From positions 62,001 to 126,000 of the forward strand of contig NZ_JACHCC010000005.1 in NCBI RefSeq assembly GCF_014207135.1: DNA of 64,000 nucleotides, read 5' to 3'. This document shows positions 1 through 64,000 of the stretch, piece after piece (within the stretch, counting starts at the first letter, position 1; every line of letters begins with the position of its first letter). Source of the DNA: Pedobacter cryoconitis. Lineage in GTDB: Bacteria; Bacteroidota; Bacteroidia; Sphingobacteriales; Sphingobacteriaceae. The position numbers and the translations under genes are program-made. The notes under the pieces are model-generated. The model was given only the letters and a program-made list of their open reading frames with translations, did not search any database and was not told the DNA's origin.

Positions 1-45
1 TTGTATCAAGGCCATAGCCAAAATTGATAGTAGTACTTTTCTCAT
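1..45 (-). CDS. 5'-partial gene, signal-peptide start (runs off the left edge)
   Basis: On the minus strand an ATG at 43-45 opens a frame reading MRKVLLSILAMALIQ and continues off the window. A basic residue pair followed by a hydrophobic stretch is the start of a Sec signal peptide, so this is probably the first 15 codons of an exported protein. Nothing can be said about its function. The sequence from 46 to about 238 would be its upstream region; I see no TAnnTTTG box there. Confidence 0.5.
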   Translation of the reverse strand, partial: MRKVLLSILAMALIQ

Positions 46-238
46 AAGCCGTAACTTTAAGCATGCAGGTTCTGTAATAATAATTAAAAAACACCAGAAT
101 TGTATCAATTTCTGCCAGTACTATCAGCTGTTGATGTCAGCAATTGACGGATTTATTAACCGAAAAAAACCAAGTGGGCCCGAATCATAAAACAGCCTTT
201 ATACTAAAATTAAGGCATATAAAATTTCCCGTTTAAAC

Positions 239-270
239 AAAACCCTCTTTACGGACTATAAAGAGGGTTT
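239..270. terminator. Intrinsic terminator hairpin (repeat copy A)
   Basis: AACCCTCTTT and AAGAGGGTTT form a 10-bp stem around a 10-nt loop, with A-rich and T-rich flanks. It lies downstream of the minus-strand VOC gene. It is followed by a degenerate tRNA 3'-tail (271-300), which makes it the first of four similar modules in this region. Confidence 0.7.
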
Positions 271-302
271 GTGGGCTCAACTGGGTGCATCTCGAACCAT
301 TT
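271..302 (-). repeat. Degenerate tRNA 3'-tail, copy A
   Basis: Read on the minus strand, this piece carries a T-loop-like TGGTTCGAG, a 4-nt insertion (ATGC), then ACCCAGTTGAGCCCAC and the terminator. It aligns with copies B (2818-2848) and C (5087-5119) and with the 3' end of the intact tRNA at 7090-7163. There is no anticodon or D arm, so it is a remnant and not a functional tRNA. Confidence 0.5.
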
Positions 303-331
303 TTTTTGCCTGAATTATTAAATACTTCCTG

Positions 332-733
332 CTAAACGCTTAGTATCCACCTCACATCAAAATCATCAGTTAATTCAATTAGTTTTTGGTCATCATCATT
401 ATTTACAGAAAAACTCCTTTTATCAGATCCCATTTTTTTGATTAGCTCTTTCCTTTCATTGGTGTTTTTACAGTAAAAAAAAATAGAAATATAATTCCCT
501 AATTTTCGTCCTTCGTTATGTACCAGGTCCGAACCATGAATAATTATCCTATCAGAAACCAATGATCCGCTAACAACAGGCATTTCAATGTAACCAGATA
601 GTTTTTTTTCAAAAGTTTCAATTTGCAATAGTCCTCCAAAACAACTTTGATAGAAACTGAGCGCTTTTTTACAATTCCCAGAAAACGTTATGAAGACCGC
701 ACTTCTAAATTTATCATGGTTACACTCAATCAT
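332..733 (-). CDS. VOC-family (PhnB/glyoxalase-like) protein
   Basis: This 133-residue protein has the look of the vicinal-oxygen-chelate/PhnB family: an N-terminal FITFSGNCKKALSFYQSCFGG (roughly residues 15-35) matches the 'F..n..eAl.fY...fG' pattern, and a C-terminal 'DDFDVRWILSV' matches the usual 'D.fGv.W...' ending. PhnB-like members are often of unknown substrate; the classical metal ligands are not conserved here, so an enzymatic role is uncertain. ATG start at 733. It is the last gene of a probable operon with the DoxX-like gene (11-nt gap) and the SRPBCC gene upstream, a grouping common among Bacteroidota stress and efflux cassettes. Confidence 0.7.
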   Translation of the reverse strand: MIECNHDKFRSAVFITFSGNCKKALSFYQSCFGGLLQIETFEKKLSGYIEMPVVSGSLVSDRIIIHGSDLVHNEGRKLGNYISIFFYCKNTNERKELIKKMGSDKRSFSVNNDDDQKLIELTDDFDVRWILSV

Positions 734-744
734 AGTTTCATAAA

Positions 745-1116
745 TTAAGCAGCAGAAATTTTATCTCTATAGACATAAGAAACGGCAAGTACACCAAGTA
801 CTACGAGTGGCAGTAGCATAAACCAAATATTTTTATCTACACAGGCATGACTGATGAAAGCAAAGATTAAATTAAATGTAAGACCTGCATAGGCCCATTC
901 TCTTAACTTAGCCGGTGTTTTAGAATAAGAAATAGCAAAAATGCCGAGTACTTTACAGATGATAAGTGTATAGGCAAAATAATCTGGATAGCCCAGTGGC
1001 TTCGTGCCTGCATTCACATACCCGGGTGCAAATAGCATAGTAGCCAGCGGCATTATGCCCTCCCAAAGTATTATGATACCAGTTGCCAGCCAAAAAATTA
1101 TTTTATTCTTTTTCAT
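745..1116 (-). CDS. DoxX-like small membrane protein
   Basis: 123 residues with four hydrophobic segments (about 8-28, 45-65, 75-92, 97-116), the layout of the DoxX-like family of small inner-membrane proteins. The 'YPDYFAYTLIICKVLGIFAI' and 'LREWAYAGLTFNLIFAFISHA' segments are characteristic of that family. The biochemical role is unknown. It is second in the presumed operon SRPBCC - DoxX-like - VOC on the minus strand. The short basic C-terminus YRDKISAA is probably cytoplasmic. Confidence 0.75.
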   Translation of the reverse strand: MKKNKIIFWLATGIIILWEGIMPLATMLFAPGYVNAGTKPLGYPDYFAYTLIICKVLGIFAISYSKTPAKLREWAYAGLTFNLIFAFISHACVDKNIWFMLLPLVVLGVLAVSYVYRDKISAA

Positions 1117-1195
1117 TGGAATATAATTGTTTTTTTCGTGGTGTTTAAGATTTTAACGGTGATGAAGCCATCATGTTAAAATAATTAGTGTTGGA

Positions 1196-1618
1196 TTAAT
1201 TCGTTGATTCAACATATTTCACAAAATTGTTCAGGATAGCTTGCCATCCTTGCTTCTGAAATTCAGGGTCATTTTCTGTTTCAGCATCAAATGTGGTTGT
1301 TATAGTGGTTTTGCCATCTTCTTCCGCAAACAAAGTAACGACCTTTCTTTCGTCACCCAGAGTATACGCAATTTCCTTATGTAATTCGACTTCGTCATAA
1401 ATACCCTCAAAGTCAAAACCGAAGCTACCGTCTTTGGCTTCCATTCTATGCTTAAATTTACCTCCAACAGTCAGATTATTTTCACTGCTCGGGGTATGCC
1501 AGCTTGAGTCTGGAGTATTCCATTGGATAATGTCGTCTGGAGTATTCCACGCTTCCCAAACTTTCGCTACAGGAACATTTGCTGTTGCTCCTACAGTAAT
1601 TCTTGTTTCTTGTGCCAT
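1196..1618 (-). CDS. SRPBCC (AHSA1-type) domain protein
   Basis: 140 residues spanning the whole START-like/AHSA1 fold: 'ITVGATANVPVAKVWEAWNTPDDIIQWN' at the N-terminus is the hallmark first strand plus helix, and 'GWQAILNNFVKYVES' is the C-terminal helix. Such proteins bind hydrophobic ligands in a cavity; the ligand is unknown. ATG at 1618. A -7 box TATCTTTG lies 32-39 nt upstream (1650-1657), so this is probably the first gene of the operon. It diverges from the GlxA-type regulator at 1758, which may control it. Confidence 0.8.
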   Translation of the reverse strand: MAQETRITVGATANVPVAKVWEAWNTPDDIIQWNTPDSSWHTPSSENNLTVGGKFKHRMEAKDGSFGFDFEGIYDEVELHKEIAYTLGDERKVVTLFAEEDGKTTITTTFDAETENDPEFQKQGWQAILNNFVKYVESTN

Positions 1619-1649
1619 AATTATTTTTTGTTTGTTAAATTTTACTATT

Positions 1650-1657
1650 CAAAGATA
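1650..1657 (-). promoter_or_regulatory. Bacteroidota -7 box (TATCTTTG)
   Basis: Read on the minus strand this is a match to TAnnTTTG, 32 nt before the SRPBCC start codon. No clear -33 TTTG at the expected spacing was seen. Confidence 0.5.
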
Positions 1658-1757
1658 CATCGGCTCATCAAACCAGGCCTATTGTGAAAATGACAATCTT
1701 CAGGGTGAATTGTGACAAAACTATTTTTGTAGCTTAGTAGCTTAATGGATAACTAAT

Positions 1758-2735
1758 ATGCGAATTTCAGTCTTTGTACCTGAGTATGGGGTAATTGAAG
1801 CCGTTACTCCCCCCTATAGAAGCTTCCATACTGCCAATGAGTTTTTAATCACGTTCGGTAAAAAACCAATTTTTGAGGTAGAATATGTAGGCTTAAACGA
1901 GCATGTGCCGGCGAACAATGGTGAGTACATTATTAAAACCGATAGGTTGCTCAAAGATGTTACTGAAACAGACTTGCTGATTATCCCCCCTACATTTGGC
2001 AATACCATTAAAGGAATTGAAGCCAATGCAGAAGCCATACCCTATTTTAAAAAGCTATATAAGAATGGTTCAAGTCTTGCCAGCTTGTGTATAGGTGCTT
2101 TTTTATTGGCTGAGACAGGTTTGCTCAATGGTAAAAAATGCTCTACACATTGGGCTCATATAAATGAATTCAGAGAAAGATATCCGGAGGTGGAGGTAGA
2201 AGATGGAGCTATAATAACAGAACATGATAATATTTACAGTAGTGGCGGAGCAAGTAGTTTATGGAATTTAATATTATATCTTATCGAAAAGTTTGCTGAT
2301 AGAGAAACAGCGGTTATGATTTCTAAATACTTTGCTTTAGATATTGGCAGAGACAGCCAATCTCAATTCGCAATGTTCAAGGGACAAAGAAACCATGGTG
2401 ATGTGGAAATTCAAAAAGTACAGGATCATATTGAAAAACACTATGAAAGTAAAATAACAATAGAATCGCTGGCAACACTAATTAATATAAGCCGTAGAAC
2501 ATTCGAAAGAAGATTTAAAGAAGCTACCAACAATACATCCATAGAGTATATACAAAGAGTAAGAATAGAAGCGGCCAAAAAATCTTTTGAAGCATCAAGA
2601 AAAAACATATCAGAAATAATGTTTGATGTAGGCTATACGGATACAAAAGCATTTAGAGATATATTTAAAAAAATTACTGGACTTACTCCAATTGAGTATA
2701 GAAATAAGTTTGCCAGGGTAACTAACGAAGTGTAA
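1758..2735 (+). CDS. GlxA-family AraC-type transcriptional regulator
   Basis: 325 residues in two parts. Residues 1-195 are a DJ-1/PfpI (class I glutamine amidotransferase-like) domain with the nucleophile-elbow-like segment 'LCIGAFLLAETGLLNGKKCSTHW' (about 110-132). Residues 220-320 are a double helix-turn-helix AraC domain ('ITIESLATLINISRRTFERRF', 'ISEIMFDVGYTDTKAFRDIF', ending GLTPIEYR). This is the GlxA architecture, which usually senses a small metabolite and activates transcription. It diverges from the SRPBCC/DoxX/VOC operon, the likely target. A TATTTTTG -7-like box is at 1723-1730. A paralogue of the same architecture is at 25765-26742. Confidence 0.9.
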   Translation: MRISVFVPEYGVIEAVTPPYRSFHTANEFLITFGKKPIFEVEYVGLNEHVPANNGEYIIKTDRLLKDVTETDLLIIPPTFGNTIKGIEANAEAIPYFKKLYKNGSSLASLCIGAFLLAETGLLNGKKCSTHWAHINEFRERYPEVEVEDGAIITEHDNIYSSGGASSLWNLILYLIEKFADRETAVMISKYFALDIGRDSQSQFAMFKGQRNHGDVEIQKVQDHIEKHYESKITIESLATLINISRRTFERRFKEATNNTSIEYIQRVRIEAAKKSFEASRKNISEIMFDVGYTDTKAFRDIFKKITGLTPIEYRNKFARVTNEV

Positions 2736-2779
2736 CCCTTGCAATCTCTTGTCCTAGATTACAGACTAATTTAAAAACG

Positions 2780-2815
2780 AAAAAAGCCAATTTTATCATC
2801 TAAAATCGGCTTTTT
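2780..2815. terminator. Bidirectional intrinsic terminator (repeat copy B)
   Basis: AAAAAAGCCnATTTTA...TAAAATCGGCTTTTT hairpin between the convergent genes ending at 2735 and 2867. Its loop TATCATCT is identical to that of copy D beside the intact tRNA (7048-7083), so the two hairpins are homologous and not just similar in shape. Confidence 0.8.
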
Positions 2816-2817
2816 AA

Positions 2818-2848
2818 GCTTGGACCCAACCGGGCTCAAACCACTTGT
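2818..2848 (-). repeat. Degenerate tRNA 3'-tail, copy B
   Basis: On the minus strand: GTGGTTTGAGCCCGGT then TGGGTCC-A, i.e. a T-arm-like segment followed by an acceptor-strand-like segment, directly before the terminator. The loop is uninterrupted here, unlike copies A and C. No anticodon arm follows. Confidence 0.5.
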
Positions 2849-2866
2849 TACAAATTAATAATCAAA

Positions 2867-3910
2867 TTATAACGTTGCCATATCAATTACAAACCTGTAG
2901 CGTACATCACCTTTTTCCATGCGCTCATAAGCAGTATGAATATCTTTCATATCAATCATTTCTATCTCAGAAACAATATTATGCTCCGCACAAAAATCAA
3001 GCATTTCCTGAGTTTCAGCAATACCACCAATACCAGAACCTGCAACACTCTTCCTGCCACCCAATAAACTAAAAGCTGGGATTTCTGCTGGTTTAGATGG
3101 AACACCCACACAGATAAGCGTACCATCGGTTCTCAATAAAGATAAGTACATTTTAAAATCGTGCTCTGCTGAAACAGTATCCAGGATAAAGTCAAATGTG
3201 CCCATTGCGGCCTTAACCTGTGCCTCATCTGTAGTAACTACAAAATTGTGGGCACCCAATTTTTTTGCATCTTCTTCTTTTTTAGATGAGGTGCTTAGCA
3301 CAGTTACTTCAGCGCCAAAGGCTACGCCAAATTTAACAGCCATATGGCCCAATCCACCAAGGCCTAATACGGCAAGCTTATGACCTTTACCAACTTTCCA
3401 ATGCCTTAAAGGGGAATAGGTAGTAATACCGGCACACAATAGAGGCGCTACCGCAGCCAAGTTTAATTTGTCTGATATATGCAGTACAAATTCTTCCCTA
3501 ACCACTATGGTATTGGAATAACCACCATAGGTTGGTGTTTTACCGTCTCTCTCTAAACTGTTATAGGTACCCGTATTACCTTCTAAGCAATACTGTTCCA
3601 AGTCTTTCTTACAGTTTTCACAAACCTGGCAAGAATCGACCATACATCCAGTACCGGCAAGGTCACCTACTTTGAAATTTTTCACATGGTCGCCAACTTT
3701 AATTACACGGCCAACAATCTCATGTCCGGGAACCATTGGGAATATACCTGGAAACCAGTCGTTTTTAATCTGATGTAGATCTGAGTGACAAACGCCACAA
3801 AATAAGATATCAAACTGTACATCATGCGGGCCAACTTCACGGCGTTCAAAAGCCCATGGAGCTAAATCTGTATCTACGCTTTGCGCTGCGTATCCTTTTG
3901 TTTTTATCAT
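2867..3910 (-). CDS. Zinc-dependent NAD(P)-linked alcohol dehydrogenase (CAD/YahK-like)
   Basis: 347 residues, full length for the medium-chain dehydrogenase family. Visible elements are the catalytic-zinc site 'CGVCHSDLHQIKNDW' (about 37-52) with 'PMVPGHEIVGRV' following, the structural-zinc lobe with Cys-rich 'CMVDSCQVCENCKKDLEQYC' (about 94-113), and the Rossmann motif 'AVLGLGGLGHMAVKFG' (about 178-193). It should oxidise alcohols or reduce aldehydes in the cytoplasm; the YahK/cinnamyl-alcohol-dehydrogenase group favours aldehyde reduction with NADPH, an inference from similarity. ATG start at 3910. It converges on the GlxA-type regulator gene and shares terminator copy B. Confidence 0.92.
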   Translation of the reverse strand: MIKTKGYAAQSVDTDLAPWAFERREVGPHDVQFDILFCGVCHSDLHQIKNDWFPGIFPMVPGHEIVGRVIKVGDHVKNFKVGDLAGTGCMVDSCQVCENCKKDLEQYCLEGNTGTYNSLERDGKTPTYGGYSNTIVVREEFVLHISDKLNLAAVAPLLCAGITTYSPLRHWKVGKGHKLAVLGLGGLGHMAVKFGVAFGAEVTVLSTSSKKEEDAKKLGAHNFVVTTDEAQVKAAMGTFDFILDTVSAEHDFKMYLSLLRTDGTLICVGVPSKPAEIPAFSLLGGRKSVAGSGIGGIAETQEMLDFCAEHNIVSEIEMIDMKDIHTAYERMEKGDVRYRFVIDMATL

Positions 3911-3994
3911 ATTATAAATGTAGATAATTGTTAAAGTATGCTAACAGCGATTCAAATATTTGAATTTACTGTGACGATGATAGAGGATACACTA

Positions 3995-4546
3995 CTAGGG
4001 ATTTTCGGTCGTTTTTGTTTCTGCAAGCGTAGCGTCATCTGGTGTATCTTTCAGATCCCGATCTAGTTCATAGAGTGCATCACCACTGGCTTTTACTCCG
4101 CCAGCAATTTTGATTTTATCCAATAAGTTCATGGCCATGGTTTCTTCTTCCGTTTGTTCTTTCACAAACCATTGCATAAAATTCCAGGTTGCCCAATCTT
4201 CTTCCTCCAAACTCATTTTCACCAATTTATAAATCGCCTTTGTATTATCGATTTCAGATTCGAACACTTTACTAAAACAATCCTGTACATTAGTCGGATC
4301 TTCCGGTGGAGCAGGTATGGCCTCAATTTTCACTTTAGCTCCACGTTGCAGAATATACTCGAGAATTTTCATCATGTGACTGCGCTCTTCATTTGCATGT
4401 CTGAATAGAAAATTTGAGATTCCATCATAACCTTCACTGCTTGCCCACGAAGCATAGGAAAGATAAATTTGTGCCGCAGCAGCCTCTTTAGTCATTTGAG
4501 TATTTAGCCCGGCAGCTAATGTTTTTGAAAGTCTGTTCGTATCCAT
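3995..4546 (-). CDS. Ferritin-like iron-storage protein
   Basis: From ATG 4546 the product is 183 residues, near the usual ferritin length. 'LAAGLNTQMTKEAAAAQIYLSYASWASSEGYDGISNFLFRHANEERSHMMKILEYI' carries the first helices with the ferroxidase ligands Glu, Tyr and the E-E-R-S-H motif. 'FESEIDNTKAIYKLVKMSLEEEDWATWNFMQWFVKEQTEEE' carries the later helices. Role: Fe(II) oxidation and storage in a 24-mer cage. The frame stays open upstream to a TTG at 4675, giving 43 more residues (including GVNNATVVDTLKEYLTEFRI). I prefer the ATG because family members begin close to it, but the extension reads as plausible protein and cannot be excluded. Confidence 0.85.
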   Translation of the reverse strand: MDTNRLSKTLAAGLNTQMTKEAAAAQIYLSYASWASSEGYDGISNFLFRHANEERSHMMKILEYILQRGAKVKIEAIPAPPEDPTNVQDCFSKVFESEIDNTKAIYKLVKMSLEEEDWATWNFMQWFVKEQTEEETMAMNLLDKIKIAGGVKASGDALYELDRDLKDTPDDATLAETKTTENP

Positions 4547-4762
4547 AATTCTAAATTCTGTTAAATATTCTTTTAAGGTATCAACAACAGTAGCATTGTT
4601 AACGCCTAAGCTATTAACAGGAATCCAGACCAATTGTTTTCTATCCTTACGGCAAGCAACAAGAAAATCTTGCAATAAAAAAAGTAAAATATTTTAACAA
4701 AAACAGACTTCTTGTTTCGCAACCGGATTGTTACAACTAGAGGTTTTACCCCTGGCGCACGC

Positions 4763-5022
4763 ATGACAGAAGGGACAGATTTTTTAGAATTGCCTTTTGC
4801 AGAGAAGATAGTTTTACTTAATATCTTGATGAGGAAAAATCTCCTTTAACAATATGGGGTTGTTATAATTGTGAGTACATCGCATATGAAGATGAAACAC
4901 TGGAAAGAATATGCTCGACATGTAATAATAAGACTGAAATGTTTTTAAAAGATGATGAGCTAGAATACTGGTGGTGTGCCACTTGTAAAACAGAACGTCC
5001 ATCTTCAATATCCACAATATAA
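4763..5022 (+). pseudogene. Frameshifted small zinc-ribbon protein gene
   Basis: ATG 4763 opens MTEGTDFLELPFAEKIVLLNIL and then hits a stop at the TAA following CTC CTT (about 4847). In the -1 frame, from about 4825, the reading DEEKSPLTIWGCYNCEYIA continues with CSTC and CATC and ends at TAA 5020-5022. Joining the two frames at about 4822-4830 gives a roughly 86-residue acidic protein with three CxxC pairs (CYNC, CSTC, CATC), a zinc-ribbon or rubredoxin-like pattern. No start codon exists in the second frame downstream of its stop at 4819-4821, so one base has probably been lost, or there is a programmed -1 shift. It lies beside the ferritin gene. Function is unknown. Confidence 0.55.
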
Positions 5023-5046
5023 ACCTTCCCTTCAAAAATTAGACAC

Positions 5047-5083
5047 AAAAAAATCCGTTCTTCTTATCGAAAAACGGATTTTT
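5047..5083. terminator. Bidirectional intrinsic terminator (repeat copy C)
   Basis: AAAATCCGTT...AACGGATTTTT hairpin with A- and T-runs on its two sides, between the zinc-ribbon mini-gene (+) and the SDR gene (-). Confidence 0.8.
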
Positions 5084-5086
5084 AAG

Positions 5087-5119
5087 CTTGGGCCCAACTG
5101 GGCGTTTCTCGAACCATTT
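5087..5119 (-). repeat. Degenerate tRNA 3'-tail, copy C
   Basis: On the minus strand: ATGGTTCGAG, an insertion AAAC, then GCCCAGTTGGGCCCAAGC running into the terminator. It is nearly identical to copy A, including a 4-nt insertion at the same point. No D or anticodon arm is recognisable up to 5235. Confidence 0.5.
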
Positions 5120-5234
5120 CATGGCTGATTTGAGTTTAATCGCAGATTTGGCCCGAGAAATAACAAAGTTTAACATCACTTAAAAAGTACCATAAGAAGA
5201 ATCAAAATTAATTAAGTATATAGTACATTTTAGA

Positions 5235-6026
5235 TCAAACTGTTTTTAAAACGCCACCATCTGCCCTTATACTGGTGCCATTTGTGGCCAAAGAAAGTGG
5301 ACTCGAAAGATATGTTGCTAAGTGAGCGATCTCGGCTGGGTTAATAAAACGTCCTATTAGTGAATGAGGGTTTGTCTGTTGCATAATTCCAATTTTCAGC
5401 TGCTCAACACTTAGGTTTTGAACATTTGCAAAATACTCAATAGTGTTAGCAACTCCATCAGAATAAGTAGGACCACCCAAAATAGTGTTTACAGTTACCT
5501 CCGTCCCCTTGGTTAATTTTGATAATCCGTTACTAACTGCCATCATTGCGGATTTTGTCATTCCATAATGAATCATATTTTCAGGGATATTAATACCCGA
5601 TTCACTACTAATAAAAACAACTCTGCCCCAATTCTTTTTCAACATCTGTGGAAGTAATTTCCTCGATAGACTAACACTGCTCATTACATTGATCTCGAAA
5701 ATCCTGTACCAGTCTTCATCTGTAAGCGCTGTAAAATCCTTGAGCTCAAATATACCGACATTATTGATCAGGATATCTATATCATCCAACCGATCCAACA
5801 GTTCTGTTACTTGTTGCTTATCTGAAAAGTCAGCAGTTATTCCTGAAACATTGGCATCTGGAAACTCTTTTTTTAGCGTCGCCAGCGAATTGTCCAACTT
5901 TACCTGATCCCGCCCGTTTATGATAACATCAACAGCCTCAGCTAACAATTGCTGTGCTATGGCGAATCCGATTCCCTGAGTAGAGCCACTTATAAATGCT
6001 CTTTTTCCTTTTAATTTTAAATCCAT
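5235..6026 (-). CDS. SDR-family NAD(P)-dependent oxidoreductase
   Basis: 263 residues from ATG 6026 (MDLKLKGKRAFISGS). A further in-frame TTG at 6068 would add 14 residues, but it lies upstream of the operator-like sequence at 6041-6058. Classical short-chain dehydrogenase signs: nucleotide motif 'SGSTQGIG' (about 14-21), 'NNVG' (about 87-90), catalytic Ser in 'VFISSESG', and YxxxK 'YGMTKSA'. The C-terminus 'GTSIRADGG' is also typical. Substrate unknown. It is directly downstream of a TetR regulator, and both are preceded by similar palindromes, so it is probably TetR-controlled. Confidence 0.9.
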   Translation of the reverse strand: MDLKLKGKRAFISGSTQGIGFAIAQQLLAEAVDVIINGRDQVKLDNSLATLKKEFPDANVSGITADFSDKQQVTELLDRLDDIDILINNVGIFELKDFTALTDEDWYRIFEINVMSSVSLSRKLLPQMLKKNWGRVVFISSESGINIPENMIHYGMTKSAMMAVSNGLSKLTKGTEVTVNTILGGPTYSDGVANTIEYFANVQNLSVEQLKIGIMQQTNPHSLIGRFINPAEIAHLATYLSSPLSLATNGTSIRADGGVLKTV

Positions 6027-6040
6027 TCTATTTTTAATTT

Positions 6041-6058
6041 TTGTAATGATCAATACAT
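6041..6058. promoter_or_regulatory. Imperfect TetR operator upstream of the SDR gene
   Basis: TTGTAATGATCAATACAT is a near-copy of the perfect 18-bp palindrome upstream of tetR (6670-6687). It sits 15 nt before the SDR ATG, in the 48-nt gap after the tetR stop. Confidence 0.6.
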
Positions 6059-6074
6059 AATTGTTCAAAAAAAA

Positions 6075-6656
6075 TTAACGAAGTATGTCCAGCTGCATTT
6101 CTATTTGTTCGGCAAGTACCTTCCGGTCAGGGTAAATCCTTCTTAGTGTATTCAAACCACACCAGAAGGTTACCAAATATCTTCCTAGCACTTGCTCAGA
6201 TAAGGGATTGCTGAGATTACCATTAAGTTTCTCCTTTACAAGAACATCAGTAAACATCTTTTCAACATCCTTCAAGATATGGACCGCCTCTGCTTCCAAT
6301 TCATCATCTAAAAAGGTCATTTCAACAACCGTATTAGCAATAATACAGCCCCTGAGGTTTTCTTCCTTGGATGATTTCGCAATTCCCCTAAAAAAATCTT
6401 TAATTAACTCTAATGGTGTTATGCTTATTTCCAATTCCTTTCTGAAATTATTAAATGACTCCCTGCGCTGTAAGATTGCCGCTTTAAAAACTTCTTTTTT
6501 ACCTCCCTTGAAACTATTATAAAAACTACCAGAACCTATTCCCGTAACCTCTAACAGATCATTTAGGGATGTCGCAGTATACCCCTTTTCCCAGAATACG
6601 CTCTGAGCCCGACTAACTAGCTCCTTGTTCTCAAATAATGTTGGTCTTCCCTTCAT
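6075..6656 (-). CDS. TetR/AcrR-family transcriptional regulator
   Basis: 193 residues. The N-terminal helix-turn-helix is clear: 'LVSRAQSVFWEKGYTATSLNDLLEVTGIGSGSFYNSFKGGKKEVF' (about 13-57). The remaining residues form the helical ligand and dimerisation domain (containing 'GCIIANTVVEM', typical of the YxaF/AcrR-like subgroup). It probably represses itself and the downstream SDR gene through the TTGTATTGATCAATACAA palindrome. ATG at 6656 is 14 nt from that operator. Confidence 0.9.
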   Translation of the reverse strand: MKGRPTLFENKELVSRAQSVFWEKGYTATSLNDLLEVTGIGSGSFYNSFKGGKKEVFKAAILQRRESFNNFRKELEISITPLELIKDFFRGIAKSSKEENLRGCIIANTVVEMTFLDDELEAEAVHILKDVEKMFTDVLVKEKLNGNLSNPLSEQVLGRYLVTFWCGLNTLRRIYPDRKVLAEQIEMQLDILR

Positions 6657-6669
6657 TGCAATTTAATTT

Positions 6670-6687
6670 TTGTATTGATCAATACAA
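6670..6687. promoter_or_regulatory. Perfect 18-bp palindromic TetR operator
   Basis: TTGTATTGATCAATACAA is a perfect inverted repeat located 14 nt upstream of the tetR start codon, where binding would block transcription. A second, imperfect copy is upstream of the SDR gene. Confidence 0.75.
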
Positions 6688-6777
6688 AAGTAATAAAAAC
6701 ATCTTATACTCGAAAATCCCACCGGCTGTAAACTCTGTTTTAAGACCGAAATAAACAAAATGTTAAGCGAGATAACC

Positions 6778-6960
6778 TATGAATTGGGTATATGGAATCG
6801 GGATTTTTGCAAACAATGACATTCGCAGCGATAATGATCTTACCATTAAACAATTCTATAATAGGAGAAAGATAGACTTTCTTATCTTTAACCTTGAACT
6901 CTGTAATATCTGTTGGCCAAGCATCAGCTTTGATTCTCTTTGTTCAATCAAGCCATTGCG
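6778..6960 (-). mobile_element. Degenerate IS3-family transposase (OrfB) fragment
   Basis: Translating the minus strand from about 6960 gives RNGLIEQRESK and then, after a frame change near 6934, KADAWPTDITEFKVKDKKVY followed by LSPIIELFNGKIII. This is the start of the rve/DDE integrase core of IS150/IS3-type transposases ('W.TDITEFKV....YLSPI.DLFNGEII'), including the first catalytic Asp. Homology stops near 6810. Frameshift and truncation at both ends mark it as a dead remnant. No terminal inverted repeats were recognised. It lies next to the tRNA gene and its terminator. Confidence 0.75.
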
Positions 6961-7047
6961 TGAAGTTGAACAGAAAATCCTGCTGAACCCGCCATTTGGA
7001 CGTAACCAAAGTCAGTGCTGTAAGACTAAAAGCTTACTTTTAAAAAC

Positions 7048-7083
7048 AAAAAAGCCGCTTCTATCATCTAGAAACGGCTTTTT
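7048..7083. terminator. Terminator of the tRNA gene (repeat copy D)
   Basis: AAAAAAGCCGCTTCTATCATCTAGAAACGGCTTTTT hairpin immediately 3' of the minus-strand tRNA gene. It shares its loop and outer stem with copy B. Confidence 0.8.
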
Positions 7084-7089
7084 AAGCAG

Positions 7090-7163
7090 TGGGCCATGAT
7101 GGGCTCGAACCATCGACCAAAAGATTATGAGTCTTCTACTCTAACCAACTGAGCTAATGGCCC
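7090..7163 (-). tRNA. tRNA with CAU anticodon (Met elongator or Ile2)
   Basis: 74 nt on the minus strand: acceptor GGGCCAT/ATGGCCC with discriminator A, D arm AGCTCAGTTGGTTAGAGT, anticodon arm AAGACTCATAATCTT (loop CTCATAA, anticodon CAU), T arm GATGGTTCGAGCCCATC. CCA is not encoded. The 'GACTCATAATC..TTGGTCG' stretch resembles bacterial tRNA-Ile2, whose CAU is converted to lysidine-AU, but elongator tRNA-Met is also possible; the sequence alone does not settle it. Confidence 0.93.
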
Positions 7164-7231
7164 TGAAAAATCTGTATTAGATTTTGCGAGTGCAATGTTA
7201 CATATTTGTATCGAATTTTAAAAACACTTTG

Positions 7232-7870
7232 ATGCAAAAAATTAAAAATATAATCTTCGACTACGGAAATGTCATCTTTGAAATTGATTTCAGAATCACA
7301 CAAAACTCTCTGGCACAAATTGGTATCCCAAATATAGAAACATTTTTCGGCCATAAAGGACATGATAATTTATTTAATGATTTAGAGACAGGATTGATCA
7401 CTCCAGCCCAATTCAGGGACGGAATCAGGGAAAAAGCACAAAATCCGGCACTCACAGATGAACAAATTGATGCTGCATGGAACAGTTTACTCATCGGTGT
7501 GCATCCAAATACCCACGATGTACTACTCGAAGCAAAGAAAAACTACAGAACTTTTCTGCTGAGCAACACTAACCAGATCCATTATGATTTTATCATGGAT
7601 TATCTTAAAAAAGAACATGGTGTAGAAAACAATGACCATCTTTTTGAAAAAGCTTACTATTCACAGCTAATGAAGCTCCGTAAACCCCATGTAGAAATTT
7701 TCGAACAAGTGATCAGGGAAAATAATCTTAATCCCGCAGAGACGTTATTTATAGACGACACCCCACATCACCTTGAAGGTGCTAAAAAAGCAGGATTACA
7801 AACCTTGCTCATGACAGAAAACCCTAAAAATCTCGGTACCTTCTTAAAAAGTAATGGTATATTAGTATAG
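7232..7870 (+). CDS. HAD-family hydrolase (YihX-like phosphatase)
   Basis: 212 residues from ATG 7232 (MQKIKNIIFDYGNV); an upstream in-frame start at 7184 would add a 16-residue segment unlike the family. HAD motif I is 'IFDYGNV' (nucleophile Asp), motif II 'FLLSNTN', motif III a Lys near 'MKLRKPHVEIF', and motif IV 'ETLFIDDTPHHLEGAKKAG'. The DxGNV form of motif I is typical of the YihX (sugar-phosphate phosphatase) branch. Substrate not determinable. The stop is immediately followed by the next gene, so the two are probably co-transcribed. Confidence 0.87.
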   Translation: MQKIKNIIFDYGNVIFEIDFRITQNSLAQIGIPNIETFFGHKGHDNLFNDLETGLITPAQFRDGIREKAQNPALTDEQIDAAWNSLLIGVHPNTHDVLLEAKKNYRTFLLSNTNQIHYDFIMDYLKKEHGVENNDHLFEKAYYSQLMKLRKPHVEIFEQVIRENNLNPAETLFIDDTPHHLEGAKKAGLQTLLMTENPKNLGTFLKSNGILV

Positions 7871-8206
7871 ATGAGCAATAACACACCAATGCAAGAAAAG
7901 AAATACAAAACGTTAAAGGAATTTTACCCTTTTTACCTGCAGGAACACCAGAACACAACCAACAGGATATTACACTTCACAGGCACCGCCCTTTTAGGCC
8001 TTTGCTTTATTACTGCTATGCTTTTCCATAACTTCATTTTCTTTGCACTGATACCCGTTGTAGGATATGGATTTGCCTGGACAGGTCATTTCTTTTTTGA
8101 GAAAAACAAACCCGCTACTTTTAAATACCCCCTGTTTAGTCTTGCAAGTGATTTTATGTTATTCGGAGACCTGATGATGGGACGTCAACCTTTCAAAGTT
8201 AAATAG
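7871..8206 (+). CDS. Mpo1-like (DUF962) membrane protein
   Basis: 111 residues. 'FYPFYLQEHQNTTNRILHFTGTALLGL' and 'VGYGFAWTGHFFFEKNKPATFKYPLFSLASDFMLF' carry the conserved His residues of the DUF962/Mpo1 family; yeast Mpo1 is an Fe-dependent dioxygenase acting on 2-hydroxy fatty acids. Two hydrophobic segments (about 35-52 and 55-75) place it in the membrane. The start codon directly abuts the HAD gene stop. The bacterial substrate is unknown. Confidence 0.85.
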   Translation: MSNNTPMQEKKYKTLKEFYPFYLQEHQNTTNRILHFTGTALLGLCFITAMLFHNFIFFALIPVVGYGFAWTGHFFFEKNKPATFKYPLFSLASDFMLFGDLMMGRQPFKVK

Positions 8207-8322
8207 CTGATATTGATAATACTTATAAAATCTGATAGACATACTCTATATTGATATAGAAATTAGGTGTTGGGATAACCTCTTTATAGTATCTACTTTT
8301 ATAGCAGCAAAACGAAATAACG

Positions 8323-9831
8323 ATGGAAGAAAAGAACAAACCAGCACGCAAATTAACGACAGCATCCGGAAGACCTTACGCTGAGCATGAAAATACGCAG
8401 TCAGTAGGCAGAAGAGGCCCTTTATTATTACAAGACTTTGTCTTACATGAGAAAATGGCTCATTTTAACCGCGAACGTATCCCCGAAAGAGTGGTACATG
8501 CTAAAGGAACAGGCGCATATGGTACATTGACTGTAACCCATGATATCTCAAAGTACACTAAAGCAAAAATCTTCAGCAAAATAGGTAATACCAGTAAACT
8601 ATTTTTACGCTTTTCTACAGTAGGTGGCGAAAAAGGAAGCGCCGATTCGGAGAGAGATCCACGAGGTTTTGCCCTTAAATTTTACACCGAAGATGGTAAC
8701 TGGGACTTAGTAGGTAACAACACCCCTGTTTTCTTTATCAAAGACCCTAAAAAATTCAGTGATTTCATTCATACCCAAAAACGCGAACCAAGGACTAACC
8801 TGAAAAGTCCGACTATGATGTGGGATTTCTGGTCCTTAAATCCTGAAAGCCTGCACCAAGTCATGATCCTGATGAGTGACAGAGGTACACCATTCTCTTA
8901 TCGCCATATGGACGGATTTGGCAGCCATACCTACTCAATGATCAATGCAGACAATGAGCGCGTATGGGTAAAATTCCATTTTAAAACCCAGCAGGGGATT
9001 AAAAACTTCACGGGTCCGGAAGCCGATGCGATGCGTACTCATGATATGGACCATTCACAACGTGATTTAGTGGAAGCCATTGACAATAAAGATTTCCCTA
9101 AATGGACTATGAAAATCCAGGTGATGACAGAGGAAGAAGCTAAAACCTTCAGATGGAATCCCTTTGATCTTTCTAAAGTCTGGCCACATGCTGAGTTTCC
9201 ACTGATTGAAGTAGGAGAAATTGAATTAAACCAGGTACCAAGAAACTATTTCGCACATGTTGAGCAGGCAGCATTTGCTCCTTCCAACCTCATTGACGGA
9301 ATAGGTTTCTCACCAGATAAAATGCTGCAGGGCAGAATCCTGTCCTATGCAGATGCACACCGTCACCGTCTGGGTGTAAATTACGAACAGATCCCTGTAA
9401 ACGCCTGTCCTTTCATGGTCAATAACTATCACCGTGACGGACAAATGCGTATAGATGACAATGGAAATGACGATCCTAATTACTATCCAAACAGTTTTGG
9501 CGATGTAATTCCCGATGAGAGCTATAAAGAGCCAGCATGGGAATTAGAATCTAATGTGGCAGACTGGTACGACAGGAATGAAGGTGAAGGAGATAATGAT
9601 CACTATACACAGCCAGGTGACTTATACCGCAAAGTCCTGAGCGAGCAGGACCGCAAAAACCTGGTGAGCAATATTGTTGGCGCAATGAGCGGTATTAGCG
9701 GCCCGAGGAAAGAGCAGATCATCAATCTGCAGCTTTGCCATTGGTTCAGAGCTGATATAGGTTTAGGCATGGCTATAGCCAGCGGTCTGGGCATTGATGC
9801 AGCACAAGCAATGCAACAGCAGAAACACTAA
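8323..9831 (+). CDS. katA: Monofunctional haem catalase
   Basis: 502 residues, the length of small-subunit (clade 3) catalases. Catalytic His is in 'RVVHAKGTGAYG' (about residue 59), the distal Asn in 'LVGNNTPVFFIKDP', and the proximal haem Tyr in 'GRILSYADAHRHRLG'. It dismutates hydrogen peroxide in the cytoplasm. Upstream, TACTTTTA (about 8294-8301) is a one-mismatch -7 box with a TTGG about 20 nt before it, so the gene probably has its own promoter. A strong terminator follows at 9869-9905. The C-terminal tail is Gln/Ala-rich (AAQAMQQQKH). Confidence 0.95.
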   Translation: MEEKNKPARKLTTASGRPYAEHENTQSVGRRGPLLLQDFVLHEKMAHFNRERIPERVVHAKGTGAYGTLTVTHDISKYTKAKIFSKIGNTSKLFLRFSTVGGEKGSADSERDPRGFALKFYTEDGNWDLVGNNTPVFFIKDPKKFSDFIHTQKREPRTNLKSPTMMWDFWSLNPESLHQVMILMSDRGTPFSYRHMDGFGSHTYSMINADNERVWVKFHFKTQQGIKNFTGPEADAMRTHDMDHSQRDLVEAIDNKDFPKWTMKIQVMTEEEAKTFRWNPFDLSKVWPHAEFPLIEVGEIELNQVPRNYFAHVEQAAFAPSNLIDGIGFSPDKMLQGRILSYADAHRHRLGVNYEQIPVNACPFMVNNYHRDGQMRIDDNGNDDPNYYPNSFGDVIPDESYKEPAWELESNVADWYDRNEGEGDNDHYTQPGDLYRKVLSEQDRKNLVSNIVGAMSGISGPRKEQIINLQLCHWFRADIGLGMAIASGLGIDAAQAMQQQKH

Positions 9832-9868
9832 AAAAAACCACCAGATATACTTAATTAGTTTTTTTTCT

Positions 9869-9905
9869 AACCCCTGTTTGTTAAAAACAAGCAGGGGTTT
9901 TTATT
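9869..9905. terminator. Bidirectional terminator katA / proline dehydrogenase
   Basis: AACCCCTGTTTGTT..AACAAGCAGGGGTT stem followed by a T-run, between the convergent katA and proline dehydrogenase genes. Confidence 0.85.
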
Positions 9906-9917
9906 ATTTTCTTAGGC

Positions 9918-11102
9918 CTAAATGCCTCTTCTTTTTTTCTCTCTTGCAATCAGGTCAAGCTCTCTGCTCGTTTGTCCGGCAACAGATGTGTTTTCCTGCG
10001 CTCTTCTGAACAGATACGGCATAACTGCTTTAACCGGTCCGTATGGTACATATTTTGCCACATTATAACCTGCATCAGATAAATTAAAACTCAGGTTATC
10101 ACTCATTCCCAGTAACTGCGCAAAATAAACATGAGGATGATCATGTGCAATTTTGTTTGTATCCAGCAATTCTGCCAGAACTCTGCAGCTCGCTTCGTTA
10201 TGCGTTCCACAAACTACCCCGATCTGCTCTACATGATTTGCACAATAAGTAATCGCCTCATTGTAATCCCTGTCTGTAGTCTCTTTATCAGGCTGAATTG
10301 GTGAAGGATAACCTTTTTCGGCAGCCCTTTTACGTTCCTTTTCCATATAAGCACCACGCACGACCTTGGCACCTAAAATAAATCCTGCCTCTGCAGCTAC
10401 CAGATGATCTGCCTTTAAATGAGCCAGTTTATCGTGACGGTACAATTGATAAGTATTATAAACGATCAGTTTTTCTTTGTTAAACAAAATCATCATATCC
10501 AGAGCCAATGCATCGATAGTATCCTGAATCCAGGTTTCTTCGGCATCGATCATGATAGGCACATTTTTCTCAAATGCTGTTCTGCAAATACGCTCACAAC
10601 GGTGTTTAACCTTATGAAACTCTACCTGTTCGTCGGCCGAAAGCTCAGCTTTGGCATCCAGTTTCTCCAGTAAAGCAAAACGCCCTATACCTGTGATTTT
10701 GAATACAGTAATCGGGACACGTTTATCTCCCTCAGCACGGTCTATCGTTCTGATAATTTCCGCACAGGTAAAATCAAATACATGCTCCTCTTCTTCACCC
10801 TCCACAGAATAATCCAGAATAGTACCAACCTTACTCTCTCCAAGCTGAGCAATCGTACGCTCACATTCCGCAATAGTTTCACCACCGCAGAACTGTTTGA
10901 AAATTGTAGATTTAATAATTCCCTGGATCGGCAAGCCGATGTTTAAAAATAAATTTGTTACAGGTGGGCCTACCTGAGTCAAGAAATTGCTACTCATTAT
11001 TTTGAATAACCAGTAAGCGCTGTTCAGTTCTGATTTCGATTTATTGCGGAAAGCGATCTCCGTATTGTCAAAATTTAGTTTTTTCCCTGGGGACATTTGC
11101 AT
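9918..11102 (-). CDS. putA: Proline dehydrogenase
   Basis: 394 residues from ATG 11102 (a TTG at 11123 is in frame, 2 codons past the likely transcript start). It is the single-domain PRODH TIM barrel that oxidises proline to pyrroline-5-carboxylate with FAD, passing electrons to the quinone pool. Motifs: 'VPIMIDAEETWIQ', 'YQLYRHD', 'GAKVVRGAYMEKER', 'GTHNEAS', 'FAQLLGMSDN' and the substrate-binding 'YLFRRAQENTS' with its paired arginines near the C-terminus. No P5C dehydrogenase domain is fused, so that step is encoded elsewhere. A good promoter lies directly upstream (11131-11165, minus strand). The symbol follows family usage for monofunctional enzymes. Confidence 0.92.
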   Translation of the reverse strand: MQMSPGKKLNFDNTEIAFRNKSKSELNSAYWLFKIMSSNFLTQVGPPVTNLFLNIGLPIQGIIKSTIFKQFCGGETIAECERTIAQLGESKVGTILDYSVEGEEEEHVFDFTCAEIIRTIDRAEGDKRVPITVFKITGIGRFALLEKLDAKAELSADEQVEFHKVKHRCERICRTAFEKNVPIMIDAEETWIQDTIDALALDMMILFNKEKLIVYNTYQLYRHDKLAHLKADHLVAAEAGFILGAKVVRGAYMEKERKRAAEKGYPSPIQPDKETTDRDYNEAITYCANHVEQIGVVCGTHNEASCRVLAELLDTNKIAHDHPHVYFAQLLGMSDNLSFNLSDAGYNVAKYVPYGPVKAVMPYLFRRAQENTSVAGQTSRELDLIAREKKRRGI

Positions 11103-11130
11103 TTGGATTGATAAATTAGTCAAACGGAGG

Positions 11131-11165
11131 CAAAAATATAAATTCCGGGACTATCATTAGCAAAA
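11131..11165 (-). promoter_or_regulatory. Promoter of proline dehydrogenase (-33 TTTTG, -7 TATTTTTG)
   Basis: On the minus strand TATTTTTG (11138-11131) is a -7 match, and TTTTG (11165-11161) lies about 20 nt upstream, the spacing of the Bacteroidota primary sigma factor promoter. It is back to back with the TAAATTTG box of the plus-strand S4 gene. Confidence 0.65.
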
Positions 11166-11182
11166 CCGTTTATAAATAATTG

Positions 11183-11190
11183 TAAATTTG
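11183..11190 (+). promoter_or_regulatory. -7 box TAAATTTG of the S4/aroB operon
   Basis: A TAnnTTTG match ending 7 nt before the ATG at 11198, implying a nearly leaderless transcript. No clear -33 element. Confidence 0.55.
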
Positions 11191-11197
11191 CAGAACA

Positions 11198-11404
11198 ATG
11201 ATAGAATTTAAATTAGAAGGCGAATTCATTCCCCTTATTTCTTTGCTAAAAGCTACCGGACTTGTTCAAAGTGGCGGAGAAGCTCAAACTGTAGTTGAAG
11301 ATGGTCTGGTCAAATATAATGGCAACGTAGATTACCGTAAACGGCTTAAAGTGCGTATCGGTGACCATGTTGATTTTATGGGCCAGCAAATTAAAGTAGT
11401 ATAA
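11198..11404 (+). CDS. Small S4-domain RNA-binding protein
   Basis: 68 residues, essentially one S4 fold: 'FIPLISLLKATGLVQSGGEAQTVVEDGLVKYNGNVDYRKRLKVRIGDHVDF' has the family's helix - 'G.V.vNg..e.r...k...Gd.V' pattern. The YbcJ/YaaA group of stand-alone S4 proteins binds structured RNA, but a specific target is unknown. Its stop overlaps the aroB start by one base (TAATG), so the two are translationally coupled. Why an RNA-binding protein heads an aroB operon is not obvious. Confidence 0.85.
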   Translation: MIEFKLEGEFIPLISLLKATGLVQSGGEAQTVVEDGLVKYNGNVDYRKRLKVRIGDHVDFMGQQIKVV

Positions 11405-12471
11405 TGAATAAACTCGAAAGTGCTGGTCACAACATATATTTTGATACCAGGTTAGCCCCTTTAGCCGAAATCATCGAAAACGGAAAATACAGCAACGTAT
11501 TTGTTTTCGCTGACAGAAACACTGCAGAGCTTTGTTTACCTGTATTCAGAGAGATGCTCGATGATTTCAGCGGATTTGACCTGATTGAAACTGATCCGGG
11601 TGAAGAAAATAAAAACATCGATTTTTGTATTGGCATCTGGAAGACTTTACTTGATTTCGGAGCAGACCGCAAATGCCTGGTGATTAATTTAGGAGGTGGT
11701 GTAATTACAGATATGGGCGGTTTTGTTGCCTCTACCTATAAACGTGGGGTTGATTTCATCAATATCCCTACTACCCTGCTTTCACAGGTCGATGCTTCTG
11801 TAGGTGGAAAAACTGGTATTGATATAGACAATGTAAAAAACATGGTCGGTACTTTCAGTTTACCACAGGCAGTATTTATCGAAGCTGAATTTCTGAAGAC
11901 AGTTCCACAGCGCGAACTGCTTTCCGGATTTGCAGAAATGATTAAACACGGACTGATCGTTGACAAGGAATACTATCAGAAGTTAAAAGCTGCTGATTAT
12001 AAAAACATCACTACAGCTGACATCCACCGTTCTGTAGAGATCAAAAATGAAGTAGTGACAGCAGACCCACAGGAAAAAGGGCTGCGTAAGATCTTAAACT
12101 TTGGTCATACTATCGGTCATGCCGTTGAAAGTTATTCACTGAGCAAAGATAAAAAACCATTGACACATGGAGAAGCTATTGCTATCGGAATGGTTTGTGA
12201 GGCTTATCTTTCACATAAAAACAGTACACTGACCGCAGAAGAACTCGAAGAAATACGTCAGTATATTTCCAGCGTTTATCCTGCTTATACAATCAAAGAA
12301 AAATCGTTCGACCAACTTTCTGTTTTAATGCAGAGCGATAAGAAAAATGAACATGGGAATGTGTTATTTTCACTATTGCAAAGCATAGGAGATTGCACCT
12401 ATAACTGTAGGGTTTCAGAAAGCGACATTGTCGAGAGTTTGAAATATTACAACTTAACTTATGCTAAATGA
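11404..12471 (+). CDS. aroB: 3-dehydroquinate synthase
   Basis: 355 residues, complete. It converts DAHP to 3-dehydroquinate, step 2 of the shikimate pathway, using NAD and a divalent metal. Motifs: 'GGGVITDMGGFVASTYKRGVDFINIPTTLLSQVDASVGGKTGID' (NAD and substrate binding), 'SGFAEMIKHGL', the metal ligands in 'LNFGHTIGHAVE' and 'HGEAIAIGM'. It is separated from the main aromatic operon (20265-24736) by the T6SS cassette and is not controlled by that operon's attenuator. Overlaps at both ends (1 nt with the S4 gene, 11 nt with the desaturase gene) indicate a coupled operon. Confidence 0.96.
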   Translation: MNKLESAGHNIYFDTRLAPLAEIIENGKYSNVFVFADRNTAELCLPVFREMLDDFSGFDLIETDPGEENKNIDFCIGIWKTLLDFGADRKCLVINLGGGVITDMGGFVASTYKRGVDFINIPTTLLSQVDASVGGKTGIDIDNVKNMVGTFSLPQAVFIEAEFLKTVPQRELLSGFAEMIKHGLIVDKEYYQKLKAADYKNITTADIHRSVEIKNEVVTADPQEKGLRKILNFGHTIGHAVESYSLSKDKKPLTHGEAIAIGMVCEAYLSHKNSTLTAEELEEIRQYISSVYPAYTIKEKSFDQLSVLMQSDKKNEHGNVLFSLLQSIGDCTYNCRVSESDIVESLKYYNLTYAK

Positions 12472-13372
12472 TCCCAGAAATATAATGCTTTCCCTGTTGT
12501 TTGTTTTACTGATAGTCATCTCCCTGGTGGAAATGTATATCAGTTACATGCACGACAGGAAACTATATGCAAAAAAGGATACCTGGACTAATGTATACCT
12601 GATGGGACTGGCCTTTTTAATTAACCTGTCCACTAAAACAGCAACATTTTTTTTGCTGGATTATTGTTATCAGTTCAGGCTGTTCGAAATTAAAAATGTC
12701 TTTGTTTACTGGGTGGTATTAATTCTTGCCCAGGATTTATTATACTGGATACTCCATACTTCAGGTCATTACATCCGGTTTTTCTGGGCAATGCATGTCA
12801 CGCATCACTCTTCTCCGTTGTTTAACCTGACTACCGGGTTCCGTTCCACTGTGTTTGAACCACTATACAGGGTGTTCTTTTACTTACCACTGGCATTTAT
12901 GGGTTTCTCAGCGATTGATATCCTTTTTGCTTACCTGGTTACCCAGCTCTACGGAAACATGGTACATACCCAGGCGGTTGGAAAATTACACCCGATCATT
13001 GAATATATCATGGTTACCCCCTCCCATCACCGGGTGCACCATGCCAGCAATGTGCGTTATCTTGATAAAAACATGGGTATGGTCCTGATTATCTGGGACA
13101 GACTGTTCGGTACTTTCCAGGCAGAACTGCCTAAAGATGAAATTGTATATGGCCTGACACATCAACCAGATGATACAGGTCCGGTAAATATTGTATTTCA
13201 TGAATTTAAGGCCATGACGGCCGATATGAAACGCGCACCAGGCTTAAAAAACAAACTAAAATATATGCTTTATCCTCCGGGATGGAGCCATGACGGCAGT
13301 ACACAGGTTGCTAAAGTCATGCAGCGCGAACTCAAAGAAACCGAAGAGCGTCAGGAGATTCTCCCTGGTTAA
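12461..13372 (+). CDS. Sterol desaturase / fatty acid hydroxylase family membrane protein
   Basis: 303 residues. Di-iron histidine clusters of the family are visible: 'HTSGHYIRFFWAMHVTHHS' (HxxxH and HxxHH, about 103-121) and 'PSHHRVHHAS' (about 187-196). Several membrane segments precede and surround them. Members hydroxylate or desaturate lipid acyl or isoprenoid chains; the substrate here is unknown. The start overlaps the aroB stop by 11 nt. A stem-loop at 13381-13413 follows. Confidence 0.88.
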   Translation: MLNDPRNIMLSLLFVLLIVISLVEMYISYMHDRKLYAKKDTWTNVYLMGLAFLINLSTKTATFFLLDYCYQFRLFEIKNVFVYWVVLILAQDLLYWILHTSGHYIRFFWAMHVTHHSSPLFNLTTGFRSTVFEPLYRVFFYLPLAFMGFSAIDILFAYLVTQLYGNMVHTQAVGKLHPIIEYIMVTPSHHRVHHASNVRYLDKNMGMVLIIWDRLFGTFQAELPKDEIVYGLTHQPDDTGPVNIVFHEFKAMTADMKRAPGLKNKLKYMLYPPGWSHDGSTQVAKVMQRELKETEERQEILPG

Positions 13373-13380
13373 AACCGCAT

Positions 13381-13413
13381 AAACCCGTTGTATATCTGAT
13401 ATACAGCGGGTTT
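13381..13413. terminator. Stem-loop after the aroB operon
   Basis: AAACCCGTTGTATAT and ATATACAGCGGGTTT form a 15-bp stem with one internal mismatch and a tight loop. There is no U-run, so termination efficiency is uncertain. Confidence 0.5.
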
Positions 13414-13691
13414 ACTGTTTAGTTCTCTGTACACAACTATACATGCTGTACTCATTTTATTTCTTCCTTCACCTTCCCTCTTTCCAGAAGAAAAAAAAAT
13501 ATTTGAATCTCAGTTTCTCCCACCCTGCCCCAATCATTATTCAACCGCTATTTACGACATTATATTTCCAATAAGTGTACATATAAAACGTATACCACTG
13601 ATAAATAGATCATTATTGGCGCCATATTTGTAGTTTGACAATTCAGGAATCGAATTGTATTCCCGATTATTCAACCTTTAATTTTAAACTT
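13414..13691. other. Non-coding upstream region of the T6SS cassette
   Basis: No credible ORF. The stretch is AT-rich, with a run of nine As at 13491-13499. Motifs resembling TATTTG/TAGTTTG near 13624-13637 could hold the cassette promoter, but none is an exact TAnnTTTG. An AATCG...CGATT inverted repeat sits around 13650-13668. Confidence 0.4.
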
Positions 13692-13733
13692 ATGGCTTTC
13701 AAAGCAGAATTTTCATCCGTACCAGCCGATTAA
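13692..13733 (+). pseudogene. tssD (Hcp)-like start codon region ending at an early stop
   Basis: ATG GCT TTC AAA GCA GAA TTT reads MAFKAEFSSVPAD and stops. MAFKAE is, from family knowledge, the usual N-terminus of Bacteroidota TssD (Hcp-like T6SS tube protein), but the homology ends after about seven residues. Given the T6SS cassette directly downstream, I infer that the 5' end of a tssD gene is retained here as a recombination scar or leader. It could also be a chance short ORF. Confidence 0.35.
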
Positions 13734-13863
13734 CTGGTTCTGTTTCCTGGTTCTTACCTGATTTGATCTGCAAAGCCAGCGATAGCAATTTGCTATATGA
13801 GGCGCATTTCATATTTCTGACCGCAAAAGAAATTTTGGTCTGAAAGGAGCAGTTATCTTCCAT
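13699..13863 (-). CDS. Possible 54-residue ORF, minus strand (doubtful)
   Basis: An ATG at 13863 opens a 54-codon frame (MEDNCSFQTKISFAVRNMKC..., ending VNRLVRMKILL). It overlaps the tssD-like start on the other strand and points away from the cassette. No motif is recognised, and nothing but its length supports it. Confidence 0.15.
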   Translation of the reverse strand: MEDNCSFQTKISFAVRNMKCASYSKLLSLALQIKSGKNQETEPVNRLVRMKILL

Positions 13864-13906
13864 CCATTTCAGATCATCAGTTTTTGTTGCTTAACAACCT
13901 ACAAAC

Positions 13907-14515
13907 ATGGATGATAGAGAAAACAAACACAGTATTCAGACCACTGGCCTGAAAATACTTGGGTTTATACTATGCATGAGTATGACCTATGCCTGCACAC
14001 AACCTAAGATCAGCGGGTCAAATGATAAGCAAAAACCTGAGCTTGTTAAACGTTCGGCAGATGATCAGCTGATCATATACTTAGATAGTATTGCAAGTAA
14101 ATTCGCAGATCAGAAATTTAATGCCGGAAAGTTGAAGCTGTTAACCGATAGTTTTTCCCGCTATTTCCCCCTGAAATATGATCAAAGCGGGCAATCGGTT
14201 GTGGATAGTGTAATTTCCGTTGATCTGCGGCAAAGTAATGATATCAACCAGCAGGATGAAGTTTCCCTGTCCCTCCCATACGCTATTGGATCTAAACTTA
14301 GTTTCAAAAAAATAACCGCTTATTTCGGTCCGGTTACACCAAGAGACCCCATGGTACCACCTGGAAAAATGCCACTGCCAGCTATTATTGATTTAAAAAA
14401 TCATTTCAAAAACCGACATCTTCCACTTTCCCTGAATATTACAGCTTCTGATTATCCGGAGGCACAAACTAACCAGATTGTCTATATCCGTATTGTCAAA
14501 TCTAAAGAAAAATAG
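13907..14515 (+). CDS. Putative lipoprotein, candidate immunity protein for the adjacent L,D-transpeptidase
   Basis: 202 residues. A basic N-region is followed by a hydrophobic stretch (about 14-27) and Cys30 in MTYAC, a non-canonical lipobox, so an envelope-anchored periplasmic protein is likely. The rest is soluble, with no recognised domain. The stop is 2 nt from the start of the L,D-transpeptidase-fold gene. A periplasmic partner encoded beside a peptidoglycan-acting effector is the usual position for an immunity protein, and that is the inference here. Alternatively it may be an accessory or structural lipoprotein. Confidence 0.55.
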   Translation: MDDRENKHSIQTTGLKILGFILCMSMTYACTQPKISGSNDKQKPELVKRSADDQLIIYLDSIASKFADQKFNAGKLKLLTDSFSRYFPLKYDQSGQSVVDSVISVDLRQSNDINQQDEVSLSLPYAIGSKLSFKKITAYFGPVTPRDPMVPPGKMPLPAIIDLKNHFKNRHLPLSLNITASDYPEAQTNQIVYIRIVKSKEK

Positions 14516-14517
14516 AT

Positions 14518-15255
14518 ATGGGATCGTATATGCTTATTAAGATCAACCAGTATGATGCTCACGGTGGCCCGTCTAACCAAAAATTAGGAGGGGACGGCCA
14601 GATGCAAACCTCTACCCGTGAAGGGCGTTACGTGATCAATAGTATCGGAAAACATGTGAGTTATGGTAAATACGCCTACTGGTCTGGGGTAGCCTGGGGA
14701 ACAGAAATGAGGCTAACAGGTGAAATAACAATGGTTAAAAATTATGGCATATGGATCAGGCTTACCGATGTCAATCCGCAATGGGGAAAATATAAAGACA
14801 ATCAGAAGTACCTTACCGGAATGATAAAACAAAGATACCTGGAGGATTATGGATTGTCAAATTTCCCTGATCATTGGGTGTTCAATGATTTTGGACATAC
14901 CTCTGTCAAGTACTTTAAAGACACCAATCACAATTGGAGAATGGATGGGAAAGAACAGATCATGGGCGATTTCATCCATACCACACCTCCTGATGAACGC
15001 CTCACCAGTATAAAAAAAGCAGACCAAATCTCACTTTCCGAATCCCACGGTTGTATCCATGTCAAACCACTCGACATAGATACCATGATTGGCAATGGTT
15101 ATCTGAAAAAGGGAAATACCATAGAGGTTCATAGTTATGCAGAAAAAACTATCCCTGTCAATCTGACCAGAAGTATTGCCAGACCACCATTTGAAGTACA
15201 TTTTTATCCCGGGATATTTAAGATCGCGATCTACCGGGTGAGCCAGAAGAATTAA
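14518..15255 (+). CDS. L,D-transpeptidase (YkuD)-fold protein, probable T6SS peptidoglycan effector
   Basis: 245 residues with no signal peptide. The YkuD catalytic signature is present: His154 in GDFIHTT, then SHGC (176-179) followed by I-H, where most YkuD enzymes have hydrophobic-Asn/Arg; Cys179 would be the nucleophile. The N-terminal half (residues 1-120) has no recognised domain. An acidic loop DTNHNWRMDG (135-144) precedes the catalytic His. Lack of an export signal, together with a position between a putative lipoprotein and vgrG, suggests delivery by T6SS into the periplasm of a competitor. Salmonella Tlde1 is a characterised T6SS effector of the same fold. That it is an effector, rather than a self cell-wall enzyme, is inference. 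Confidence 0.75.
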   Translation: MGSYMLIKINQYDAHGGPSNQKLGGDGQMQTSTREGRYVINSIGKHVSYGKYAYWSGVAWGTEMRLTGEITMVKNYGIWIRLTDVNPQWGKYKDNQKYLTGMIKQRYLEDYGLSNFPDHWVFNDFGHTSVKYFKDTNHNWRMDGKEQIMGDFIHTTPPDERLTSIKKADQISLSESHGCIHVKPLDIDTMIGNGYLKKGNTIEVHSYAEKTIPVNLTRSIARPPFEVHFYPGIFKIAIYRVSQKN

Positions 15256-15285
15256 ATATTTTATAGCATTTCCAATTCAATCATT

Positions 15286-17043
15286 ATGGAAAACAAAGTA
15301 AAAGCAGAAATTAATATAGAAGGCAAACCCATTCCAGCTTTCTCCAGTTTCAATTTATACCAGCGTTTTAATGAGCATCATACTTTTGAGCTCCGTTTTA
15401 ACCAGGATCAGATTGAATTACCAGGTCCGATTTCCCTGAACAGGTCAAAAGATTTTATCGGCAAGAGTATCAGCATAGAGTTTGGTGCCCAGCCTGCCCC
15501 TGGAAACCGTTTTTCAGGGATTATTACCAAGGTAGAGATTGCACAATCACATGGCCTGATGGGTGATATCATCCTGACCGGCTTTAGTCCTACTATCCTG
15601 ATTGACAGAGGTCCGGATCTCGGATCTTATCTCGGTAAGAGTCTTAAGACCATCATTGACCAGGCCACTAAAGAAGTCCCGGCAAATGACTTATATATGA
15701 AGGTCAAACCGAGTCGTACTTCCCCTGTTGACTATCTCATTCAATACCGGGAAAGTGACTTCGAATTCATCAACCGGCTTGCAGCACAATACCACGAGTG
15801 GTTTTTCTATGATGGTACAGCTCTTGTTTTCGGAAAACCTGATGAGCTGAAAGAGGTAAAACTGATTTACGGGCGTGACTTAAGTAATATACAGTACGGT
15901 ATACAAATTGCCCCGTTAAAGTATAAAAAATTTGCTTACAACCCAGCGCAGGATGAATTGCTCTCCGCCAATGGTGAAGGCCAGAGTTCGGGGCCACCAG
16001 ATATGGCACATGCTATAGCGGCTTCCAATACCGTGTATAGTAAAGCCTTTAATCAACCACTGGTAACCCGCGCAGATAATAAGATGGAGATCGATGTATT
16101 TGTCAAAAACGAACAAGCTTCTTTGATCTCAGGTCTTTTACATATTAATGGTACCGGTGATAATCCTCAGGTAGCCCTGGGTAATATCGTCGATATCAGT
16201 ATGAGTACCCGTAAACTTAATGATTTCTCGATTGAAGATTTTGGAAAATTCCTTGTCACTTCTGTTTATCACCATATAGATGGTGTAGGACATTATCAGA
16301 ATTCATTCGAAGCTGTTTCTGCCGATACCGAACGTGTTCCAGTCAACCCTGCACAAAAACCCCAACCCGACATACAGCTCGCTAATGTCATAGATAACAA
16401 TGACCCTTCTGGTCACGGACGCGTTAAAGTCAAATTTAAATGGGAATGTGGCTGCAATGATGTCACTGAATGGCTCAGAGTATTAACACCCGACGCGGGA
16501 AGTTCAGAAAAAGTAAGTAAAAACAGAGGTTTCGTTTTTATCCCCGAAATCGGTGATCAGGTTGTAGTGGCCTTCGAAGAAGGAAATATTGCCCGTCCTA
16601 TAGTCATGGGAAGTGTTTTTCATGGTAAAAGCGGAAGTGGTGGAAGTGCGAGCAACAATAGTAAAAGCATTACTTCTAAAAGCGGACATACCGTGCAGCT
16701 CAATGATGGCGGCGGGATTACTATCAAAGATAAAACAGGCGGGAACCATATTATAGTGGATGGTGAGAATAAGGTTACGGTCACCTCTACACAGACAATT
16801 ATTTTATCTAATGGCACTTCTGCAATTACACTTCAGAATGATAAAATTACCATTCATGCTGATCAGATTGAAATCGCCCAGAAAAACGGTGGTAAATCAA
16901 GTAAGATTGACATTAATGGAACTGCAACCAATATCAATACAGAAGATATGGTGATCACTTCCACCAATAATACCATTTCCGGAAAAAACTATATCACTGG
17001 TGGAGACACAACCATAGATATGGGTGACGTATTTATAAATTAA
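15286..17043 (+). CDS. vgrG: Type VI secretion tip protein VgrG
   Basis: 585 residues. Residues 1-350 are the gp27-like hub ('ELRFNQDQIEL', 'DLGSYLGKSLKTIIDQAT', 'YRESDFEFINRLAAQYHEWFFYDG'). Residues about 365-445 are the gp5 OB fold ('DPSGHGRVKVKFKW', 'EWLRVLTPDAGSS', 'RGFVFIPEIGDQVVVAFEEGNIARPIVMGSVFHG'). The C-terminal 120 residues are a beta-helical needle with repeating 'ITLQNDKITIHADQIEIA' strands. It trimerises to form the puncturing spike at the end of the TssD tube. It lacks a C-terminal toxin extension, so cargo must be carried by partners such as the PAAR-like protein downstream. No baseplate, sheath or ClpV genes are in the window. Confidence 0.93.
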   Translation: MENKVKAEINIEGKPIPAFSSFNLYQRFNEHHTFELRFNQDQIELPGPISLNRSKDFIGKSISIEFGAQPAPGNRFSGIITKVEIAQSHGLMGDIILTGFSPTILIDRGPDLGSYLGKSLKTIIDQATKEVPANDLYMKVKPSRTSPVDYLIQYRESDFEFINRLAAQYHEWFFYDGTALVFGKPDELKEVKLIYGRDLSNIQYGIQIAPLKYKKFAYNPAQDELLSANGEGQSSGPPDMAHAIAASNTVYSKAFNQPLVTRADNKMEIDVFVKNEQASLISGLLHINGTGDNPQVALGNIVDISMSTRKLNDFSIEDFGKFLVTSVYHHIDGVGHYQNSFEAVSADTERVPVNPAQKPQPDIQLANVIDNNDPSGHGRVKVKFKWECGCNDVTEWLRVLTPDAGSSEKVSKNRGFVFIPEIGDQVVVAFEEGNIARPIVMGSVFHGKSGSGGSASNNSKSITSKSGHTVQLNDGGGITIKDKTGGNHIIVDGENKVTVTSTQTIILSNGTSAITLQNDKITIHADQIEIAQKNGGKSSKIDINGTATNINTEDMVITSTNNTISGKNYITGGDTTIDMGDVFIN

Positions 17044-17055
17044 TCATAAAAAGAT

Positions 17056-17997
17056 ATGTTTTGGAACCCTGATAAAAGCTTACGCCGTCTTGAGTTTAAA
17101 AAACCATTTACAGAACGTTATCGCGTAGAACAAACCTCTGAAATAACGATGAGTAGTCTGGTGATCAGAACCGTGACCGAGTGGCGCTGGGATGTTCGTA
17201 TACTCAAAACTGATGACCAGTATTATAATATTGAACTACTTAGCCTGGATAACGTCTTACTCGAAACAAATAATCCTAATATGAGGGATTTAAGTGCATT
17301 TAATAATGCTTTTAAAAGGATGTACAGTGAATTGAATATGATCATCAACCACCAGGGAGAATTGATCAGGATCAATAATATTGAAACAATTCAACGTAAA
17401 TGGGCACAGGTAAAGGCAGAGATGGAAGCCATACAAACCAAACATGATAATATGCGCGGTATGATCGCTCTGAATGATGAGCTGTTTAACAATGTATCCA
17501 ATATCACTGAGGCAGTTAAGGGCAATGAATTCTTCGAGATCTTTTTCAATGTATTTATGGGGGTCGATCTGCCCGGAAATAAAAATCTAAAAAAGAAAAG
17601 TCTGTTTGCACAGGACTTTATTAACTGGAAATATGAGATCAATTCTACTGCACACCAGGCAGATGAGCTGATCATTAATGTAATTGGCAAACCCAATCAG
17701 GATTTTGATAAAAGTTGGTTAAAGAGAGCCTATGGAAGTTTTCCGATCACTGAAATTGCTAACCGGAAACCTCAGGTCTGGGATCAGGCCAAATACAAAA
17801 TAGATAAATCAAGCGGCAGATTACTGGAAGGACGGCTGACTAAAGAAGAAATTGTCCATGAAGATTTTCTGAAGGCTAAAATGGAGTATTATATCATTGC
17901 TGACAATCCGGTAGCCACACCACAACAACCTGAAACAAAAGTTAAAACAGATTCCGTTCAACCGGATACACGCTCAGGTTCATTTATAATGGATTAA
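17056..17997 (+). CDS. Unknown T6SS-cassette protein, candidate adaptor
   Basis: 313 residues, no recognised family. It has no signal peptide or membrane segment and looks cytoplasmic. Residues about 95-160 are rich in charged and helical sequence ('IETIQRKWAQVKAEMEAIQTKHDNM') and may form a coiled coil. The C-terminus is a Pro/Gln/Thr tail (about 285-313). It is 12 nt after vgrG and 10 nt before the PAAR-toxin gene, exactly where effector-loading adaptors (DUF4123, DUF1795, DUF2169 in Proteobacteria) occur, but I see no similarity to those. I infer an adaptor or chaperone role. Confidence 0.6.
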   Translation: MFWNPDKSLRRLEFKKPFTERYRVEQTSEITMSSLVIRTVTEWRWDVRILKTDDQYYNIELLSLDNVLLETNNPNMRDLSAFNNAFKRMYSELNMIINHQGELIRINNIETIQRKWAQVKAEMEAIQTKHDNMRGMIALNDELFNNVSNITEAVKGNEFFEIFFNVFMGVDLPGNKNLKKKSLFAQDFINWKYEINSTAHQADELIINVIGKPNQDFDKSWLKRAYGSFPITEIANRKPQVWDQAKYKIDKSSGRLLEGRLTKEEIVHEDFLKAKMEYYIIADNPVATPQQPETKVKTDSVQPDTRSGSFIMD

Positions 17998-18007
17998 AAC
18001 TACGCAG

Positions 18008-19483
18008 ATGGGAAATAAAATAGCAACAGAAGAAGATTACTGGATGTGTACGGGAGGTATAATGCCTGCTCAAATGCAAACTGTACAATTAAAAGTTCTG
18101 CAAAAAGATGATAAAAAGTTTCTGATGAAAACTGATACAGCAACTGCATCTATCGGCGATTTTATGTGTAAATGGGTGATGCTGATTATGGCTTTGATTA
18201 CAGCAGTCGTTGTCGTACTGGTTGTAGCTACTGGCGGAGCCGCTTTAGGCGTACTGGTTGCAGCAGGAGCAGCCGCGGGAGCAGCAGGAGCAGCATTTGG
18301 AAGTATAATCGGCGGTTTGGTATGCGGGCAAAAAGCCGCGATTGCAAGAACATGGCTTGGCGAGAAAAATGACCTGATCATTGCGGGGCAGAAAACGCTG
18401 ACTACAGGAAGTATCATGAAATGTCCTGTCTTTGGTTCCCAGATTGTACATGCACCAAATGTCAAAAACTGGTGGGATGCTTTGAGAGTTGGCATTGGCA
18501 ATTTTGGAGAAACCGTAATTTTTGGTGCTTTGGGTGGGGCATTAATTGGTGTGGGCGGTGCGCTGTTTTCTGGCGCTGCTGCTTTATCCCTGCCTACTCT
18601 TGGCAGTGTCGGAATGAATTTGCTAGGTTCCGTAACTGGCTGGGGGATGGCTGCCAGGGCTTATTTTGGGTTGAATGCCGTATCAAATCAACAGGCTTTA
18701 GGCGAAATAGATATCAACAACCGCGATGAAAGAGATGCTGCATTTGGTAATGCAGCTTTTCCCGAATGGGGAAGCATCAAGCGGATTGCGAGCGGTCAGC
18801 CCGAGCCGATGGATGCAATGTTATTATTATATCTTCTAAATTTACGCGTACCAAATAAAGGTGGTACAGCTCCTAAACCAGAAAGTACAAAACCTAATGA
18901 AGAAGTAAAACCGAAAGAGGAAGCCAAACCAAAAGAAGAAGCTAAACCAGTAGAAAATACCGAAGCTCCTAAAGAAAAACCCAAAGGAAAAGATGGAAAA
19001 GCTTATGAGAAAGGTAAAGGAGCTAAAAAAGAAAAATTAAAGGCGGGATCTCCTGAGCATAAGGCGCAAAGATGGGAGGACTTCCAGAAGAAAAACCCTA
19101 ATAGCGAGACTAGTTATCAAGAGTGGAGTAATAAATACGACGCTAATATGAAAAACGCTAACAAGGGAAATAGTGCAGCTGACGCCTATAAAAAAGAAAT
19201 CGGTTGGGGCAAGAGAGAGGTTTCCATGAGAGATGCAGATGGAAAAATAATCAGAAAATTAGATATTGCAGATGTAGACGCTAAAAAAGCGGTAGAAGTA
19301 AAAGATTATTCCAGCAAAAATGTTCCCTTTGATAAAGACATACAAGCTGAAGTTGCTTATGATAAAGAACTTGTAAAAAAAGGATGGGATGTAGAATGGG
19401 TATTTACGGACAAAGGTCCTTCTAAGCCTTTAGAAACAGCATTGAAATCACCTCCTCCAATCAAAATTAAAATTATAAAATAA
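18008..19483 (+). CDS. PAAR-like (DUF4280-type) protein with C-terminal PD-(D/E)XK-type nuclease toxin domain
   Basis: 491 residues. Residues 1-55 and 128-150 ('CTGGIMPAQMQTVQLKV', 'TTGSIMKCPVFGSQIVHAP') resemble PAAR-like DUF4280 spike-capping sequence, split by a hydrophobic Ala/Gly-rich segment (55-106); a second hydrophobic stretch spans about 165-215. Residues 287-340 are a Lys/Glu/Pro-rich linker. Residues about 350-470 form the toxin: 'RKLDIADVDAKKAVEVKDYSS' gives Asp419-Asp424...Glu430-x-Lys432, the D...E-x-K layout of restriction-endonuclease-fold toxins. It probably rides on VgrG and delivers a DNase. The hydrophobic segments may help translocation. The stop overlaps the next gene by 1 nt. 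Confidence 0.82.
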   Translation: MGNKIATEEDYWMCTGGIMPAQMQTVQLKVLQKDDKKFLMKTDTATASIGDFMCKWVMLIMALITAVVVVLVVATGGAALGVLVAAGAAAGAAGAAFGSIIGGLVCGQKAAIARTWLGEKNDLIIAGQKTLTTGSIMKCPVFGSQIVHAPNVKNWWDALRVGIGNFGETVIFGALGGALIGVGGALFSGAAALSLPTLGSVGMNLLGSVTGWGMAARAYFGLNAVSNQQALGEIDINNRDERDAAFGNAAFPEWGSIKRIASGQPEPMDAMLLLYLLNLRVPNKGGTAPKPESTKPNEEVKPKEEAKPKEEAKPVENTEAPKEKPKGKDGKAYEKGKGAKKEKLKAGSPEHKAQRWEDFQKKNPNSETSYQEWSNKYDANMKNANKGNSAADAYKKEIGWGKREVSMRDADGKIIRKLDIADVDAKKAVEVKDYSSKNVPFDKDIQAEVAYDKELVKKGWDVEWVFTDKGPSKPLETALKSPPPIKIKIIK

Positions 19484-19893
19484 TGGAATATAACAACCTG
19501 ACACCTGAATTAAAAGAGACCGCTGAAAAAGCGATTGATATCGCATTGGATATATTAAAAACAAAGACAGAAAAATTTCATTCATTTGTTATCTATGGCG
19601 AAAAAAAGAACAAACTGGAGCGCTTTATCACAGATTCGGACGACGATGCTTTAGAGCAGGCCATTGAATTTATTGAAGAAATTGACGATAATTCATCAGC
19701 CGTAGTCTATGCTTATCAGGATGAGATCAAACTCAAAGATGGCAAAGAAGCTGCTATTGTCATGAACATTTATGGAGATGAAGAAGATAACGGATATAGT
19801 TTCGCACAGCTCTACAGGTATGCCGATAATAAAATCCAGTTATCTGATGAAAAGCTCTTCCTGGGTAACATTAGAAACGTACTTATTTTCTAG
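19483..19893 (+). CDS. Putative immunity protein to the PAAR-nuclease effector
   Basis: 136 residues, strongly acidic ('ITDSDDDALEQAIEFIEEIDDNSS', 'NIYGDEEDNGYS'), cytoplasmic with no signal peptide. Its start overlaps the toxin gene's stop (TAATG), as expected for a coupled toxin-immunity pair. Acidic immunity proteins often mimic DNA or neutralise the basic surface of nuclease toxins. No family was recognised; the immunity role is inferred from position and charge. Confidence 0.7.
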   Translation: MEYNNLTPELKETAEKAIDIALDILKTKTEKFHSFVIYGEKKNKLERFITDSDDDALEQAIEFIEEIDDNSSAVVYAYQDEIKLKDGKEAAIVMNIYGDEEDNGYSFAQLYRYADNKIQLSDEKLFLGNIRNVLIF

Positions 19894-19909
19894 AGTCAGC
19901 CAAATATTT

Positions 19910-20005
19910 TACCTTTGTCCCCTGTAAATTAAGGCCCTATGCCCCATTGTTATTGTTCGGTATGGCATTTGAATAGCTTCAGGGCGCAATAAATAATTTT
20001 TTTTA
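19910..20005 (+). other. Promoter-like box and structured segment; possible small RNA or terminator
   Basis: TACCTTTG (19910-19917) matches TAnnTTTG. Downstream, nested inverted repeats GCCCT...AGGGC (19934-19938 with 19981-19985) and ATGCC...GGCAT (19939-19943 with 19964-19968) are followed by eight Ts (19997-20004). A 17-codon ORF (MPHCYCSVWHLNSFRAQ) lies inside. It could be a short structured transcript, or simply the cassette terminator. Confidence 0.35.
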
Positions 20006-20012
20006 TTTTAAA

Positions 20013-20043
20013 TTTGACAAATTAAATTTTGTTGCTACATTTG
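20013..20043 (+). promoter_or_regulatory. Promoter of the aromatic amino acid operon
   Basis: TTTG at 20013-20016, a 19-nt spacer and TACATTTG at 20036-20043: an exact match to the Bacteroidota -33/-7 consensus. The transcript would begin near 20050, leaving a leader of about 215 nt before pheA. Confidence 0.85.
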
Positions 20044-20068
20044 AAAAAAACAAATAACAAAAGAGAAA

Positions 20069-20088
20069 GGATTCTGATTTCAGATTCC
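20069..20088 (+). promoter_or_regulatory. 5' leader hairpin
   Basis: GGATTCTGATTTCAGATTCC is an inverted repeat with one mismatch, located between the transcription start and the leader-peptide ATG. It may protect the 5' end or modulate leader translation. Confidence 0.4.
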
Positions 20089-20099
20089 GCTACAGAAAA

Positions 20100-20162
20100 A
20101 TGAGAAATATCACTACATATTGGTTTAGCTACTTTTACTTCTTTAGTAAGAGCCGGGACTGA
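20100..20162 (+). CDS. Aromatic-rich attenuator leader peptide
   Basis: A 20-codon ORF (MRNITTYWFSYFYFFSKSRD, stop TGA at 20160-20162) with eight aromatic residues in the nine-residue stretch YWFSYFYFF. Its last codons, GCCGGGACT (20152-20160), are identical to the 3' arm of the downstream terminator and therefore complementary to its 5' arm. This is the arrangement of Phe, Tyr and Trp operon leader peptides such as E. coli PheL, and the next genes are pheA, DAHP synthase, aroA and aroC. Phe, Tyr and Trp codons are all present, so scarcity of any of the three could stall the ribosome. Confidence 0.88.
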   Translation: MRNITTYWFSYFYFFSKSRD

Positions 20163-20230
20163 TATGCAATCAAAAATAAAAACATAAATTGTATATAAAA
20201 AGTCCCGGCAGCACGCCGGGACTTTTTTTG
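20152..20230 (+). promoter_or_regulatory. Transcription attenuator: antiterminator and terminator
   Basis: Segment 2 (GCCGGGACT, 20152-20160) can pair with segment 3 (AGTCCCGGC, 20201-20209) over 9 bp. Segment 3 can instead pair with segment 4 (GCCGGGACT, 20215-20223) over 9 bp with a 5-nt loop, followed by seven Us: a textbook intrinsic terminator. A ribosome stalled at codons 7-12 leaves segment 2 free and favours antitermination. A ribosome reaching the stop codon covers segment 2 and lets the terminator form. Both pairings are perfect. Confidence 0.88.
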
Positions 20231-20264
20231 TTTAAAGCAAAAATTAAAGCAGAAGATTATTAAA

Positions 20265-21098
20265 ATGAAAAAAGCAACAAAAGTAGCGATCCAGGGTATC
20301 AAGGCCTCCTTTCACGAAGAAGCTGCATTTAAATTTTTTGGCACAGACATTCAGACTGTTGAATGTAATTCCTTTAAGCAAACATGCGAAGTGCTTGAGG
20401 CAAAAGAAGTTGACTATGTAGTGATGGCTATTGAAAATTCAATTGCCGGCAGCCTATTACCCAACTACACTTTGATCAGAGAATATAATTTCGCGGTAAC
20501 CGGAGAAGTTTATCTTCCTATACAATTACACCTGATGGCCTTGCCAGGCGTGAAACTGGAAGACGTGAAATTTGTGACCTCCCATCCTATCGCTATCCGT
20601 CAGTGCATTGATTTTTTTGATGAATTCCCTCATTTGAAAGTAGTCGAAAGCGTAGATACTGCGGCTTGTGCTAAAAAGATCAGAGATGAGCAATTAACTG
20701 ATACTGTTGCCGTTGCCAACACACTTGCTGCCGAACTTTACGGACTGAATATTATCGAGAGAAGAATTGAATCCAATAAAAAGAATTTCACCCGTTTCCT
20801 GATCCTTCAAAGAGAAAAAACTGAAGACATGACTAATATCAATAAAGCTTCTATCTGCTTTCAGGTTAGCAACCATGTTGGGGCATTATCCAAAGTGCTC
20901 AACATCTTCGCAGAACAAAATGTAAACTTAAGCAAGATCCAGTCAATGCCGGTTTTGGGCAAGAGAAACGAGTATTATTTCTATGTGGATATGGAATGGT
21001 CAGAAAACGAAAAATATGACATTGCTATCCGTAAAGCACTGAAATACACTGTCAATTTTAATATAATGGGCGAATATCTGAAAAACGATATCGTATAA
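20265..21098 (+). CDS. pheA: Prephenate dehydratase
   Basis: 277 residues, monofunctional. The catalytic domain (about 6-185) contains 'VAIQGIKASFHEEAA', 'VMAIENSIAGSL', 'SHPIAIRQC' and 'ESNKKNFTRFLIL', where the TRF catalytic Thr is visible. The ACT regulatory domain follows (about 195-275; 'ICFQVSNHVGALSKVLNIFAEQNVNLSKIQSMP'), including the GALS motif that binds Phe for feedback inhibition. It converts prephenate to phenylpyruvate. It is the first gene of the attenuated operon. Chorismate mutase activity is supplied by the next gene. Confidence 0.95.
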   Translation: MKKATKVAIQGIKASFHEEAAFKFFGTDIQTVECNSFKQTCEVLEAKEVDYVVMAIENSIAGSLLPNYTLIREYNFAVTGEVYLPIQLHLMALPGVKLEDVKFVTSHPIAIRQCIDFFDEFPHLKVVESVDTAACAKKIRDEQLTDTVAVANTLAAELYGLNIIERRIESNKKNFTRFLILQREKTEDMTNINKASICFQVSNHVGALSKVLNIFAEQNVNLSKIQSMPVLGKRNEYYFYVDMEWSENEKYDIAIRKALKYTVNFNIMGEYLKNDIV

Positions 21099-21148
21099 AT
21101 CAAGAACAAAATATTTAACAATATACCACACATAAAATCCCCCTCAAA

Positions 21149-22285
21149 ATGAAATTAAATTTAAACATTCAGCCTTTAGAGAGCTGGATCACCCTGAAAA
21201 ACGAACCACTGATTATCTCTGGACCATGCAGTGCTGAAACTGAAGATCAATTACTATCTACAGCACATTTACTGGCAGCAACAGGCAAAGTATCTGTACT
21301 GAGAGCAGGAATCTGGAAACCACGTACCCGTCCGGGAGAATTCGAAGGAATCGGAAGCATCGGTTTAGAATGGTTGAAAAAAGCTAAAGCTGAAACCGGC
21401 TTACCTACAGCAGTAGAAGTAGCTAATGCAAAACACGTTGAAGAAGCATTGGCAGCAGGCGTAGATATCCTGTGGATCGGTGCAAGATCAACTGCAAACC
21501 CTTTCACTGTACAGGAAATTGCTGACGCTTTAAAAGGTGTTGACATCCCTGTATTAGTTAAAAACCCGGTAAACCCTGATATCTCTTTATGGATTGGTGC
21601 TTTAGAGCGTATCAACAACGCAGGAATCACTAAATTAGGTGCTATACACCGTGGTTTCTCTTCTTATGAGAAAAGCTCTTTCCGTAACGAACCAATGTGG
21701 GAACTGGCTATCCAGTTAAAAACACTTTGTCCTGAATTACCGATCATCAACGATCCGTCACATATCTGCGGAAACCGCGAACTGATCCCTTACATTGCAC
21801 AAAAAGCACTGGATCTTGATATGCAGGGACTAATGATCGAGTCACATATAGACCCTTCTGTAGCATGGACTGATGCTAAACAACAGGTTACCCCTGCTGC
21901 TTTAGAAGAATTAGTTGGCAGATTAAGTCTGCGTGATCCTGAATCAAGCAATGAAGCTTTCGCTGATAAATTAGCAGAATTGCGTAAACAAATTGACAAG
22001 ATCGATGATGTGATGCTTCAGAAACTGAGTGAGCGTATGGCCATCGTTGAAAAAATCGGACAGTATAAAAGAGATAGTAAAGTAACCATCCTTCAGGTAA
22101 ACCGATGGGATGAAATCCTGAAAAAAGGGACTGCTTTTGCTAAAGCCCTTAAATTAGACCTTACTTTCACTGAGAAGTTTTTAGAGCTGGTTCACGGTGA
22201 ATCAATCAGAAAACAGACTGAGATTATGAATGAAGGTAAAACTGAAGCAGAAATAGTTGAAGCAACAGCAGCTGTAAAATCATAA
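21149..22285 (+). CDS. aroF: Bifunctional DAHP synthase / chorismate mutase
   Basis: 378 residues. Residues 1-265 are a type I-beta (KDO8P-synthase-like) DAHP synthase: 'PLIISGPCSAETEDQLL', 'LRAGIWKPRTRPGEFEGIG', 'DILWIGARSTANPF', 'PVLVKNPVNPDISLWIGALERI', 'INDPSHICGNRELI' and 'QGLMIESHIDPS' give the metal and substrate sites. Residues about 272-360 are an AroQ chorismate mutase ('LAELRKQIDKIDDVMLQKLSERMAIVEKIGQYK'). The fusion couples pathway entry to the Phe/Tyr branch point and is typical of Bacteroidota. The DAHP synthase/mutase symbol varies between genomes. Confidence 0.94.
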   Translation: MKLNLNIQPLESWITLKNEPLIISGPCSAETEDQLLSTAHLLAATGKVSVLRAGIWKPRTRPGEFEGIGSIGLEWLKKAKAETGLPTAVEVANAKHVEEALAAGVDILWIGARSTANPFTVQEIADALKGVDIPVLVKNPVNPDISLWIGALERINNAGITKLGAIHRGFSSYEKSSFRNEPMWELAIQLKTLCPELPIINDPSHICGNRELIPYIAQKALDLDMQGLMIESHIDPSVAWTDAKQQVTPAALEELVGRLSLRDPESSNEAFADKLAELRKQIDKIDDVMLQKLSERMAIVEKIGQYKRDSKVTILQVNRWDEILKKGTAFAKALKLDLTFTEKFLELVHGESIRKQTEIMNEGKTEAEIVEATAAVKS

Positions 22286-22294
22286 TCCTTAGTA

Positions 22295-22331
22295 TTTGCA
22301 GGAGCTTTCAAAAAAGACAGACTCCTGCAAA
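22295..22331. other. Intercistronic stem-loop between aroF and aroA
   Basis: TTTGCAGGAG (22295-22304) and CTCCTGCAAA (22322-22331) form a perfect 10-bp stem with a 17-nt loop in the 70-nt gap. No U-run follows, so it is more likely an mRNA stability or processing element than a terminator. Confidence 0.55.
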
Positions 22332-22355
22332 TCCTGAATAAAACGAAACATATTA

Positions 22356-23618
22356 ATGAAGAAGAATGCAGTTGTTTCCTTTAAGGGACAAAAGGATATC
22401 CGTGCAACCATTAACCTGACGGGTTCTAAAAGTGAGAGCAACAGGGCATTGGTTATTGCGGCTATCAGCAAAGGCGTGGTCAAAGTCGATAACCTGTCAG
22501 ATGCTGCCGATACAGTCACATTAAACAGGATTCTTGCCGAGATCAGTACCCCAACCACAGAACCCAGAAGAATAGTAGACGTAGGCCATGCTGGTACTGC
22601 CATGCGTTTTCTGACTGCTTACCTGTCTACCATCCCGCAGCAATTTCTGCTGACTGGTTCGGCCAGGATGCAGGAACGTCCTATCGGAATCCTCGTAGAT
22701 GCTTTAAAAACCCTTGGTGCAAATATTTCCTATGGAAAAAACGAGGGTTTCCCTCCCCTGCTGATCAATGGCGGTTTAAATAATGTACGCGCCGAAGTTT
22801 CTATCAAAGGAAATGTAAGCAGTCAGTATTTATCGGCACTGCTGATTATTGCCCCTAAACTACTTGCTGGTCTTTCCTTAAATATTGAAGGTGGTTTAAC
22901 TTCCCGGCCCTATGTTGAAATGACTTTAGCTTTATTAGCTGAAGCCGGGATTTCACATACCTGGAAAGGCGATAATATCTATATAGGCCCACAACAATAT
23001 CAGGCTGCTACACTAACCGTCGAACCCGACTGGAGTGCAGCTTCTTACTGGTACAGTATTGCTGCTTTAGTTGATAAGGCTACTATTGAATTGCCTAACC
23101 TGAAAGAAAAAAGCTTACAGGGAGACAGCAGGATACAGGAAATCATGAATAAACTGGGTGTCAGTACACAACGTACAGCTGACGGCATTTCCCTGAGCAC
23201 TAACCAGACTGAACCACAAACACAAGAAATTCTGAATTTAAAAGACTGTCCAGACCTGGCACAAACCATTATTGTCTGTGCAGCAGCAAAAGGATTAAAC
23301 CTCTCTTTTACAGGTCTGGAAACACTGAAGATCAAAGAGACCAACCGTATTCTTGCCCTACAGCAGGAACTGGCTAAAATTGGTGTACTTTTAAATGAAG
23401 ACAATGAAGTCTATACTTTAGATTGTGAAGGACTGAACTTCCCTGAAAAAGTATGTTTTGCCACTTATGATGATCACCGGATGGCTATGGCTTTTGCTCC
23501 ATTGAGCCTGCTGATCAGAGAAGTAGAAATTGAAGATTTCCAGGTGGTAGAAAAATCATATCCTGATTTTTGGAAACACTTGCAAAAAGCGGGTTTTACC
23601 GTTGAAGAAATAGACTAA
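22356..23618 (+). CDS. aroA: EPSP synthase (3-phosphoshikimate 1-carboxyvinyltransferase)
   Basis: 420 residues, complete. It joins PEP to shikimate-3-phosphate, step 6 of the shikimate pathway. Visible motifs: 'TGSKSESNRALVIAA' (S3P binding), 'VGHAGTAMRFLTAYL' (position of the glyphosate-loop sequence), 'RMQERPIGILVDALKTLG', 'KGNVSSQYLSALL', 'KIKETNRI' and 'YDDHRMAMAFAPL'. The segment LTGSARMQERP matches class I-like PEP-binding sequences. Third gene of the attenuated operon. Confidence 0.95.
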   Translation: MKKNAVVSFKGQKDIRATINLTGSKSESNRALVIAAISKGVVKVDNLSDAADTVTLNRILAEISTPTTEPRRIVDVGHAGTAMRFLTAYLSTIPQQFLLTGSARMQERPIGILVDALKTLGANISYGKNEGFPPLLINGGLNNVRAEVSIKGNVSSQYLSALLIIAPKLLAGLSLNIEGGLTSRPYVEMTLALLAEAGISHTWKGDNIYIGPQQYQAATLTVEPDWSAASYWYSIAALVDKATIELPNLKEKSLQGDSRIQEIMNKLGVSTQRTADGISLSTNQTEPQTQEILNLKDCPDLAQTIIVCAAAKGLNLSFTGLETLKIKETNRILALQQELAKIGVLLNEDNEVYTLDCEGLNFPEKVCFATYDDHRMAMAFAPLSLLIREVEIEDFQVVEKSYPDFWKHLQKAGFTVEEID

Positions 23619-23644
23619 TATATTAATATCTTTAAATCAAAAAC

Positions 23645-24736
23645 ATGGCTGGGAATACCTTCGGACACTTATTCAGAATATCAACCTTCGGGGAGTCACA
23701 TGGTGAAGCTATAGGCGTAATCGTAGACGGCTGTCCTGCCGGACTGACCATTGACATGGAGTTTATCCAGTCAGAATTAGATAAACGTCGTCCTGGACAA
23801 TCAAAAATCACTACCCAGCGTAAGGAAAGCGATACCGTGCAGATCTTATCAGGTATTTTTGAAGGAAAAAGTACAGGAACGCCAATTGCACTTTTGATTC
23901 CAAACGAAGATCACCGTTCCAAAGATTACGAGCATAATAAGACCGTTTACCGTCCTTCACATGCAGATTATACTTATGATGCTAAATATGGCATCCGCGA
24001 TCACCGTGGAGGTGGCCGTTCCTCTGCAAGAGAAACAGCTGCGCGTGTAGCCGCAGGTGCTATTGCCAAATTATTACTTCAGCACTACGGCATCAGTATT
24101 TTTGCCCATGTATCTGCTGTAGGGACAATTAATGCACCTAATTTAGAAAACCTGCCTGTAGCCGAGTTATTGGCACAGCGGGAAGACAATATCGTAAGAT
24201 GTGCCGATCCGGCGACAGCCAAGCAAATGATCGAGTTTATTGACAGCGTCAGAAAAGATGGCGATACCGTAGGTGGAAAAGTAAGCTGCATTATTCATAA
24301 CTGTCCTCCGGGTTTGGGAGAACCAGTTTTTGACAAACTGCATGCTGACCTGGGTAAAGCTATGTTAAGTATCAATGCTGTACATGGGTTTGAATATGGT
24401 TCTGGATTCTCAGGAAGTGAGATGAGAGGATCAGCACATAACGATATTTTTCTGACCAATGGAGATGAAGCACCAAAAACACTGACCAATTTCTCGGGCG
24501 GGATACAGGGCGGAATTTCCAATGGAATGGAAATCAACTTCACTGTTGCTTTTAAACCTGTAGCTACCATCATGCACAATCAGCAAACAGTCAATGCTGC
24601 TGGTGAGGCAGCAGAAATCAAAGGAAAAGGAAGACATGATCCTTGTGTAGTACCCAGAGCGGTTGTGATTGTAGAAGCAATGGCAGCTTTAGTCCTTGCC
24701 GATCAGTTACTCAGAAATAAAACAAGTAAGTTATAA
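23645..24736 (+). CDS. aroC: Chorismate synthase
   Basis: 363 residues, complete. It makes chorismate from EPSP with reduced FMN as catalyst. Signatures: '[20 protein letters not shown]', '[14 protein letters not shown]', '[28 protein letters not shown]', '[34 protein letters not shown]'. Last gene of the operon, 26 nt after aroA, followed by two terminators in series. No tyrA or aromatic aminotransferase gene is in this operon. Confidence 0.96.
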
Positions 24737-24772
24737 TTGCCGGCAACTGAGTCGTCCGGCAATAGATTTTTT
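24736..24772 (+). terminator. First terminator after aroC
   Basis: ATTGCCGG (24736-24743) / CCGGCAAT (24756-24763), followed shortly by TTTTTT. Confidence 0.8.
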
Positions 24773-24776
24773 AAAT

Positions 24777-24818
24777 AAGAGCATCCTTAGCTGACAACTG
24801 AGGATGCTCTTGTCTTTT
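24777..24818. terminator. Second terminator after aroC
   Basis: AAGAGCATCCT (24777-24787) / AGGATGCTCTT (24801-24811), then GTCTTTTTG. With the preceding hairpin it makes a tandem terminator. Confidence 0.8.
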
Positions 24819-24848
24819 TGCGAAAGACAGTATGGAATAATAGTACTT

Positions 24849-24920
24849 TGGTTCGGAGATTGTTCGGACTTTGTTCGGAGATCGTTCGAAAATGCTTCGA
24901 ACAGAACCGAACAAACTTCG
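24849..24920. repeat. 11-bp-phased GTTCGGAnnTT repeat array
   Basis: Four consecutive 11-bp units begin GTTCGGAGATT, GTTCGGACTTT, GTTCGGAGATC, GTTCGAAAATG. They are followed by CTTCGAACAG, then the inverted form AACCGAACAAAC and TTCGAA. The array sits between the aroC terminators and the 3' end of the DJ-1/PfpI gene. The 11-bp period is about one DNA helical turn and not a multiple of three, so it is not a coding repeat. Confidence 0.65.
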
Positions 24921-24949
24921 AATGAAATACACACCTGACCAGGTTCTGA

Positions 24950-25663
24950 TTAAACCACATCATTCATAAAACTCATATCTTCACTCCGGTTATAAATCAG
25001 CGCACGGGCGATACCATCCGCTTTGGCTTTACCATGAATTAACTCAACTAAAAATAAAGCCCCGTCTATTCCGGAGGTCACCCCGGCTGTCGTGATAAAC
25101 TTACCATCCCATACAAACCGTACATTTTCAATAACCTCTATCGCCGGGTTTGCTTTTAGCTCGTCAATCACTAAATAGTGAGTCGTAGCTTTTTTACCAT
25201 CTAAAATACCTGCTCTGGATAACAACAATGATCCTGAACAAACAGACATCGTCACTTTTGTAGTTTCATTCTGCTGAATTATCCACTCGAACATTTCCGG
25301 CTCGTTTTGGCACAGTTTAGCAATCGTAAGAGGATCAGCACCAGGTACAACCAATATATCAGCCTGTGGAGCATTTTCATAGGAATAGGCAGGAACCATA
25401 TTGACGGCTCCGCCCTCCGAGTGCACTATCTTTTTAGTGGAAGCCGCAACGGTAAAAATGTTGTAGATTTTCTCTTTTACAAAGAAATCCCCTTCCTTAA
25501 AATTTGCTTTGGATAATATATCCAGCGGACAGTTTAAGTCCATTGCTTCAACTTCGTTATAGATTAAGAAAGCTACATTTATTATTTTCCCGCTCTCAAT
25601 CTGGAATGGGTTATCCGGTAGAATTTGTCCGTTTCCGGATACACTTGTCGTTGTTATTTTCAT
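24950..25663 (-). CDS. DJ-1/PfpI-family protein (isonitrile hydratase-like)
   Basis: 237 residues. After a 25-residue extension, the class I glutamine-amidotransferase-like fold runs through 'INVAFLIYNEVEAMDLNCPLDILSKA', 'ADILVVPGADPLTIA' and the nucleophile elbow 'VTMSVCSGSLLLSRAGILDGKKATTHY', whose Cys (about residue 140) is the expected catalytic residue. Close families include isonitrile hydratase and the sensor domain of GlxA regulators. There is no DNA-binding domain. It is next to a GlxA-type regulator in the same orientation and probably functionally linked to it. Substrate unknown. Confidence 0.8.
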   Translation of the reverse strand: MKITTTSVSGNGQILPDNPFQIESGKIINVAFLIYNEVEAMDLNCPLDILSKANFKEGDFFVKEKIYNIFTVAASTKKIVHSEGGAVNMVPAYSYENAPQADILVVPGADPLTIAKLCQNEPEMFEWIIQQNETTKVTMSVCSGSLLLSRAGILDGKKATTHYLVIDELKANPAIEVIENVRFVWDGKFITTAGVTSGIDGALFLVELIHGKAKADGIARALIYNRSEDMSFMNDVV

Positions 25664-25710
25664 TATTGTATTTATTGATAGTTAAAAATTATGGGCAATA
25701 CATGTTCATC

Positions 25711-25728
25711 ACGGTGAAAAAACACCGT
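25711..25728. other. Inverted repeat between the DJ-1 and GlxA-type genes
   Basis: ACGGTG-AAAAAA-CACCGT, a perfect 6-bp inverted repeat with a 6-nt spacer, 48 nt upstream of the DJ-1 gene start and just after the regulator's stop. It could be the regulator's binding site or a weak stem-loop. Confidence 0.4.
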
Positions 25729-25764
25729 TATTCATTTTCATAAAATCATTGTTTTATTTATAGT

Positions 25765-26742
25765 TTATCCGGACCCGAATAAACTGCGGTAATCAAAAGG
25801 GCTGATCTTTAGATTTCGCAAAAAGACTTTACGCATCGTATCTGCACTTCCAAATCCACATTCCATGGAGATCTCATCTAAGGAGTATTTTGTTTCTTCA
25901 ATGTACCTTCTCCCTGATTCAACGCGTAACCTTTCAATATACCTGGCCGGTGTAAATCCTGTTTCTGCAGTAAAAACACGTGAAAAGTTTCTAGGACTCA
26001 TCGCGATCCGCTCTGCTAAAACAGTCACCGACAAATCTTCTTTCAGGTGACTGGCAATCCATTGCTGCAATTCTTTGATGGGCTTTTTACTTGATAATTG
26101 CTGAGATAATAAACTACTGAACTGCGATTGATTACCTGGTCTGCGGAGGTATAATACCAGCCAGCGGGCAACTTCTATAGACAGGTTACAATCATAATCT
26201 TCTTCAACCATGGCTAATGCCAGATCAATACCCGCTGATGCGCCGGCAGAAGTATATATATGACCATCTTTCACAAAGATCGGATCAGGGTCAACGACAA
26301 TCCCCTCGTATTTATCATTTAGTTCTTTACAATGTCTCCAGTGCGTGGTCGCCCTTTTTCCATTTAATAATCCAGCTTCAGCCAAAATAAATGCCCCTAC
26401 ACAAACCGATGCCACTCTTCTGATACCAGCTGAACAGGTCTTTAGCCATTCCACCAGCTGCGGAAATTTGTTCCATCGCTCATCGGCCGAAAAACCAGCA
26501 ATAATGAGTGTATCTATTTGATCTTTAATTTCATAAATGCTACAGGAACAATGAATATTCAGTCCGTTAGTCATAGTCATGGTCAACTCTTTAGTTGCAG
26601 ATGCAATAACTATCTTGTAATTACTGACAGGATCTTTATGAAAGTGATTCGCACAGCTAAAGACATCCGCTGCCCCTATCAGGTCAAGTGACAAAGAATC
26701 AGGAATCGCGACTAAAACAATTAACTTCTGCTCCATTTCCAT
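25765..26742 (-). CDS. GlxA-family AraC-type transcriptional regulator
   Basis: 325 residues. The DJ-1/PfpI domain occupies about 5-190 ('RRVASVCVGAFILAEAGLLNGKRATTHWRHC'). The AraC double helix-turn-helix occupies about 220-320 ('LSVTVLAERIAMSPRNFSRVF', 'YSLDEISMECGFGSADTMRKVFLRN', 'ISPFDYRSLF'). It probably regulates itself and the DJ-1/PfpI gene downstream (101-nt gap containing an inverted repeat). The promoter TACTTTTG (26758-26765, minus) with a TTG about 20 nt further upstream supports transcription from here. It is a paralogue of the regulator at 1758-2735 but clearly diverged. Confidence 0.9.
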   Translation of the reverse strand: MEMEQKLIVLVAIPDSLSLDLIGAADVFSCANHFHKDPVSNYKIVIASATKELTMTMTNGLNIHCSCSIYEIKDQIDTLIIAGFSADERWNKFPQLVEWLKTCSAGIRRVASVCVGAFILAEAGLLNGKRATTHWRHCKELNDKYEGIVVDPDPIFVKDGHIYTSAGASAGIDLALAMVEEDYDCNLSIEVARWLVLYLRRPGNQSQFSSLLSQQLSSKKPIKELQQWIASHLKEDLSVTVLAERIAMSPRNFSRVFTAETGFTPARYIERLRVESGRRYIEETKYSLDEISMECGFGSADTMRKVFLRNLKISPFDYRSLFGSG

Positions 26743-26757
26743 TTTTTATTTACGAAT

Positions 26758-26788
26758 CAAAAGTATTGTTAAATCATTTTGTCTGCAA
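26758..26788 (-). promoter_or_regulatory. Promoter of the GlxA-type regulator
   Basis: Minus strand: -7 TACTTTTG (26765-26758), with TTG about 20 nt upstream. The -7 box lies 16 nt from the start codon. Confidence 0.55.
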
Positions 26789-26813
26789 TGACAATAATCC
26801 GCCAATTACGGAC

Positions 26814-26852
26814 AAAAAAATAAGGCATGATCTTGTTGACCATGCCTTATCT
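26814..26852 (-). terminator. Terminator of the E1 dehydrogenase gene
   Basis: On the minus strand ATAAGGCATG...CATGCCTTAT (10-bp stem) is followed by a run of Ts (the As at 26814-26820). Confidence 0.85.
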
Positions 26853-26873
26853 TAAAAATGTAGCTGAAATGAA

Positions 26874-29297
26874 TTAAAAAATCGAAGGATATTTTGCTTC
26901 ATTATGTATGTTCATCATCTGATAGATTGTTTCCACTACATCATCCACAGATGGTTTAGTGAAGTAATCTCCGTCAGAACCATAAGGAGGACGGTGTGCT
27001 TTCGCAGATAATGTTTGCGGTTGTGCATCCAGGTGATAATATCCACCCTGAACCTCTAAGATCTGCTGTAAGATATAAGCAGTTCCACCACCCGGTACAT
27101 CCTCATCCACTACCAATAATTTATTGGTTTTCTGTAAAGAAGCTGCACACAAATGATCGGTATCAAATGGAAGCAGGGTCTGCGGATCAATAATTTCTAC
27201 CGAAATCCCATAAGCTGCAAGTTCCGCAGCTGCTTCTTCCACGATTCTCAAAGTAGAACCATAAGAAACAACAGTAATATCTGTTCCCTGTCTGATCACT
27301 TCAGCTTTACCTAAAGGCACTGTATATTCGCCTACATTATCAGGCAGCATTTCTTTCAGGCGATATCCGTTCAGACATTCGATCATCAGTGCAGGTTCAT
27401 CTGCTCTGAATAAAGTATTGTACATTCCGGCAGCCTGGGTCATATTACGGGGAACACAAAGGTGTAAGCCACGTAAGGAACCTAAGATCATCCCAATAGG
27501 TGATCCTGAATGCCATACGCCTTCTAAACGATGTCCGCGGGTCCTGATAATTACCGGTGCTTTTTGTCCCCCTTTAGTACGGTACGATAAGCTTGCCAGG
27601 TCATCACTTAAGATATTCAGGGCATATAACAGGTAATCCAGATACTGAATCTCAGCAATAGGTTTTAAACCACGCAGTGCCAGACCAATACCCTGTCCTA
27701 CAATGGTCATTTCCCTGATGCCGGTATCTGTAATCCTCAGTTCACCATATTTAGCCTGCAGGCCTGCAAATCCCTGGTTCACATCACCGATATTTCCCAG
27801 ATCTTCACCAAAAGCAACCAAACGCTGATCACGGGCAAAATTGGCATCAAAACAAGCATTCAGTAGCTCACGCCCATCAACCATTTTACTGCTTTCATGA
27901 TAAACAGCAGGTTCTATATCTATTAAAAACGGACTTTCTTTTCCGTCGGTAAACAATTTGGAATTATATCTTTCCGCATTGTTTTCTTTCTCTTTTTTAT
28001 ACCAGTTCAATAACTGGGTCCTTTCTTCAGAAGGCTCGTTTAAAGTTAAACGAAGTGCTCTTCTGGCAGAAGAAATAACTTCTTTACGCTGTGCATCAGG
28101 CGTGCCCGAAAGCGTACCTGTAATTTTTGATAAAGCACCATTGGTGTCAGAAAGATTATTAATCAGCTGAATAGCTTCATCTTTTTCTACCTTAATATCA
28201 GCCAGGAATTCATTCCATGCTTCTTTCTGTGCTTCACGAACCAGTTTTTTAGCTATATCTTCTAATTCAACCAGCTCTTCTTCTGTAACGATAGCCGATT
28301 CCAGCATCCACAGACGCATCTGACGGATACAGTCAAATTCTTTCTCCCATTCCAGTCTGGCCTTATCTTTATAACGTTCGTGCGAACCTGAAGTAGAATG
28401 TCCCTGAGGCTGTGTAACTTCGGTTACATGGATCAGTACAGGCACATGTTCCTCACGGCAAACCTGAATGGCCTGCTGATAAGTTTCACACAAAGCAGGA
28501 TAATCCCAGCCTCTTACTTTATAGATCTCATAACCAGCATTATTTTCATCCCGCTGGAAACCTTTCAGGATCTCTGAAATATCCTCTTTAGTAGTCTGAT
28601 ATTTTGCCGGAACCGAAATTCCGTAAGCATCATCCCATACCGACATTGCCATAGGGATCTGTAAAACTCCCGCAGCATTGATCGCTTCAAAGAATACCCC
28701 TTCAGAAGTCGAAGCATTTCCGATCGTTCCAAAAGCTACTTCATTTCCACCAACAGAGAAGTTTTTCAGATAATTTAAATCAGGGTTCTGTCTGTATAAT
28801 TTGGAAGCATAGGCTAAACCAACCAAACGTGCCATCTGGCCGCCGGTAGGTGCAATATCAGAAGAAGAGTTCTTCATCTCTGTTAAGTCTTTCCAGGAGC
28901 CGTCCTCATTCAGGGAGCGGGTGGAAAAATGGCAGTTCATCTGACGTCCTGCAGAAGCCGGATCTGCTTCTACACTTGGATTTGCATATAACTGGGCAAA
29001 AAACTCTTTAATCGTACAGATACCTGTAGCAAAAGCGAAAGTCTGATCGCGGTAATATCCCGAACGCCAGTCACCATTTTTAAAAGCTTTAGCCATTGCA
29101 ATCTGAGGAAGTTCCTTCCCATCGCCAAAAATGCCAAACTTAGCCTTACCTGTTAAAACCTCCTTACGGCCTAGTAAACTAGCCTGTCTGCTTTCGAAAG
29201 CAATTCTATAATCGTCTATTACTATAGTCTTGAAGTCGTCAAAACTTAATTCTGAGGCATCGATGGGGTTCGTCGTAAGTTTGTTATTTAGCATCAT
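26874..29297 (-). CDS. 2-oxoacid dehydrogenase E1, fused alpha and beta subunits
   Basis: About 807 residues from ATG 29297 (a GTG at 29303 is two codons upstream). Residues 1-380 are the thiamine-diphosphate alpha subunit ('FGDGKELPQIAMAKAF', 'YRDQTFAFATG', 'GNASTSEGVFFEAINAAGV', 'TQPQGHSTSGSHERY'). Residues about 470-807 are the beta subunit ('VAFGEDLGNIGDVNQGFAGL', 'RITDTGIREMTIVGQGIGLALRGLKPIAEIQYLDYL', 'HSGSPIGMILGSLRGLHLCVP', 'VVDEDVPGGG'). It resembles branched-chain 2-oxoacid dehydrogenase E1, decarboxylating 2-oxoacids and passing acyl groups to lipoyl-E2. E2 and E3 are not in the window. The fusion is common in Bacteroidota. Confidence 0.9.
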   Translation of the reverse strand: MMLNNKLTTNPIDASELSFDDFKTIVIDDYRIAFESRQASLLGRKEVLTGKAKFGIFGDGKELPQIAMAKAFKNGDWRSGYYRDQTFAFATGICTIKEFFAQLYANPSVEADPASAGRQMNCHFSTRSLNEDGSWKDLTEMKNSSSDIAPTGGQMARLVGLAYASKLYRQNPDLNYLKNFSVGGNEVAFGTIGNASTSEGVFFEAINAAGVLQIPMAMSVWDDAYGISVPAKYQTTKEDISEILKGFQRDENNAGYEIYKVRGWDYPALCETYQQAIQVCREEHVPVLIHVTEVTQPQGHSTSGSHERYKDKARLEWEKEFDCIRQMRLWMLESAIVTEEELVELEDIAKKLVREAQKEAWNEFLADIKVEKDEAIQLINNLSDTNGALSKITGTLSGTPDAQRKEVISSARRALRLTLNEPSEERTQLLNWYKKEKENNAERYNSKLFTDGKESPFLIDIEPAVYHESSKMVDGRELLNACFDANFARDQRLVAFGEDLGNIGDVNQGFAGLQAKYGELRITDTGIREMTIVGQGIGLALRGLKPIAEIQYLDYLLYALNILSDDLASLSYRTKGGQKAPVIIRTRGHRLEGVWHSGSPIGMILGSLRGLHLCVPRNMTQAAGMYNTLFRADEPALMIECLNGYRLKEMLPDNVGEYTVPLGKAEVIRQGTDITVVSYGSTLRIVEEAAAELAAYGISVEIIDPQTLLPFDTDHLCAASLQKTNKLLVVDEDVPGGGTAYILQQILEVQGGYYHLDAQPQTLSAKAHRPPYGSDGDYFTKPSVDDVVETIYQMMNIHNEAKYPSIF

Positions 29298-29381
29298 AAG
29301 CACAAAAGTTTATTGGGCAAATATAGACATTTTCTAAATTACGTCCCTTAACAGTATGTAATATATATATTAGCTTATGAC

Positions 29382-29411
29382 TTTGAAATGTGAATGAAAA
29401 CATTAAATTTG
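29382..29411 (+). promoter_or_regulatory. Promoter of the DUF1573 gene
   Basis: TTTG (29382-29385), 18-nt spacer, TAAATTTG (29404-29411). This predicts a 5' UTR of about 95 nt before ATG 29515. Confidence 0.65.
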
Positions 29412-29514
29412 TTCAAAAGATTCAAACATGAAACGCTCATAAGACTACAAATCACGGTCTTATAAAATAAGATTCATGCAGCTTTTATTAAAAATTTTAA
29501 AAAACATATACACA

Positions 29515-29901
29515 ATGAAAAAGCTAATTTTATTATTAACCTTTGCTTTAGGCGTTACAGTTACTTCATTTGCGCAAAGCAAACCAGCAGAATTTAAATT
29601 TGACAAAGAAACGCATGACTTTGGAAAAATTCCTTTGACAAGCCCTGTTTCAGTAGAATTTAAATTTGTAAACGTTGGTGATGAGCCTTTGATCCTGACT
29701 AAAGTAGAAACAACTTGTGGATGTACAGTACCAACATACACACAAACACCTATCAAAAAAGGAGAATCAGGTTTGATTAAAGTAACTTATACTCCAGCTG
29801 GTTCACCATTACCTTTCAGCAAAAGTATCACAATCAATTCCAATGCAAAAACACCTATTAAAGTGTTATACATCAAAGGAGAAACCACTGCAGGTAAATA
29901 A
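29515..29901 (+). CDS. Secreted DUF1573 protein
   Basis: 128 residues from ATG 29515 (MKKLILLLTFALGVTVTSFAQ, a clean signal peptide cut after AQ); an upstream in-frame ATG at 29476 would bury the signal peptide. The mature part is one DUF1573 immunoglobulin-like domain ('ETHDFGKIPLTSPVSVEFKFVNVGDEPLILTKVETTCGCTVPTY'), with the family's CGCT motif and the 'G....I.V.y.p.g' strand pairs. Periplasmic or outer-membrane associated, role unknown. Confidence 0.9.
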   Translation: MKKLILLLTFALGVTVTSFAQSKPAEFKFDKETHDFGKIPLTSPVSVEFKFVNVGDEPLILTKVETTCGCTVPTYTQTPIKKGESGLIKVTYTPAGSPLPFSKSITINSNAKTPIKVLYIKGETTAGK

Positions 29902-29930
29902 TTTGTAAAAAAAATATTATTCCAAATAAG

Positions 29931-29957
29931 ACCTCGTTAATCAACGAGGTTTTTTTA
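29931..29957 (+). terminator. Terminator after the DUF1573 gene
   Basis: ACCTCGTT / AACGAGGT stem with a 4-nt loop and seven Ts. The following TATTTTTG (29956-29963) overlaps the T-run and probably is the -7 box of the aminotransferase gene. Confidence 0.85.
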
Positions 29958-29963
29958 TTTTTG
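29956..29963 (+). promoter_or_regulatory. -7 box TATTTTTG of the aminotransferase gene
   Basis: A TAnnTTTG match ending 4 nt before ATG 29968, which implies a leaderless or near-leaderless mRNA. It is embedded in the U-tract of the preceding terminator. Confidence 0.5.
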
Positions 29964-29967
29964 ACCC

Positions 29968-31167
29968 ATGCCACATATTTCAGAAAAAGGGATACAAATG
30001 CCCGCATCGCCTATTAGAAAACTAACTCCATTTGCAGATAAAGCAAAAAAGGACGGTAAAAAAGTTTATCATTTAAATATCGGCCAGCCGGACATTGCCA
30101 CGCCAGAGGGCATGTTAAATGCAATTAAAAATATTGATTTTAATGTCTGGGCTTATACACCGTCAGAAGGGACCTTAAGTTACCGGACTAAACTGACTGA
30201 ATATTACAATAAACTGGGTTATAACATTACTCCCGAAGATATATTAGTGACTGTAGGCGGGTCAGAAGCGATTACTATTGCTATGCAAACCTGTGTAAAT
30301 GAAGGTGATGAAATTATTATTCCTGAACCTTTTTATGCCAACTACAATGGATTTGCCTGCATGAGTAATGTAGTTGTAAAACCTATCTTATCTTTTATTG
30401 AGAATGGGTTTGCCTTACCGGCGATTGCTGAGTTTGAGAAACTGATCACGGATAAAACCAAAGCGATCATTATCTGTAACCCAAATAACCCGACAGGATA
30501 TCTTTATTCAAGAGAAGAACTACAGGCCTTAAAAGAGTTATGTCTGAAATATGATTTATTCTTATTCTCTGATGAAGCTTACCGTGAGTTCTGCTATGAT
30601 GGAAGAGAGTTTATTTCTCCGATGCACCTGGATGGTTTAGAAGAAAATGTAGTGATCATGGATACTGTTTCTAAAAGATACAGTGCCTGTGGTGCGCGTT
30701 TAGGCTGTCTGATTACCAAAAACAAAGAAGTAATCAAATCAGGGTTAAAATTTGCACAGGCAAGATTAAGTCCTGGAATGGTTGAACAGATTGCTGGAAC
30801 AGCAGCCGTTGACACCCCTGACAGCTATTTTGAAGAAGTTAATAAAGAATATACTTTACGCAGAGACACATTAGTTTCGAGATTGAATGCTATTGACGGC
30901 GTTTTCTGTCCTAATCCGGGCGGTGCTTTTTACGTAGTTGCCAAATTCCCTATTGATGATGCAGATGTATTCTGTCAATGGATGCTGGAGAGTTTTGACA
31001 ATAATGGTGAAACTGTGATGATGGCTCCTGCTACAGGTTTTTACTCGAGCCCGGGCTCTGGTAAAAATGAAGTGAGAATGGCCTATGTCCTAAACACTGA
31101 CGATCTAAATAAAGCAATGGACTGCTTAACCTTAGCCCTGAAACAATATCCGGGTAAAACGAACTAA
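29968..31167 (+). CDS. Class I/II aminotransferase (aspartate/aromatic type)
   Basis: 399 residues, PLP-dependent fold type I. 'MPASPIRKLTPFADKAKKDGKKVYHLNIGQPDIATPEGM' is the N-terminal substrate arm, 'NPNNPTGYLYSREELQAL' holds the conserved NPTG, 'DLFLFSDEAYREF' the PLP-ring Asp and Tyr, 'TVSKRYSACGARLGCLI' the Schiff-base Lys, and 'NEVRMAYVLN' the carboxylate-binding Arg. Substrate is not certain; as the window's only such enzyme it could serve the last step of Phe/Tyr synthesis, which the aromatic operon lacks, but that is speculation. Followed by a bidirectional terminator. Confidence 0.9.
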   Translation: MPHISEKGIQMPASPIRKLTPFADKAKKDGKKVYHLNIGQPDIATPEGMLNAIKNIDFNVWAYTPSEGTLSYRTKLTEYYNKLGYNITPEDILVTVGGSEAITIAMQTCVNEGDEIIIPEPFYANYNGFACMSNVVVKPILSFIENGFALPAIAEFEKLITDKTKAIIICNPNNPTGYLYSREELQALKELCLKYDLFLFSDEAYREFCYDGREFISPMHLDGLEENVVIMDTVSKRYSACGARLGCLITKNKEVIKSGLKFAQARLSPGMVEQIAGTAAVDTPDSYFEEVNKEYTLRRDTLVSRLNAIDGVFCPNPGGAFYVVAKFPIDDADVFCQWMLESFDNNGETVMMAPATGFYSSPGSGKNEVRMAYVLNTDDLNKAMDCLTLALKQYPGKTN

Positions 31168-31182
31168 GCGTTCAACATCGTC

Positions 31183-31221
31183 AAAGAGCCCCCCTAAGAC
31201 TGGTCTTAAGGGGACTCTTTG
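31183..31221. terminator. Bidirectional terminator aminotransferase / GNAT
   Basis: AAAGAGCCCCCCTAAGAC...GTCTTAAGGGGACTCTTT long hairpin with a mismatch, between convergent genes. Confidence 0.8.
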
Positions 31222-31222
31222 T

Positions 31223-31669
31223 TTAAAGAAGCATCATATGCAGGATAGGGAAAGGTTTTCCCATCCCGTCTAAAGCAGACCGTTCAATGGTTCTGAACCC
31301 CATCTTCTCATAAAATCCAACAGCCTGCTGATTATCTTCATTCACATCAACTTTGTTTACCTTAAGGTCATCCACCGCGTAACTCAGCATTTCCTTCCCT
31401 ATTCCCTTTCCCATCACTGACGGATGGATAAATAACATTTCCAGTTTGTCACTTTCTACGCCCATAAACCCCAGGATATCACCTTCCGGATTTCTGACAC
31501 AGAACAAGTCAACCATTTTAAAATATTCGTTCAGTAGCAAAGATTTAAAAAACTGTATATCCTCCTCTTTTAAAAAGTGGTGCGTAGCCCGGACAGCCGC
31601 TTCCCACACTTCGGCCATTGCCGGAAACTCTGCTTCTTCAGGAATTTCTAATTTATATAAGGTACCCAT
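31223..31669 (-). CDS. GNAT-family N-acetyltransferase
   Basis: 148 residues. Acetyl-CoA-binding motif A is 'EMLFIHPSVMGKGIGKEMLSYAV' with the Q/R-x-x-G-x-G/A-type 'GKGIGKE' turn (about 92-100); motif B is 'VDVNEDNQQAVGFYEKMGFRTIER'. The N-terminus 'VWEAAVRATHHFLKEEDI' is typical of the YjaB/PhnO-like subgroup. It transfers acetyl to an unknown amine. It diverges from the epimerase-like gene at 31718 with only 48 nt between the starts. Confidence 0.85.
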   Translation of the reverse strand: MGTLYKLEIPEEAEFPAMAEVWEAAVRATHHFLKEEDIQFFKSLLLNEYFKMVDLFCVRNPEGDILGFMGVESDKLEMLFIHPSVMGKGIGKEMLSYAVDDLKVNKVDVNEDNQQAVGFYEKMGFRTIERSALDGMGKPFPILHMMLL

Positions 31670-31717
31670 AGCATATCAAAATTAAGAAAAATGTTATATT
31701 AGCTCATATCTGAAATT

Positions 31718-32380
31718 ATGAAAGCATCCATAAGAGCTATTATTACAGGAACTACAGGAATGGTCGGCGAGGGTGTATTGCACGAATGTCTGCAAAATCC
31801 AGCTATAGAGGCCGTTTTAATCATTAACAGAAAAGCTTCGGGTTATACACATCCCAAACTAACTGAGATCATACATGCAGACTTCTATGATTTCTCTTCC
31901 ATAGAAAATCAGCTTAAAGGATATAACGCCTGCTTCTTCTGCCTCGGAATTACTTCTGTAGGGATCACAAAAGAAGAATATTACAAAATAACTTATACAC
32001 TGACCCTGCACATTGCCACTACACTGAGCAGGTTAAATCCTGAGATGACCTTCTGTTATATTTCAGGAGCAGGAACAGACTCTACCGAAAAAAGCAATGG
32101 CTGGGCCGGTGTGAAAGGTAAAACAGAAAACGACCTGATGAAACTACCCTTTAAACAGGTTTTTGCTTTCAGACCAGGATTTATAAAAGCCATTGATGGT
32201 TTGACTAAAACCCATAAACTTTACAAATATATCTCCTGGCTCTATCCTATCGGACGTGCAATCTATCCGACCGGTTTCAGCACACTACAGGAGCTTGCAG
32301 CAGCAATGATCCATAGTGTAAATCAGGGTTATCCTCAACGAGTCATCCTCGGTAAAGACATCATCGCCCTGGCTAAATAG
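31718..32380 (+). CDS. NAD(P)-binding epimerase-like protein (HTATIP2/YwnB type)
   Basis: 220 residues. An atypical short-chain dehydrogenase: 'AIITGTTGMVGEGVLHECLQ' is the GxxGxxG nucleotide-binding loop (about 8-20). 'FFCLGITSVGITKEEYYKITYTLTLHIA', 'YISGAGTDS' and 'FAFRPGFI' match nucleoside-diphosphate-sugar-epimerase-like proteins of about this length. Catalytic competence and substrate are unclear. Its stop lies 1 nt from the end of a convergent small gene. Confidence 0.8.
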   Translation: MKASIRAIITGTTGMVGEGVLHECLQNPAIEAVLIINRKASGYTHPKLTEIIHADFYDFSSIENQLKGYNACFFCLGITSVGITKEEYYKITYTLTLHIATTLSRLNPEMTFCYISGAGTDSTEKSNGWAGVKGKTENDLMKLPFKQVFAFRPGFIKAIDGLTKTHKLYKYISWLYPIGRAIYPTGFSTLQELAAAMIHSVNQGYPQRVILGKDIIALAK

Positions 32381-32381
32381 A

Positions 32382-32552
32382 TCAGGGTTTCAGTTCATCA
32401 TCTTTTTCTTCTTTTGTTTCCACATTTTCTGTGGGATGTTTTTGTCTGGGCGGAGGAACAGGTGGTGTTCCACTAAGACCAACGCCAAAACAGGCGAGCC
32501 CGATCAGTATAACCATACCGGCCAGACGCAATATTCTCTTCATGCGTATCAT
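32382..32552 (-). CDS. Small single-span membrane protein, unknown
   Basis: 56 residues from ATG 32552 (MIRMKRILRLAGMVILIG); an alternative ATG is at 32543. One membrane segment (about 8-26) is followed by a Pro-rich PPVPPPRQ and a highly charged tail ending EEKDDELKP. No family recognised. Sequence character (positive-inside N-terminus, charged tail) supports a real gene; position gives no functional clue. Confidence 0.45.
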   Translation of the reverse strand: MIRMKRILRLAGMVILIGLACFGVGLSGTPPVPPPRQKHPTENVETKEEKDDELKP

Positions 32553-32635
32553 AGCAAAAATTATAGGGCCAGAGCTTTTCAGCACCAGCCATTCCTGAAA
32601 AATTAGTGAATTGGTGATTTTAACAGTCCTTTGGA

Positions 32636-33034
32636 CTACCCGAAAGATTCACCCGCACAGGAAGAGAAAAAGGAAGGCATTTTGGTCAGTAACTGATTAT
32701 TCAGACGATTGATCAAAAGCCCAAGGTATTGTCTGATTTGAAATTGCGTTTGAACCAGCGTGTCTTTTGCTGACACAAACAGGTTAAATGAGAAAGGCAG
32801 ATAGATATACTGCAAAAGATCGCCCTGGGCATGTTGCAGAAAACTCCGGTAAAAGATCCTTGTCCGGTAAACACTCTGGTAATTTACAGCAGATCCTGTC
32901 GTTAAAACTTTCTCCCTGTTAATTACTGATGGGGTAATGCCACCCGAAACAGTGAATAAACTAATCAATACTAAAAGTACCCCAATGCCCTGCGACAATT
33001 GCCTTTTAAGATCCACAAGTTTAAACACAGTCAT
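32636..33034 (-). CDS. Hypothetical protein with N-terminal membrane anchor
   Basis: 132 residues. A hydrophobic segment (about 16-32, GIGVLLVLISLFTVSGG) suggests a signal anchor; the rest (YRTRIFYRSFLQHAQGDLL...) has no recognised domain. It is the last gene, 21 nt after the COG3014 lipoprotein gene, of the minus-strand envelope cluster (35572 to 32636), which is the only hint to its function. Confidence 0.5.
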   Translation of the reverse strand: MTVFKLVDLKRQLSQGIGVLLVLISLFTVSGGITPSVINREKVLTTGSAVNYQSVYRTRIFYRSFLQHAQGDLLQYIYLPFSFNLFVSAKDTLVQTQFQIRQYLGLLINRLNNQLLTKMPSFFSSCAGESFG

Positions 33035-33055
33035 AAACCAAAGATAATGAATTAA

Positions 33056-34483
33056 TTACCGAAGGGTAGCATAATTATAAAACTGAATTCTGCCGGTTCC
33101 GTTCACCTTGATCGTTTTTATTTCATCAACCCCCTGACTATTCCTTAAATTGAGGTTAATTTCATTTTCTCCCATTTTCAAAGGGATACGTGCATAAGAT
33201 ATGGTGGCGGGTAAAGATTGCCAGTTACGGGTATCAGCCTTCTCAGAAAGCAAACTATAAAGCTGCATTCCATAACCAAGACCTTCCAGTAGCGAATTAT
33301 TTTTCTGGTTATCCCTTTTAGCGCTTTCTCTTAAGGTATATTCAGCAATTTTCTTCACTGCCAGTCTGGAAAGCACCTTCCCCATTTCGTTTAATGTACG
33401 CTGCTGGAGCGTCCTGAAAGCAAGCACATTAATATCTTCTGCTTTTTCCAGCGTTATATCGCCCTGAGGGCTATTAATTGTACCGGTTGAATAATAAGAT
33501 GGCTGGGCTACATATTTTGGAAACGCAGCTCTTAAACTCTCAATCGCATTAATATTTAGTTTATCCCTGTCTCCGCTATAATTGAAAGGGATTAGTAAAC
33601 CGCCAGCTGCATTACTGAAGAAGAGATTTCCACCATCTCCCCTGGTCAGTGTAAAAAATAAATCTTCCTGTTTTTTAACCGGTGCTAAACCATTCTCCCA
33701 GAAGAAAATCAGTTCACCCCCCTCGGGGGCTTTCTCTGCCTTGTATTTGATCCCGAATGCAGTCTCAAATTGGACCGCTTCTGAGGTAAATCCATTTAAA
33801 TAAGCTGTTCTGATCACATCTTTCTCCAGACCCAAAGGCAACTGGGTACCATAATAAGTTTGATCAGGGCTTTTCTGATAGATCTCAACCGCATTCCGGT
33901 AAGAGATAAAAGCATTGTTTACATCATTGTTACTTTCGTAAATCATGCCCTGGAGCATTAAAGAGAATGCATCCTGCGAATAGCGTTTATCTTTATTATT
34001 GAATTTGTCACCCTGTTCCTGTGTTTGCAGACTGATCCGCCTGGCTTCTACAACTGCATCCTCCGTATTATGAAGATACAGGTAGTTAAGCGCCTTATAA
34101 TAATGGATCATGAACTTCTCAAAGTCCTCTCCTTTATAACGCTGGGTCATCGGGTTAACCAGAATTCCCACAGTAGCATCCATCGTACCGGTCAAACCTG
34201 TTTCCAGTAACTGGTCAGCTTCATTAAAATATTTGTTACTGTTCTCGTATTCTCCAAGTAAATGGCTGACCCTCCCTTTTTCCATCAGGAAAAGGAGCTT
34301 GTTTCTGGGTTTCTGGATCAGGCTGTTTTTATCCAGTTCCTTTTCCGCCGTCGCATAATTTCCTGCCGAAATATTCTGGTAATAAGGAATGATCCGGTCG
34401 TTATAACTTGCGCAACCAAATAAAAAAAGCATCAATCCTGCAACAGATGATGCCCGAAGAATATGCATACGAATGCTTGTCAT
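33056..34483 (-). CDS. COG3014-type TPR-like lipoprotein
   Basis: 475 residues; M6 (34468) is an alternative start. Lipobox LFLFGC with Cys24. The body has TPR-like helical repeats ('NYATAEKELDKNSLI', 'GRVSHLLGEYENSNKYFNEADQLLE', 'NNVNNAFISYRNAVEIYQKS', about 40-220), and the C-terminal part is beta-rich. The layout matches the COG3014 family, which in Bacteroidota is found next to LpoB-like proteins. An outer-membrane lipoprotein with a peptidoglycan-synthesis-related role is plausible but unproven. Confidence 0.75.
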   Translation of the reverse strand: MTSIRMHILRASSVAGLMLFLFGCASYNDRIIPYYQNISAGNYATAEKELDKNSLIQKPRNKLLFLMEKGRVSHLLGEYENSNKYFNEADQLLETGLTGTMDATVGILVNPMTQRYKGEDFEKFMIHYYKALNYLYLHNTEDAVVEARRISLQTQEQGDKFNNKDKRYSQDAFSLMLQGMIYESNNDVNNAFISYRNAVEIYQKSPDQTYYGTQLPLGLEKDVIRTAYLNGFTSEAVQFETAFGIKYKAEKAPEGGELIFFWENGLAPVKKQEDLFFTLTRGDGGNLFFSNAAGGLLIPFNYSGDRDKLNINAIESLRAAFPKYVAQPSYYSTGTINSPQGDITLEKAEDINVLAFRTLQQRTLNEMGKVLSRLAVKKIAEYTLRESAKRDNQKNNSLLEGLGYGMQLYSLLSEKADTRNWQSLPATISYARIPLKMGENEINLNLRNSQGVDEIKTIKVNGTGRIQFYNYATLR

Positions 34484-34496
34484 TTGCTTTGTATAT

Positions 34497-34526
34497 GCCC
34501 TGAAATCATCGCAATGATTTCAGGGC
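34497..34526. other. Intercistronic stem-loop
   Basis: GCCCTGAAATCAT-cgc-AATGATTTCAGGGC (13-14-bp stem) between the lpoB-like gene and the COG3014 gene on the minus strand. No U-run on either side, so probably an mRNA processing or stability hairpin. Confidence 0.55.
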
Positions 34527-34543
34527 AATGGGAAATTACCGGA

Positions 34544-35137
34544 TTAGTTTTTAACGTATTTGGCTATTTTCTTTTCGCCGATCCAGACAACTTCATTGGT
34601 CTGAATATTAGTCAGTTCAAGATTCACCTGGTAGTAAACAACTTTCTGACGTTTATGTGCATCTACGATAGAATTGATAGAGCCTTGCAGAATATAATCT
34701 GCTCCATTCTCCAGACCGAATTTCTTGATCGTTGAATTAGAAGCATTGGTTTGCTGATCTGCTTTTTCAGCACGTAATTCTTCACGTTTTTTACCACCTT
34801 GTACTAAACGAACTCTTTGTGTCTGTACAAAAGCACTTTCAATATCTTTCACAAAAGTTTCCGCATCAATATGCTCATGGCTTTTGTTCTGTACAAAACC
34901 TACGATAACCACAGGTTTTTTACCTTGCTGATCATCCTGATGGCTGGTAATCCAGTTTGCATTCAAAATGTTTTTGGTCAGTTCATCAGCTACCATTCTG
35001 GAATCACTGTTATTCCATGAACCACTGATATCTATAGTCTGATCTGTACTTACGCGTGTTACCTGTCTGGAGCATGAAGAAATCAGTATTCCTGAAGCTG
35101 CAAACGCAGTAACTGTTAAAAGTTTATTTAGTCTCAT
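34544..35137 (-). CDS. LpoB-like penicillin-binding protein activator lipoprotein
   Basis: 197 residues. Signal peptide with lipobox ILISSC (Cys22). 'TIDISGSWNNSDSRMVADELTKNILNANWI', 'KPVVIVGFVQNKSHEHIDAETFVKDIESAFVQ', 'KKFGLENGADYILQGSINSIVD' and 'YYQVNLELTNIQTNEVVWIGEKKIAKYVKN' follow the LpoB pattern throughout. In E. coli, LpoB in the outer membrane activates PBP1b across the periplasm; the partner here is unknown. Middle gene of the envelope cluster. Confidence 0.85.
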   Translation of the reverse strand: MRLNKLLTVTAFAASGILISSCSRQVTRVSTDQTIDISGSWNNSDSRMVADELTKNILNANWITSHQDDQQGKKPVVIVGFVQNKSHEHIDAETFVKDIESAFVQTQRVRLVQGGKKREELRAEKADQQTNASNSTIKKFGLENGADYILQGSINSIVDAHKRQKVVYYQVNLELTNIQTNEVVWIGEKKIAKYVKN

Positions 35138-35188
35138 CTGTGTTATTCGGGTTATATTATAATTGTTAGATCTTATTTCCGGGAATTG

Positions 35189-35572
35189 TTACCAGCCAAA
35201 CCAGAAACTATTGCGTCCGCCGTAGTAGTTTCCATAGTTATATCCACCATATCTGCTGAAGGGAGAGAAATCTGCACCGATACTCAGGTATGGATAGTCA
35301 TAATAACCATTCATCCGTTCCTGGTGTCTCCATTCACGGTTCTGACGGCGACGTTCCATTTTGGCCTCATACCAGTCATAAGCCTTGTAAGTATTCTGAA
35401 TGGTAGTTCCATGCTGACTGATCAGCGAGTCTGCAACTTTGAAATATTTTTCCTGACTTTCTCTATATCTCGGGTTTTGATCCGGAGCTAAACCAGATTG
35501 CTGTGCATTTGCTGTCCCAGCATAAAAACTACCTAACAATAAGCTGGAAATAACTATTAAATTCCTTTTCAT
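35189..35572 (-). CDS. Secreted Tyr/Gly-rich protein of unknown function
   Basis: 127 residues with a signal peptide cut after NAQ (residue 24). The middle is charged and helical ('KAYDWYEAKMERRRQNREWRHQERMNG'); the last 35 residues are Tyr/Gly/Asn-rich with aromatic repeats (YGGYNYGNYYGG) and end in FWFGW. No family recognised. It is the first gene of the cluster with the lpoB-like and COG3014 genes (51-nt gap), suggesting a cell-envelope role. Confidence 0.7.
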   Translation of the reverse strand: MKRNLIVISSLLLGSFYAGTANAQQSGLAPDQNPRYRESQEKYFKVADSLISQHGTTIQNTYKAYDWYEAKMERRRQNREWRHQERMNGYYDYPYLSIGADFSPFSRYGGYNYGNYYGGRNSFWFGW

Positions 35573-35796
35573 GGCCTTAAATTAATTACAACAAAAATAA
35601 GTAAAATTTGAATCAGACGTATCTTTTCAAAGTCAGGCCCAGTTAATTTAACGTTTTTTAACGAAAACATGATAAACCAGTTCCGGCCATCGCAGAAGCA
35701 TTATATTACAATATTCAATTTCAGCACCAGATTTCCCGTAAAAGAAAATTAGTATAAACTTATAAATAAATTAATATCTCAGTTCAGGAAACCGTT

Positions 35797-37374
35797 CTAT
35801 TTTTGTTGTAAATTGATATCATCTATAATTACGTCGGCCGTACTTTGATTCAGAAAACCAATCCGGATAGTTTTCATATGACCTGGTTTGGTATGGGCCG
35901 TAGAGAAGTTCATTTGATGGCTGGTGAAATCCTGTCCTGCTTTGTCTATTGACTGATAGCCTTTCTCCACCTGACCGCTCACTGGGACAAGATTATCTGC
36001 ATTTACAGTAATACTTCCCCTGCCTTTACTCCAATAAGTCAACTGATAGGCCTTGTCAGGATCTAAATACAAATACTGAACAAGAGATTGTCCGGGAGCG
36101 ATAACCACTCCGTTTTTACCGGTTCTTTTGGTTAAAGTAGTCAACTGTGCCGTTCCTGTCCAGGGAAATAACTGTTTAAATTCAAAAGAAGGATTTGCCA
36201 GTTCATTGCCTTTTTCAACCGGCCACTGATATCCCCGGGCATAATCTACTTCCATATCCACCGCTCCGTTTTTACCATAGGTACCTAAAAGCAGGTTCAT
36301 AAAATGGTCAGGAGATTTGATAGCTGCCGGATCACTCCATTCTTTTTTCAACTCACCATTGACATAAAACTTCAGTCCCGCAGCTGTCCACAGCAAACCA
36401 TGCGTTACCCAATGATCAACAAAGTCGACTCCCTTAACATCATACTGACCAATATTATGTAAAAACTTGCCTGTCGAATCAACATTACCATGTAAAACGA
36501 TCTCGGAGTTCAGGTTTTCAAATACATCAATTTCAAACACTTGCCCATGTGGTCTCTTGCCTGTCAATCCTAAGGCATGGTCACCATCTTCAATATAATA
36601 TGCCGGCTCAGGCCCCGGAGAATCAAACCAATATGCCGTATTGACCAACTCTGCTTTTCCGGAAGATTTTCTTTTTACCCTGACTTCGAAATACCCTCCG
36701 CGTTTATTGTCCAGCAGATTCTCGTTACTATTCCAGTCATAAGTCTGTATAGAAGAGATTTTACGACCCGATGTCATGAAAGGTTTCACAGGTACGGAAT
36801 CATTCGTGACCAGATGCAGTGTACTTCCGGTAAGGATCAGTCCTGGTTCGGGTAACATGCCGGCCTTAAATTCCGCCCAGTTATATTTTTCCACAAAGTC
36901 CAGATTTGAATAATACTGTGTTGACCACTTATTTCTATTGAGCAGCTCATCATTAAATTCATCCTGCCAGAATAGTTTCATTCCTTCGGGAACCGCCGCA
37001 GAGGAAGGAATAGAAAGATGAAGTGCCTCCTGCTGATCTATTTCCCATTTTTTAGAGGTAAATACTTTAGTATGAATTGTCCGGGCAGAACCTGATTTAC
37101 CGACCGGTTTCAGCCAGACATCATAGAGAGTTTCAGGTTTTACTCCCTGTATATAATAACTGGTTCCGGGAGACTTCACAATGGCATTAGCCTTTCCAGG
37201 CTGAGTGCTCTTTGCCGACCAGTAGATCTGATATTCGGTAGCATCTGATATTGCATTCCAGGATAATCTGACCCAACTTCTGGTACCTAGTGTTTTTAAG
37301 TGTAAGGGCTCTGACTGAGCATAAGTTGTATAAGCAAAAAAGATAGATAATGAGAAAACGGCTAAAAATTTCAT
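35797..37374 (-). CDS. Secreted glycoside hydrolase family 16 enzyme with N-terminal FN3 domain
   Basis: 525 residues. Signal peptide (1-20, cut after YAQ); fibronectin type III-like domain (about 25-105); GH16 catalytic jelly roll (about 130-390) with the E-x-D-x-x-E signature EIDVFE (Glu281 nucleophile, Asp283, Glu286 acid/base); C-terminal carbohydrate-binding-like beta domain (about 395-525). GH16 enzymes cleave beta-1,3/1,4-glucans, agarose, porphyran or carrageenan; the specificity cannot be told from sequence reading. No SusC/D genes are adjacent, so it is not in a polysaccharide utilisation locus here. Confidence 0.88.
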   Translation of the reverse strand: MKFLAVFSLSIFFAYTTYAQSEPLHLKTLGTRSWVRLSWNAISDATEYQIYWSAKSTQPGKANAIVKSPGTSYYIQGVKPETLYDVWLKPVGKSGSARTIHTKVFTSKKWEIDQQEALHLSIPSSAAVPEGMKLFWQDEFNDELLNRNKWSTQYYSNLDFVEKYNWAEFKAGMLPEPGLILTGSTLHLVTNDSVPVKPFMTSGRKISSIQTYDWNSNENLLDNKRGGYFEVRVKRKSSGKAELVNTAYWFDSPGPEPAYYIEDGDHALGLTGKRPHGQVFEIDVFENLNSEIVLHGNVDSTGKFLHNIGQYDVKGVDFVDHWVTHGLLWTAAGLKFYVNGELKKEWSDPAAIKSPDHFMNLLLGTYGKNGAVDMEVDYARGYQWPVEKGNELANPSFEFKQLFPWTGTAQLTTLTKRTGKNGVVIAPGQSLVQYLYLDPDKAYQLTYWSKGRGSITVNADNLVPVSGQVEKGYQSIDKAGQDFTSHQMNFSTAHTKPGHMKTIRIGFLNQSTADVIIDDINLQQK

Positions 37375-37627
37375 GTGTTTTTGACTAAAAATCGGGGAGA
37401 ATTTTAATTTAAATGGTTATTTACAAGCAATCTAGCAGATTTTAACAGGAAATAAAAGTATCAGGCAATATCTTATTCAAAATTGTAAATACCCACGTCC
37501 TGTGGTAATACTTCGATTTAGCTATTAAAAAACAGCCAATACGCCGCAAATTGGGAGAAATAATAATAAATTGTGATATTTAACCTATCTATTAATAAAA
37601 GAATATTATCAAAACACATTTATGCTT

Positions 37628-38515
37628 ATGAAAAAACTTACTTTAATACTCTTAATGGCCGGCATCAGCCTGATGGGTTATGCACAGACCACCCCCAAAA
37701 CAGATACAACCAAAATCTGGACGATCCACGGAGAAAATACATTTCTGATTAACCAGAGTTCCTTTTCCAACTGGGCTTCTGGTGGGGTAAATTCGGTAGC
37801 TGGCAACATCTTGCTCAACTATGATTTCAATTATAAAAAAGCCGTATGGAGTTGGGATAATAAAGTAATTCTTGGTTACGGATTAAGTAAACAGCAAGGT
37901 ATTGGTACACGTAAAAATGATGACAGGATTATTCTCAATAGTTTGTTAGGTCGTCAGGCATCTAAATACTGGATGTATACTTTTTATATGAACTTTCAGT
38001 CTCAGTTTGCTAAAGGTTATAAATATGACGGGACTAACCAGACTTTAATCTCAAGTGCTTTTGCCCCTGCTTACTTAACTTTCGGGCCTGGTTTTGCCTA
38101 TAAACGTTCAGATAATTTCAGGATTAATATTTCGCCTGCGGCTGCACGTATTATTATTGTTCAGAATGACAGTCTTTCTCACCAGGGTGCTTTTGGTGTT
38201 GATCCTGACAAAAAAAGCAAGTTTCAATTTGGCGCCTCATTAGATGCCTATTACAAAGTCAACCTGATTGAGAACATCAGCCTGGAAAATACGCTGAAAC
38301 TATATTCAGATTATCTTGATAAACCCGGCAATATCTACACCGATTATACAGCAAATCTTTTCATGAAAGTAAACAAGTTTGTAACAGTTAATGCAGGTGT
38401 ACAACTGATTTATGATGATAGAACCAAAATCCTTAAAAATGACGGATCTGGTGCTACACATGCAGCGTTACAGGTAAAACAAATATTCGGAGCCGGAGTG
38501 ACTTATAAATTCTAA
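37628..38515 (+). CDS. DUF3078 outer-membrane-type protein
   Basis: 295 residues from ATG 37628 (MKKLTLILLMAGISLMGYAQ); ATG 37622 is two codons upstream. Signal peptide cut after YAQ. 'NTFLINQSSFSNWASGGVNSVAGNILLNYDFNY' and 'WSWDNKVILGYGLSKQ' are the conserved N-terminal signature of DUF3078. Alternating beta strands and the aromatic-ending C-terminus (GAGVTYKF) suggest an outer-membrane barrel. Function unknown. Confidence 0.88.
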   Translation: MKKLTLILLMAGISLMGYAQTTPKTDTTKIWTIHGENTFLINQSSFSNWASGGVNSVAGNILLNYDFNYKKAVWSWDNKVILGYGLSKQQGIGTRKNDDRIILNSLLGRQASKYWMYTFYMNFQSQFAKGYKYDGTNQTLISSAFAPAYLTFGPGFAYKRSDNFRINISPAAARIIIVQNDSLSHQGAFGVDPDKKSKFQFGASLDAYYKVNLIENISLENTLKLYSDYLDKPGNIYTDYTANLFMKVNKFVTVNAGVQLIYDDRTKILKNDGSGATHAALQVKQIFGAGVTYKF

Positions 38516-38530
38516 GTTTTATCCAATCAT

Positions 38531-38564
38531 AAAAAATTGCCCTGTTTTGCAGGGCAATTTTTTA
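38531..38564. terminator. Bidirectional terminator DUF3078 / MHS transporter
   Basis: AAAAAATTGCCCTG-ttttg-CAGGGCAATTTTTT, a long symmetrical hairpin between convergent genes. Confidence 0.9.
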
Positions 38565-38580
38565 TAATTAATTTTTCAGC

Positions 38581-39930
38581 TTATCCATCCAGTTCTTTGT
38601 TGAGTTTTGAAGTCTCTTTCGAATCCTCCATAAAAACATAGACTATCAGCGACATGAATATACATCCGGTTATATACCAGTAAAAATAAGGCTCATGTCC
38701 TATGTTTTTAAACCATAAGGCTAAATATTCAACTGTTCCTCCAAATATGGCTACGGTAATCCCGTAAGGTAAACCTACACCCAATGCTCTAATCTGCGCA
38801 GGAAAAAGCTCTGCTTTAACAATAGCATTAATACTGGTATATCCGCTCACAATAACTAAACCTGCCAGTAAAAGAAAAAATGCCCCCCAATGTGAAGTTG
38901 TATGGCTTAAAGTAGTTAACAAAGGCACTGTAAATATCGTTCCCAGTACGCCAAAACCGATAAGCAATGGTTTACGGCCTATCCGATCGGAAAGGCTGCC
39001 AAACAGAGGCTGTAACATGGCAAACAGGAAAAGAGAACAGAAAGAAATCAATGTAGATTCTCCTTTTGTCAGGTGCACTGTATTAACCAGGAATTTCTGC
39101 ATGTATGTGGTATAAGTATAAAATGCCAGGGTACCTCCCAGTGTAAGCCCGATAACTGTTAATATCGCCTTAGGGTGTCTGAGCAGTTCCTTGATCGTCC
39201 CGTTTTTATCATCCTTTTTACTTTTCTGAGCTTCAAATGCTTTGGTTTCATGTAAGCTTTTACGCAGATACAAGGCTACAATCGATAATATTGCTCCTAT
39301 TACAAATGGAATGCGCCATCCCCAGGAAATTAATTGTTCTTCTGTCAATATCCGCTGAAGTACGATCTGTATCCCTAAAGCAATCAGCTGCCCGCCAATC
39401 AGGGTAACGTATTGGAAACTGGAATAAAATCCACGGCGATTTTTAGTAGCCATTTCGCTGAGGTAAGTAGCTGAAACACCATATTCCCCACCTACACTCA
39501 AGCCCTGTAACAACCTGGCCACTAATAACAATACAGGAGCAACTATCCCTATCGTTTTATAAGCTGGGGTTAGCGCAATCAGTAAAGAGCCTAAAGACAT
39601 CAGTAATACTGAAAGCGTCATACTTTGTTTACGGCCTGCCTTGTCTGCAATCCGGCCAAACATCCATCCGCCAATTGGGCGCATCAGAAAACCCAGTGCA
39701 AAAACCCCGGCAGTATTCAGTAATTGTGCGGTCGCATCCCCTTTAGGGAAAAAGGAAGAAGAAAAATATAAGGCAAATGCAGAATAAGCATACCAGTCAT
39801 ACCATTCTACCAGGTTACCCACAGAACCTCCGAAAATGGCTCTTAACCTTTGTCTGGAGATTTTCGGAGATACCTGATCTTCACCAGTCATTTGTTTGAT
39901 AGCGTCTGCTAACTCAGTCTCTCTTTTCAT
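38581..39930 (-). CDS. MHS-family MFS transporter (KgtP/ShiA-like)
   Basis: 449 residues, 12 predicted membrane segments. Metabolite:H+ symporter family signs: 'GNLVEWYDWYAYSAFALYFSSSFFP' in segment 1, 'GRIADKAGRKQSMTLSVLLM' loop 2-3, 'ARLLQGLSVGGEYGVSATYLSEMA' in segment 4, 'GSLSDRIGRKPLL' in loop 8-9. The family imports dicarboxylates, shikimate or betaines; substrate unknown. Its start is divergent from the arsR-type gene with a 137-bp shared upstream region that contains ArsR-operator-like repeats on the other side. Confidence 0.9.
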   Translation of the reverse strand: MKRETELADAIKQMTGEDQVSPKISRQRLRAIFGGSVGNLVEWYDWYAYSAFALYFSSSFFPKGDATAQLLNTAGVFALGFLMRPIGGWMFGRIADKAGRKQSMTLSVLLMSLGSLLIALTPAYKTIGIVAPVLLLVARLLQGLSVGGEYGVSATYLSEMATKNRRGFYSSFQYVTLIGGQLIALGIQIVLQRILTEEQLISWGWRIPFVIGAILSIVALYLRKSLHETKAFEAQKSKKDDKNGTIKELLRHPKAILTVIGLTLGGTLAFYTYTTYMQKFLVNTVHLTKGESTLISFCSLFLFAMLQPLFGSLSDRIGRKPLLIGFGVLGTIFTVPLLTTLSHTTSHWGAFFLLLAGLVIVSGYTSINAIVKAELFPAQIRALGVGLPYGITVAIFGGTVEYLALWFKNIGHEPYFYWYITGCIFMSLIVYVFMEDSKETSKLNKELDG

Positions 39931-40004
39931 CTGTTCAGGTACTCTTACTAAAAGTAATTATAAACACGCTCTGATTGCAACAAAAGGAAAAATAAACAAA
40001 ATAT

Positions 40005-40035
40005 TTGCGTAACCAAAAGGTTTCATTTACATTTG
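40005..40035 (+). promoter_or_regulatory. Promoter of the arsR/SRPBCC operon
   Basis: TTTG near 40005, about 20-nt spacer (containing AACCaaaaGGTT), TACATTTG at 40028-40035. Transcription would start near 40042, at the edge of the operator. Confidence 0.7.
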
Positions 40036-40043
40036 TAATCGAA

Positions 40044-40061
40044 CGGTTACATAATTAACCG
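40044..40061. promoter_or_regulatory. ArsR-type operator
   Basis: CGGTTA-CATAAT-TAACCG, a perfect 6-bp inverted repeat with a 6-nt spacer, between the -7 box and the arsR ATG (40068). The upstream AACCaaaaGGTT in the -33/-7 spacer may be a second half-site pair. Both fit autorepression. Confidence 0.65.
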
Positions 40062-40067
40062 GATACC

Positions 40068-40415
40068 ATGAGAAGAGACGTTTTTCAGGCCATAGCCGAT
40101 CCGACCCGCAGAGAGATATTGAATATGATTGCGCATCAGTCATTAAATTTAAATGCCGTAGCAGATAATTTTGAGATCAGTCGCCCTGCAATTTCCAAGC
40201 ATATCAAAATATTAACGGAATGTGGTTTAATTGAGATCAAACAACAGGGACGGGAAAGATATTGTGAGGCTAAACTGGAAAAACTCAATGAAGTTTCTCA
40301 ATGGGTAGAACAATACCGGATATTCTGGACGGCTAAGTTAGATGCGCTGGGAGACTTCCTGGCAAGAGATTCTTCTGCTCCGGCTCCAACTGAATTTAAA
40401 ACTAAAAAGCAATAA
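40068..40415 (+). CDS. ArsR/SmtB-family transcriptional regulator
   Basis: 115 residues. 'VFQAIADPTRREILNMIAHQSLNLNAVADNFEISRPAISKHIKILTECGLIEIKQQGRERYCEA' is a complete winged helix-turn-helix of the subgroup that accompanies AHSA1/SRPBCC genes. No metal-binding CxC motif, so the signal is probably not a metal. The next gene starts 1 nt after its stop. The operator upstream suggests autoregulation. Confidence 0.93.
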   Translation: MRRDVFQAIADPTRREILNMIAHQSLNLNAVADNFEISRPAISKHIKILTECGLIEIKQQGRERYCEAKLEKLNEVSQWVEQYRIFWTAKLDALGDFLARDSSAPAPTEFKTKKQ

Positions 40416-40416
40416 T

Positions 40417-40845
40417 ATGAAACACGAACCATTTGTAATTGAAAGGACTTACAATGCACCGGTAGAAAAGGTGTGGAAAGCAATTACGGACAAAGATGAA
40501 ATGAAGCAGTGGTATTTTGACATTGCGGAGTTTAAACCTGAAAAGGGCTTTGAATTTACTTTTGACGCTGGTGATAAAAATGTAATGTATACACATTTGT
40601 GTAAGATCACGGAGGTTATCCCTCATCAGAAACTGAGTTATAGCTGGGCATATCAGGATTTTGAGGGATATACGGTGGTAACTTTTGAGTTGTTTCCTGA
40701 AGGCGATCAGACCAGATTAAAACTGACGCATACAGGATTGGAGACTTTCCCTCAGGGCAATCCTTCTTTTGCCAGAGAAAGTTTTGCTGGCGGATGGACT
40801 GCTATTATTGGTAAGTCACTGAAAGAGTTTGTGGAAAAGGTATAA
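40417..40845 (+). CDS. SRPBCC (AHSA1-type) domain protein
   Basis: 142 residues from ATG 40417 (MKHEPFVIERTYNAPVEKVWKAITD); an upstream start at 40342 would lie inside the arsR gene and is rejected. A full START-like fold ending 'ARESFAGGWTAIIGKSLKEFVEKV'. ArsR plus AHSA1 is a very common two-gene pair; the ligand is unknown. A stem-loop at 40864-40899 follows. Confidence 0.92.
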   Translation: MKHEPFVIERTYNAPVEKVWKAITDKDEMKQWYFDIAEFKPEKGFEFTFDAGDKNVMYTHLCKITEVIPHQKLSYSWAYQDFEGYTVVTFELFPEGDQTRLKLTHTGLETFPQGNPSFARESFAGGWTAIIGKSLKEFVEKV

Positions 40846-40863
40846 TTGATAGCTGATGATACC

Positions 40864-40899
40864 GAAGGGGGTGCAATCAAACAATTCACACCCCCTTCC
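40864..40899. terminator. Stem-loop between convergent genes
   Basis: GAAGGGGGTG / CACCCCCTTC (10 bp, 15-nt loop) after the SRPBCC gene. The U-run is absent, so this is a likely but not textbook terminator. Confidence 0.55.
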
Positions 40900-40903
40900 A
40901 TTA

Positions 40904-41464
40904 CTAATATGCCGTTAAGCTGGTATTAATTTTATAGTATTTAAATCCTAATCCGCCTGTTATCAGACAAAGATTAATCGTATCACCAACATGATGTACT
41001 TTGTTGAAATCACTGCCAAAACTAAGTCTTTCGGTTTTATTGCCATTATTTATAAGTACGAAATCGGTTTTTTGTCTTGAACCGCCTCTTCCTAAGTCGT
41101 GAATGATGTATTCTTTACATTCTGAATTATTATTTGAAGACTCATTAATTATACTTCCAATACCAAAGAAAATAAATGAAAATGCCAAGGCTAAAGGAAA
41201 AAGAAGCCCAATTCCCTTTGCGTTCTTATAACTTCTAACATCAGGGATAAAAAAGCTTAAAATAATGTACAGAATTGTTGCAAACAAAAATCCTGTTATA
41301 ATCATCGTAACTGAAAAAAGAAACCAATCCATATAATTGTCAATTCCTTTCATTCCAATAGCTAAAAAAAACAATGAGCCAATTGCAAAACAGGAAAGAA
41401 TCTGACTTAGAAAGTCGAGATGTTGATGTCTGGGATATCTCTTTTTACGTTTAATATACTTCAT
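40904..41464 (-). CDS. Membrane protein of unknown function
   Basis: 186 residues with a basic N-terminus and three hydrophobic segments (about 18-38, 48-72, 85-105), then a soluble C-terminal domain of about 75 residues ('KTDFVLINNGNKTERLSFG', 'GDTINLCLITGGLGF'). No family recognised. It is 49 nt downstream of the serine hydrolase gene on the same strand and could be co-transcribed. Confidence 0.65.
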   Translation of the reverse strand: MKYIKRKKRYPRHQHLDFLSQILSCFAIGSLFFLAIGMKGIDNYMDWFLFSVTMIITGFLFATILYIILSFFIPDVRSYKNAKGIGLLFPLALAFSFIFFGIGSIINESSNNNSECKEYIIHDLGRGGSRQKTDFVLINNGNKTERLSFGSDFNKVHHVGDTINLCLITGGLGFKYYKINTSLTAY

Positions 41465-41513
41465 TATAAGAATCCATTATACCTTTTACCCAGATGAATG
41501 GGCTTGAGATTTT

Positions 41514-43007
41514 TTATTTCGTCTTTAATATTTTGATCTGGTCTGCAGCATTTGTGTTTTGGGGATTCAGTTGCAGCGAACGTTCATAGTTTTTTAAAGC
41601 AGCTGTTTTGTTACCTGATCCTGCGAGAGCTTCGGCATAACTGTCAAATGCATTAGCGCTGTTTGGATAGAGTTCGGTATTTAATTTAAAAATTGATAAA
41701 GCCTCTTTCCTTTTTTCTTCGCCCATTAACCGATAGCCGTAGCCATTCATATCATTCTCCTCTAAGACAAAATTTGGGTTCTTCTTTTTTAAACTTTGTG
41801 AGATCTTGAAGGCATTCTCAAACTCAGTTTTAATTAACTCTTTTCTCAGCTTCTTAACAGATGGTGACAAACCGAATCCATTGATTTCGTGCATATCAGG
41901 AATGTAATATCCCGCAATTTCATCTGTAAAATATTCTGGGTTTGCACCTTGTAAATTTGTCAGAATAACGATAGCAAGATCATCAGAAGGGTACACAAAG
42001 AAAGTAGAACGCATTCCGCCAACGGGTCCAACAGCGGGATGGTCCTGACGCGAAGCGGTAGGCCAGCCAAGGGCATATCCATTTACAAGGTTATTAAAAC
42101 CACCAACCTGACCGTTATTTAATATAGCGGGGCTCCAAAGAGTTGTTACACTCGATTTACTTTTTAACAATTTCCCTCCTTGTAATGCAATAAGCCATTC
42201 TGCAATTTCTTTGGCTGTAGAATTGATACCTGTAGCGGTTCTGAAAAACACGGGAAATTCCACAAAAATAGCCCTTAGATTTTCACCCTGAACCCATGCA
42301 CCGTTTACACTTTGAACAACAGAATATGCCCCGGCAGAATGGGGAATGATGTCGTATGAATCTCCAAAACGGGTTTCCTTCATACCAACAACTTTAAACT
42401 GGTTATCTTCAATAAATTTAGTAAAGTGTTGTCCGCTTAATTTAGTGATGATTTTACCTAAAATTACATAGCCAGTTTGATTATAGCTGAACTTATCGCC
42501 AGGATTGAATTCAAAAGGTAATGTTTTGACTTTTGCCCAGGCAGCGGCTTCAATCCCCCCTCCCAGTACATGTTCAGTATCATCAATAATATTTGGAAGG
42601 CCCGATGAATTGGTTAATAATTGCTTCAAAGTAAGACTTTGCCATGTTGTTGGAATACTATCAATATATAATGATATAGGATCATTAATATTTAATTTTC
42701 CTTGTTCCTGTAATTGCATTATAGCCACACCAACGAAGGCCTTAGTACAGGAATTAATTGAAAAAACACTTTCATCGGTCGCAGGTACATTGTTTTCTAT
42801 ATTGGCAACGCCATAGCTGTTCAATTTGACAATATTCCCGCTGCGGATAACCGCCAGTTGAAGAGCCGGAATATGTAGTTTTTGCATCTTAACAGCGATA
42901 AAACGATCTATACTATCAGATGCGGATTTACCTTGAGCTTTTGAACCAATTGCGATTAAGTTAATCGCAACAAATAATAATGAGAACTTTAGATAATAAT
43001 TTTTCAT
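41514..43007 (-). CDS. Secreted serine hydrolase (class C beta-lactamase fold) with C-terminal TPRs
   Basis: 497 residues. Signal peptide (about 1-24); serine beta-lactamase-like domain (30-370) with the SxxK motif SCTK ('FSINSCTKAFVGVAIMQL'), a second motif region 'FSYNQTGYVILGKI', and 'VGPVGGMRSTFFVYP' where KTG/HTG occurs in relatives; then TPR-like repeats at about 395-497 ('GEEKRKEALSIFKLNTELYPNSANAFDSYAEALAGSGN'). Likely a periplasmic esterase or peptidase of the PBP4*/EstB type, not a resistance enzyme. A close paralogue with the same TPR tail is at 50813-52303. Confidence 0.87.
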   Translation of the reverse strand: MKNYYLKFSLLFVAINLIAIGSKAQGKSASDSIDRFIAVKMQKLHIPALQLAVIRSGNIVKLNSYGVANIENNVPATDESVFSINSCTKAFVGVAIMQLQEQGKLNINDPISLYIDSIPTTWQSLTLKQLLTNSSGLPNIIDDTEHVLGGGIEAAAWAKVKTLPFEFNPGDKFSYNQTGYVILGKIITKLSGQHFTKFIEDNQFKVVGMKETRFGDSYDIIPHSAGAYSVVQSVNGAWVQGENLRAIFVEFPVFFRTATGINSTAKEIAEWLIALQGGKLLKSKSSVTTLWSPAILNNGQVGGFNNLVNGYALGWPTASRQDHPAVGPVGGMRSTFFVYPSDDLAIVILTNLQGANPEYFTDEIAGYYIPDMHEINGFGLSPSVKKLRKELIKTEFENAFKISQSLKKKNPNFVLEENDMNGYGYRLMGEEKRKEALSIFKLNTELYPNSANAFDSYAEALAGSGNKTAALKNYERSLQLNPQNTNAADQIKILKTK

Positions 43008-43360
43008 CTTTTTGAAATTGGCAATTAATCAAATTCGGTTAAACAGAGACATTATTTGTCTGTCTCTAAATATTAATGGTTGGTTTCTTCATTAATATTT
43101 TATCAGATTAATAATGGTAGAAATAGGATTGTGTTAAGAGCTAAGGTTTTAGATTTCATTATACTAATCTAAAACTTTATTGAATATTAAAAAAGTAAAG
43201 AGAATATCGCAAAATGGAACTCTTAAATTACTGATTACTAAACAGATCATCAATTTGAGGCTCAAATGACTCTTTTATGTAGAAATTGGCATAATATTTC
43301 GTAAATTTGTAACGGATGACCGGGAAGAAGTTGTTAAGCTTCCATCATCTTGTACGTATT
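43008..43360. other. Intergenic region upstream of tmRNA
   Basis: No credible ORF. It holds AGAGACA...TGTCTCT (about 43045-43068), a short inverted repeat in the leader of the minus-strand serine hydrolase gene, and the -7 box of ssrA at 43302-43309. Confidence 0.6.
43302..43309 (+). promoter_or_regulatory. -7 box TAAATTTG of ssrA
   Basis: TAnnTTTG match about 50 nt before the mature tmRNA 5' end. This leaves a precursor segment to be removed by processing. -33 element not obvious. Confidence 0.5.
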
Positions 43361-43723
43361 GGGGCCGTTTTGGATTTGACAGGGCGGAGGTACGTATGTT
43401 AGCATGCAGTGCGTTGTACGGAGAGCACTTTAATGTGAACGTTCACACTTTGATTGGCGAAAATAACTACGCCTTAGCTGCTTAATTTAGAATTAAATAG
43501 CTTTTGTCCCTCTGGCTGCCGCGTTTTTAGGCCGGAATCAGGGGCATCGAAATAATTACGCTGGCAATTGTAAGGTATGGTACAGTTGTGAGATAAAATA
43601 CCTAAGGAGAAAGGCAAGGTAGGTTTCCGGCCCGTCTGATCCCGAAAACAAAGTGGAAAATAAGCATGTAGAAGGCATAATTTGCCACGCAACTGGACAA
43701 GGGTTCGAACCCCTTCGGCTCCA
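43361..43723 (+). ncRNA. ssrA: Transfer-messenger RNA (tmRNA)
   Basis: The 5' end GGGGCCGTTTTGGATTTGACA and 3' end GGGTTCGAACCCCTTCGGCTCCA form the tRNA-like acceptor and T arm (GGGGCCG pairs with CGGCTCC, discriminator A). The tag frame GGC GAA AAT AAC TAC GCC TTA GCT GCT TAA (43456-43485) encodes GENNYALAA, ending in the LAA degradation signal. The 3' CCA is not encoded. It rescues stalled ribosomes with SmpB. A strong terminator follows. tmRNA 3' ends are common integration sites, and the next genes are compositionally different. Confidence 0.97.
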
Positions 43724-43724
43724 C

Positions 43725-43758
43725 AAAAAAGGGATTTTCGATCGAAAATCCCTTTTTT
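43725..43758. terminator. Terminator of ssrA
   Basis: AAAAAAGGGATTTTCGATCGAAAATCCCTTTTTT, a perfect palindromic hairpin serving ssrA and possibly the opposing outer-membrane protein gene. Confidence 0.9.
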
Positions 43759-43860
43759 AAACAAATAACATTTCACCACTCATTATCTGGCACTTTTACA
43801 CTAAAACAGGAATAGGCTTAAACATTTAATCGCCCTTTCCACAAAACACTTGTAAATCCC

Positions 43861-46239
43861 TTAATTTCTATTACCACTTTTGGCCTGCCGAATGGCCTGG
43901 TTATCTTTCAGATTAAGTCGGTAGACCAGTGTCAGCCGGTACCGGGCTGCATTGGGAATATTGGTCTGTTTGATCTGGTAATCCGCACCCGTGGTGCTGC
44001 TGTTCAACTTGCGCAGTTCAAACAGATTGCTCACATCGAACATGATCGTAGCCTTGTCCTTTAAGAATGTTTTGCTGCTGCCGAAGTCGATACCATACAA
44101 AGCATCTGAACGTGTTTGGGCGGTGGCGTTAGCTCCCCTGAAATTACAAAGCGCCTGAAAAGCAAGTTTGTTCTTCAGCTTTACCTGAGTACTTATACGT
44201 GCGGTGAGTGTATTACCTGAATAGTCAAAGCTCTGAGACTGATATTTCCCTTGCTCAGCATAACGAAACACATTGAATTCGGTATTTACCTGAAGCCATT
44301 TCAGCGGGTTGTACAGCAGCGACAATTCCAAGCCGTAACGTGTCTCCTGATTGATATTGACAGGCATGGTAATGAACAAACCTTCGGCATTCCGGTAAGT
44401 ATAATCTTCGATCACCCCGTTGTTTTTTTGATAATATAGCGACGGATTAAAAGTAAGCGACTGCCAGTTCTTAAGGAAGGCCAGTTCATATACATTGGCG
44501 TAAGACGGATTTAACTCAGGATTACCGACGTAGCGGGTGGTCAGGTCGGTCAATTCATTAAACGGATAGATCATACGCAATGATGGCCGGTTGATCCGTT
44601 TACTATAACTACCCTGCAAGGTCGTACCTGCGTTAAAACGGTAACTGATGTTCAGCGTTGGAAACAGACGGTTATAACGCTTGTCATTAGTGTAGCTTCC
44701 CATACGATCTTCAATGCCGATTTGTGTCAATTCTCCGCGCAAACCTACCTGGTAACTAAAAGCTCCTGTCTTACCTGAAAACTGCATATAAGCGCTACCA
44801 ATCAATTCTTTATACAACAGGTGGTTATCGATCTGGTCGATGATTTCCCAACCAGTTCCGTTCTCCTGCTCAGCAATAAAGTCACTGATTACCCTCCGGT
44901 CCTCCGCTTTTAAACCAAACTCCAGCGTGGAACTACTGTCCAGTGGCTGTACCAGATCAGTTTTCACCATCAGGTCCTTACTGGCACCGATCGACCCCGT
45001 CCTGATCATCGGCAAGGCAACGGCTACGGGTAAAAGTCTGCTGGTAACCAGATTCCAGTCCTTATCACTGTCCCAGAAATCGTATTGCATATCCACAGTA
45101 AACTTCTTGCCTGCACGGTCAAAACTGCGGGTATAATTAAATTCCAGCTGGTTATAACTCCGTTTTTCCCAGGACTCACCACGGCGGTTCAGACTGCTAT
45201 CGATGCCCCCACTTTTGCCGGAATACAAATAGTTGAGCCGGGTTTTGTCGTGGTCATTGGTCGCGTTGCGCAAGAACGCCGCAGTCAAAGTATTGTGGCT
45301 ATTGATCTGGTAGTCCGTGCCAAAATAAAATAGTCTGGCGTCATCATGCCTGTTCTCGTCCTGCCGCTGATTCAGGTAAACTGGTGTACCTGAAAGTCCG
45401 ATAGCCTGCTGCATGGTATACAAACCCACATAATCTGACAATCGCAATCCATAGGTCGCAAACAAATTGAGTTTATTTGATTTGTAATTCAGGCTGGGAC
45501 TGATACGGGTTTCATTCGGAACGCCACCAACTACACGTAACTGTCCGCTGAAACCGCTTTTTTTGTTCTTTTTCAGGATAATGTTGACAATCCCTGCCGA
45601 GCCGCCTGCATCATACCTGGAAGAAGGATTAGTGATCACTTCTACACGCTCCACCTGGTCAGCTGGCACTTGTTCCAGCGCATTACCCTGGGTCAATCCT
45701 GTGCGCCGCCCATCGATCAATACCAGCACATTGCTATTACCGCGCAGGCTGATCACGCCGGCCGGACTGACGCTGACCGAAGGAACTATGTTCAGTAGAT
45801 CAGTTACCGCCCCCGACTGTGAGAGAACGTCTTTACCTACTTCAAAAACCTTTTTATCCAGTTTCAGACTGACCGATGTACGTTCGGCAGTTACCGATAC
45901 TTCACTTAATAGTTTGGCGTCAGGCTGTAAAACTACATTAGCAAGGTGAACCGCCATATTGGGGTTAACTACTAACGTTTTGCTGATTGACTGGAACCCC
46001 GTAAAGCCATATAAGAGGACGAACTTACCAGCCGGGATGCCATCTAATTGAAAAATGCCTTTTTCATTAGTGATAGCTGCGGCGATCAGCTTACCTGTAG
46101 TGTCTTTCAGGGTAACCGTTACATAAGGGAACGGCTGTAAGGCCGGGCCTTCCTGTACCGAACCTGTTAGCCGTACATTTTGCGCAAAAGCGGATGCCGT
46201 CAGTATGAGATATAAAAAGATAAGTAAGGTTGTTTTCAT
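43861..46239 (-). CDS. TonB-dependent-receptor-like outer-membrane beta-barrel protein
   Basis: 792 residues. Signal peptide (1-19, cut after FAQ); carboxypeptidase-regulatory-like Ig domain (about 22-110, 'VRLTGSVQEGPALQPFPYVTVTLKDTTGKLIAAAITNEKGIFQLDGIPAGKF'); plug domain (about 120-215, 'GVISLRGNSNVLVLIDGRRTG', 'VERVEVITNPSSRYDAGGSAGIVNIILKK'); then a barrel of the OMP_b-brl_3 type. Substrate unknown. Its start lies 110 nt from a divergent LytS/LytTR pair. The gene is GC-richer than most of the window. Confidence 0.88.
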   Translation of the reverse strand: MKTTLLIFLYLILTASAFAQNVRLTGSVQEGPALQPFPYVTVTLKDTTGKLIAAAITNEKGIFQLDGIPAGKFVLLYGFTGFQSISKTLVVNPNMAVHLANVVLQPDAKLLSEVSVTAERTSVSLKLDKKVFEVGKDVLSQSGAVTDLLNIVPSVSVSPAGVISLRGNSNVLVLIDGRRTGLTQGNALEQVPADQVERVEVITNPSSRYDAGGSAGIVNIILKKNKKSGFSGQLRVVGGVPNETRISPSLNYKSNKLNLFATYGLRLSDYVGLYTMQQAIGLSGTPVYLNQRQDENRHDDARLFYFGTDYQINSHNTLTAAFLRNATNDHDKTRLNYLYSGKSGGIDSSLNRRGESWEKRSYNQLEFNYTRSFDRAGKKFTVDMQYDFWDSDKDWNLVTSRLLPVAVALPMIRTGSIGASKDLMVKTDLVQPLDSSSTLEFGLKAEDRRVISDFIAEQENGTGWEIIDQIDNHLLYKELIGSAYMQFSGKTGAFSYQVGLRGELTQIGIEDRMGSYTNDKRYNRLFPTLNISYRFNAGTTLQGSYSKRINRPSLRMIYPFNELTDLTTRYVGNPELNPSYANVYELAFLKNWQSLTFNPSLYYQKNNGVIEDYTYRNAEGLFITMPVNINQETRYGLELSLLYNPLKWLQVNTEFNVFRYAEQGKYQSQSFDYSGNTLTARISTQVKLKNKLAFQALCNFRGANATAQTRSDALYGIDFGSSKTFLKDKATIMFDVSNLFELRKLNSSTTGADYQIKQTNIPNAARYRLTLVYRLNLKDNQAIRQAKSGNRN

Positions 46240-46349
46240 AGCACAAGTTTAGTGGCTACGCGAACAGCCCAGTAGTAAAAACATGTGAACGGCTCTACAG
46301 ACTTTCAAACGGTCATGAGGATTCACAAATCACCTTGTATATTTACCTT

Positions 46350-48014
46350 ATGCATAATCTCCTGTTTTTATTCACGCTGCTCGGCTGGCTGGTCGTACCA
46401 GTCATCCGTAATGATGACCCCTCACCTCTTTACCATACTGGGGATGATCCAGCCTGGGCAGCCAAAAATTATAAAGACAATAGTTGGTCGCAGACCAGAG
46501 GTAATACCGCGGACAAGGTATTCTGGTCACGAACGCATCTGGACCTTCGTCAGGTGGAAAATGAACTCCTCCCGCTTGGACTTCAGATAGAATCTTTCGG
46601 TGCCTTTGAGGTATACTGGGACGGCGTACTAATCGGCAAAAACGGAAGGGTTCTGGAGAATGGTAAACCGGAACTACCAGGCACAGAAAGCAGTTATTAT
46701 CGAATTCCTGATAGCCTTATCACGCCCGGGCTTCATACTGTAGCGATGCGCACTTCACAATTTTCACATCCCGGCATGCAAAGGAGCATCAGTTTTAAAA
46801 TAGAAGAGTATACGGCGCTGCTAACCAGACCACTGATCACCATGTCCTATATGAACCTGATGGCCGGTGCCTTTTTAACTGCATCTGTTTATTATTTTTT
46901 TCTGTACCTGAACAGCAGGCGCAGACAGCGGGACATCCTGATCTTTGGCACCATATGCCTGCTGTTTTTCACTTTGCTGATCATGGAGTATCTCAAGTTC
47001 CACGTGATCATTCCCTATTCTGATTTTTTTATACGACTGGAGATCATCGGCTGGCTGACCTTTGCCAATGCCCTGCTGGTTCCCTGGTATTTTATTATCC
47101 AATTTAATTTTAGAAGGGGTGCATGGTTAATGGCCGCTCTGCTCCTGACACTGCTACTACTTTATGGATTAAATTATGGGCACTATGATCTCACTGCCCG
47201 CCTTTACAGCCTGGCTATGCTGATAACCTCATTTATTGTGGTGCTCAACGGGATTATTCAAAAGGAAAAGGGGGGCTTTATTGTACTGGCCGGTCTCTTA
47301 GTAAGTACCCTGGTGAATAAGTTAGTGGTCTATGATTATGGCCTGTTCATCAGTTTTACCGTGATCGTGCTCTGCATGCTTTATCTGCATTCTATCCGGG
47401 CGAGTGTCATCGAGGCAGAACATCAGAATGCGGTACTGCTTTCCTCAAGATTGCAACTGGAACTACTCAAAAAGAACATTCAACCACATTTTTTAAGGAA
47501 TACCCTAACCTCTATGATGGACTGGGTAGAAGAATCGCCTAAAGAAGGAGCCCGCTTCATCCAGGCTTTAGCTTCGGAATTTGATATCATGAACGAGATC
47601 TCTGAAATGACCTTGATCCCTATAGGCAAGGAACTGGAACTCTGCCGGCAGCATTTGTCCGTAATGGGATTCCGCAAGGAGATCAATTATATATGGGAAC
47701 AGACCTTTATAGATGAAACACAGCTGATACCTCCTGCCATCATACATACTTTATTAGAAAACGGCATTACCCACAGTGCCCCGCTGGCAGGAAACACTAT
47801 TAAATTCATACTCCGTTATTCCATATCAAAAGAGATCCATCAGTATGTTTTTGAAACAATTGCAGAGAACCGGCAGGTACTAACAGACCGGGCTGGTGGA
47901 AATGGTTTTAAATATATACGTGCACGTTTGACCGAAAGCTACAGGCAAAACTGGACATTTGATTCCCATGCTACCGAAACCGGCTGGACTTCGACCATTC
48001 AAATTTTAAGATAA
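46350..48014 (+). CDS. LytS-family sensor histidine kinase with extracellular sensor domain
   Basis: About 554 residues from ATG 46350 (a TTG at 46335 is also in frame). N-terminal signal or membrane segment; an exported beta-sandwich resembling a jelly-roll sensor (about 25-155); seven or so membrane segments (about 160-365); then a His_kinase domain with the phospho-acceptor His in 'LELLKKNIQPHFLRNTLTSMMDW' and a degenerate ATPase region ('LIPPAIIHTLLENGITHS'). The usual LxPxLLxxLVENAxKHG reads IIHTLLENGITHS. It partners the LytTR regulator, whose gene overlaps by 1 nt. The signal is probably extracytoplasmic. Confidence 0.85.
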   Translation: MHNLLFLFTLLGWLVVPVIRNDDPSPLYHTGDDPAWAAKNYKDNSWSQTRGNTADKVFWSRTHLDLRQVENELLPLGLQIESFGAFEVYWDGVLIGKNGRVLENGKPELPGTESSYYRIPDSLITPGLHTVAMRTSQFSHPGMQRSISFKIEEYTALLTRPLITMSYMNLMAGAFLTASVYYFFLYLNSRRRQRDILIFGTICLLFFTLLIMEYLKFHVIIPYSDFFIRLEIIGWLTFANALLVPWYFIIQFNFRRGAWLMAALLLTLLLLYGLNYGHYDLTARLYSLAMLITSFIVVLNGIIQKEKGGFIVLAGLLVSTLVNKLVVYDYGLFISFTVIVLCMLYLHSIRASVIEAEHQNAVLLSSRLQLELLKKNIQPHFLRNTLTSMMDWVEESPKEGARFIQALASEFDIMNEISEMTLIPIGKELELCRQHLSVMGFRKEINYIWEQTFIDETQLIPPAIIHTLLENGITHSAPLAGNTIKFILRYSISKEIHQYVFETIAENRQVLTDRAGGNGFKYIRARLTESYRQNWTFDSHATETGWTSTIQILR

Positions 48015-48712
48015 TGAATATACTGATCATAGAGGACGAAGCCAGGATCGCCAGGCGTTTACAGCGCATGACGGCCGATTTTTTCGGGAATAAACCAACC
48101 CAGATTACTATTTGCGACTCCTTGCAAAAGGGGCTTGAACATATTGCAGACCACGTCCCCGACCTCCTGCTGCTTGATCTCAATCTGAACGGAGACAATG
48201 GTTTTCAGGTATTGGAACAGATGGTTGCCGCAGCTTTTCATACGATCATCGTTTCGGCTAATACTGATAAGGCCATTAACGCTTTTGCCTATGGTGTACT
48301 TGACTTTGTCCCAAAGCCTTTCGATCAGGATAGGCTTTTTCAGGCTTTGACGAGGTTTGTCAACCCTTCAGTAAAACCAGATGCAGGAATTAAATACCTG
48401 ACTGTAAAGACAGCCGGACAAGTTCGCCTGATCAGTATTACTGAGGTGATATATATCAAAGGGGCAGGAATTTACACCGAATTGCATCTCAAAAACGGGC
48501 AGCAGGAACTACACGACAAATCACTCGGACTACTACAGCAGCTACTACCTGATGGATTTGAGCGTATTCATAAGTCTTACCTGGTTAACCTTCAGCAGGC
48601 CGAAAAGATAGTGATCAATCCCGGCACCCGATATGGGCTGCTACTCAAAACAGGGGAAGTGCTGCCAGTGGGTCGTTCAAAATATAAAGACCTTAAAAAT
48701 AAAGCCATCTAA
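48014..48712 (+). CDS. LytTR-type response regulator
   Basis: 232 residues. Receiver domain 1-120 ('NILIIEDEARIARRL', phospho-Asp55 in 'LLLLDLNLNGDNGF', conserved Lys in 'DFVPKPFDQDRLF'); LytTR DNA-binding domain about 135-232 ('LISITEVIYIKGAGIYTELHLKNGQQELHDKSLGLLQQLLPDGFERIHKSYLVNL'). Coupled to the kinase gene by TAATG overlap. Likely targets are itself and the divergent outer-membrane protein gene. Confidence 0.93.
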   Translation: MNILIIEDEARIARRLQRMTADFFGNKPTQITICDSLQKGLEHIADHVPDLLLLDLNLNGDNGFQVLEQMVAAAFHTIIVSANTDKAINAFAYGVLDFVPKPFDQDRLFQALTRFVNPSVKPDAGIKYLTVKTAGQVRLISITEVIYIKGAGIYTELHLKNGQQELHDKSLGLLQQLLPDGFERIHKSYLVNLQQAEKIVINPGTRYGLLLKTGEVLPVGRSKYKDLKNKAI

Positions 48713-48846
48713 ATCGAACTACGTAGAACATAAAGTTTCGTTTAAGTATTCCAGAACCCTGGATACTCTAAATTTTGGGTATATTTACAGAGTTAAAATA
48801 AGTTTATTGTAAACTTTGTAACCATTCCCATTTAACATATCTCAAT

Positions 48847-49584
48847 ATGAAATCCGCTTCTCTTATAATATTATTCTGCTCTTTATTAGCCTCATGCAGT
48901 AATGCCCAAGACACAAAAAGTACTACCCCTAATATTAATACCCCTGATAACAAAATCACGTATAACGAGTGGAAGGAAGAGGCCAAATCAAATATCAGGC
49001 TTTTCCCAAAATTTGGAGACGCAGTAAAAAATGAAGGTCAAAAAGAAGCGGATCAAAAATTAATTGAGGATTATATAAAACAACAGGGTACCCGTCATAA
49101 AGGTTCTGAGGTACTTGTGAAACTTGGTTTTCAGTACCTGTACCAGGGAGATCCTAAAACTGCCATGTACAGATTTAATCAGGCCTGGGTCCTGGACCCA
49201 AAAAATGAAAATTCATTCTGGGGATTTGCCAGTATATATTTCAATTTTGGAGACTTTCAGAATGCGATGAAGCAACTTAATGAGGGGCTTAAACTAAACC
49301 CCAAAAGTTCAAACATTCTTACCGATAAAGCAACAATTCATCTTGTACTTTTTCAAACTCATAATGATCCAAAGGAATTATCAACAGCTATAGATTTGTT
49401 TACTCAATCCTACGCTATAGATCCAAAAAATCAAAATACACTATTTAAGCTATCAGCCGTCTATTTGATGAAAAGAGATTGTAAAAATGCGTTAAAGTAT
49501 TATAACGAATGTAAAGAACTTGGAGGTAATCCACTTACTAAGGAATACATTCAAGCAATTGAAAAAAGCTGCGGAAATCAATAA
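48847..49584 (+). CDS. TPR lipoprotein
   Basis: 245 residues. Lipobox SLLASC with Cys17. Residues 90-240 are at least four TPR-like repeats ('LVKLGFQYLYQGDPKTAMYRFNQAWVLDPKNENSFWGFASIYFNFGDFQNAMKQLNEGLKLNPKSS...', '...TLFKLSAVYLMKRDCKNALKYYNECKELGGNP'). A protein-interaction scaffold anchored in the envelope; role unknown. Confidence 0.82.
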   Translation: MKSASLIILFCSLLASCSNAQDTKSTTPNINTPDNKITYNEWKEEAKSNIRLFPKFGDAVKNEGQKEADQKLIEDYIKQQGTRHKGSEVLVKLGFQYLYQGDPKTAMYRFNQAWVLDPKNENSFWGFASIYFNFGDFQNAMKQLNEGLKLNPKSSNILTDKATIHLVLFQTHNDPKELSTAIDLFTQSYAIDPKNQNTLFKLSAVYLMKRDCKNALKYYNECKELGGNPLTKEYIQAIEKSCGNQ

Positions 49585-49689
49585 TTTCAGGTTCCTCCCT
49601 TCTTCTTTTCTCAATAGATACTAATTAAATAAATCAACAGGTTAAATCAAATCCTCTGATTCATCAAAAACAACATACAAATATCATTC

Positions 49690-50712
49690 ATGAAGAAAAC
49701 GCTTTTAACACTTGCAATTATAGGAATCGCCTATACATCTCATGCACAGGGAAACATAATTGAAGCCGGTAGTAATGTAGGGATTGGCACCGCCAATCCC
49801 ACAGGAAAACTAGAAGTATTGGGTCAGTATAATGGAGATCAGGTGGTAATTTCCAGAAATGTCTTAGCAGCAAATGAAGGCCCGGGCATTACTTTCAGAA
49901 ACATCATCAATGGTGGCACTCTCGAAAAGATTGCAGGTATTGAAAGTCAATTGAGAAGCGGAAGTGCAGGAGCAGTTGCAGGTTCTTTAAATCTATTTAC
50001 ATTTCTTAATTCTCAAAAGGTTAATGCCTTATCTATCTTACCAGCTGGTAATGTAGGTATCGGAACAGCAACCCCTTCTGGTGCATTAGAAGTATCAGGT
50101 CAGTCAAATGGAGATCAGCTGATAATTTCCAGAAATAGTTTAGTTGGAGATGAAGGTCCCGGTATTACCTTCAAAAATATAGTAAATAGTGGCACAATAG
50201 AAAAAATCGGAGGCATTGAAAGTCAATTGAGAAGTGGGACTACAGGAGCGGTTGCCGGGTCTTTAAATCTATTCACATTTCTTAATTCTGCAAAGGTTAA
50301 TGCACTAACTATAACGCCAGGCGGAGATGTAGGTATTGGTACATCAAACACCAAAGGCTATAAACTGGCTATTAATGGTACAATGAGAACTCATTCGATA
50401 AAAGTTGAAACCAATAACTGGCCTGATTACGTTTTTGAATCAAAGTATGAACTGATTTCTTTACCTGAATTAAAAAACTACATTGATCAGAACAAGCATT
50501 TACCGGAGCTGCCTTCTGCACAGGAAGTCACAAAAAACGGCATAGATCTTGGCGAGATGGTTAAAGTGCAAACTAAAAAAATTGAAGAATTGACCTTATA
50601 TCTGATCGAAAAAGACAAACAGTTCGATAATTTACAGAAGGACAATCTAAAGCAGCAGCAGCAAATCAATGAACTTAAAGAGCAGTTCTCCAAACTTCTT
50701 TCGGTTAAATAA
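49690..50712 (+). CDS. Secreted adhesin-like protein with two tandem repeats and a coiled-coil tail
   Basis: 340 residues. Signal peptide (1-19, cut after HAQ). Two near-identical units of about 93 residues (about 28-121 and 122-214), each starting NVGIGTATPSGALEV-like and containing RSGxxGAVAGSLNLFTFLNS; a third NVGIGT-like start precedes 'AINGTMRTHSIKVE'. Residues about 240-340 ('LISLPELKNYIDQNKHLPELPSAQEV...EMVKVQTKKIEELTLYLIEKDKQ') match the C-terminal segment of Bacteroidota tail-fibre/S74-like surface proteins, ending in a coiled coil. The catalytic Ser-Lys dyad of the S74 chaperone was not located. Probably a trimeric surface fibre. Confidence 0.75.
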   Translation: MKKTLLTLAIIGIAYTSHAQGNIIEAGSNVGIGTANPTGKLEVLGQYNGDQVVISRNVLAANEGPGITFRNIINGGTLEKIAGIESQLRSGSAGAVAGSLNLFTFLNSQKVNALSILPAGNVGIGTATPSGALEVSGQSNGDQLIISRNSLVGDEGPGITFKNIVNSGTIEKIGGIESQLRSGTTGAVAGSLNLFTFLNSAKVNALTITPGGDVGIGTSNTKGYKLAINGTMRTHSIKVETNNWPDYVFESKYELISLPELKNYIDQNKHLPELPSAQEVTKNGIDLGEMVKVQTKKIEELTLYLIEKDKQFDNLQKDNLKQQQQINELKEQFSKLLSVK

Positions 50713-50728
50713 TCATAGCTGAATAATC

Positions 50729-50762
50729 AGAAACCCGCTAAATGAAAATAGCGGGTTTCTGT
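50729..50762. terminator. Bidirectional terminator
   Basis: CAGAAACCCGCTA / TAGCGGGTTTCTG hairpin between the repeat protein and the convergent serine hydrolase gene. Confidence 0.8.
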
Positions 50763-50812
50763 GTTTTAATCAAGTTTTGTTGAATTTACAATATAGCCTG
50801 TACAAAGTGTTT

Positions 50813-52303
50813 TTAATTATTTCCAGACAGAATTCTCACCCGATCCGCTGCATGTTTATTTTCAGGACTTAATTCCAATGATTTTTTATAATTCAGTAGT
50901 GCGGCTACTTTGTCATCAGTGAGCTCAAGGATCTCTCCTAAACTATCATAAGCATTTGCGCTTCCAGGAAATAAGTCTACGTTAAGTTTGAAAATTGATA
51001 ATGCTTCAGAAAGCTTCTTTTGGCTTAACAAATTATATCCCCAGCCATTAAGCTCACTTTCATTGATCTTAAAAGATGGATCTTTCTTTTTTAAACCAGC
51101 CACTACTATTCCTGCTTTACCGAAGCCTTTCTTTATTAATTCAGCTCTCAATTTCTGGATGGAAAGCGGCAAACCAAACCCATTGGACTCATGCATTTCA
51201 GGAATATAATAACCAGCAACTTCATCAACGAATTTATCGGGATTAGCACCCATCAGATTTGTCAGTATAACGATGGAAAGATCATCCTTTAAATAAATGA
51301 ATAATGCCGATCTACCACCACCAACCGGGCCAACCGCAGGATGTTGTTCCCTGGTGACTGTTGGCCATCCAAGTGCGTAACCATTAGTGAGCTTGTTAAA
51401 GCCACCTATTTTTCCATTATTTAATACAGCCGGGCTCCACATTGTTTCAATACTGGTTTTCTCTTTTAAAAGCTTTCCGGTTTTTAGTGCAATAACCCAG
51501 TTAGCCATATCTGTAGAGGTAGATAATATACCCGCAGCAGTTCTGAAAAATAAGGGGAACTGCATATAGCCAACACCTGGCGTACCATTTCTGACGAAAT
51601 GGTCACCAACCTGTTTGGTCATGGTATATGCACCTGCATAATTAAGTATTACATCATAAGAGTCACCAAACCTTGTCAGTTTCATTCCTGCGACTTTAAA
51701 TTGTCTGTCTTCTATAAACTTAGTAAAATGCATACCACTCAGTTTGGTGATTATTTTTCCAAGTAAAACATAACCCGTTTGATTATAACTGAATTTTTCA
51801 CCTGCATTAAACTCAACAGGCAACACTTTTACCTTTTGCATCGCCTGATTTTCATCCCCATGTCCCAGAACTTGCTCATCAGCATCCATTATGTCCGGAA
51901 GTCCTGAGGTATGTGTTAAAACTTGCTGTAAAGTGATTTTTTGCCAGGTTACTGGCAAGCTATCGATATAAAGAGAAACAGGATCTGTGATTTTAACTTT
52001 ACCTTCCTCTACTAATTGCATGACTGCTACCCCAACAAAAGCCTTCGTTATTGAATTTACCGAAAAGATACTTTCATTAGTTGCCTTAATACCATTTTCA
52101 AGGTTTGCTATTCCGTAGGTATTATCCTTAACAATTCTTCCTTCCCGGACTACTGCAATCTGTAATGCAGGAATATGAAGTTGCTGCATTTTATTTCTTA
52201 GAAACACATCTATTCTGTCAGGCATATTTGATCCCTGAGCGACAGAAATTTCAGGTGTCAGCCAAAGAAAAAGAATGGCTATTGAGAGGTTCTTTAGGTT
52301 CAT
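50813..52303 (-). CDS. Secreted serine hydrolase with C-terminal TPRs (paralogue)
   Basis: 496 residues. Same architecture as the protein at 41514-43007 and highly similar along its full length: signal peptide, SxxK motif SITK ('FSVNSITKAFVGVAVMQL'), 'FSYNQTGYVLLGKI', 'VGPVGGGRSALFIY', and a TPR-like tail ('QKKLSEALSIFKLNVDLFPGSANAYDSLGEILEL'). Periplasmic esterase or peptidase-like. Seven genes and an ssrA gene separate the two copies. Confidence 0.87.
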   Translation of the reverse strand: MNLKNLSIAILFLWLTPEISVAQGSNMPDRIDVFLRNKMQQLHIPALQIAVVREGRIVKDNTYGIANLENGIKATNESIFSVNSITKAFVGVAVMQLVEEGKVKITDPVSLYIDSLPVTWQKITLQQVLTHTSGLPDIMDADEQVLGHGDENQAMQKVKVLPVEFNAGEKFSYNQTGYVLLGKIITKLSGMHFTKFIEDRQFKVAGMKLTRFGDSYDVILNYAGAYTMTKQVGDHFVRNGTPGVGYMQFPLFFRTAAGILSTSTDMANWVIALKTGKLLKEKTSIETMWSPAVLNNGKIGGFNKLTNGYALGWPTVTREQHPAVGPVGGGRSALFIYLKDDLSIVILTNLMGANPDKFVDEVAGYYIPEMHESNGFGLPLSIQKLRAELIKKGFGKAGIVVAGLKKKDPSFKINESELNGWGYNLLSQKKLSEALSIFKLNVDLFPGSANAYDSLGEILELTDDKVAALLNYKKSLELSPENKHAADRVRILSGNN

Positions 52304-52535
52304 GTGTATAGAAATTATAGCAATAAGATTAACATCACGAGATTTTGTTACAGCAAAAAACCACCGTTAAACCCCGCTTCTATCCCGCTAAGTTCTACAA
52401 AAAACCGCCGAAATATTTCAGGGGCTGAAGTAAATTTAAAAACCTTAATATATCATTTTATTGATTACGGAAACCCGTAAAGAGGCCTGATATCCATTTG
52501 CTAGTTTTAGCCAAACAAAATTCTTCAGAACAAGT

Positions 52536-53906
52536 ATGGCACTCTCCTTCAGAAAATCATTTGGGAATAGTCTTTTTCGGGTTAATATTTCTAAAAGTGG
52601 TCTAGGTTATTCAACAGGTATTAAGGGCGCTCGTATCAATACCGGCCCAAGAGGCACCTATGTAACCTTTAGTGCCTATGGGCTCCAATACCGTAAAAAG
52701 ATTGCACCATCCACAGTTTCCCCGAACCCATCTCCGCAAGTACAATTACCACCTATCTATAACGGGGTACATACGATAACGTCGGCCGACATTGATAATC
52801 TCACGGATACAGATTCCAAAGACTTTATCCGGGAGCTGACAGAAAAGGCCCAGAAATATTCCCTACAATTCTGGCTTGCTACAGCCCCCTTTTTAATTGG
52901 ACTGGGATTGCTTTTTTTCAATTCATTCAGTACAAAGACATCCCCTGTATCGCCGGCTGTAGACAAATCAATAGTTACTATTACTTCTTACGTTGGGGCA
53001 AACATCCGAAGCGAACCCACAGCTAAAAGTGAGGTTGTAAAAGCCGCAAAAGTTGATGAGGTATTTACACTGCTAGATTCATCCAATGGTAAGTGGTTAA
53101 AGATCCAGATGCATGATACTATAGGCTATATCAATAAGCAACTGGCCGTAACTGGTCAGATACATAATGACCGCATTGACGAGACAGAAACCTCTATTTC
53201 CAATGATTACTTCTGGATTCAGGCTGCACTCCTGTTTATAGGGTTTATTATATTATATATATGGACTGGCCGCTTAGACAAGAAAAGATCTGAGATGGAA
53301 ATTTACTATGAAATGGATGAAAACATCAAAGGGGTCTATGACAAATTTATTACTCATTTCACCGAATTAATAGGCTCATCCCGTACCTGGCAATATTTAC
53401 ATGCTTCAAATAATTCTGATTATAAACGAACTGGTGGTGCAAGTCAATTGATTAGAAGAATTCCAATTGGCGGTATATCGGCTAATCGCAAACCTATCAA
53501 ATTTTTCACCACAAATGTCAGCATCCCTTATATCAGGCTCAGGAACACAGAACTGTATTTCCTGCCAGAAAGGCTGCTGATTAAACGGGGTAACCAGTTT
53601 GCAGCTGTTTTCTATCAGCATTTGACTATATCAGGAAATATCACCCGTTTCATTGAAGATGAAAGTGTACCACATGATGCAGTAGTAGTCGGACAAACCT
53701 GGAAATTCCTTAATAAGAAGGGCGGTCCAGACCGGCGGTTCAATAACAACAGGCAAATTCCAATTTGCCACTACTCCGAGTATACAATCAAATCCGAAAC
53801 TGGTGTTTATGAAATCATCACCACTTCAAAAATCGGGGCCTTTGATAATTTCTCCAGGTTTCTTGCTCAGATTGGCCAATTACAGGCACGTATACAATTA
53901 AAATAA
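52536..53906 (+). CDS. DUF4236 - SH3 membrane protein
   Basis: 456 residues. Residues 1-55 are the DUF4236 signature ('SFRKSFGNSLFRVNISKSGLGYSTGIKGARINTGPRGTYVTFS'). A membrane segment spans about 110-130, a bacterial SH3 domain about 150-205 ('GANIRSEPTAKSEVVKAAKVDEVFTLLDSSNGKWLKIQMHDTIGYINKQL'), and a second membrane segment about 228-245. The C-terminal 200 residues (260-456) have no family I recognise; 'TNVSIPYIRLRNTELYFLPERLLIKRGNQFAAVFYQHL' looks beta-rich. The two spans put the SH3 domain on the other side of the membrane from both ends. Function unknown. Confidence 0.75.
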   Translation: MALSFRKSFGNSLFRVNISKSGLGYSTGIKGARINTGPRGTYVTFSAYGLQYRKKIAPSTVSPNPSPQVQLPPIYNGVHTITSADIDNLTDTDSKDFIRELTEKAQKYSLQFWLATAPFLIGLGLLFFNSFSTKTSPVSPAVDKSIVTITSYVGANIRSEPTAKSEVVKAAKVDEVFTLLDSSNGKWLKIQMHDTIGYINKQLAVTGQIHNDRIDETETSISNDYFWIQAALLFIGFIILYIWTGRLDKKRSEMEIYYEMDENIKGVYDKFITHFTELIGSSRTWQYLHASNNSDYKRTGGASQLIRRIPIGGISANRKPIKFFTTNVSIPYIRLRNTELYFLPERLLIKRGNQFAAVFYQHLTISGNITRFIEDESVPHDAVVVGQTWKFLNKKGGPDRRFNNNRQIPICHYSEYTIKSETGVYEIITTSKIGAFDNFSRFLAQIGQLQARIQLK

Positions 53907-53969
53907 GTGTTTTGCTTATTACAGGCAATGGCAAGAAGTTATATACTCAATCTACCCTCACAGCTCCAG

Positions 53970-54008
53970 AAAAGAAAAGCAGGCTATAATAGCCTGCTTT
54001 TCTTTTTC
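53970..54008. terminator. Terminator after the DUF4236 gene
   Basis: AAAAGAAAAGCAGGCTA-taa-TAGCCTGCTTTTCTTTTT, an almost perfect 17-bp hairpin with T-run. Confidence 0.9.
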
Positions 54009-54094
54009 CATCTATACTTAATTTTAATTACCATGAATAACATCTTTTTTTTATATTATTGAATATAATACCAATAAATTCAAGCACTGACTAA

Positions 54095-57000
54095 ATGAAA
54101 ATTAAATCTCTTTTAATCCTCTTTCTATTCTTTTCTCTAAAATTAAACGCACAGGTTACCGTTGACAATGCATGGAGTAAGTTCCTGCAAAATGACCGTC
54201 AGACATCCCGTAATTTATTTTTACAACTCGCTAAAAATCCAAAAACACTTGATGATGCGAACATAGGGTTATGTCTCATTTCAGAGATGGACAGACCAGA
54301 TAAGGAGGCATTTACCTATCTGGATAAATTCTACACGACATCAAAAACCCCGGAGCCTTATCTGTTTGCTTTATGGGGAAGCCCGGCAAATTACTCAGGT
54401 TACAGGAAATCACCAGAGCAAATGACATTCTACAACAGTCTTTCACAAAGAAAGGATATTGACGGCACCTTATCAGCAATGGCTTTGTCTCTCGCAGGAA
54501 AACACTACCAGCAAAACAAGAACTATGAAATGGCCAGAAAAGCTTATGGTCAGATTGGGGAACTTGAAAACTGGTTAATCACAGGCGAGTATGAAAATAT
54601 CTCTACAAGTGGATTTGATAAATCATATGACGTTATTAATCATCCCGAACTTAATGCAAACTTTTCCGGAAAACGGAACCGTCAGTTTGGCTGGAGAGAA
54701 GTACCTTATACCCGGCTTGATAAATGGTTCGATTTTTCTTACTACAACAGTTATAAAAACTCCATCCAGTTTGCGCAGACTTTTGTAAAAAGCCCGGCAA
54801 ATATGACTGCAGAATTGAGAACCGGAGTTTCAGGTTCAATCAAAGTCTGGGTAAATGACCAGCTTATCCTCAGTGAAGCTGAAGAAAGAAATAATGACCT
54901 TGATTCCTACATTAACTCTATTAAATTAAATGAGGGATATAATAGGATCCTCATCCAGGTGGGTGAAAGTTATGCCGGCAGATCTAATTTCATGATCCGT
55001 TTAACCGATGAAAAAGGACACCCTTTAACCAATATTACAACAAGTTCTTCACCTCAAAACTACACTAAAGAAACAGCCTATGTATCTACTCAAATAAAAC
55101 CTGCAGCCTTCAATTATTTTGAAACGGAATTAGAAAAACATCCGGACAATTATTTAAATCAGTTGATGCTGGCCAGACTTTATCTCAGACAAGGTAATAT
55201 ATTTGAATGCCGCAGTTTGCTGGAAAAACTAAAACAACAATTTCCTAAAAGTACCTACCTGAACACAATGCTTATCGAACTGTTTTCAAAAGCAGGCAAC
55301 AGAACTGGCATTGAGACCCTCCAGGAAGCAATCAAAGCAAATGACCCGGAAAGTTCATATGCGCTTGAACTCACTTACAATGAATGCCTTAACCAGAAAG
55401 ATTACAATAAAGCAACGGCCACCATCGCAAAACTGGAAAAAATATATGGCGAGGCTGATGATATCTATCTGAAAAAAATAACAGTAGCCGGAAAACTCAA
55501 AAACCAGCAGGAGGTAATTTCATTAGGAGACAAATCATATCCCCTGTTTCCAAACTCAGCAGACATCGTAGGTATAAAGTATGGTATTGAGAAGGAGATC
55601 AGAAAAAACCCTAATGCCATTGAAATTGTTGAGAAATACGTTGCCGGTAATGATGATTATTCTTCCGCTAAATATTTAGCGCAGCTTTATTTTGACAAGG
55701 GAGAAAGCGAAAAAGGCCTGACTATCTACAAAGATGAAATAAAAAATGATCCTATATCATTTGGCGTATATACTGACCTGGCAGCCCAATACTACAAACT
55801 ACAGCAATATGATAGTGCAGAAAAGGTGTATTTGCAGGCCTTACAAATTGATCCTAATCATGCGGACACCTATAATTCAATGGGGCAGTTATATAGCGCA
55901 GCTAAACAAAAAGCAAAAAGCATTGAAGCTTACAATAAAACACTTCAGATCAGTCCAAATAATTATGATGCTATCCAGTCGTTAAGAAGATTACAGGATA
56001 AAAAAGCTGTTTTTGATTACTTTGCCCAGCCAGATGTTAAAGCTATCATCGGTGCTGCCCCAAAAGCATCTGATTACCCTGATGATCAAGTACTTGTTTT
56101 AGACAGAGAGGTACAGAAAGTAGTCTATGAAAATGGTGGGTCAGAAGAAAAACATTTCAATATTACTAAAGCTCTTACTCAAAAAGGACTGGAATCCCTT
56201 ACAGAATACACCATTCCTTACAACAGTGATCAAAACTTCAATGTTGAGGTTGCTGAAGTGATTAAAGCAAATGGAACAAAAGTGCCCGCGGAACAAAATG
56301 AAAATCGTATTGTATTTACAAATCTTGAGGTCGGTGATGCGATCAACCTTAGATATACCATTGAAAATTATTCTGATGGACAAATGGCCTCCCACTTTTC
56401 AGATTCCTTTTATTTCAGCTATGGTTTGTCCTATGTGAATAAAAAATACGCTTTACTGATACATCACGATAAGCCATTCAAATACGTATTCTCGCAAAGC
56501 CCTATTGCACCTGTAAAAAGTAAAAAGGATGAATTTGATTTATACGTTTGGCAGCAGGGAAACCAAAAGGCTTTATTGTATGAAGACAAAATGCCTCCTT
56601 CAGAAGATGTAGTTAATAAACTGTATATCTCTTCGATTCCCAGCTGGCAGTTTGTGGCAGACTGGTATAACAATATTGCAACAGCTAAAGCACGTACCAG
56701 CTATGAGGTAAAATCAGTTGTAAGAGATCTGTTTGCTAATCAGAAAGACCTGGATCAGCTGACAAAAATCAAAATGATTTACAGCTATATCACACGCAAT
56801 ATTGCTTATAGTTCAGTACCATTCAGACAAAACGGGGTAATCCCTCAAAATCCGGCTACTGTGATTAATACGCGTATTGGTGATTGTAAAGACGTCTCCA
56901 CTCTTTTTGTGACCATGTGTAAAGAAGCTGGTATAGATGCAACACTGGCCTTAGTGAGTACCCGGGATAACGGTCAGAACACCTTGCCTTTACCAAGTAT

Positions 57001-57823
57001 AGATTTTAATCACTGTATTGCAAAAACGACCATAAATAATCAGGATTACTGGGTAGAGCTTACTTCAGGAAACCTGCCATTTAATACATTCAATAATGGC
57101 TTTATCAACTCGAATGTACTTCCTATTGACAAAAAATCCAATGAACTGATCAAGTTTAATCCGACAATAAGAGGCCGGAATACATTAACGTATCAAACAG
57201 TTGTCAAAATAGAAAATGCAGATATGCTCGTTACCGAGACTAATCAGAATACAGGATCAGCAGTCAGCTATCTGCGTTCGGTATTTACAGATCTTAGCAA
57301 TAAAGACCAGTTAAAGAAGATGAAGGAACAATTGAGTTCATCTTATCCGGAAAACGAGGTCTATAAACTCAGTTTCACAAATCTTGATGCTAAGAAAGCG
57401 AGATCCGATACCCTGGGTACAGCCTCTTCGTATAAACTGATCAATGTAAGCAAACCTGTGGCGGGTATGATGATCTTTTCTCTACCGTGGTCTACCAAAG
57501 TTTCTGCAGCCAATCTGCAAGTTTTGCCTGAAAGAAAATTCGGCATTGACCTTACACAGATATTTGTCATGGATGAATCTAAACAACAGTTAATTTTAGA
57601 ATTACCCGCTGACAAAAGTTTAGTACAACTGCCTAAAGACATTCACATCTCTAATGAATTTATAGACTTTAGTCTGGAAAGCCAGCAAATTGGAAACAAG
57701 ATTTCTTTGAAGCGCAATTTTGTATTAAAAAGTGACCTGGTGCCATTAGACAAGGTTAAGGCCTTCAATACATTTTACAAGCAGATAGCCGAAGCGGATG
57801 AACAGCAATTAGCTATGAAATAA
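54095..57823 (+). CDS. Large secreted TPR - DUF3857 - transglutaminase-like protein
   Basis: 1,242 residues. Signal peptide (1-19). Residues about 20-640 contain several TPR groups (clear ones at about 345-640, e.g. 'FGVYTDLAAQYYKLQQYDSAEKVYLQALQIDPNHADTYNSMGQLYSAAKQK'). DUF3857 follows at about 670-850 ('YTIPYNSDQNFNVEVAEVIKANGTKVPAE'), then a transglutaminase-like core about 890-1010 with Cys in 'TRIGDCKDVSTLFVTM' and His in 'IDFNHCIAKTT'. The third triad position reads YWVELTSG, so Glu stands where Asp is usual. A terminal DUF3858-like domain completes it. The family is common in Bacteroidota and of unknown substrate; it is probably periplasmic or surface-exposed. Confidence 0.85.
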   Translation: MKIKSLLILFLFFSLKLNAQVTVDNAWSKFLQNDRQTSRNLFLQLAKNPKTLDDANIGLCLISEMDRPDKEAFTYLDKFYTTSKTPEPYLFALWGSPANYSGYRKSPEQMTFYNSLSQRKDIDGTLSAMALSLAGKHYQQNKNYEMARKAYGQIGELENWLITGEYENISTSGFDKSYDVINHPELNANFSGKRNRQFGWREVPYTRLDKWFDFSYYNSYKNSIQFAQTFVKSPANMTAELRTGVSGSIKVWVNDQLILSEAEERNNDLDSYINSIKLNEGYNRILIQVGESYAGRSNFMIRLTDEKGHPLTNITTSSSPQNYTKETAYVSTQIKPAAFNYFETELEKHPDNYLNQLMLARLYLRQGNIFECRSLLEKLKQQFPKSTYLNTMLIELFSKAGNRTGIETLQEAIKANDPESSYALELTYNECLNQKDYNKATATIAKLEKIYGEADDIYLKKITVAGKLKNQQEVISLGDKSYPLFPNSADIVGIKYGIEKEIRKNPNAIEIVEKYVAGNDDYSSAKYLAQLYFDKGESEKGLTIYKDEIKNDPISFGVYTDLAAQYYKLQQYDSAEKVYLQALQIDPNHADTYNSMGQLYSAAKQKAKSIEAYNKTLQISPNNYDAIQSLRRLQDKKAVFDYFAQPDVKAIIGAAPKASDYPDDQVLVLDREVQKVVYENGGSEEKHFNITKALTQKGLESLTEYTIPYNSDQNFNVEVAEVIKANGTKVPAEQNENRIVFTNLEVGDAINLRYTIENYSDGQMASHFSDSFYFSYGLSYVNKKYALLIHHDKPFKYVFSQSPIAPVKSKKDEFDLYVWQQGNQKALLYEDKMPPSEDVVNKLYISSIPSWQFVADWYNNIATAKARTSYEVKSVVRDLFANQKDLDQLTKIKMIYSYITRNIAYSSVPFRQNGVIPQNPATVINTRIGDCKDVSTLFVTMCKEAGIDATLALVSTRDNGQNTLPLPSIDFNHCIAKTTINNQDYWVELTSGNLPFNTFNNGFINSNVLPIDKKSNELIKFNPTIRGRNTLTYQTVVKIENADMLVTETNQNTGSAVSYLRSVFTDLSNKDQLKKMKEQLSSSYPENEVYKLSFTNLDAKKARSDTLGTASSYKLINVSKPVAGMMIFSLPWSTKVSAANLQVLPERKFGIDLTQIFVMDESKQQLILELPADKSLVQLPKDIHISNEFIDFSLESQQIGNKISLKRNFVLKSDLVPLDKVKAFNTFYKQIAEADEQQLAMK

Positions 57824-57861
57824 ACAAAAAAAGCGCCCAAACAAGGGCGCTTTTTTTGTTT
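57822..57861. terminator. Bidirectional terminator
   Basis: AAACAAAAAAAGCGCCC-aaacaa-GGGCGCTTTTTTTGTTT between convergent genes. Confidence 0.92.
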
Positions 57862-57883
57862 AGCTAAGGGGCTCGCTTCCGGA

Positions 57884-58930
57884 TTAGTAATCGTCATGCG
57901 AATAATCCGGATAATTCCGTGGAGGAGGAATTTCACCAGATTTTATCTTCAGTTTCAGTTCCTTTTTCCCTATCTGCCGGTAAGATATAAATACTCCATT
58001 GAGATGATCAAGCTTCACCTCAAAATATCCGGTATTCGAAAAATCACGGGCCATTAGAATTCCTATAAAACAAAAAGTATCACCTTCTCTTCTTAATGGG
58101 TAAATTCCATAGTCAGTTAAAATGTAAGGTTTTCCCTTATACACCAAAGCATAGGATTCTTTCAGTTCAACCCCCTGCCCTTGATTATCTTTAACCTCTG
58201 CCTGAGTAATAAAATCGTCTTTAAAGGAATATGACACGTCTATGTAGTCTGGGGTCTGCGCTTTAAACGAAGCATAATTTACATAAAGACCGTCAGTATA
58301 TTTTGGAGTTGTATAAAGATTAATTTTGCTTTTTTCTACACTATCAATTTGAATAATATCACGGTCACTAACAGGCGAACCACTCGATTCAGTTGAAATC
58401 ATATGATCAGCAATGAATTTAGTAAGCATTCCATTTCCTTCTTTAAATAAACGCCGGGTTACATCCATCGCATTGAATGAAATCAATGTATCCAGTTTAC
58501 CAACCTCAGCATAGCTGTCTTCGTTTGCCCTGTACAATTTAGCTCTTATATAACAATATCCGGTTTCCTTCATCGCTGTAGTTGTCTCTGCAAAACTAAG
58601 CTGACGCAACTGGAATATTAGCGTACCTGTTCTGGCCGAAGAATCAATCAACGCATTAAAAACAGCTATGATCTGCTCTTTTAAAGGACGATTAACAACC
58701 ACTTGAGCTCTTCGGTTAAGCATCCCTACCTGAACTGTTCCCATCGAACCTGTGTCTGTTCTGGAATCAAGAAACCTGATCTTATCGTACGAACTATTAT
58801 GGATCTTCTGTTTAGGAATTACCATCTCAAATGTAGCTTGTGCATAAGTATTCCCTGAATAGCAGACAAATAGAAAGAAGATAACGGAAAGCTTTGGAAA
58901 GAGTTTGTTTTCAGAAGGGAGAAGAGACAT
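57884..58930 (-). CDS. Secreted protein of unknown function
   Basis: 348 residues from ATG 58930 (MSLLPSENKLFPKLSVIFFLF); the frame stays open a further 30 codons to 59020, but that would run through a hairpin and displace the signal peptide. Signal peptide cleaved near YAQ. The body is beta-rich ('GTLIFQLRQLSFAETTTAMKETGYCYIRAKLYR', 'YALVYKGKPYILTDYGIYPLRREGDTFCFIGILM'). The C-terminus is Pro/Asp/Tyr-rich (PPPRNYPDYSHDDY). No family recognised. It may be exported to the periplasm or outer membrane. Confidence 0.7.
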   Translation of the reverse strand: MSLLPSENKLFPKLSVIFFLFVCYSGNTYAQATFEMVIPKQKIHNSSYDKIRFLDSRTDTGSMGTVQVGMLNRRAQVVVNRPLKEQIIAVFNALIDSSARTGTLIFQLRQLSFAETTTAMKETGYCYIRAKLYRANEDSYAEVGKLDTLISFNAMDVTRRLFKEGNGMLTKFIADHMISTESSGSPVSDRDIIQIDSVEKSKINLYTTPKYTDGLYVNYASFKAQTPDYIDVSYSFKDDFITQAEVKDNQGQGVELKESYALVYKGKPYILTDYGIYPLRREGDTFCFIGILMARDFSNTGYFEVKLDHLNGVFISYRQIGKKELKLKIKSGEIPPPRNYPDYSHDDY

Positions 58931-58984
58931 ATAATTATTAACAAATGACCTGCAATTTATTAAAAAACACAGGCAACTGTCCCC

Positions 58985-59014
58985 CTGAAACCAAGTAAAA
59001 CTACTTGGTTTCAG
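58985..59014. other. Perfect 13-bp inverted repeat in a divergent promoter region
   Basis: CTGAAACCAAGTA-aaac-TACTTGGTTTCAG lies between the divergent starts at 58930 (-) and 59103 (+). It is not at the end of any gene, so it is more likely an operator or a 5' UTR hairpin than a terminator. Confidence 0.55.
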
Positions 59015-59102
59015 AATCAAGTGATTACACTTTAAAAAAACATCATTAAATAAATGAGATTTATATACTCACTTATCAGACACTATCGAAACTATAAATA
59101 AC

Positions 59103-59582
59103 ATGTCAGACAAAACAGAGACAAGCTCTTGCAACTGTAATACTGAACCTATTGTTATTAATAATACACATAAAACCATAAATGGTGTCACAAAGACTGT
59201 AAAAGCAATCCCATCAGCCATGATGAGTATCCTGATTGCATTTTTCCCAAAATGTCCCTTATGCTGGGCGGTATATATGAGTATGTTCAGCAGTATCGGC
59301 CTTGCTCAAATCCCCTATTTACCCTGGTTGTTACCAATATTGATTGGTTTCATGGGTGTACATTTACTGTTACTTTTTAAAAAAATCAGAACAAAAGGCT
59401 ACCTGCCATTTTTCATCAGTTTATGTGGGTGTGGACTGCTTCTGTTAAACCGGTTCGCTTTCCCTGCTGAAAAATTAATCTCAATGACTGGGTTATCACT
59501 GATTATCATTGGCTCACTGCTCAACAATCTGACCACCAAACACCTGTCATTAACCTTTTCCAAAAACACGAACAAACCCTGA
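59103..59582 (+). CDS. Four-span membrane protein with CxxC motifs (MerC-like?)
   Basis: 159 residues. A soluble N-terminus with Cys residues (SSCNCNTEP, about 9-17) is followed by four membrane segments (about 38-58, 70-92, 100-115, 124-145). Segment 1-2 contains KCPLCW. Cysteine pairs in a small four-helix membrane protein resemble MerC-like or copper/haem-handling proteins, but there is no clear family match. Function unknown. Confidence 0.6.
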   Translation: MSDKTETSSCNCNTEPIVINNTHKTINGVTKTVKAIPSAMMSILIAFFPKCPLCWAVYMSMFSSIGLAQIPYLPWLLPILIGFMGVHLLLLFKKIRTKGYLPFFISLCGCGLLLLNRFAFPAEKLISMTGLSLIIIGSLLNNLTTKHLSLTFSKNTNKP

Positions 59583-59728
59583 TAATTATGAATAAATAAC
59601 TGGGTTACATTCTTACTTTTCAGGCTTTATCCATAACTGCATCAAATTAAACCAATGTCATATTTACCGGTTAATTTCATCTCAAAGTAATTCTTTGCCC
59701 CACTAACCTCCCTACGCCTTAAAAACCC

Positions 59729-59768
59729 CTTAAATTTGCAGCACCATCTCAAAAATCAGTTGAGATTT
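59729..59768 (+). promoter_or_regulatory. -7 box and 5' UTR hairpin of the MFS gene
   Basis: TAAATTTG begins at about 59730, followed in the leader by ATCTCAA-aaatcag-TTGAGAT (59748-59768), a 7-bp hairpin ending 8 nt before the ATG. A hairpin this close to the start could modulate translation. Confidence 0.5.
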
Positions 59769-59775
59769 ATATATT

Positions 59776-60981
59776 ATGCAAACAGATACAATTGCGGATT
59801 CTTCTTCCTCAAAGATTCGTTTAACAATAACAGGGTTCGTTACTTTCACTTTTCTAGGCTACTTTACCATAGGTTTATCACTGGCTGTCTTGCCGGTTTT
59901 CATTCATCAGCAATTGGGTTATAGTGCAATGATTGCTGGTATCGTTATCAGTTTACAATATGTCACTACTTTTCTCTTCAGGGGCTATGCCGGTAATATT
60001 GTAGATAAAAAAGGGCCTAAACCAGCTGTTTTATTGGGGATGATCGGTTTTGCCATAAGTGGTATTTTACTGGTTGCCTCCTATATGCTGAGAAGCACAC
60101 CGGTACTGAGCCTGGGGATGCTGATCTTAACCAGGTTAATCACTGGTTTTGGAGAAGGCCTGATTGGCGCAAGCCCTGTTAACTGGGCTATTCTTGCTGT
60201 TGGAGATGAACATACCGGGAAAGCAATTTCTTTTAATGGTATTGCCAGTTATGGTGCTCTTGCAGTTGGTGCGCCTTTAGGAGTCATTCTTCACAATGCT
60301 TATGGAATTGGCAGTATAGGCATTCTGATTGTCCTTGTAGGGATCATTGGTTTCTTCTATGCCAAAAGCAAAATCGCTTTGAAAGGAAATACCAAAGAAC
60401 CTCGAAAACCTTTTCTTCAGGTACTCAAAACAGTGGCACCTTATGGAATGTGTCTCGCTCTTGGAGGTCTTGGCTTTGGTACCATTTCTACCTTTATCAC
60501 TTTATATTATGCTTCCTTAAACTGGACAGGTGCTGTTCTATGTTTATCTGTTTTCAGCTTACTGTTTATCCTTGGCCGCATTATTTTTGGCCGCTCTATA
60601 GAATTATATGGCGGAATGAAAACAGCCATGGCCTGTCTTGCCCTCGAATCAATAGGTTTATTCATCCTGTGGATGGCGAATGTCCCTCACCTGGCCCTGA
60701 TTGGTGCAGGGATTACCGGACTGGGTTTCTCCCTGATTTTCCCGGCTTTAGGCGTAGAAGCGGTAAAACTCGTCCCCGCCTCTAATAAGGGTGCCGCACT
60801 TGGTGGTTATGGTCTGTTTATTGATTTATCACTCGGCCTAACCGGTCCCTTAGTAGGAGGTGTAGCCAGTCATTTTGGAATGTTATATATCTTTCCTTTT
60901 AGTATGACAGCTGTGTTTATTGGTTTTCTGTTATCCGTCTTAATTTACTCCCGTCAAAAAGTAGCATTTTCCAATACTTAA
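59776..60981 (+). CDS. MFS transporter (YhhS/YfcJ-like)
   Basis: 401 residues, 12 membrane segments. MFS loop 2-3 motif 'GYAGNIVDKKGPKPAVLLG' (about 74-92); 'LTRLITGFGEGLIGASPVNWAIL' in segment 4; 'FGRSIELYGGMKTAMACL' as the loop 8-9 equivalent. Closest type is the YhhS/YfcJ drug or metabolite exporters of uncertain substrate. It is a single-gene unit with its own promoter. Confidence 0.88.
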   Translation: MQTDTIADSSSSKIRLTITGFVTFTFLGYFTIGLSLAVLPVFIHQQLGYSAMIAGIVISLQYVTTFLFRGYAGNIVDKKGPKPAVLLGMIGFAISGILLVASYMLRSTPVLSLGMLILTRLITGFGEGLIGASPVNWAILAVGDEHTGKAISFNGIASYGALAVGAPLGVILHNAYGIGSIGILIVLVGIIGFFYAKSKIALKGNTKEPRKPFLQVLKTVAPYGMCLALGGLGFGTISTFITLYYASLNWTGAVLCLSVFSLLFILGRIIFGRSIELYGGMKTAMACLALESIGLFILWMANVPHLALIGAGITGLGFSLIFPALGVEAVKLVPASNKGAALGGYGLFIDLSLGLTGPLVGGVASHFGMLYIFPFSMTAVFIGFLLSVLIYSRQKVAFSNT

Positions 60982-60992
60982 ACGCTGATGGA

Positions 60993-61445
60993 TCAATGTT
61001 TAAATATTGTATTTTCCTTTACATAATCGATATCATAAGGGTCTACCACAACTCCCAGATCACCAGTATAAACTTTATTGCCTCTGCTATAATGATAGAA
61101 TGCAGTCTTTTTATCAGAATCAATAATCACCTGATCTCCTTTTTGAATTCCATAAGGAACATGAAGGTATATCTCCGCCTTCCCATCCTTAATTTTATAT
61201 GGATATCTCCCGTGTTCTAGCACTGTATCTCTGAACTTACCCGTCTTTACACTATCGACATTCAATAAAAGGATACCAAAACTATGATTGGAAGAGGTCT
61301 TTGTATCTACAAGTTTCCCTCTGATTACAAGATCATTTTGCATGACGCGATCAATGATCTCCATACGTTTTTCAGCTGCATGATTACAATAAGCTACCAG
61401 AGAAATAAACCCCGCTAATAGTACTACCCAATATATATATTTCAT
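60993..61445 (-). CDS. Putative lipoprotein of unknown function
   Basis: 150 residues. Hydrophobic N-terminus with possible lipobox LVAYC (Cys20). The rest is a small beta-rich domain ('VIRGKLVDTKTSSNHSFGILLLNVDSVKTG', 'KGDQVIIDSDKKTAFYHY'). No family recognised. It follows the next upstream gene by 2 nt and is presumably co-transcribed with it. Confidence 0.6.
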   Translation of the reverse strand: MKYIYWVVLLAGFISLVAYCNHAAEKRMEIIDRVMQNDLVIRGKLVDTKTSSNHSFGILLLNVDSVKTGKFRDTVLEHGRYPYKIKDGKAEIYLHVPYGIQKGDQVIIDSDKKTAFYHYSRGNKVYTGDLGVVVDPYDIDYVKENTIFKH

Positions 61446-61447
61446 CC

Positions 61448-62173
61448 TTAGTTTTTTAGTTTAAGATAGGTCCCGGATAACGTTGCATTAAAACCAAATT
61501 CACAACCTCCCAATTCATCATCAGAACCAATCACCAGGAATCCATTGAAAAAAGTAACCTTGAATCTGCAACTCTTATTAACCTCAATAATCATTTCGTT
61601 ATTCTTTAAAACAGCAGTCCCAGATGCATCTGCCATATTCCTCCCAGGATCGCTGGTTACCGAACCAATTTCATATCCATAAGTATTACCCCGGAGTTTC
61701 TTAATGGTGATTCCACCCTGATATCCTTTTTCTCCATATTGATAATTATATTTTCCGGTAATATCAGTTGCCGGGAAAACAACCTGTTTGACCTGTCTGT
61801 TGTCTTTTAAAATCAGGCTGAGAGGATATACTCCATCAGACTTTGTAGAACTCCACTCTCCTTCAAACTTATCTCCATTCAGTTTTCCATAAAGCACACC
61901 GCTTATATTTCCATCCTTTCCAAATTCGCATAAAGTATATTTGTCCTCCGCATCCTTGCTTCCAATAATCTTTATAGGTAAGTGAGATTTGGTATTTAAA
62001 TAGTGTATCTCTCCTATCACAGTAAGACCAGAAACTGTGAAATCGAGGTCAACCGGGATCTTTTTATTGATCGTCCCAGTCCAGCTGAACCTTTTCAATT
62101 CAACCGGGGTTTTCTTTTCCTGGGCATGACAGACCCCAATGGTAAACAGTAACAGGAATAATAAATTTTTCAT
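61448..62173 (-). CDS. Secreted protein of unknown function
   Basis: 241 residues from ATG 62173 (MKNLLFLLLFTIGVCHAQ); a GTG lies two codons upstream. Signal peptide cut after HAQ. The mature protein is rich in short beta strands ('FSWTGTINKKIPVDLDFTVSGLTVIGEIHYL', 'NGDKFEGEWSSTKSDGVYPLSLIL', 'GNMADASGTAVLKNNEMIIEV'-like). Lipocalin-like or DUF-type families have such sequences, but none was identified. Middle of a three-gene minus-strand group. Confidence 0.65.
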   Translation of the reverse strand: MKNLLFLLLFTIGVCHAQEKKTPVELKRFSWTGTINKKIPVDLDFTVSGLTVIGEIHYLNTKSHLPIKIIGSKDAEDKYTLCEFGKDGNISGVLYGKLNGDKFEGEWSSTKSDGVYPLSLILKDNRQVKQVVFPATDITGKYNYQYGEKGYQGGITIKKLRGNTYGYEIGSVTSDPGRNMADASGTAVLKNNEMIIEVNKSCRFKVTFFNGFLVIGSDDELGGCEFGFNATLSGTYLKLKN

Positions 62174-62203
62174 TGGCACATAATTGTTTTATAGATGTTA
62201 GAA

Positions 62204-62629
62204 TTAAACAGTACCAGACGATAGTTGTTTCAGGTAATTCCTGAAAAAGAAAAATTGCAAAACCATCAGTCCGGCATGGAATAAAATCCCGGTATAAAAG
62301 TATTGATTAACCTGATTTCCTTGTTTTCCGTAATCATTAATCATAAAAATACCAGCTATGATAAAAGGGGGTATGATAAAGCTAAGAAAGGATAAAAGAT
62401 AATTATCTCTGATTTTCTCCTTTAAATTGAAAAATATCAGACAAGAAAATATGGTCGCATTCAATATAGCGAACAAACAACTCCCGGTATAGAAAACAAC
62501 AAAAAGGCCAAACATCTTATTACTGCCCTTTATGGTATAAACCAACCAGAAAAAGATAAAAACAGACAATAAACTATAAGCAAGTATATTGTAAAATATG
62601 ATATGCAGTAACTTTTTTTTAATGGACAT
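62204..62629 (-). CDS. Four-span membrane protein of unknown function
   Basis: 141 residues with four hydrophobic segments (about 8-30, 40-62, 74-94, 107-127). No recognised family. First gene of the group ending at 60993, 30 nt upstream of the secreted protein gene. Divergent from the GNAT gene at 62669. Confidence 0.6.
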   Translation of the reverse strand: MSIKKKLLHIIFYNILAYSLLSVFIFFWLVYTIKGSNKMFGLFVVFYTGSCLFAILNATIFSCLIFFNLKEKIRDNYLLSFLSFIIPPFIIAGIFMINDYGKQGNQVNQYFYTGILFHAGLMVLQFFFFRNYLKQLSSGTV

Positions 62630-62668
62630 TTTTTAACTTGCCTGATAAGAATCCGCAAAATACAAAAT

Positions 62669-63190
62669 ATGTCAGAGACTGAAAGATTACTACTCAAACG
62701 GCCAGACAATAATGATTTAAATAGTCTTTTTGAGATTTACGGAGATCCCCGGACGAACCTGAGTAATCCATCCGGGCCATTGGCCGACCTGGAAAAAGCT
62801 GCTGAAGTATTACATCGCTGGATAACACACTGGGATACAAACAACTTTGGTATGTGGGCAATTACGACCAAAGAAAATCCGGACCTGGTTATAGGATTTG
62901 GCGGACTCTCCTTGAAAAATTATGGTATTGCAGAACGCCTGAACCTTGGTTATCGCTTTGCAGTCGATGCATGGGGAAAAGGATATGCCACAGAATTAGC
63001 CCTTGCCAGTCTGGATTATGCGTTCCATCAACTCCATCAACCCGCAGTTTACGCAGTAGTACGACCTCAGAATACGACCTCGATAAAAGTACTGGAAAAA
63101 ACTGGCATGCTCTTATCAGGAACACTGGACGATGTACCTGGTCAGCCGCAGAGCCTGGTTTATCAGATTAATAATCCTTCCCTTTTTTGA
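62669..63190 (+). CDS. RimJ/RimL-type GNAT N-acetyltransferase
   Basis: 173 residues. 'ETERLLLKRPDNNDLNSLFEIYGDPRT' is the typical N-terminus. Motif A is 'LNLGYRFAVDAWGKGYATELALASLDYAF' with the GKGYA acetyl-CoA loop, followed by 'AVVRPQNTTSIKVLEKTGM'. Acetylates an unknown N-terminus or amine. Its 3' end overlaps the convergent gene by 23 nt. Confidence 0.9.
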   Translation: MSETERLLLKRPDNNDLNSLFEIYGDPRTNLSNPSGPLADLEKAAEVLHRWITHWDTNNFGMWAITTKENPDLVIGFGGLSLKNYGIAERLNLGYRFAVDAWGKGYATELALASLDYAFHQLHQPAVYAVVRPQNTTSIKVLEKTGMLLSGTLDDVPGQPQSLVYQINNPSLF

Positions 63191-63887
63191 ATTCTTCAAA
63201 CGACTTTTTGATATAACCATGCAGGTCGTAATCTGCCCATTTCTTCAACTGTTCCGCATCAGGCCAGTACGCCGTTTTAAAATCCTCGAGGTCTTTCTCC
63301 TTAATCGGAACAATATTTTTGATGACCGTATTATTGAACCGGGCTGATACATCACTATAAGCCACTTCTCTTGCGGAAAGTTCACTCAGTCTTCTTGCTC
63401 TTTTCCCGTCTTTACTAAAACGTTCATATAAATACGTTAACGGACTGCCCCCTATTGGGGACAGCAGACCTAAAGGAGGTTTTCCCTTATAAAAGATTCC
63501 CTTATCCCGATAACCTGCTTCAGTTTCTTTCAATCCCTGCTTTACAGACTGACTAGTAATTTTCACTTCATCAAGTTGATTAACTGAAGGCCGGAGATAA
63601 ACCACCAGGTTGCTAAAGCTACTTACAATCAACTCTTTGTCCTGGTAACCGCTATGCGTAATCGTTAGTGTATCACCCGTCTGGGCCAATATATCAAACA
63701 AACCAAAATTATTAGTCGTATTGGTGTACCCCGTTCTTTTATTGTAAACGGCGGCTCCACCTACTCTCGTTTTAGTACCCACCTGAAAAATCACTCCATT
63801 CAACATCTTTTGCGACTGTGCCCTGACGCCGGTGAAAATTGTCAGCAACATAAACAGAGGCAGAATTTGTTTATAATTTACTTTCAT
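63168..63887 (-). CDS. Secreted protein with carboxypeptidase-regulatory-like domain
   Basis: 239 residues. Signal peptide (about 1-23, cut after RAQ). Residues about 28-105 are a CarboxypepD_reg-like Ig fold ('LNGVIFQVGTKTRVGGAAVYNKRTGYTNTTNNFGLFDILAQTGDTLTITHSGYQDKEL'), as found at the N-terminus of TonB-dependent receptors but free-standing here. The C-terminal 110 residues are charged and unrecognised. It probably lies in the periplasm or outer membrane. The upstream region 63888-64000 shows no clear TAnnTTTG box. Confidence 0.82.
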   Translation of the reverse strand: MKVNYKQILPLFMLLTIFTGVRAQSQKMLNGVIFQVGTKTRVGGAAVYNKRTGYTNTTNNFGLFDILAQTGDTLTITHSGYQDKELIVSSFSNLVVYLRPSVNQLDEVKITSQSVKQGLKETEAGYRDKGIFYKGKPPLGLLSPIGGSPLTYLYERFSKDGKRARRLSELSAREVAYSDVSARFNNTVIKNIVPIKEKDLEDFKTAYWPDAEQLKKWADYDLHGYIKKSFEEFKKGKDY

Positions 63888-64000
63888 GACTTAAAAATAA
63901 GTACAAAAGGAAATGTTTTCCCCAATTTAACACTCTTTAACCAAGCATGTTAATTACTGTTAACAAAAAACATTGCTTATCTGTAACATCCTTATCGCTG

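Follow-up and report, generated by a model that had tools for sequence, protein, structure and literature searches.

The window analysed here is a stretch of 64,000 nucleotides from Pedobacter cryoconitis, and its forward strand carries an intergenic region in which the end of an open reading frame (ORF) at position 19893 is followed by a promoter, a short leader ORF, a terminator and the start of pheA at 20265. The pheA gene (20265..21098) encodes a prephenate dehydratase with an ACT domain and passes the Pfam cut-offs for PDT and ACT. Downstream of it on the + strand are a DAHP synthase - chorismate mutase fusion (21149..22285), which passes those for DAHP synthase and CM_2, then aroA (EPSP synthase, 22356..23618) and aroC (chorismate synthase, 23645..24736), which pass both Pfam and NCBIfam equivalog cut-offs and are the only genes of the operon to pass the latter. 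An earlier note on this DNA had described an operon that joins the phenylalanine branch (pheA) to the common pathway, and with all Pfam cut-offs passed these assignments bear it out. Among the best 80 of 252 relatives, all named, 74 keep the gene order; five of the remaining six are cut by contig ends and the sixth, locus L155, has no aroC match. Within this best 80 of 252, the nearest named PheA is that of Pedobacter sp. PAMC26386 (96%).

The promoter occupies positions 20013..20043 (+ strand), with TTTG at 20013-20016, a 19-nt spacer and TACATTTG at 20036-20043. Its earlier designation as a consensus promoter is right as to the promoter, but the label of a Bacteroidota-type promoter, the consensus of which we take to be TTTG-N19-TAnnTTTG, fits it better. 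This is the sole exact match to that pattern in the window and, since 0.6 exact matches are expected there by chance, the call is based on the family-wide pattern: TAnnTTTG with TTG 17-21 nt ahead of it is found in 140 of 164 family pheA upstream regions, and TAnnTTTG alone in 146 of 164 compared to 25 of 164 reverse-complement controls. The spacer contains a conserved imperfect inverted repeat, ACAAATTAAATTTTGT (20017..20032, + strand), which has no other match in the window. Of the 139 relatives that have the promoter pattern, 52 share the 20-mer around it, TTGACAAATTAAATTTTGTT, without a change; the others deviate from it, some of them strongly. We speculate that this repeat might be an operator or repressor site, and hence a second layer of control.

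A leader peptide that overlaps one arm of a predicted RNA switch

The leader ORF, MRNITTYWFSYFYFFSKSRD*, spans 20100..20162 on the + strand (ATG at 20100, TGA at 20160-20162) and has 20 codons; its presence between promoter and pheA, as first noted, is read directly from the sequence. Eight of its codons are aromatic (four Phe, three Tyr and one Trp), and these lie in the putative control stretch Y W F S Y F Y F F at 20118..20144. Codon 10 (20127-20129) is part of a pattern seen in relatives as well, where a small residue in the middle of the aromatic run is often kept, mostly Gly and otherwise Ala or Ser.

The 5' arm of the predicted antiterminator, region 2 or arm A (GCCGGGACT, 20152..20160), overlaps the leader stop codon. 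Its partner, region 3 or arm B (AGTCCCGGC, 20201..20209), is common to the antiterminator and the terminator, and region 4 or arm C (20215..20223), located by terminator scan and alignment, forms the 3' arm of the terminator and again reads GCCGGGACT. The earlier note had recognised that the last nine bases of the leader are the same as the terminator 3' arm, which is correct, but placed them wholly before the stop; the last T is in fact the first base of TGA. The parts of the leader that it described are all present, yet its account lacked two elements, a helix inside the antiterminator and what may be a protector hairpin. The inner helix, obtained from folding and alignment, pairs region 2b (ATATGCAAT, 20162..20170) with region 3b (ATTGTATAT, 20188..20196).

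The intrinsic terminator (20197..20231, + strand) was identified from its sequence pattern and consists of a hairpin at 20197-20227, AAAAAGTCCCGGC-AGCAC-GCCGGGACTTTTT, followed by a T run; the stem has 13 pairs, seven of them G-C, and a folding energy of -21.3 kcal/mol. The terminator scan found no second + strand terminator within 19500-20800. The antiterminator formed by regions 2 and 3 comprises 9 bp together with the 9-bp inner helix, and at -21.4 kcal/mol it is balanced against the terminator.

The aromatic leader is conserved upstream of pheA

From 210 loci, three with too short an upstream sequence and 19 exact duplicates were removed, leaving 188 distinct upstream regions in which close relatives remain. 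Those with a PheA at least 60% identical (164 distinct upstream regions) are referred to as the family, which we take to be the Sphingobacteriaceae. The set excludes 17 of 107 family matches and 16 of 31 genomes added later; three of those 17 family matches (G007, G008 and G032) were read separately and have aromatic ORFs. An ORF with at least six aromatic residues in ten is present in 186 of the 188 upstream regions, comprising all 164 of the family and 22 of 24 outside it, and is followed by a terminator in 178 of the 188; the scan yielded no terminator in the other ten. First-order Markov controls, which were 300 nt long while real upstream regions were scanned up to 450 nt, gave an aromatic ORF in 42 of 1640 cases and an ORF with terminator in 0 of 1640.

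Of the 27 genomes outside the family but within the same class, presumably the Bacteroidia, that have a PheA match, 23 contain an aromatic leader. Beyond the class, three of 17 examined loci have such a leader (L192, L194 and L199), for which gene transfer is a possible explanation, and 14 have none at the six-of-ten threshold; two of these reach five of ten, and two more possibly have a gene start that lies farther upstream. This outside-class sample derives from 128 matched genomes, of which 78, all outside the class, were left out.

In each of the 51 family genomes sampled that have a PheA match, a covariance model of the leader, R1, gave a match immediately ahead of pheA, although positions were compared by eye and several of the 51 genomes had contributed to the model. 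Ten sampled genomes with no PheA match gave weak R1 matches only, with E values of 8e-4 or more. A second match of the leader DNA in its own genome (L002) was rejected as an AT-rich promoter-like stretch, with no leader in 951 bases.

Two covarying helices with a common arm

Covariation was assessed in two alignments, A2 (68 diverse family leaders of 158 rows with a terminator) and A1 (57 Pedobacter-like rows chosen from 133 non-redundant ones), and its statistics are to be read with the descent relationship of the rows in mind. In A2 the antiterminator A:B has 93.2% of cells paired, with two-sided changes at six of nine pairs; the 14 two-sided cells compare with 3.1 in shuffled alignments, and 0 of 500 shuffles were as high. 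The terminator B:C has 94.2% of cells paired and two-sided changes at nine of 13 pairs, with 40 two-sided cells against 5.5 in shuffles, again with 0 of 500 as high. In A1 the number of two-sided A:B pairs (4) equals that of shuffles (4.0), while the two-sided cells (16 versus 9.4) and the score exceed them; the case for covariation in the antiterminator is therefore founded on the 68-row result, the pair count in the 57-row alignment being at shuffle level.

A triple change, G to A in arm A, C to U in arm B and G to A in arm C, is seen in nine of the 57 A1 rows. These leaders belong to a Pedobacter group whose peptides end in SQD or SQG and not in SRD, and the three stretches change together because arm B is common to both helices. 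The proposal of a 9-bp antiterminator that excludes the terminator is thus upheld, with A:B and B:C both covarying around the one arm, as is the prediction, set out beforehand, that relatives would conserve the ORF and its alternative pairing (164 of 164 family leaders, both helices covarying). When arm B was swapped, the leader's own arm was better in 19, equal in 7 and worse in 17 of 43 cases. In the inner helix (20162-20170 with 20188-20196) 79.5% of A1 cells pair, the two innermost pairs being mostly unpaired; inspection of A2 by eye indicated that this helix is missing in many other genera. A further hairpin at 20069-20088, before the leader start, appeared to covary in a few close relatives. 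As a candidate element it was rejected, as it is not general: 59 of 164 upstream regions reach its score, against 27 of 164 shuffles.

A further pairing is that of region 1:2. Region 1 (CATATTGGTTT, 20116..20126, + strand) can pair with 20156-20166; this brings the codons CATATTGG (from 20116 on) together with TGATATG, the sequence surrounding the stop codon of the leader. Visual inspection of A2 shows the ATATG that follows the stop codon to be conserved in most rows, including those from genera that have no inner helix. The pairing is conserved and its covariation weak or absent: the core helix is paired in 57 of 57 A1 rows with zero two-sided changes, and in A2 87.5% of cells are paired, a score reached by 24 of 500 shuffles. 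Shuffling synonymous codons gave a pairing of 0.75 compared to 0.83 for the real leaders, and seven of 51 leaders exceed 95% of their own shuffles. Codon choice in the leaders is uneven, the first Tyr codon being TAT in 112 and TAC in 4, and the two Tyr codons of YFY being TAC in 123 and 129 of 152, while pheA genes use TAT and TAC about equally. We consider region 1:2 a candidate protector hairpin, a possible part of the element.

Ribosome position and the choice between helices

The effect of a translating ribosome was modelled by folding the transcript as far as region 3 with the ribosome footprint held single-stranded at each codon; the leading edge of the footprint was assumed to reach 15 nt beyond the first base of the P site. 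In the source genome the probability of A:B pairing is 1.0 for stalls up to F14 and 0.8 at F15 (0.6 by the measure used in the family survey), drops to 0.03 one codon past F15 and is 0 at the stop codon, and all eight aromatic codons are permissive for the antiterminator. The fold in both states, suggested earlier as a check, thus gives in this model an antiterminator that is free at stalled aromatic codons and blocked at the stop. Among 158 family leaders, permissiveness ends with the last aromatic codon in 114, one codon after it in 42, two after it in 1 and six before it in 1, and none of the 158 allows A:B pairing with the ribosome at the stop codon; by a looser measure that counts any pairing of arm B, pairing is off at the stop in 97 of 158. 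A leading edge of 12 or 18 nt shifts the permissive boundary by one codon either way (40 leaders). Of 20 leaders from outside the family, four are permissive at every aromatic codon and 18 at 80% or more of them; 16 combine this 80% level with loss of pairing at the stop.

The spacing of the leader provides a second test, one that is independent of folding. In 140 of 158 leaders a GGG in or close to arm A follows the last aromatic codon at a distance of 13-16 nt (standard deviation 2.4 nt overall); for the distance from GGG to the stop codon the standard deviation is 5.1 nt. Where the leader terminates one or two codons past the last aromatic codon, as it does in 15 cases, the GGG is still 14-17 nt from that codon, and consequently falls beyond the stop codon. 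The best-kept distance is that from arm A to the control codons, as stalling would require. For each of six ribosome positions, equilibrium folding of the full leader favoured the terminator; the choice between the helices would therefore have to be kinetic and made during transcription, as in textbook cases.

A model for attenuation of the operon and its alternatives

Taken together, the ORF, its control codons, the covarying and mutually exclusive helices and the spacing between them point to a ribosome-mediated transcription attenuator of the pheA-aroG/CM-aroA-aroC operon, a reading drawn from sequence and comparison to which we assign a probability of about 0.93. When Phe- and Tyr-tRNA (here also Trp-tRNA) are charged, the ribosome would pass the aromatic codons and reach the stop, where it would cover region 2 (20152-20170) and allow terminator 3:4 to form ahead of pheA. 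When one of these charged tRNAs is short, the ribosome would stall on an aromatic codon with its leading edge ending before or just inside region 2, leaving region 2 to pair with region 3 before region 4 is made, and RNA polymerase would read through. The candidate protector hairpin (region 1 with 2) may keep readthrough low when the leader is untranslated. We infer the coupling of transcription to translation, the 15-nt leading edge of the ribosome, the termination efficiency and the response to amino acids. The comparison strongly supports the attenuation reading first proposed in the earlier note; less well founded were its two further claims, a response to scarcity of any of the three aromatic amino acids and the lack, to its knowledge, of an earlier description, both of which are taken up below.

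Alternative explanations share some of these observations. Arrest by the nascent peptide, in the manner of TnaC, would have the leader peptide sense free aromatic amino acid in the ribosome and would not involve slow decoding. The peptide is alike across Pedobacter (YWFGYFYYFSKSRD and close forms), which could reflect selection at the peptide level, but the order and number of aromatic residues differ between genera (for example YFYGYYFYF and YWFFGYFYF), and 15 leaders end one or two codons past the aromatics. The C-terminal SRD or SQD is accounted for by RNA pairing, given that the change from R to Q is matched in arms B and C, and we regard arrest as very improbable. An equally low probability attaches to control at the level of pheA translation or through Rho, with the leader acting by reinitiation or RNA shielding and the hairpin as a by-product. 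In many relatives the terminator ends 11-16 nt from the pheA start, and so the hairpin could also hide the start region; in some species, however, it lies 54-131 nt ahead of pheA, and a G-C stem followed by a T run, typical of intrinsic termination, is present in 178 of 188 upstream regions.

Slightly less probable still is a switch that is independent of the ribosome, with a riboswitch, T-box or RNA-binding protein setting 2:3 against 3:4. Such systems also use mutually exclusive helices as their output stage, but no Rfam family matches the pheA leader at gathering score, T-boxes included, and the 20 sub-threshold matches up to E 1 contain no T-box or riboswitch; these matches, which include Phe_leader, Thr_leader and Bacteroid-trp, are mostly unrelated sRNAs, and we put them down to chance. 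The conserved parts of the alignments are moreover the ORF and the arms, with no general hairpin before the ORF. That a chance ORF adjoins the ordinary terminator of the upstream gene, which ends at 19893 with no other + strand terminator in 19500-20800, is contradicted by the conservation of the leader, by the covariation of its helices and by the promoter and leader ORF that stand between gene and terminator, and its probability is negligible.

Ribosome-mediated attenuation, the preferred reading, needs a ribosome close behind RNA polymerase and would offer a direct test of transcription-translation coupling in Bacteroidota. It would also yield a defined attenuator that makes predictions at the level of sequence, in a phylum for which the literature searched mentions such systems only briefly.

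Amino acids probably read by the leader

Phe and Tyr codons occur in all 164 family leaders, and a Trp codon in 83 of 164, as well as in 10 of 22 leaders outside the family. The combination of all three aromatic codons in one leader, emphasised in the earlier note, is therefore a feature of the source species but not of the family, to which the term tri-aromatic does not apply. The predicted response to shortage of any one of the three is in keeping with the leaders for Phe and Tyr, but less so for Trp, which is present in about half of them and for which the source genome has a separate leader before trpD. The single Trp codon should respond in principle, yet it is not the conserved part; Phe and Tyr are the likely conserved signals, with Trp a probable signal in the source species and about half of the family.

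The pheA operon contains no Tyr-specific gene. No prephenate dehydrogenase was found above the Pfam cut-off in the source genome, the best match (23.4 bits) being a protein that scores better with other families, and a 594-residue biopterin-dependent aromatic amino acid hydroxylase is present (loci L214 and L216, the hydroxylase gene being L216). Among 61 family genomes prephenate dehydrogenase exceeds 100 bits in 20 and is over the cut-off in 34, the rest being weak, and the hydroxylase domain occurs in 29. Tyr may thus be made from Phe in the source species, in which case a single switch for both amino acids would make sense. Phe and Tyr codons in a genome with no prephenate dehydrogenase above cut-off are suggestive of such a switch.

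Related leaders for other amino acids

Further leader ORFs are found in the source genome. The trpD gene, which two further genes follow, is preceded by the leader MIQTNGLNNWWWHNSTE, with its WWW, and a terminator (L221:4515-4636, G000:C1); in the fold, stalls at its three Trp codons are permissive (0.83-0.89), the value with no ribosome being 0.0. This leader has no Rfam match at gathering score. A branched-chain leader, MQGLFTAQLNVIINLVLLLIIQKTKAL, stands with a terminator before an Aminotran_4 (ilvE-like) gene and ilvD (L220, reverse strand, G000:C7). Its arm A (AGGCGCT) is also within the last codons, and its folding switch comes directly after the last Ile of its run. Upstream of hisG a His-rich ORF, MNNILKHHFHFFHRQLWR, ends in a small hairpin (L233, reverse strand, about 2271-2327), and the scan found no terminator there.

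R1 gave a second match in two Pedobacter genomes (L227 and L228; G035 and G013), where the leader MIFNTSIITTIIITTG, which to our eye resembles enterobacterial thrL, precedes an aspartokinase-like gene that we take from its sequence, rather than from a family search, to be thrA (aspartokinase-homoserine dehydrogenase). A Thr/Ile-rich ORF is present at 30 of 30 family thrA loci read (L227/L228, L254-L283), the source genome included; the count is a raw one, taken from 30 of 35 full-length matches. Most of these leaders have a terminator of the GCCTTCC...GGAAGGC type.

With trp, ilv, thr and his leader ORFs in the same genome, the pheA leader probably belongs to a set. We lean towards the broader view that the family and much of its class possess a set of attenuators (Phe/Tyr with optional Trp; Thr/Ile; Ile/Val/Leu; Trp; perhaps His) that are all built alike: the antiterminator arm is fixed at a ribosome length from the final control codon and, in leaders with an ORF that continues, is encoded in the C-terminal codons. 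If so, transcription and translation would be closely coupled in Bacteroidota, the messages of which, to our knowledge, mostly have no Shine-Dalgarno sites, and the pheA leader would sum the supply of Phe and Tyr in species where no tyrA was found and Phe may be the source of Tyr.

Comparison with known systems

Leader-peptide attenuation is a classical mechanism. In enterobacterial pheL-pheA a leader ORF with control codons precedes pheA, together with an antiterminator and a terminator that have one arm in common; the control codons of E. coli pheL are for Phe alone. Enterobacterial thrL (Thr and Ile) and ilvL (Ile, Val and Leu) each bring together control codons for several amino acids in one leader.

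In the Bacteroidota, a Bacteroidetes trp leader (Bacteroid-trp) is held in Rfam and appears in a table row of PMC2864571. A 2021 study of Flavobacterium psychrophilum reports clues of leader-peptide attenuation before amino-acid operons, and describes a conserved structured 5' element before pheA, present in other Flavobacteriaceae genera and without Rfam hits (PMC9723704). This element concerns the same gene in the same phylum as the leader described here, and the passages that describe it give no leader peptide, codons, pairing or covariation. Judging by titles and text passages, we found no detailed account of the present pheA leader in the open-access literature searched; Lopatovskaya et al. 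2010, cited in a passage of PMC4833913, may list Bacteroidetes attenuators. The earlier note's remark that it knew of no description of this operon is in keeping with these titles and passages as far as a detailed account is concerned, but has to be qualified by the related pheA element in the passages of PMC9723704 and by Bacteroid-trp.

Compared with Bacteroid-trp (RF01692, Bacteroidete tryptophan peptide leader RNA), the pheA leader is a leader-peptide element of the same phylum, but it scores 25.7 bits against a gathering score of 49, and RF01692 is named for Trp. It resembles thrL and ilvL in being a leader for several amino acids and differs from them in being aromatic, not branched-chain or threonine. 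The enterobacterial pheL-pheA system (Rfam RF01859, Phe_leader) has the same gene and the same build, both with a leader ORF containing codons for the product, although the score here is 25.4 bits and gathering is at 55; in contrast to pheL, this leader has Phe, Tyr and Trp codons, and its operon includes the common pathway. On good comparative evidence, the build of the pheA leader appears to be that of the classical leader-peptide attenuators.
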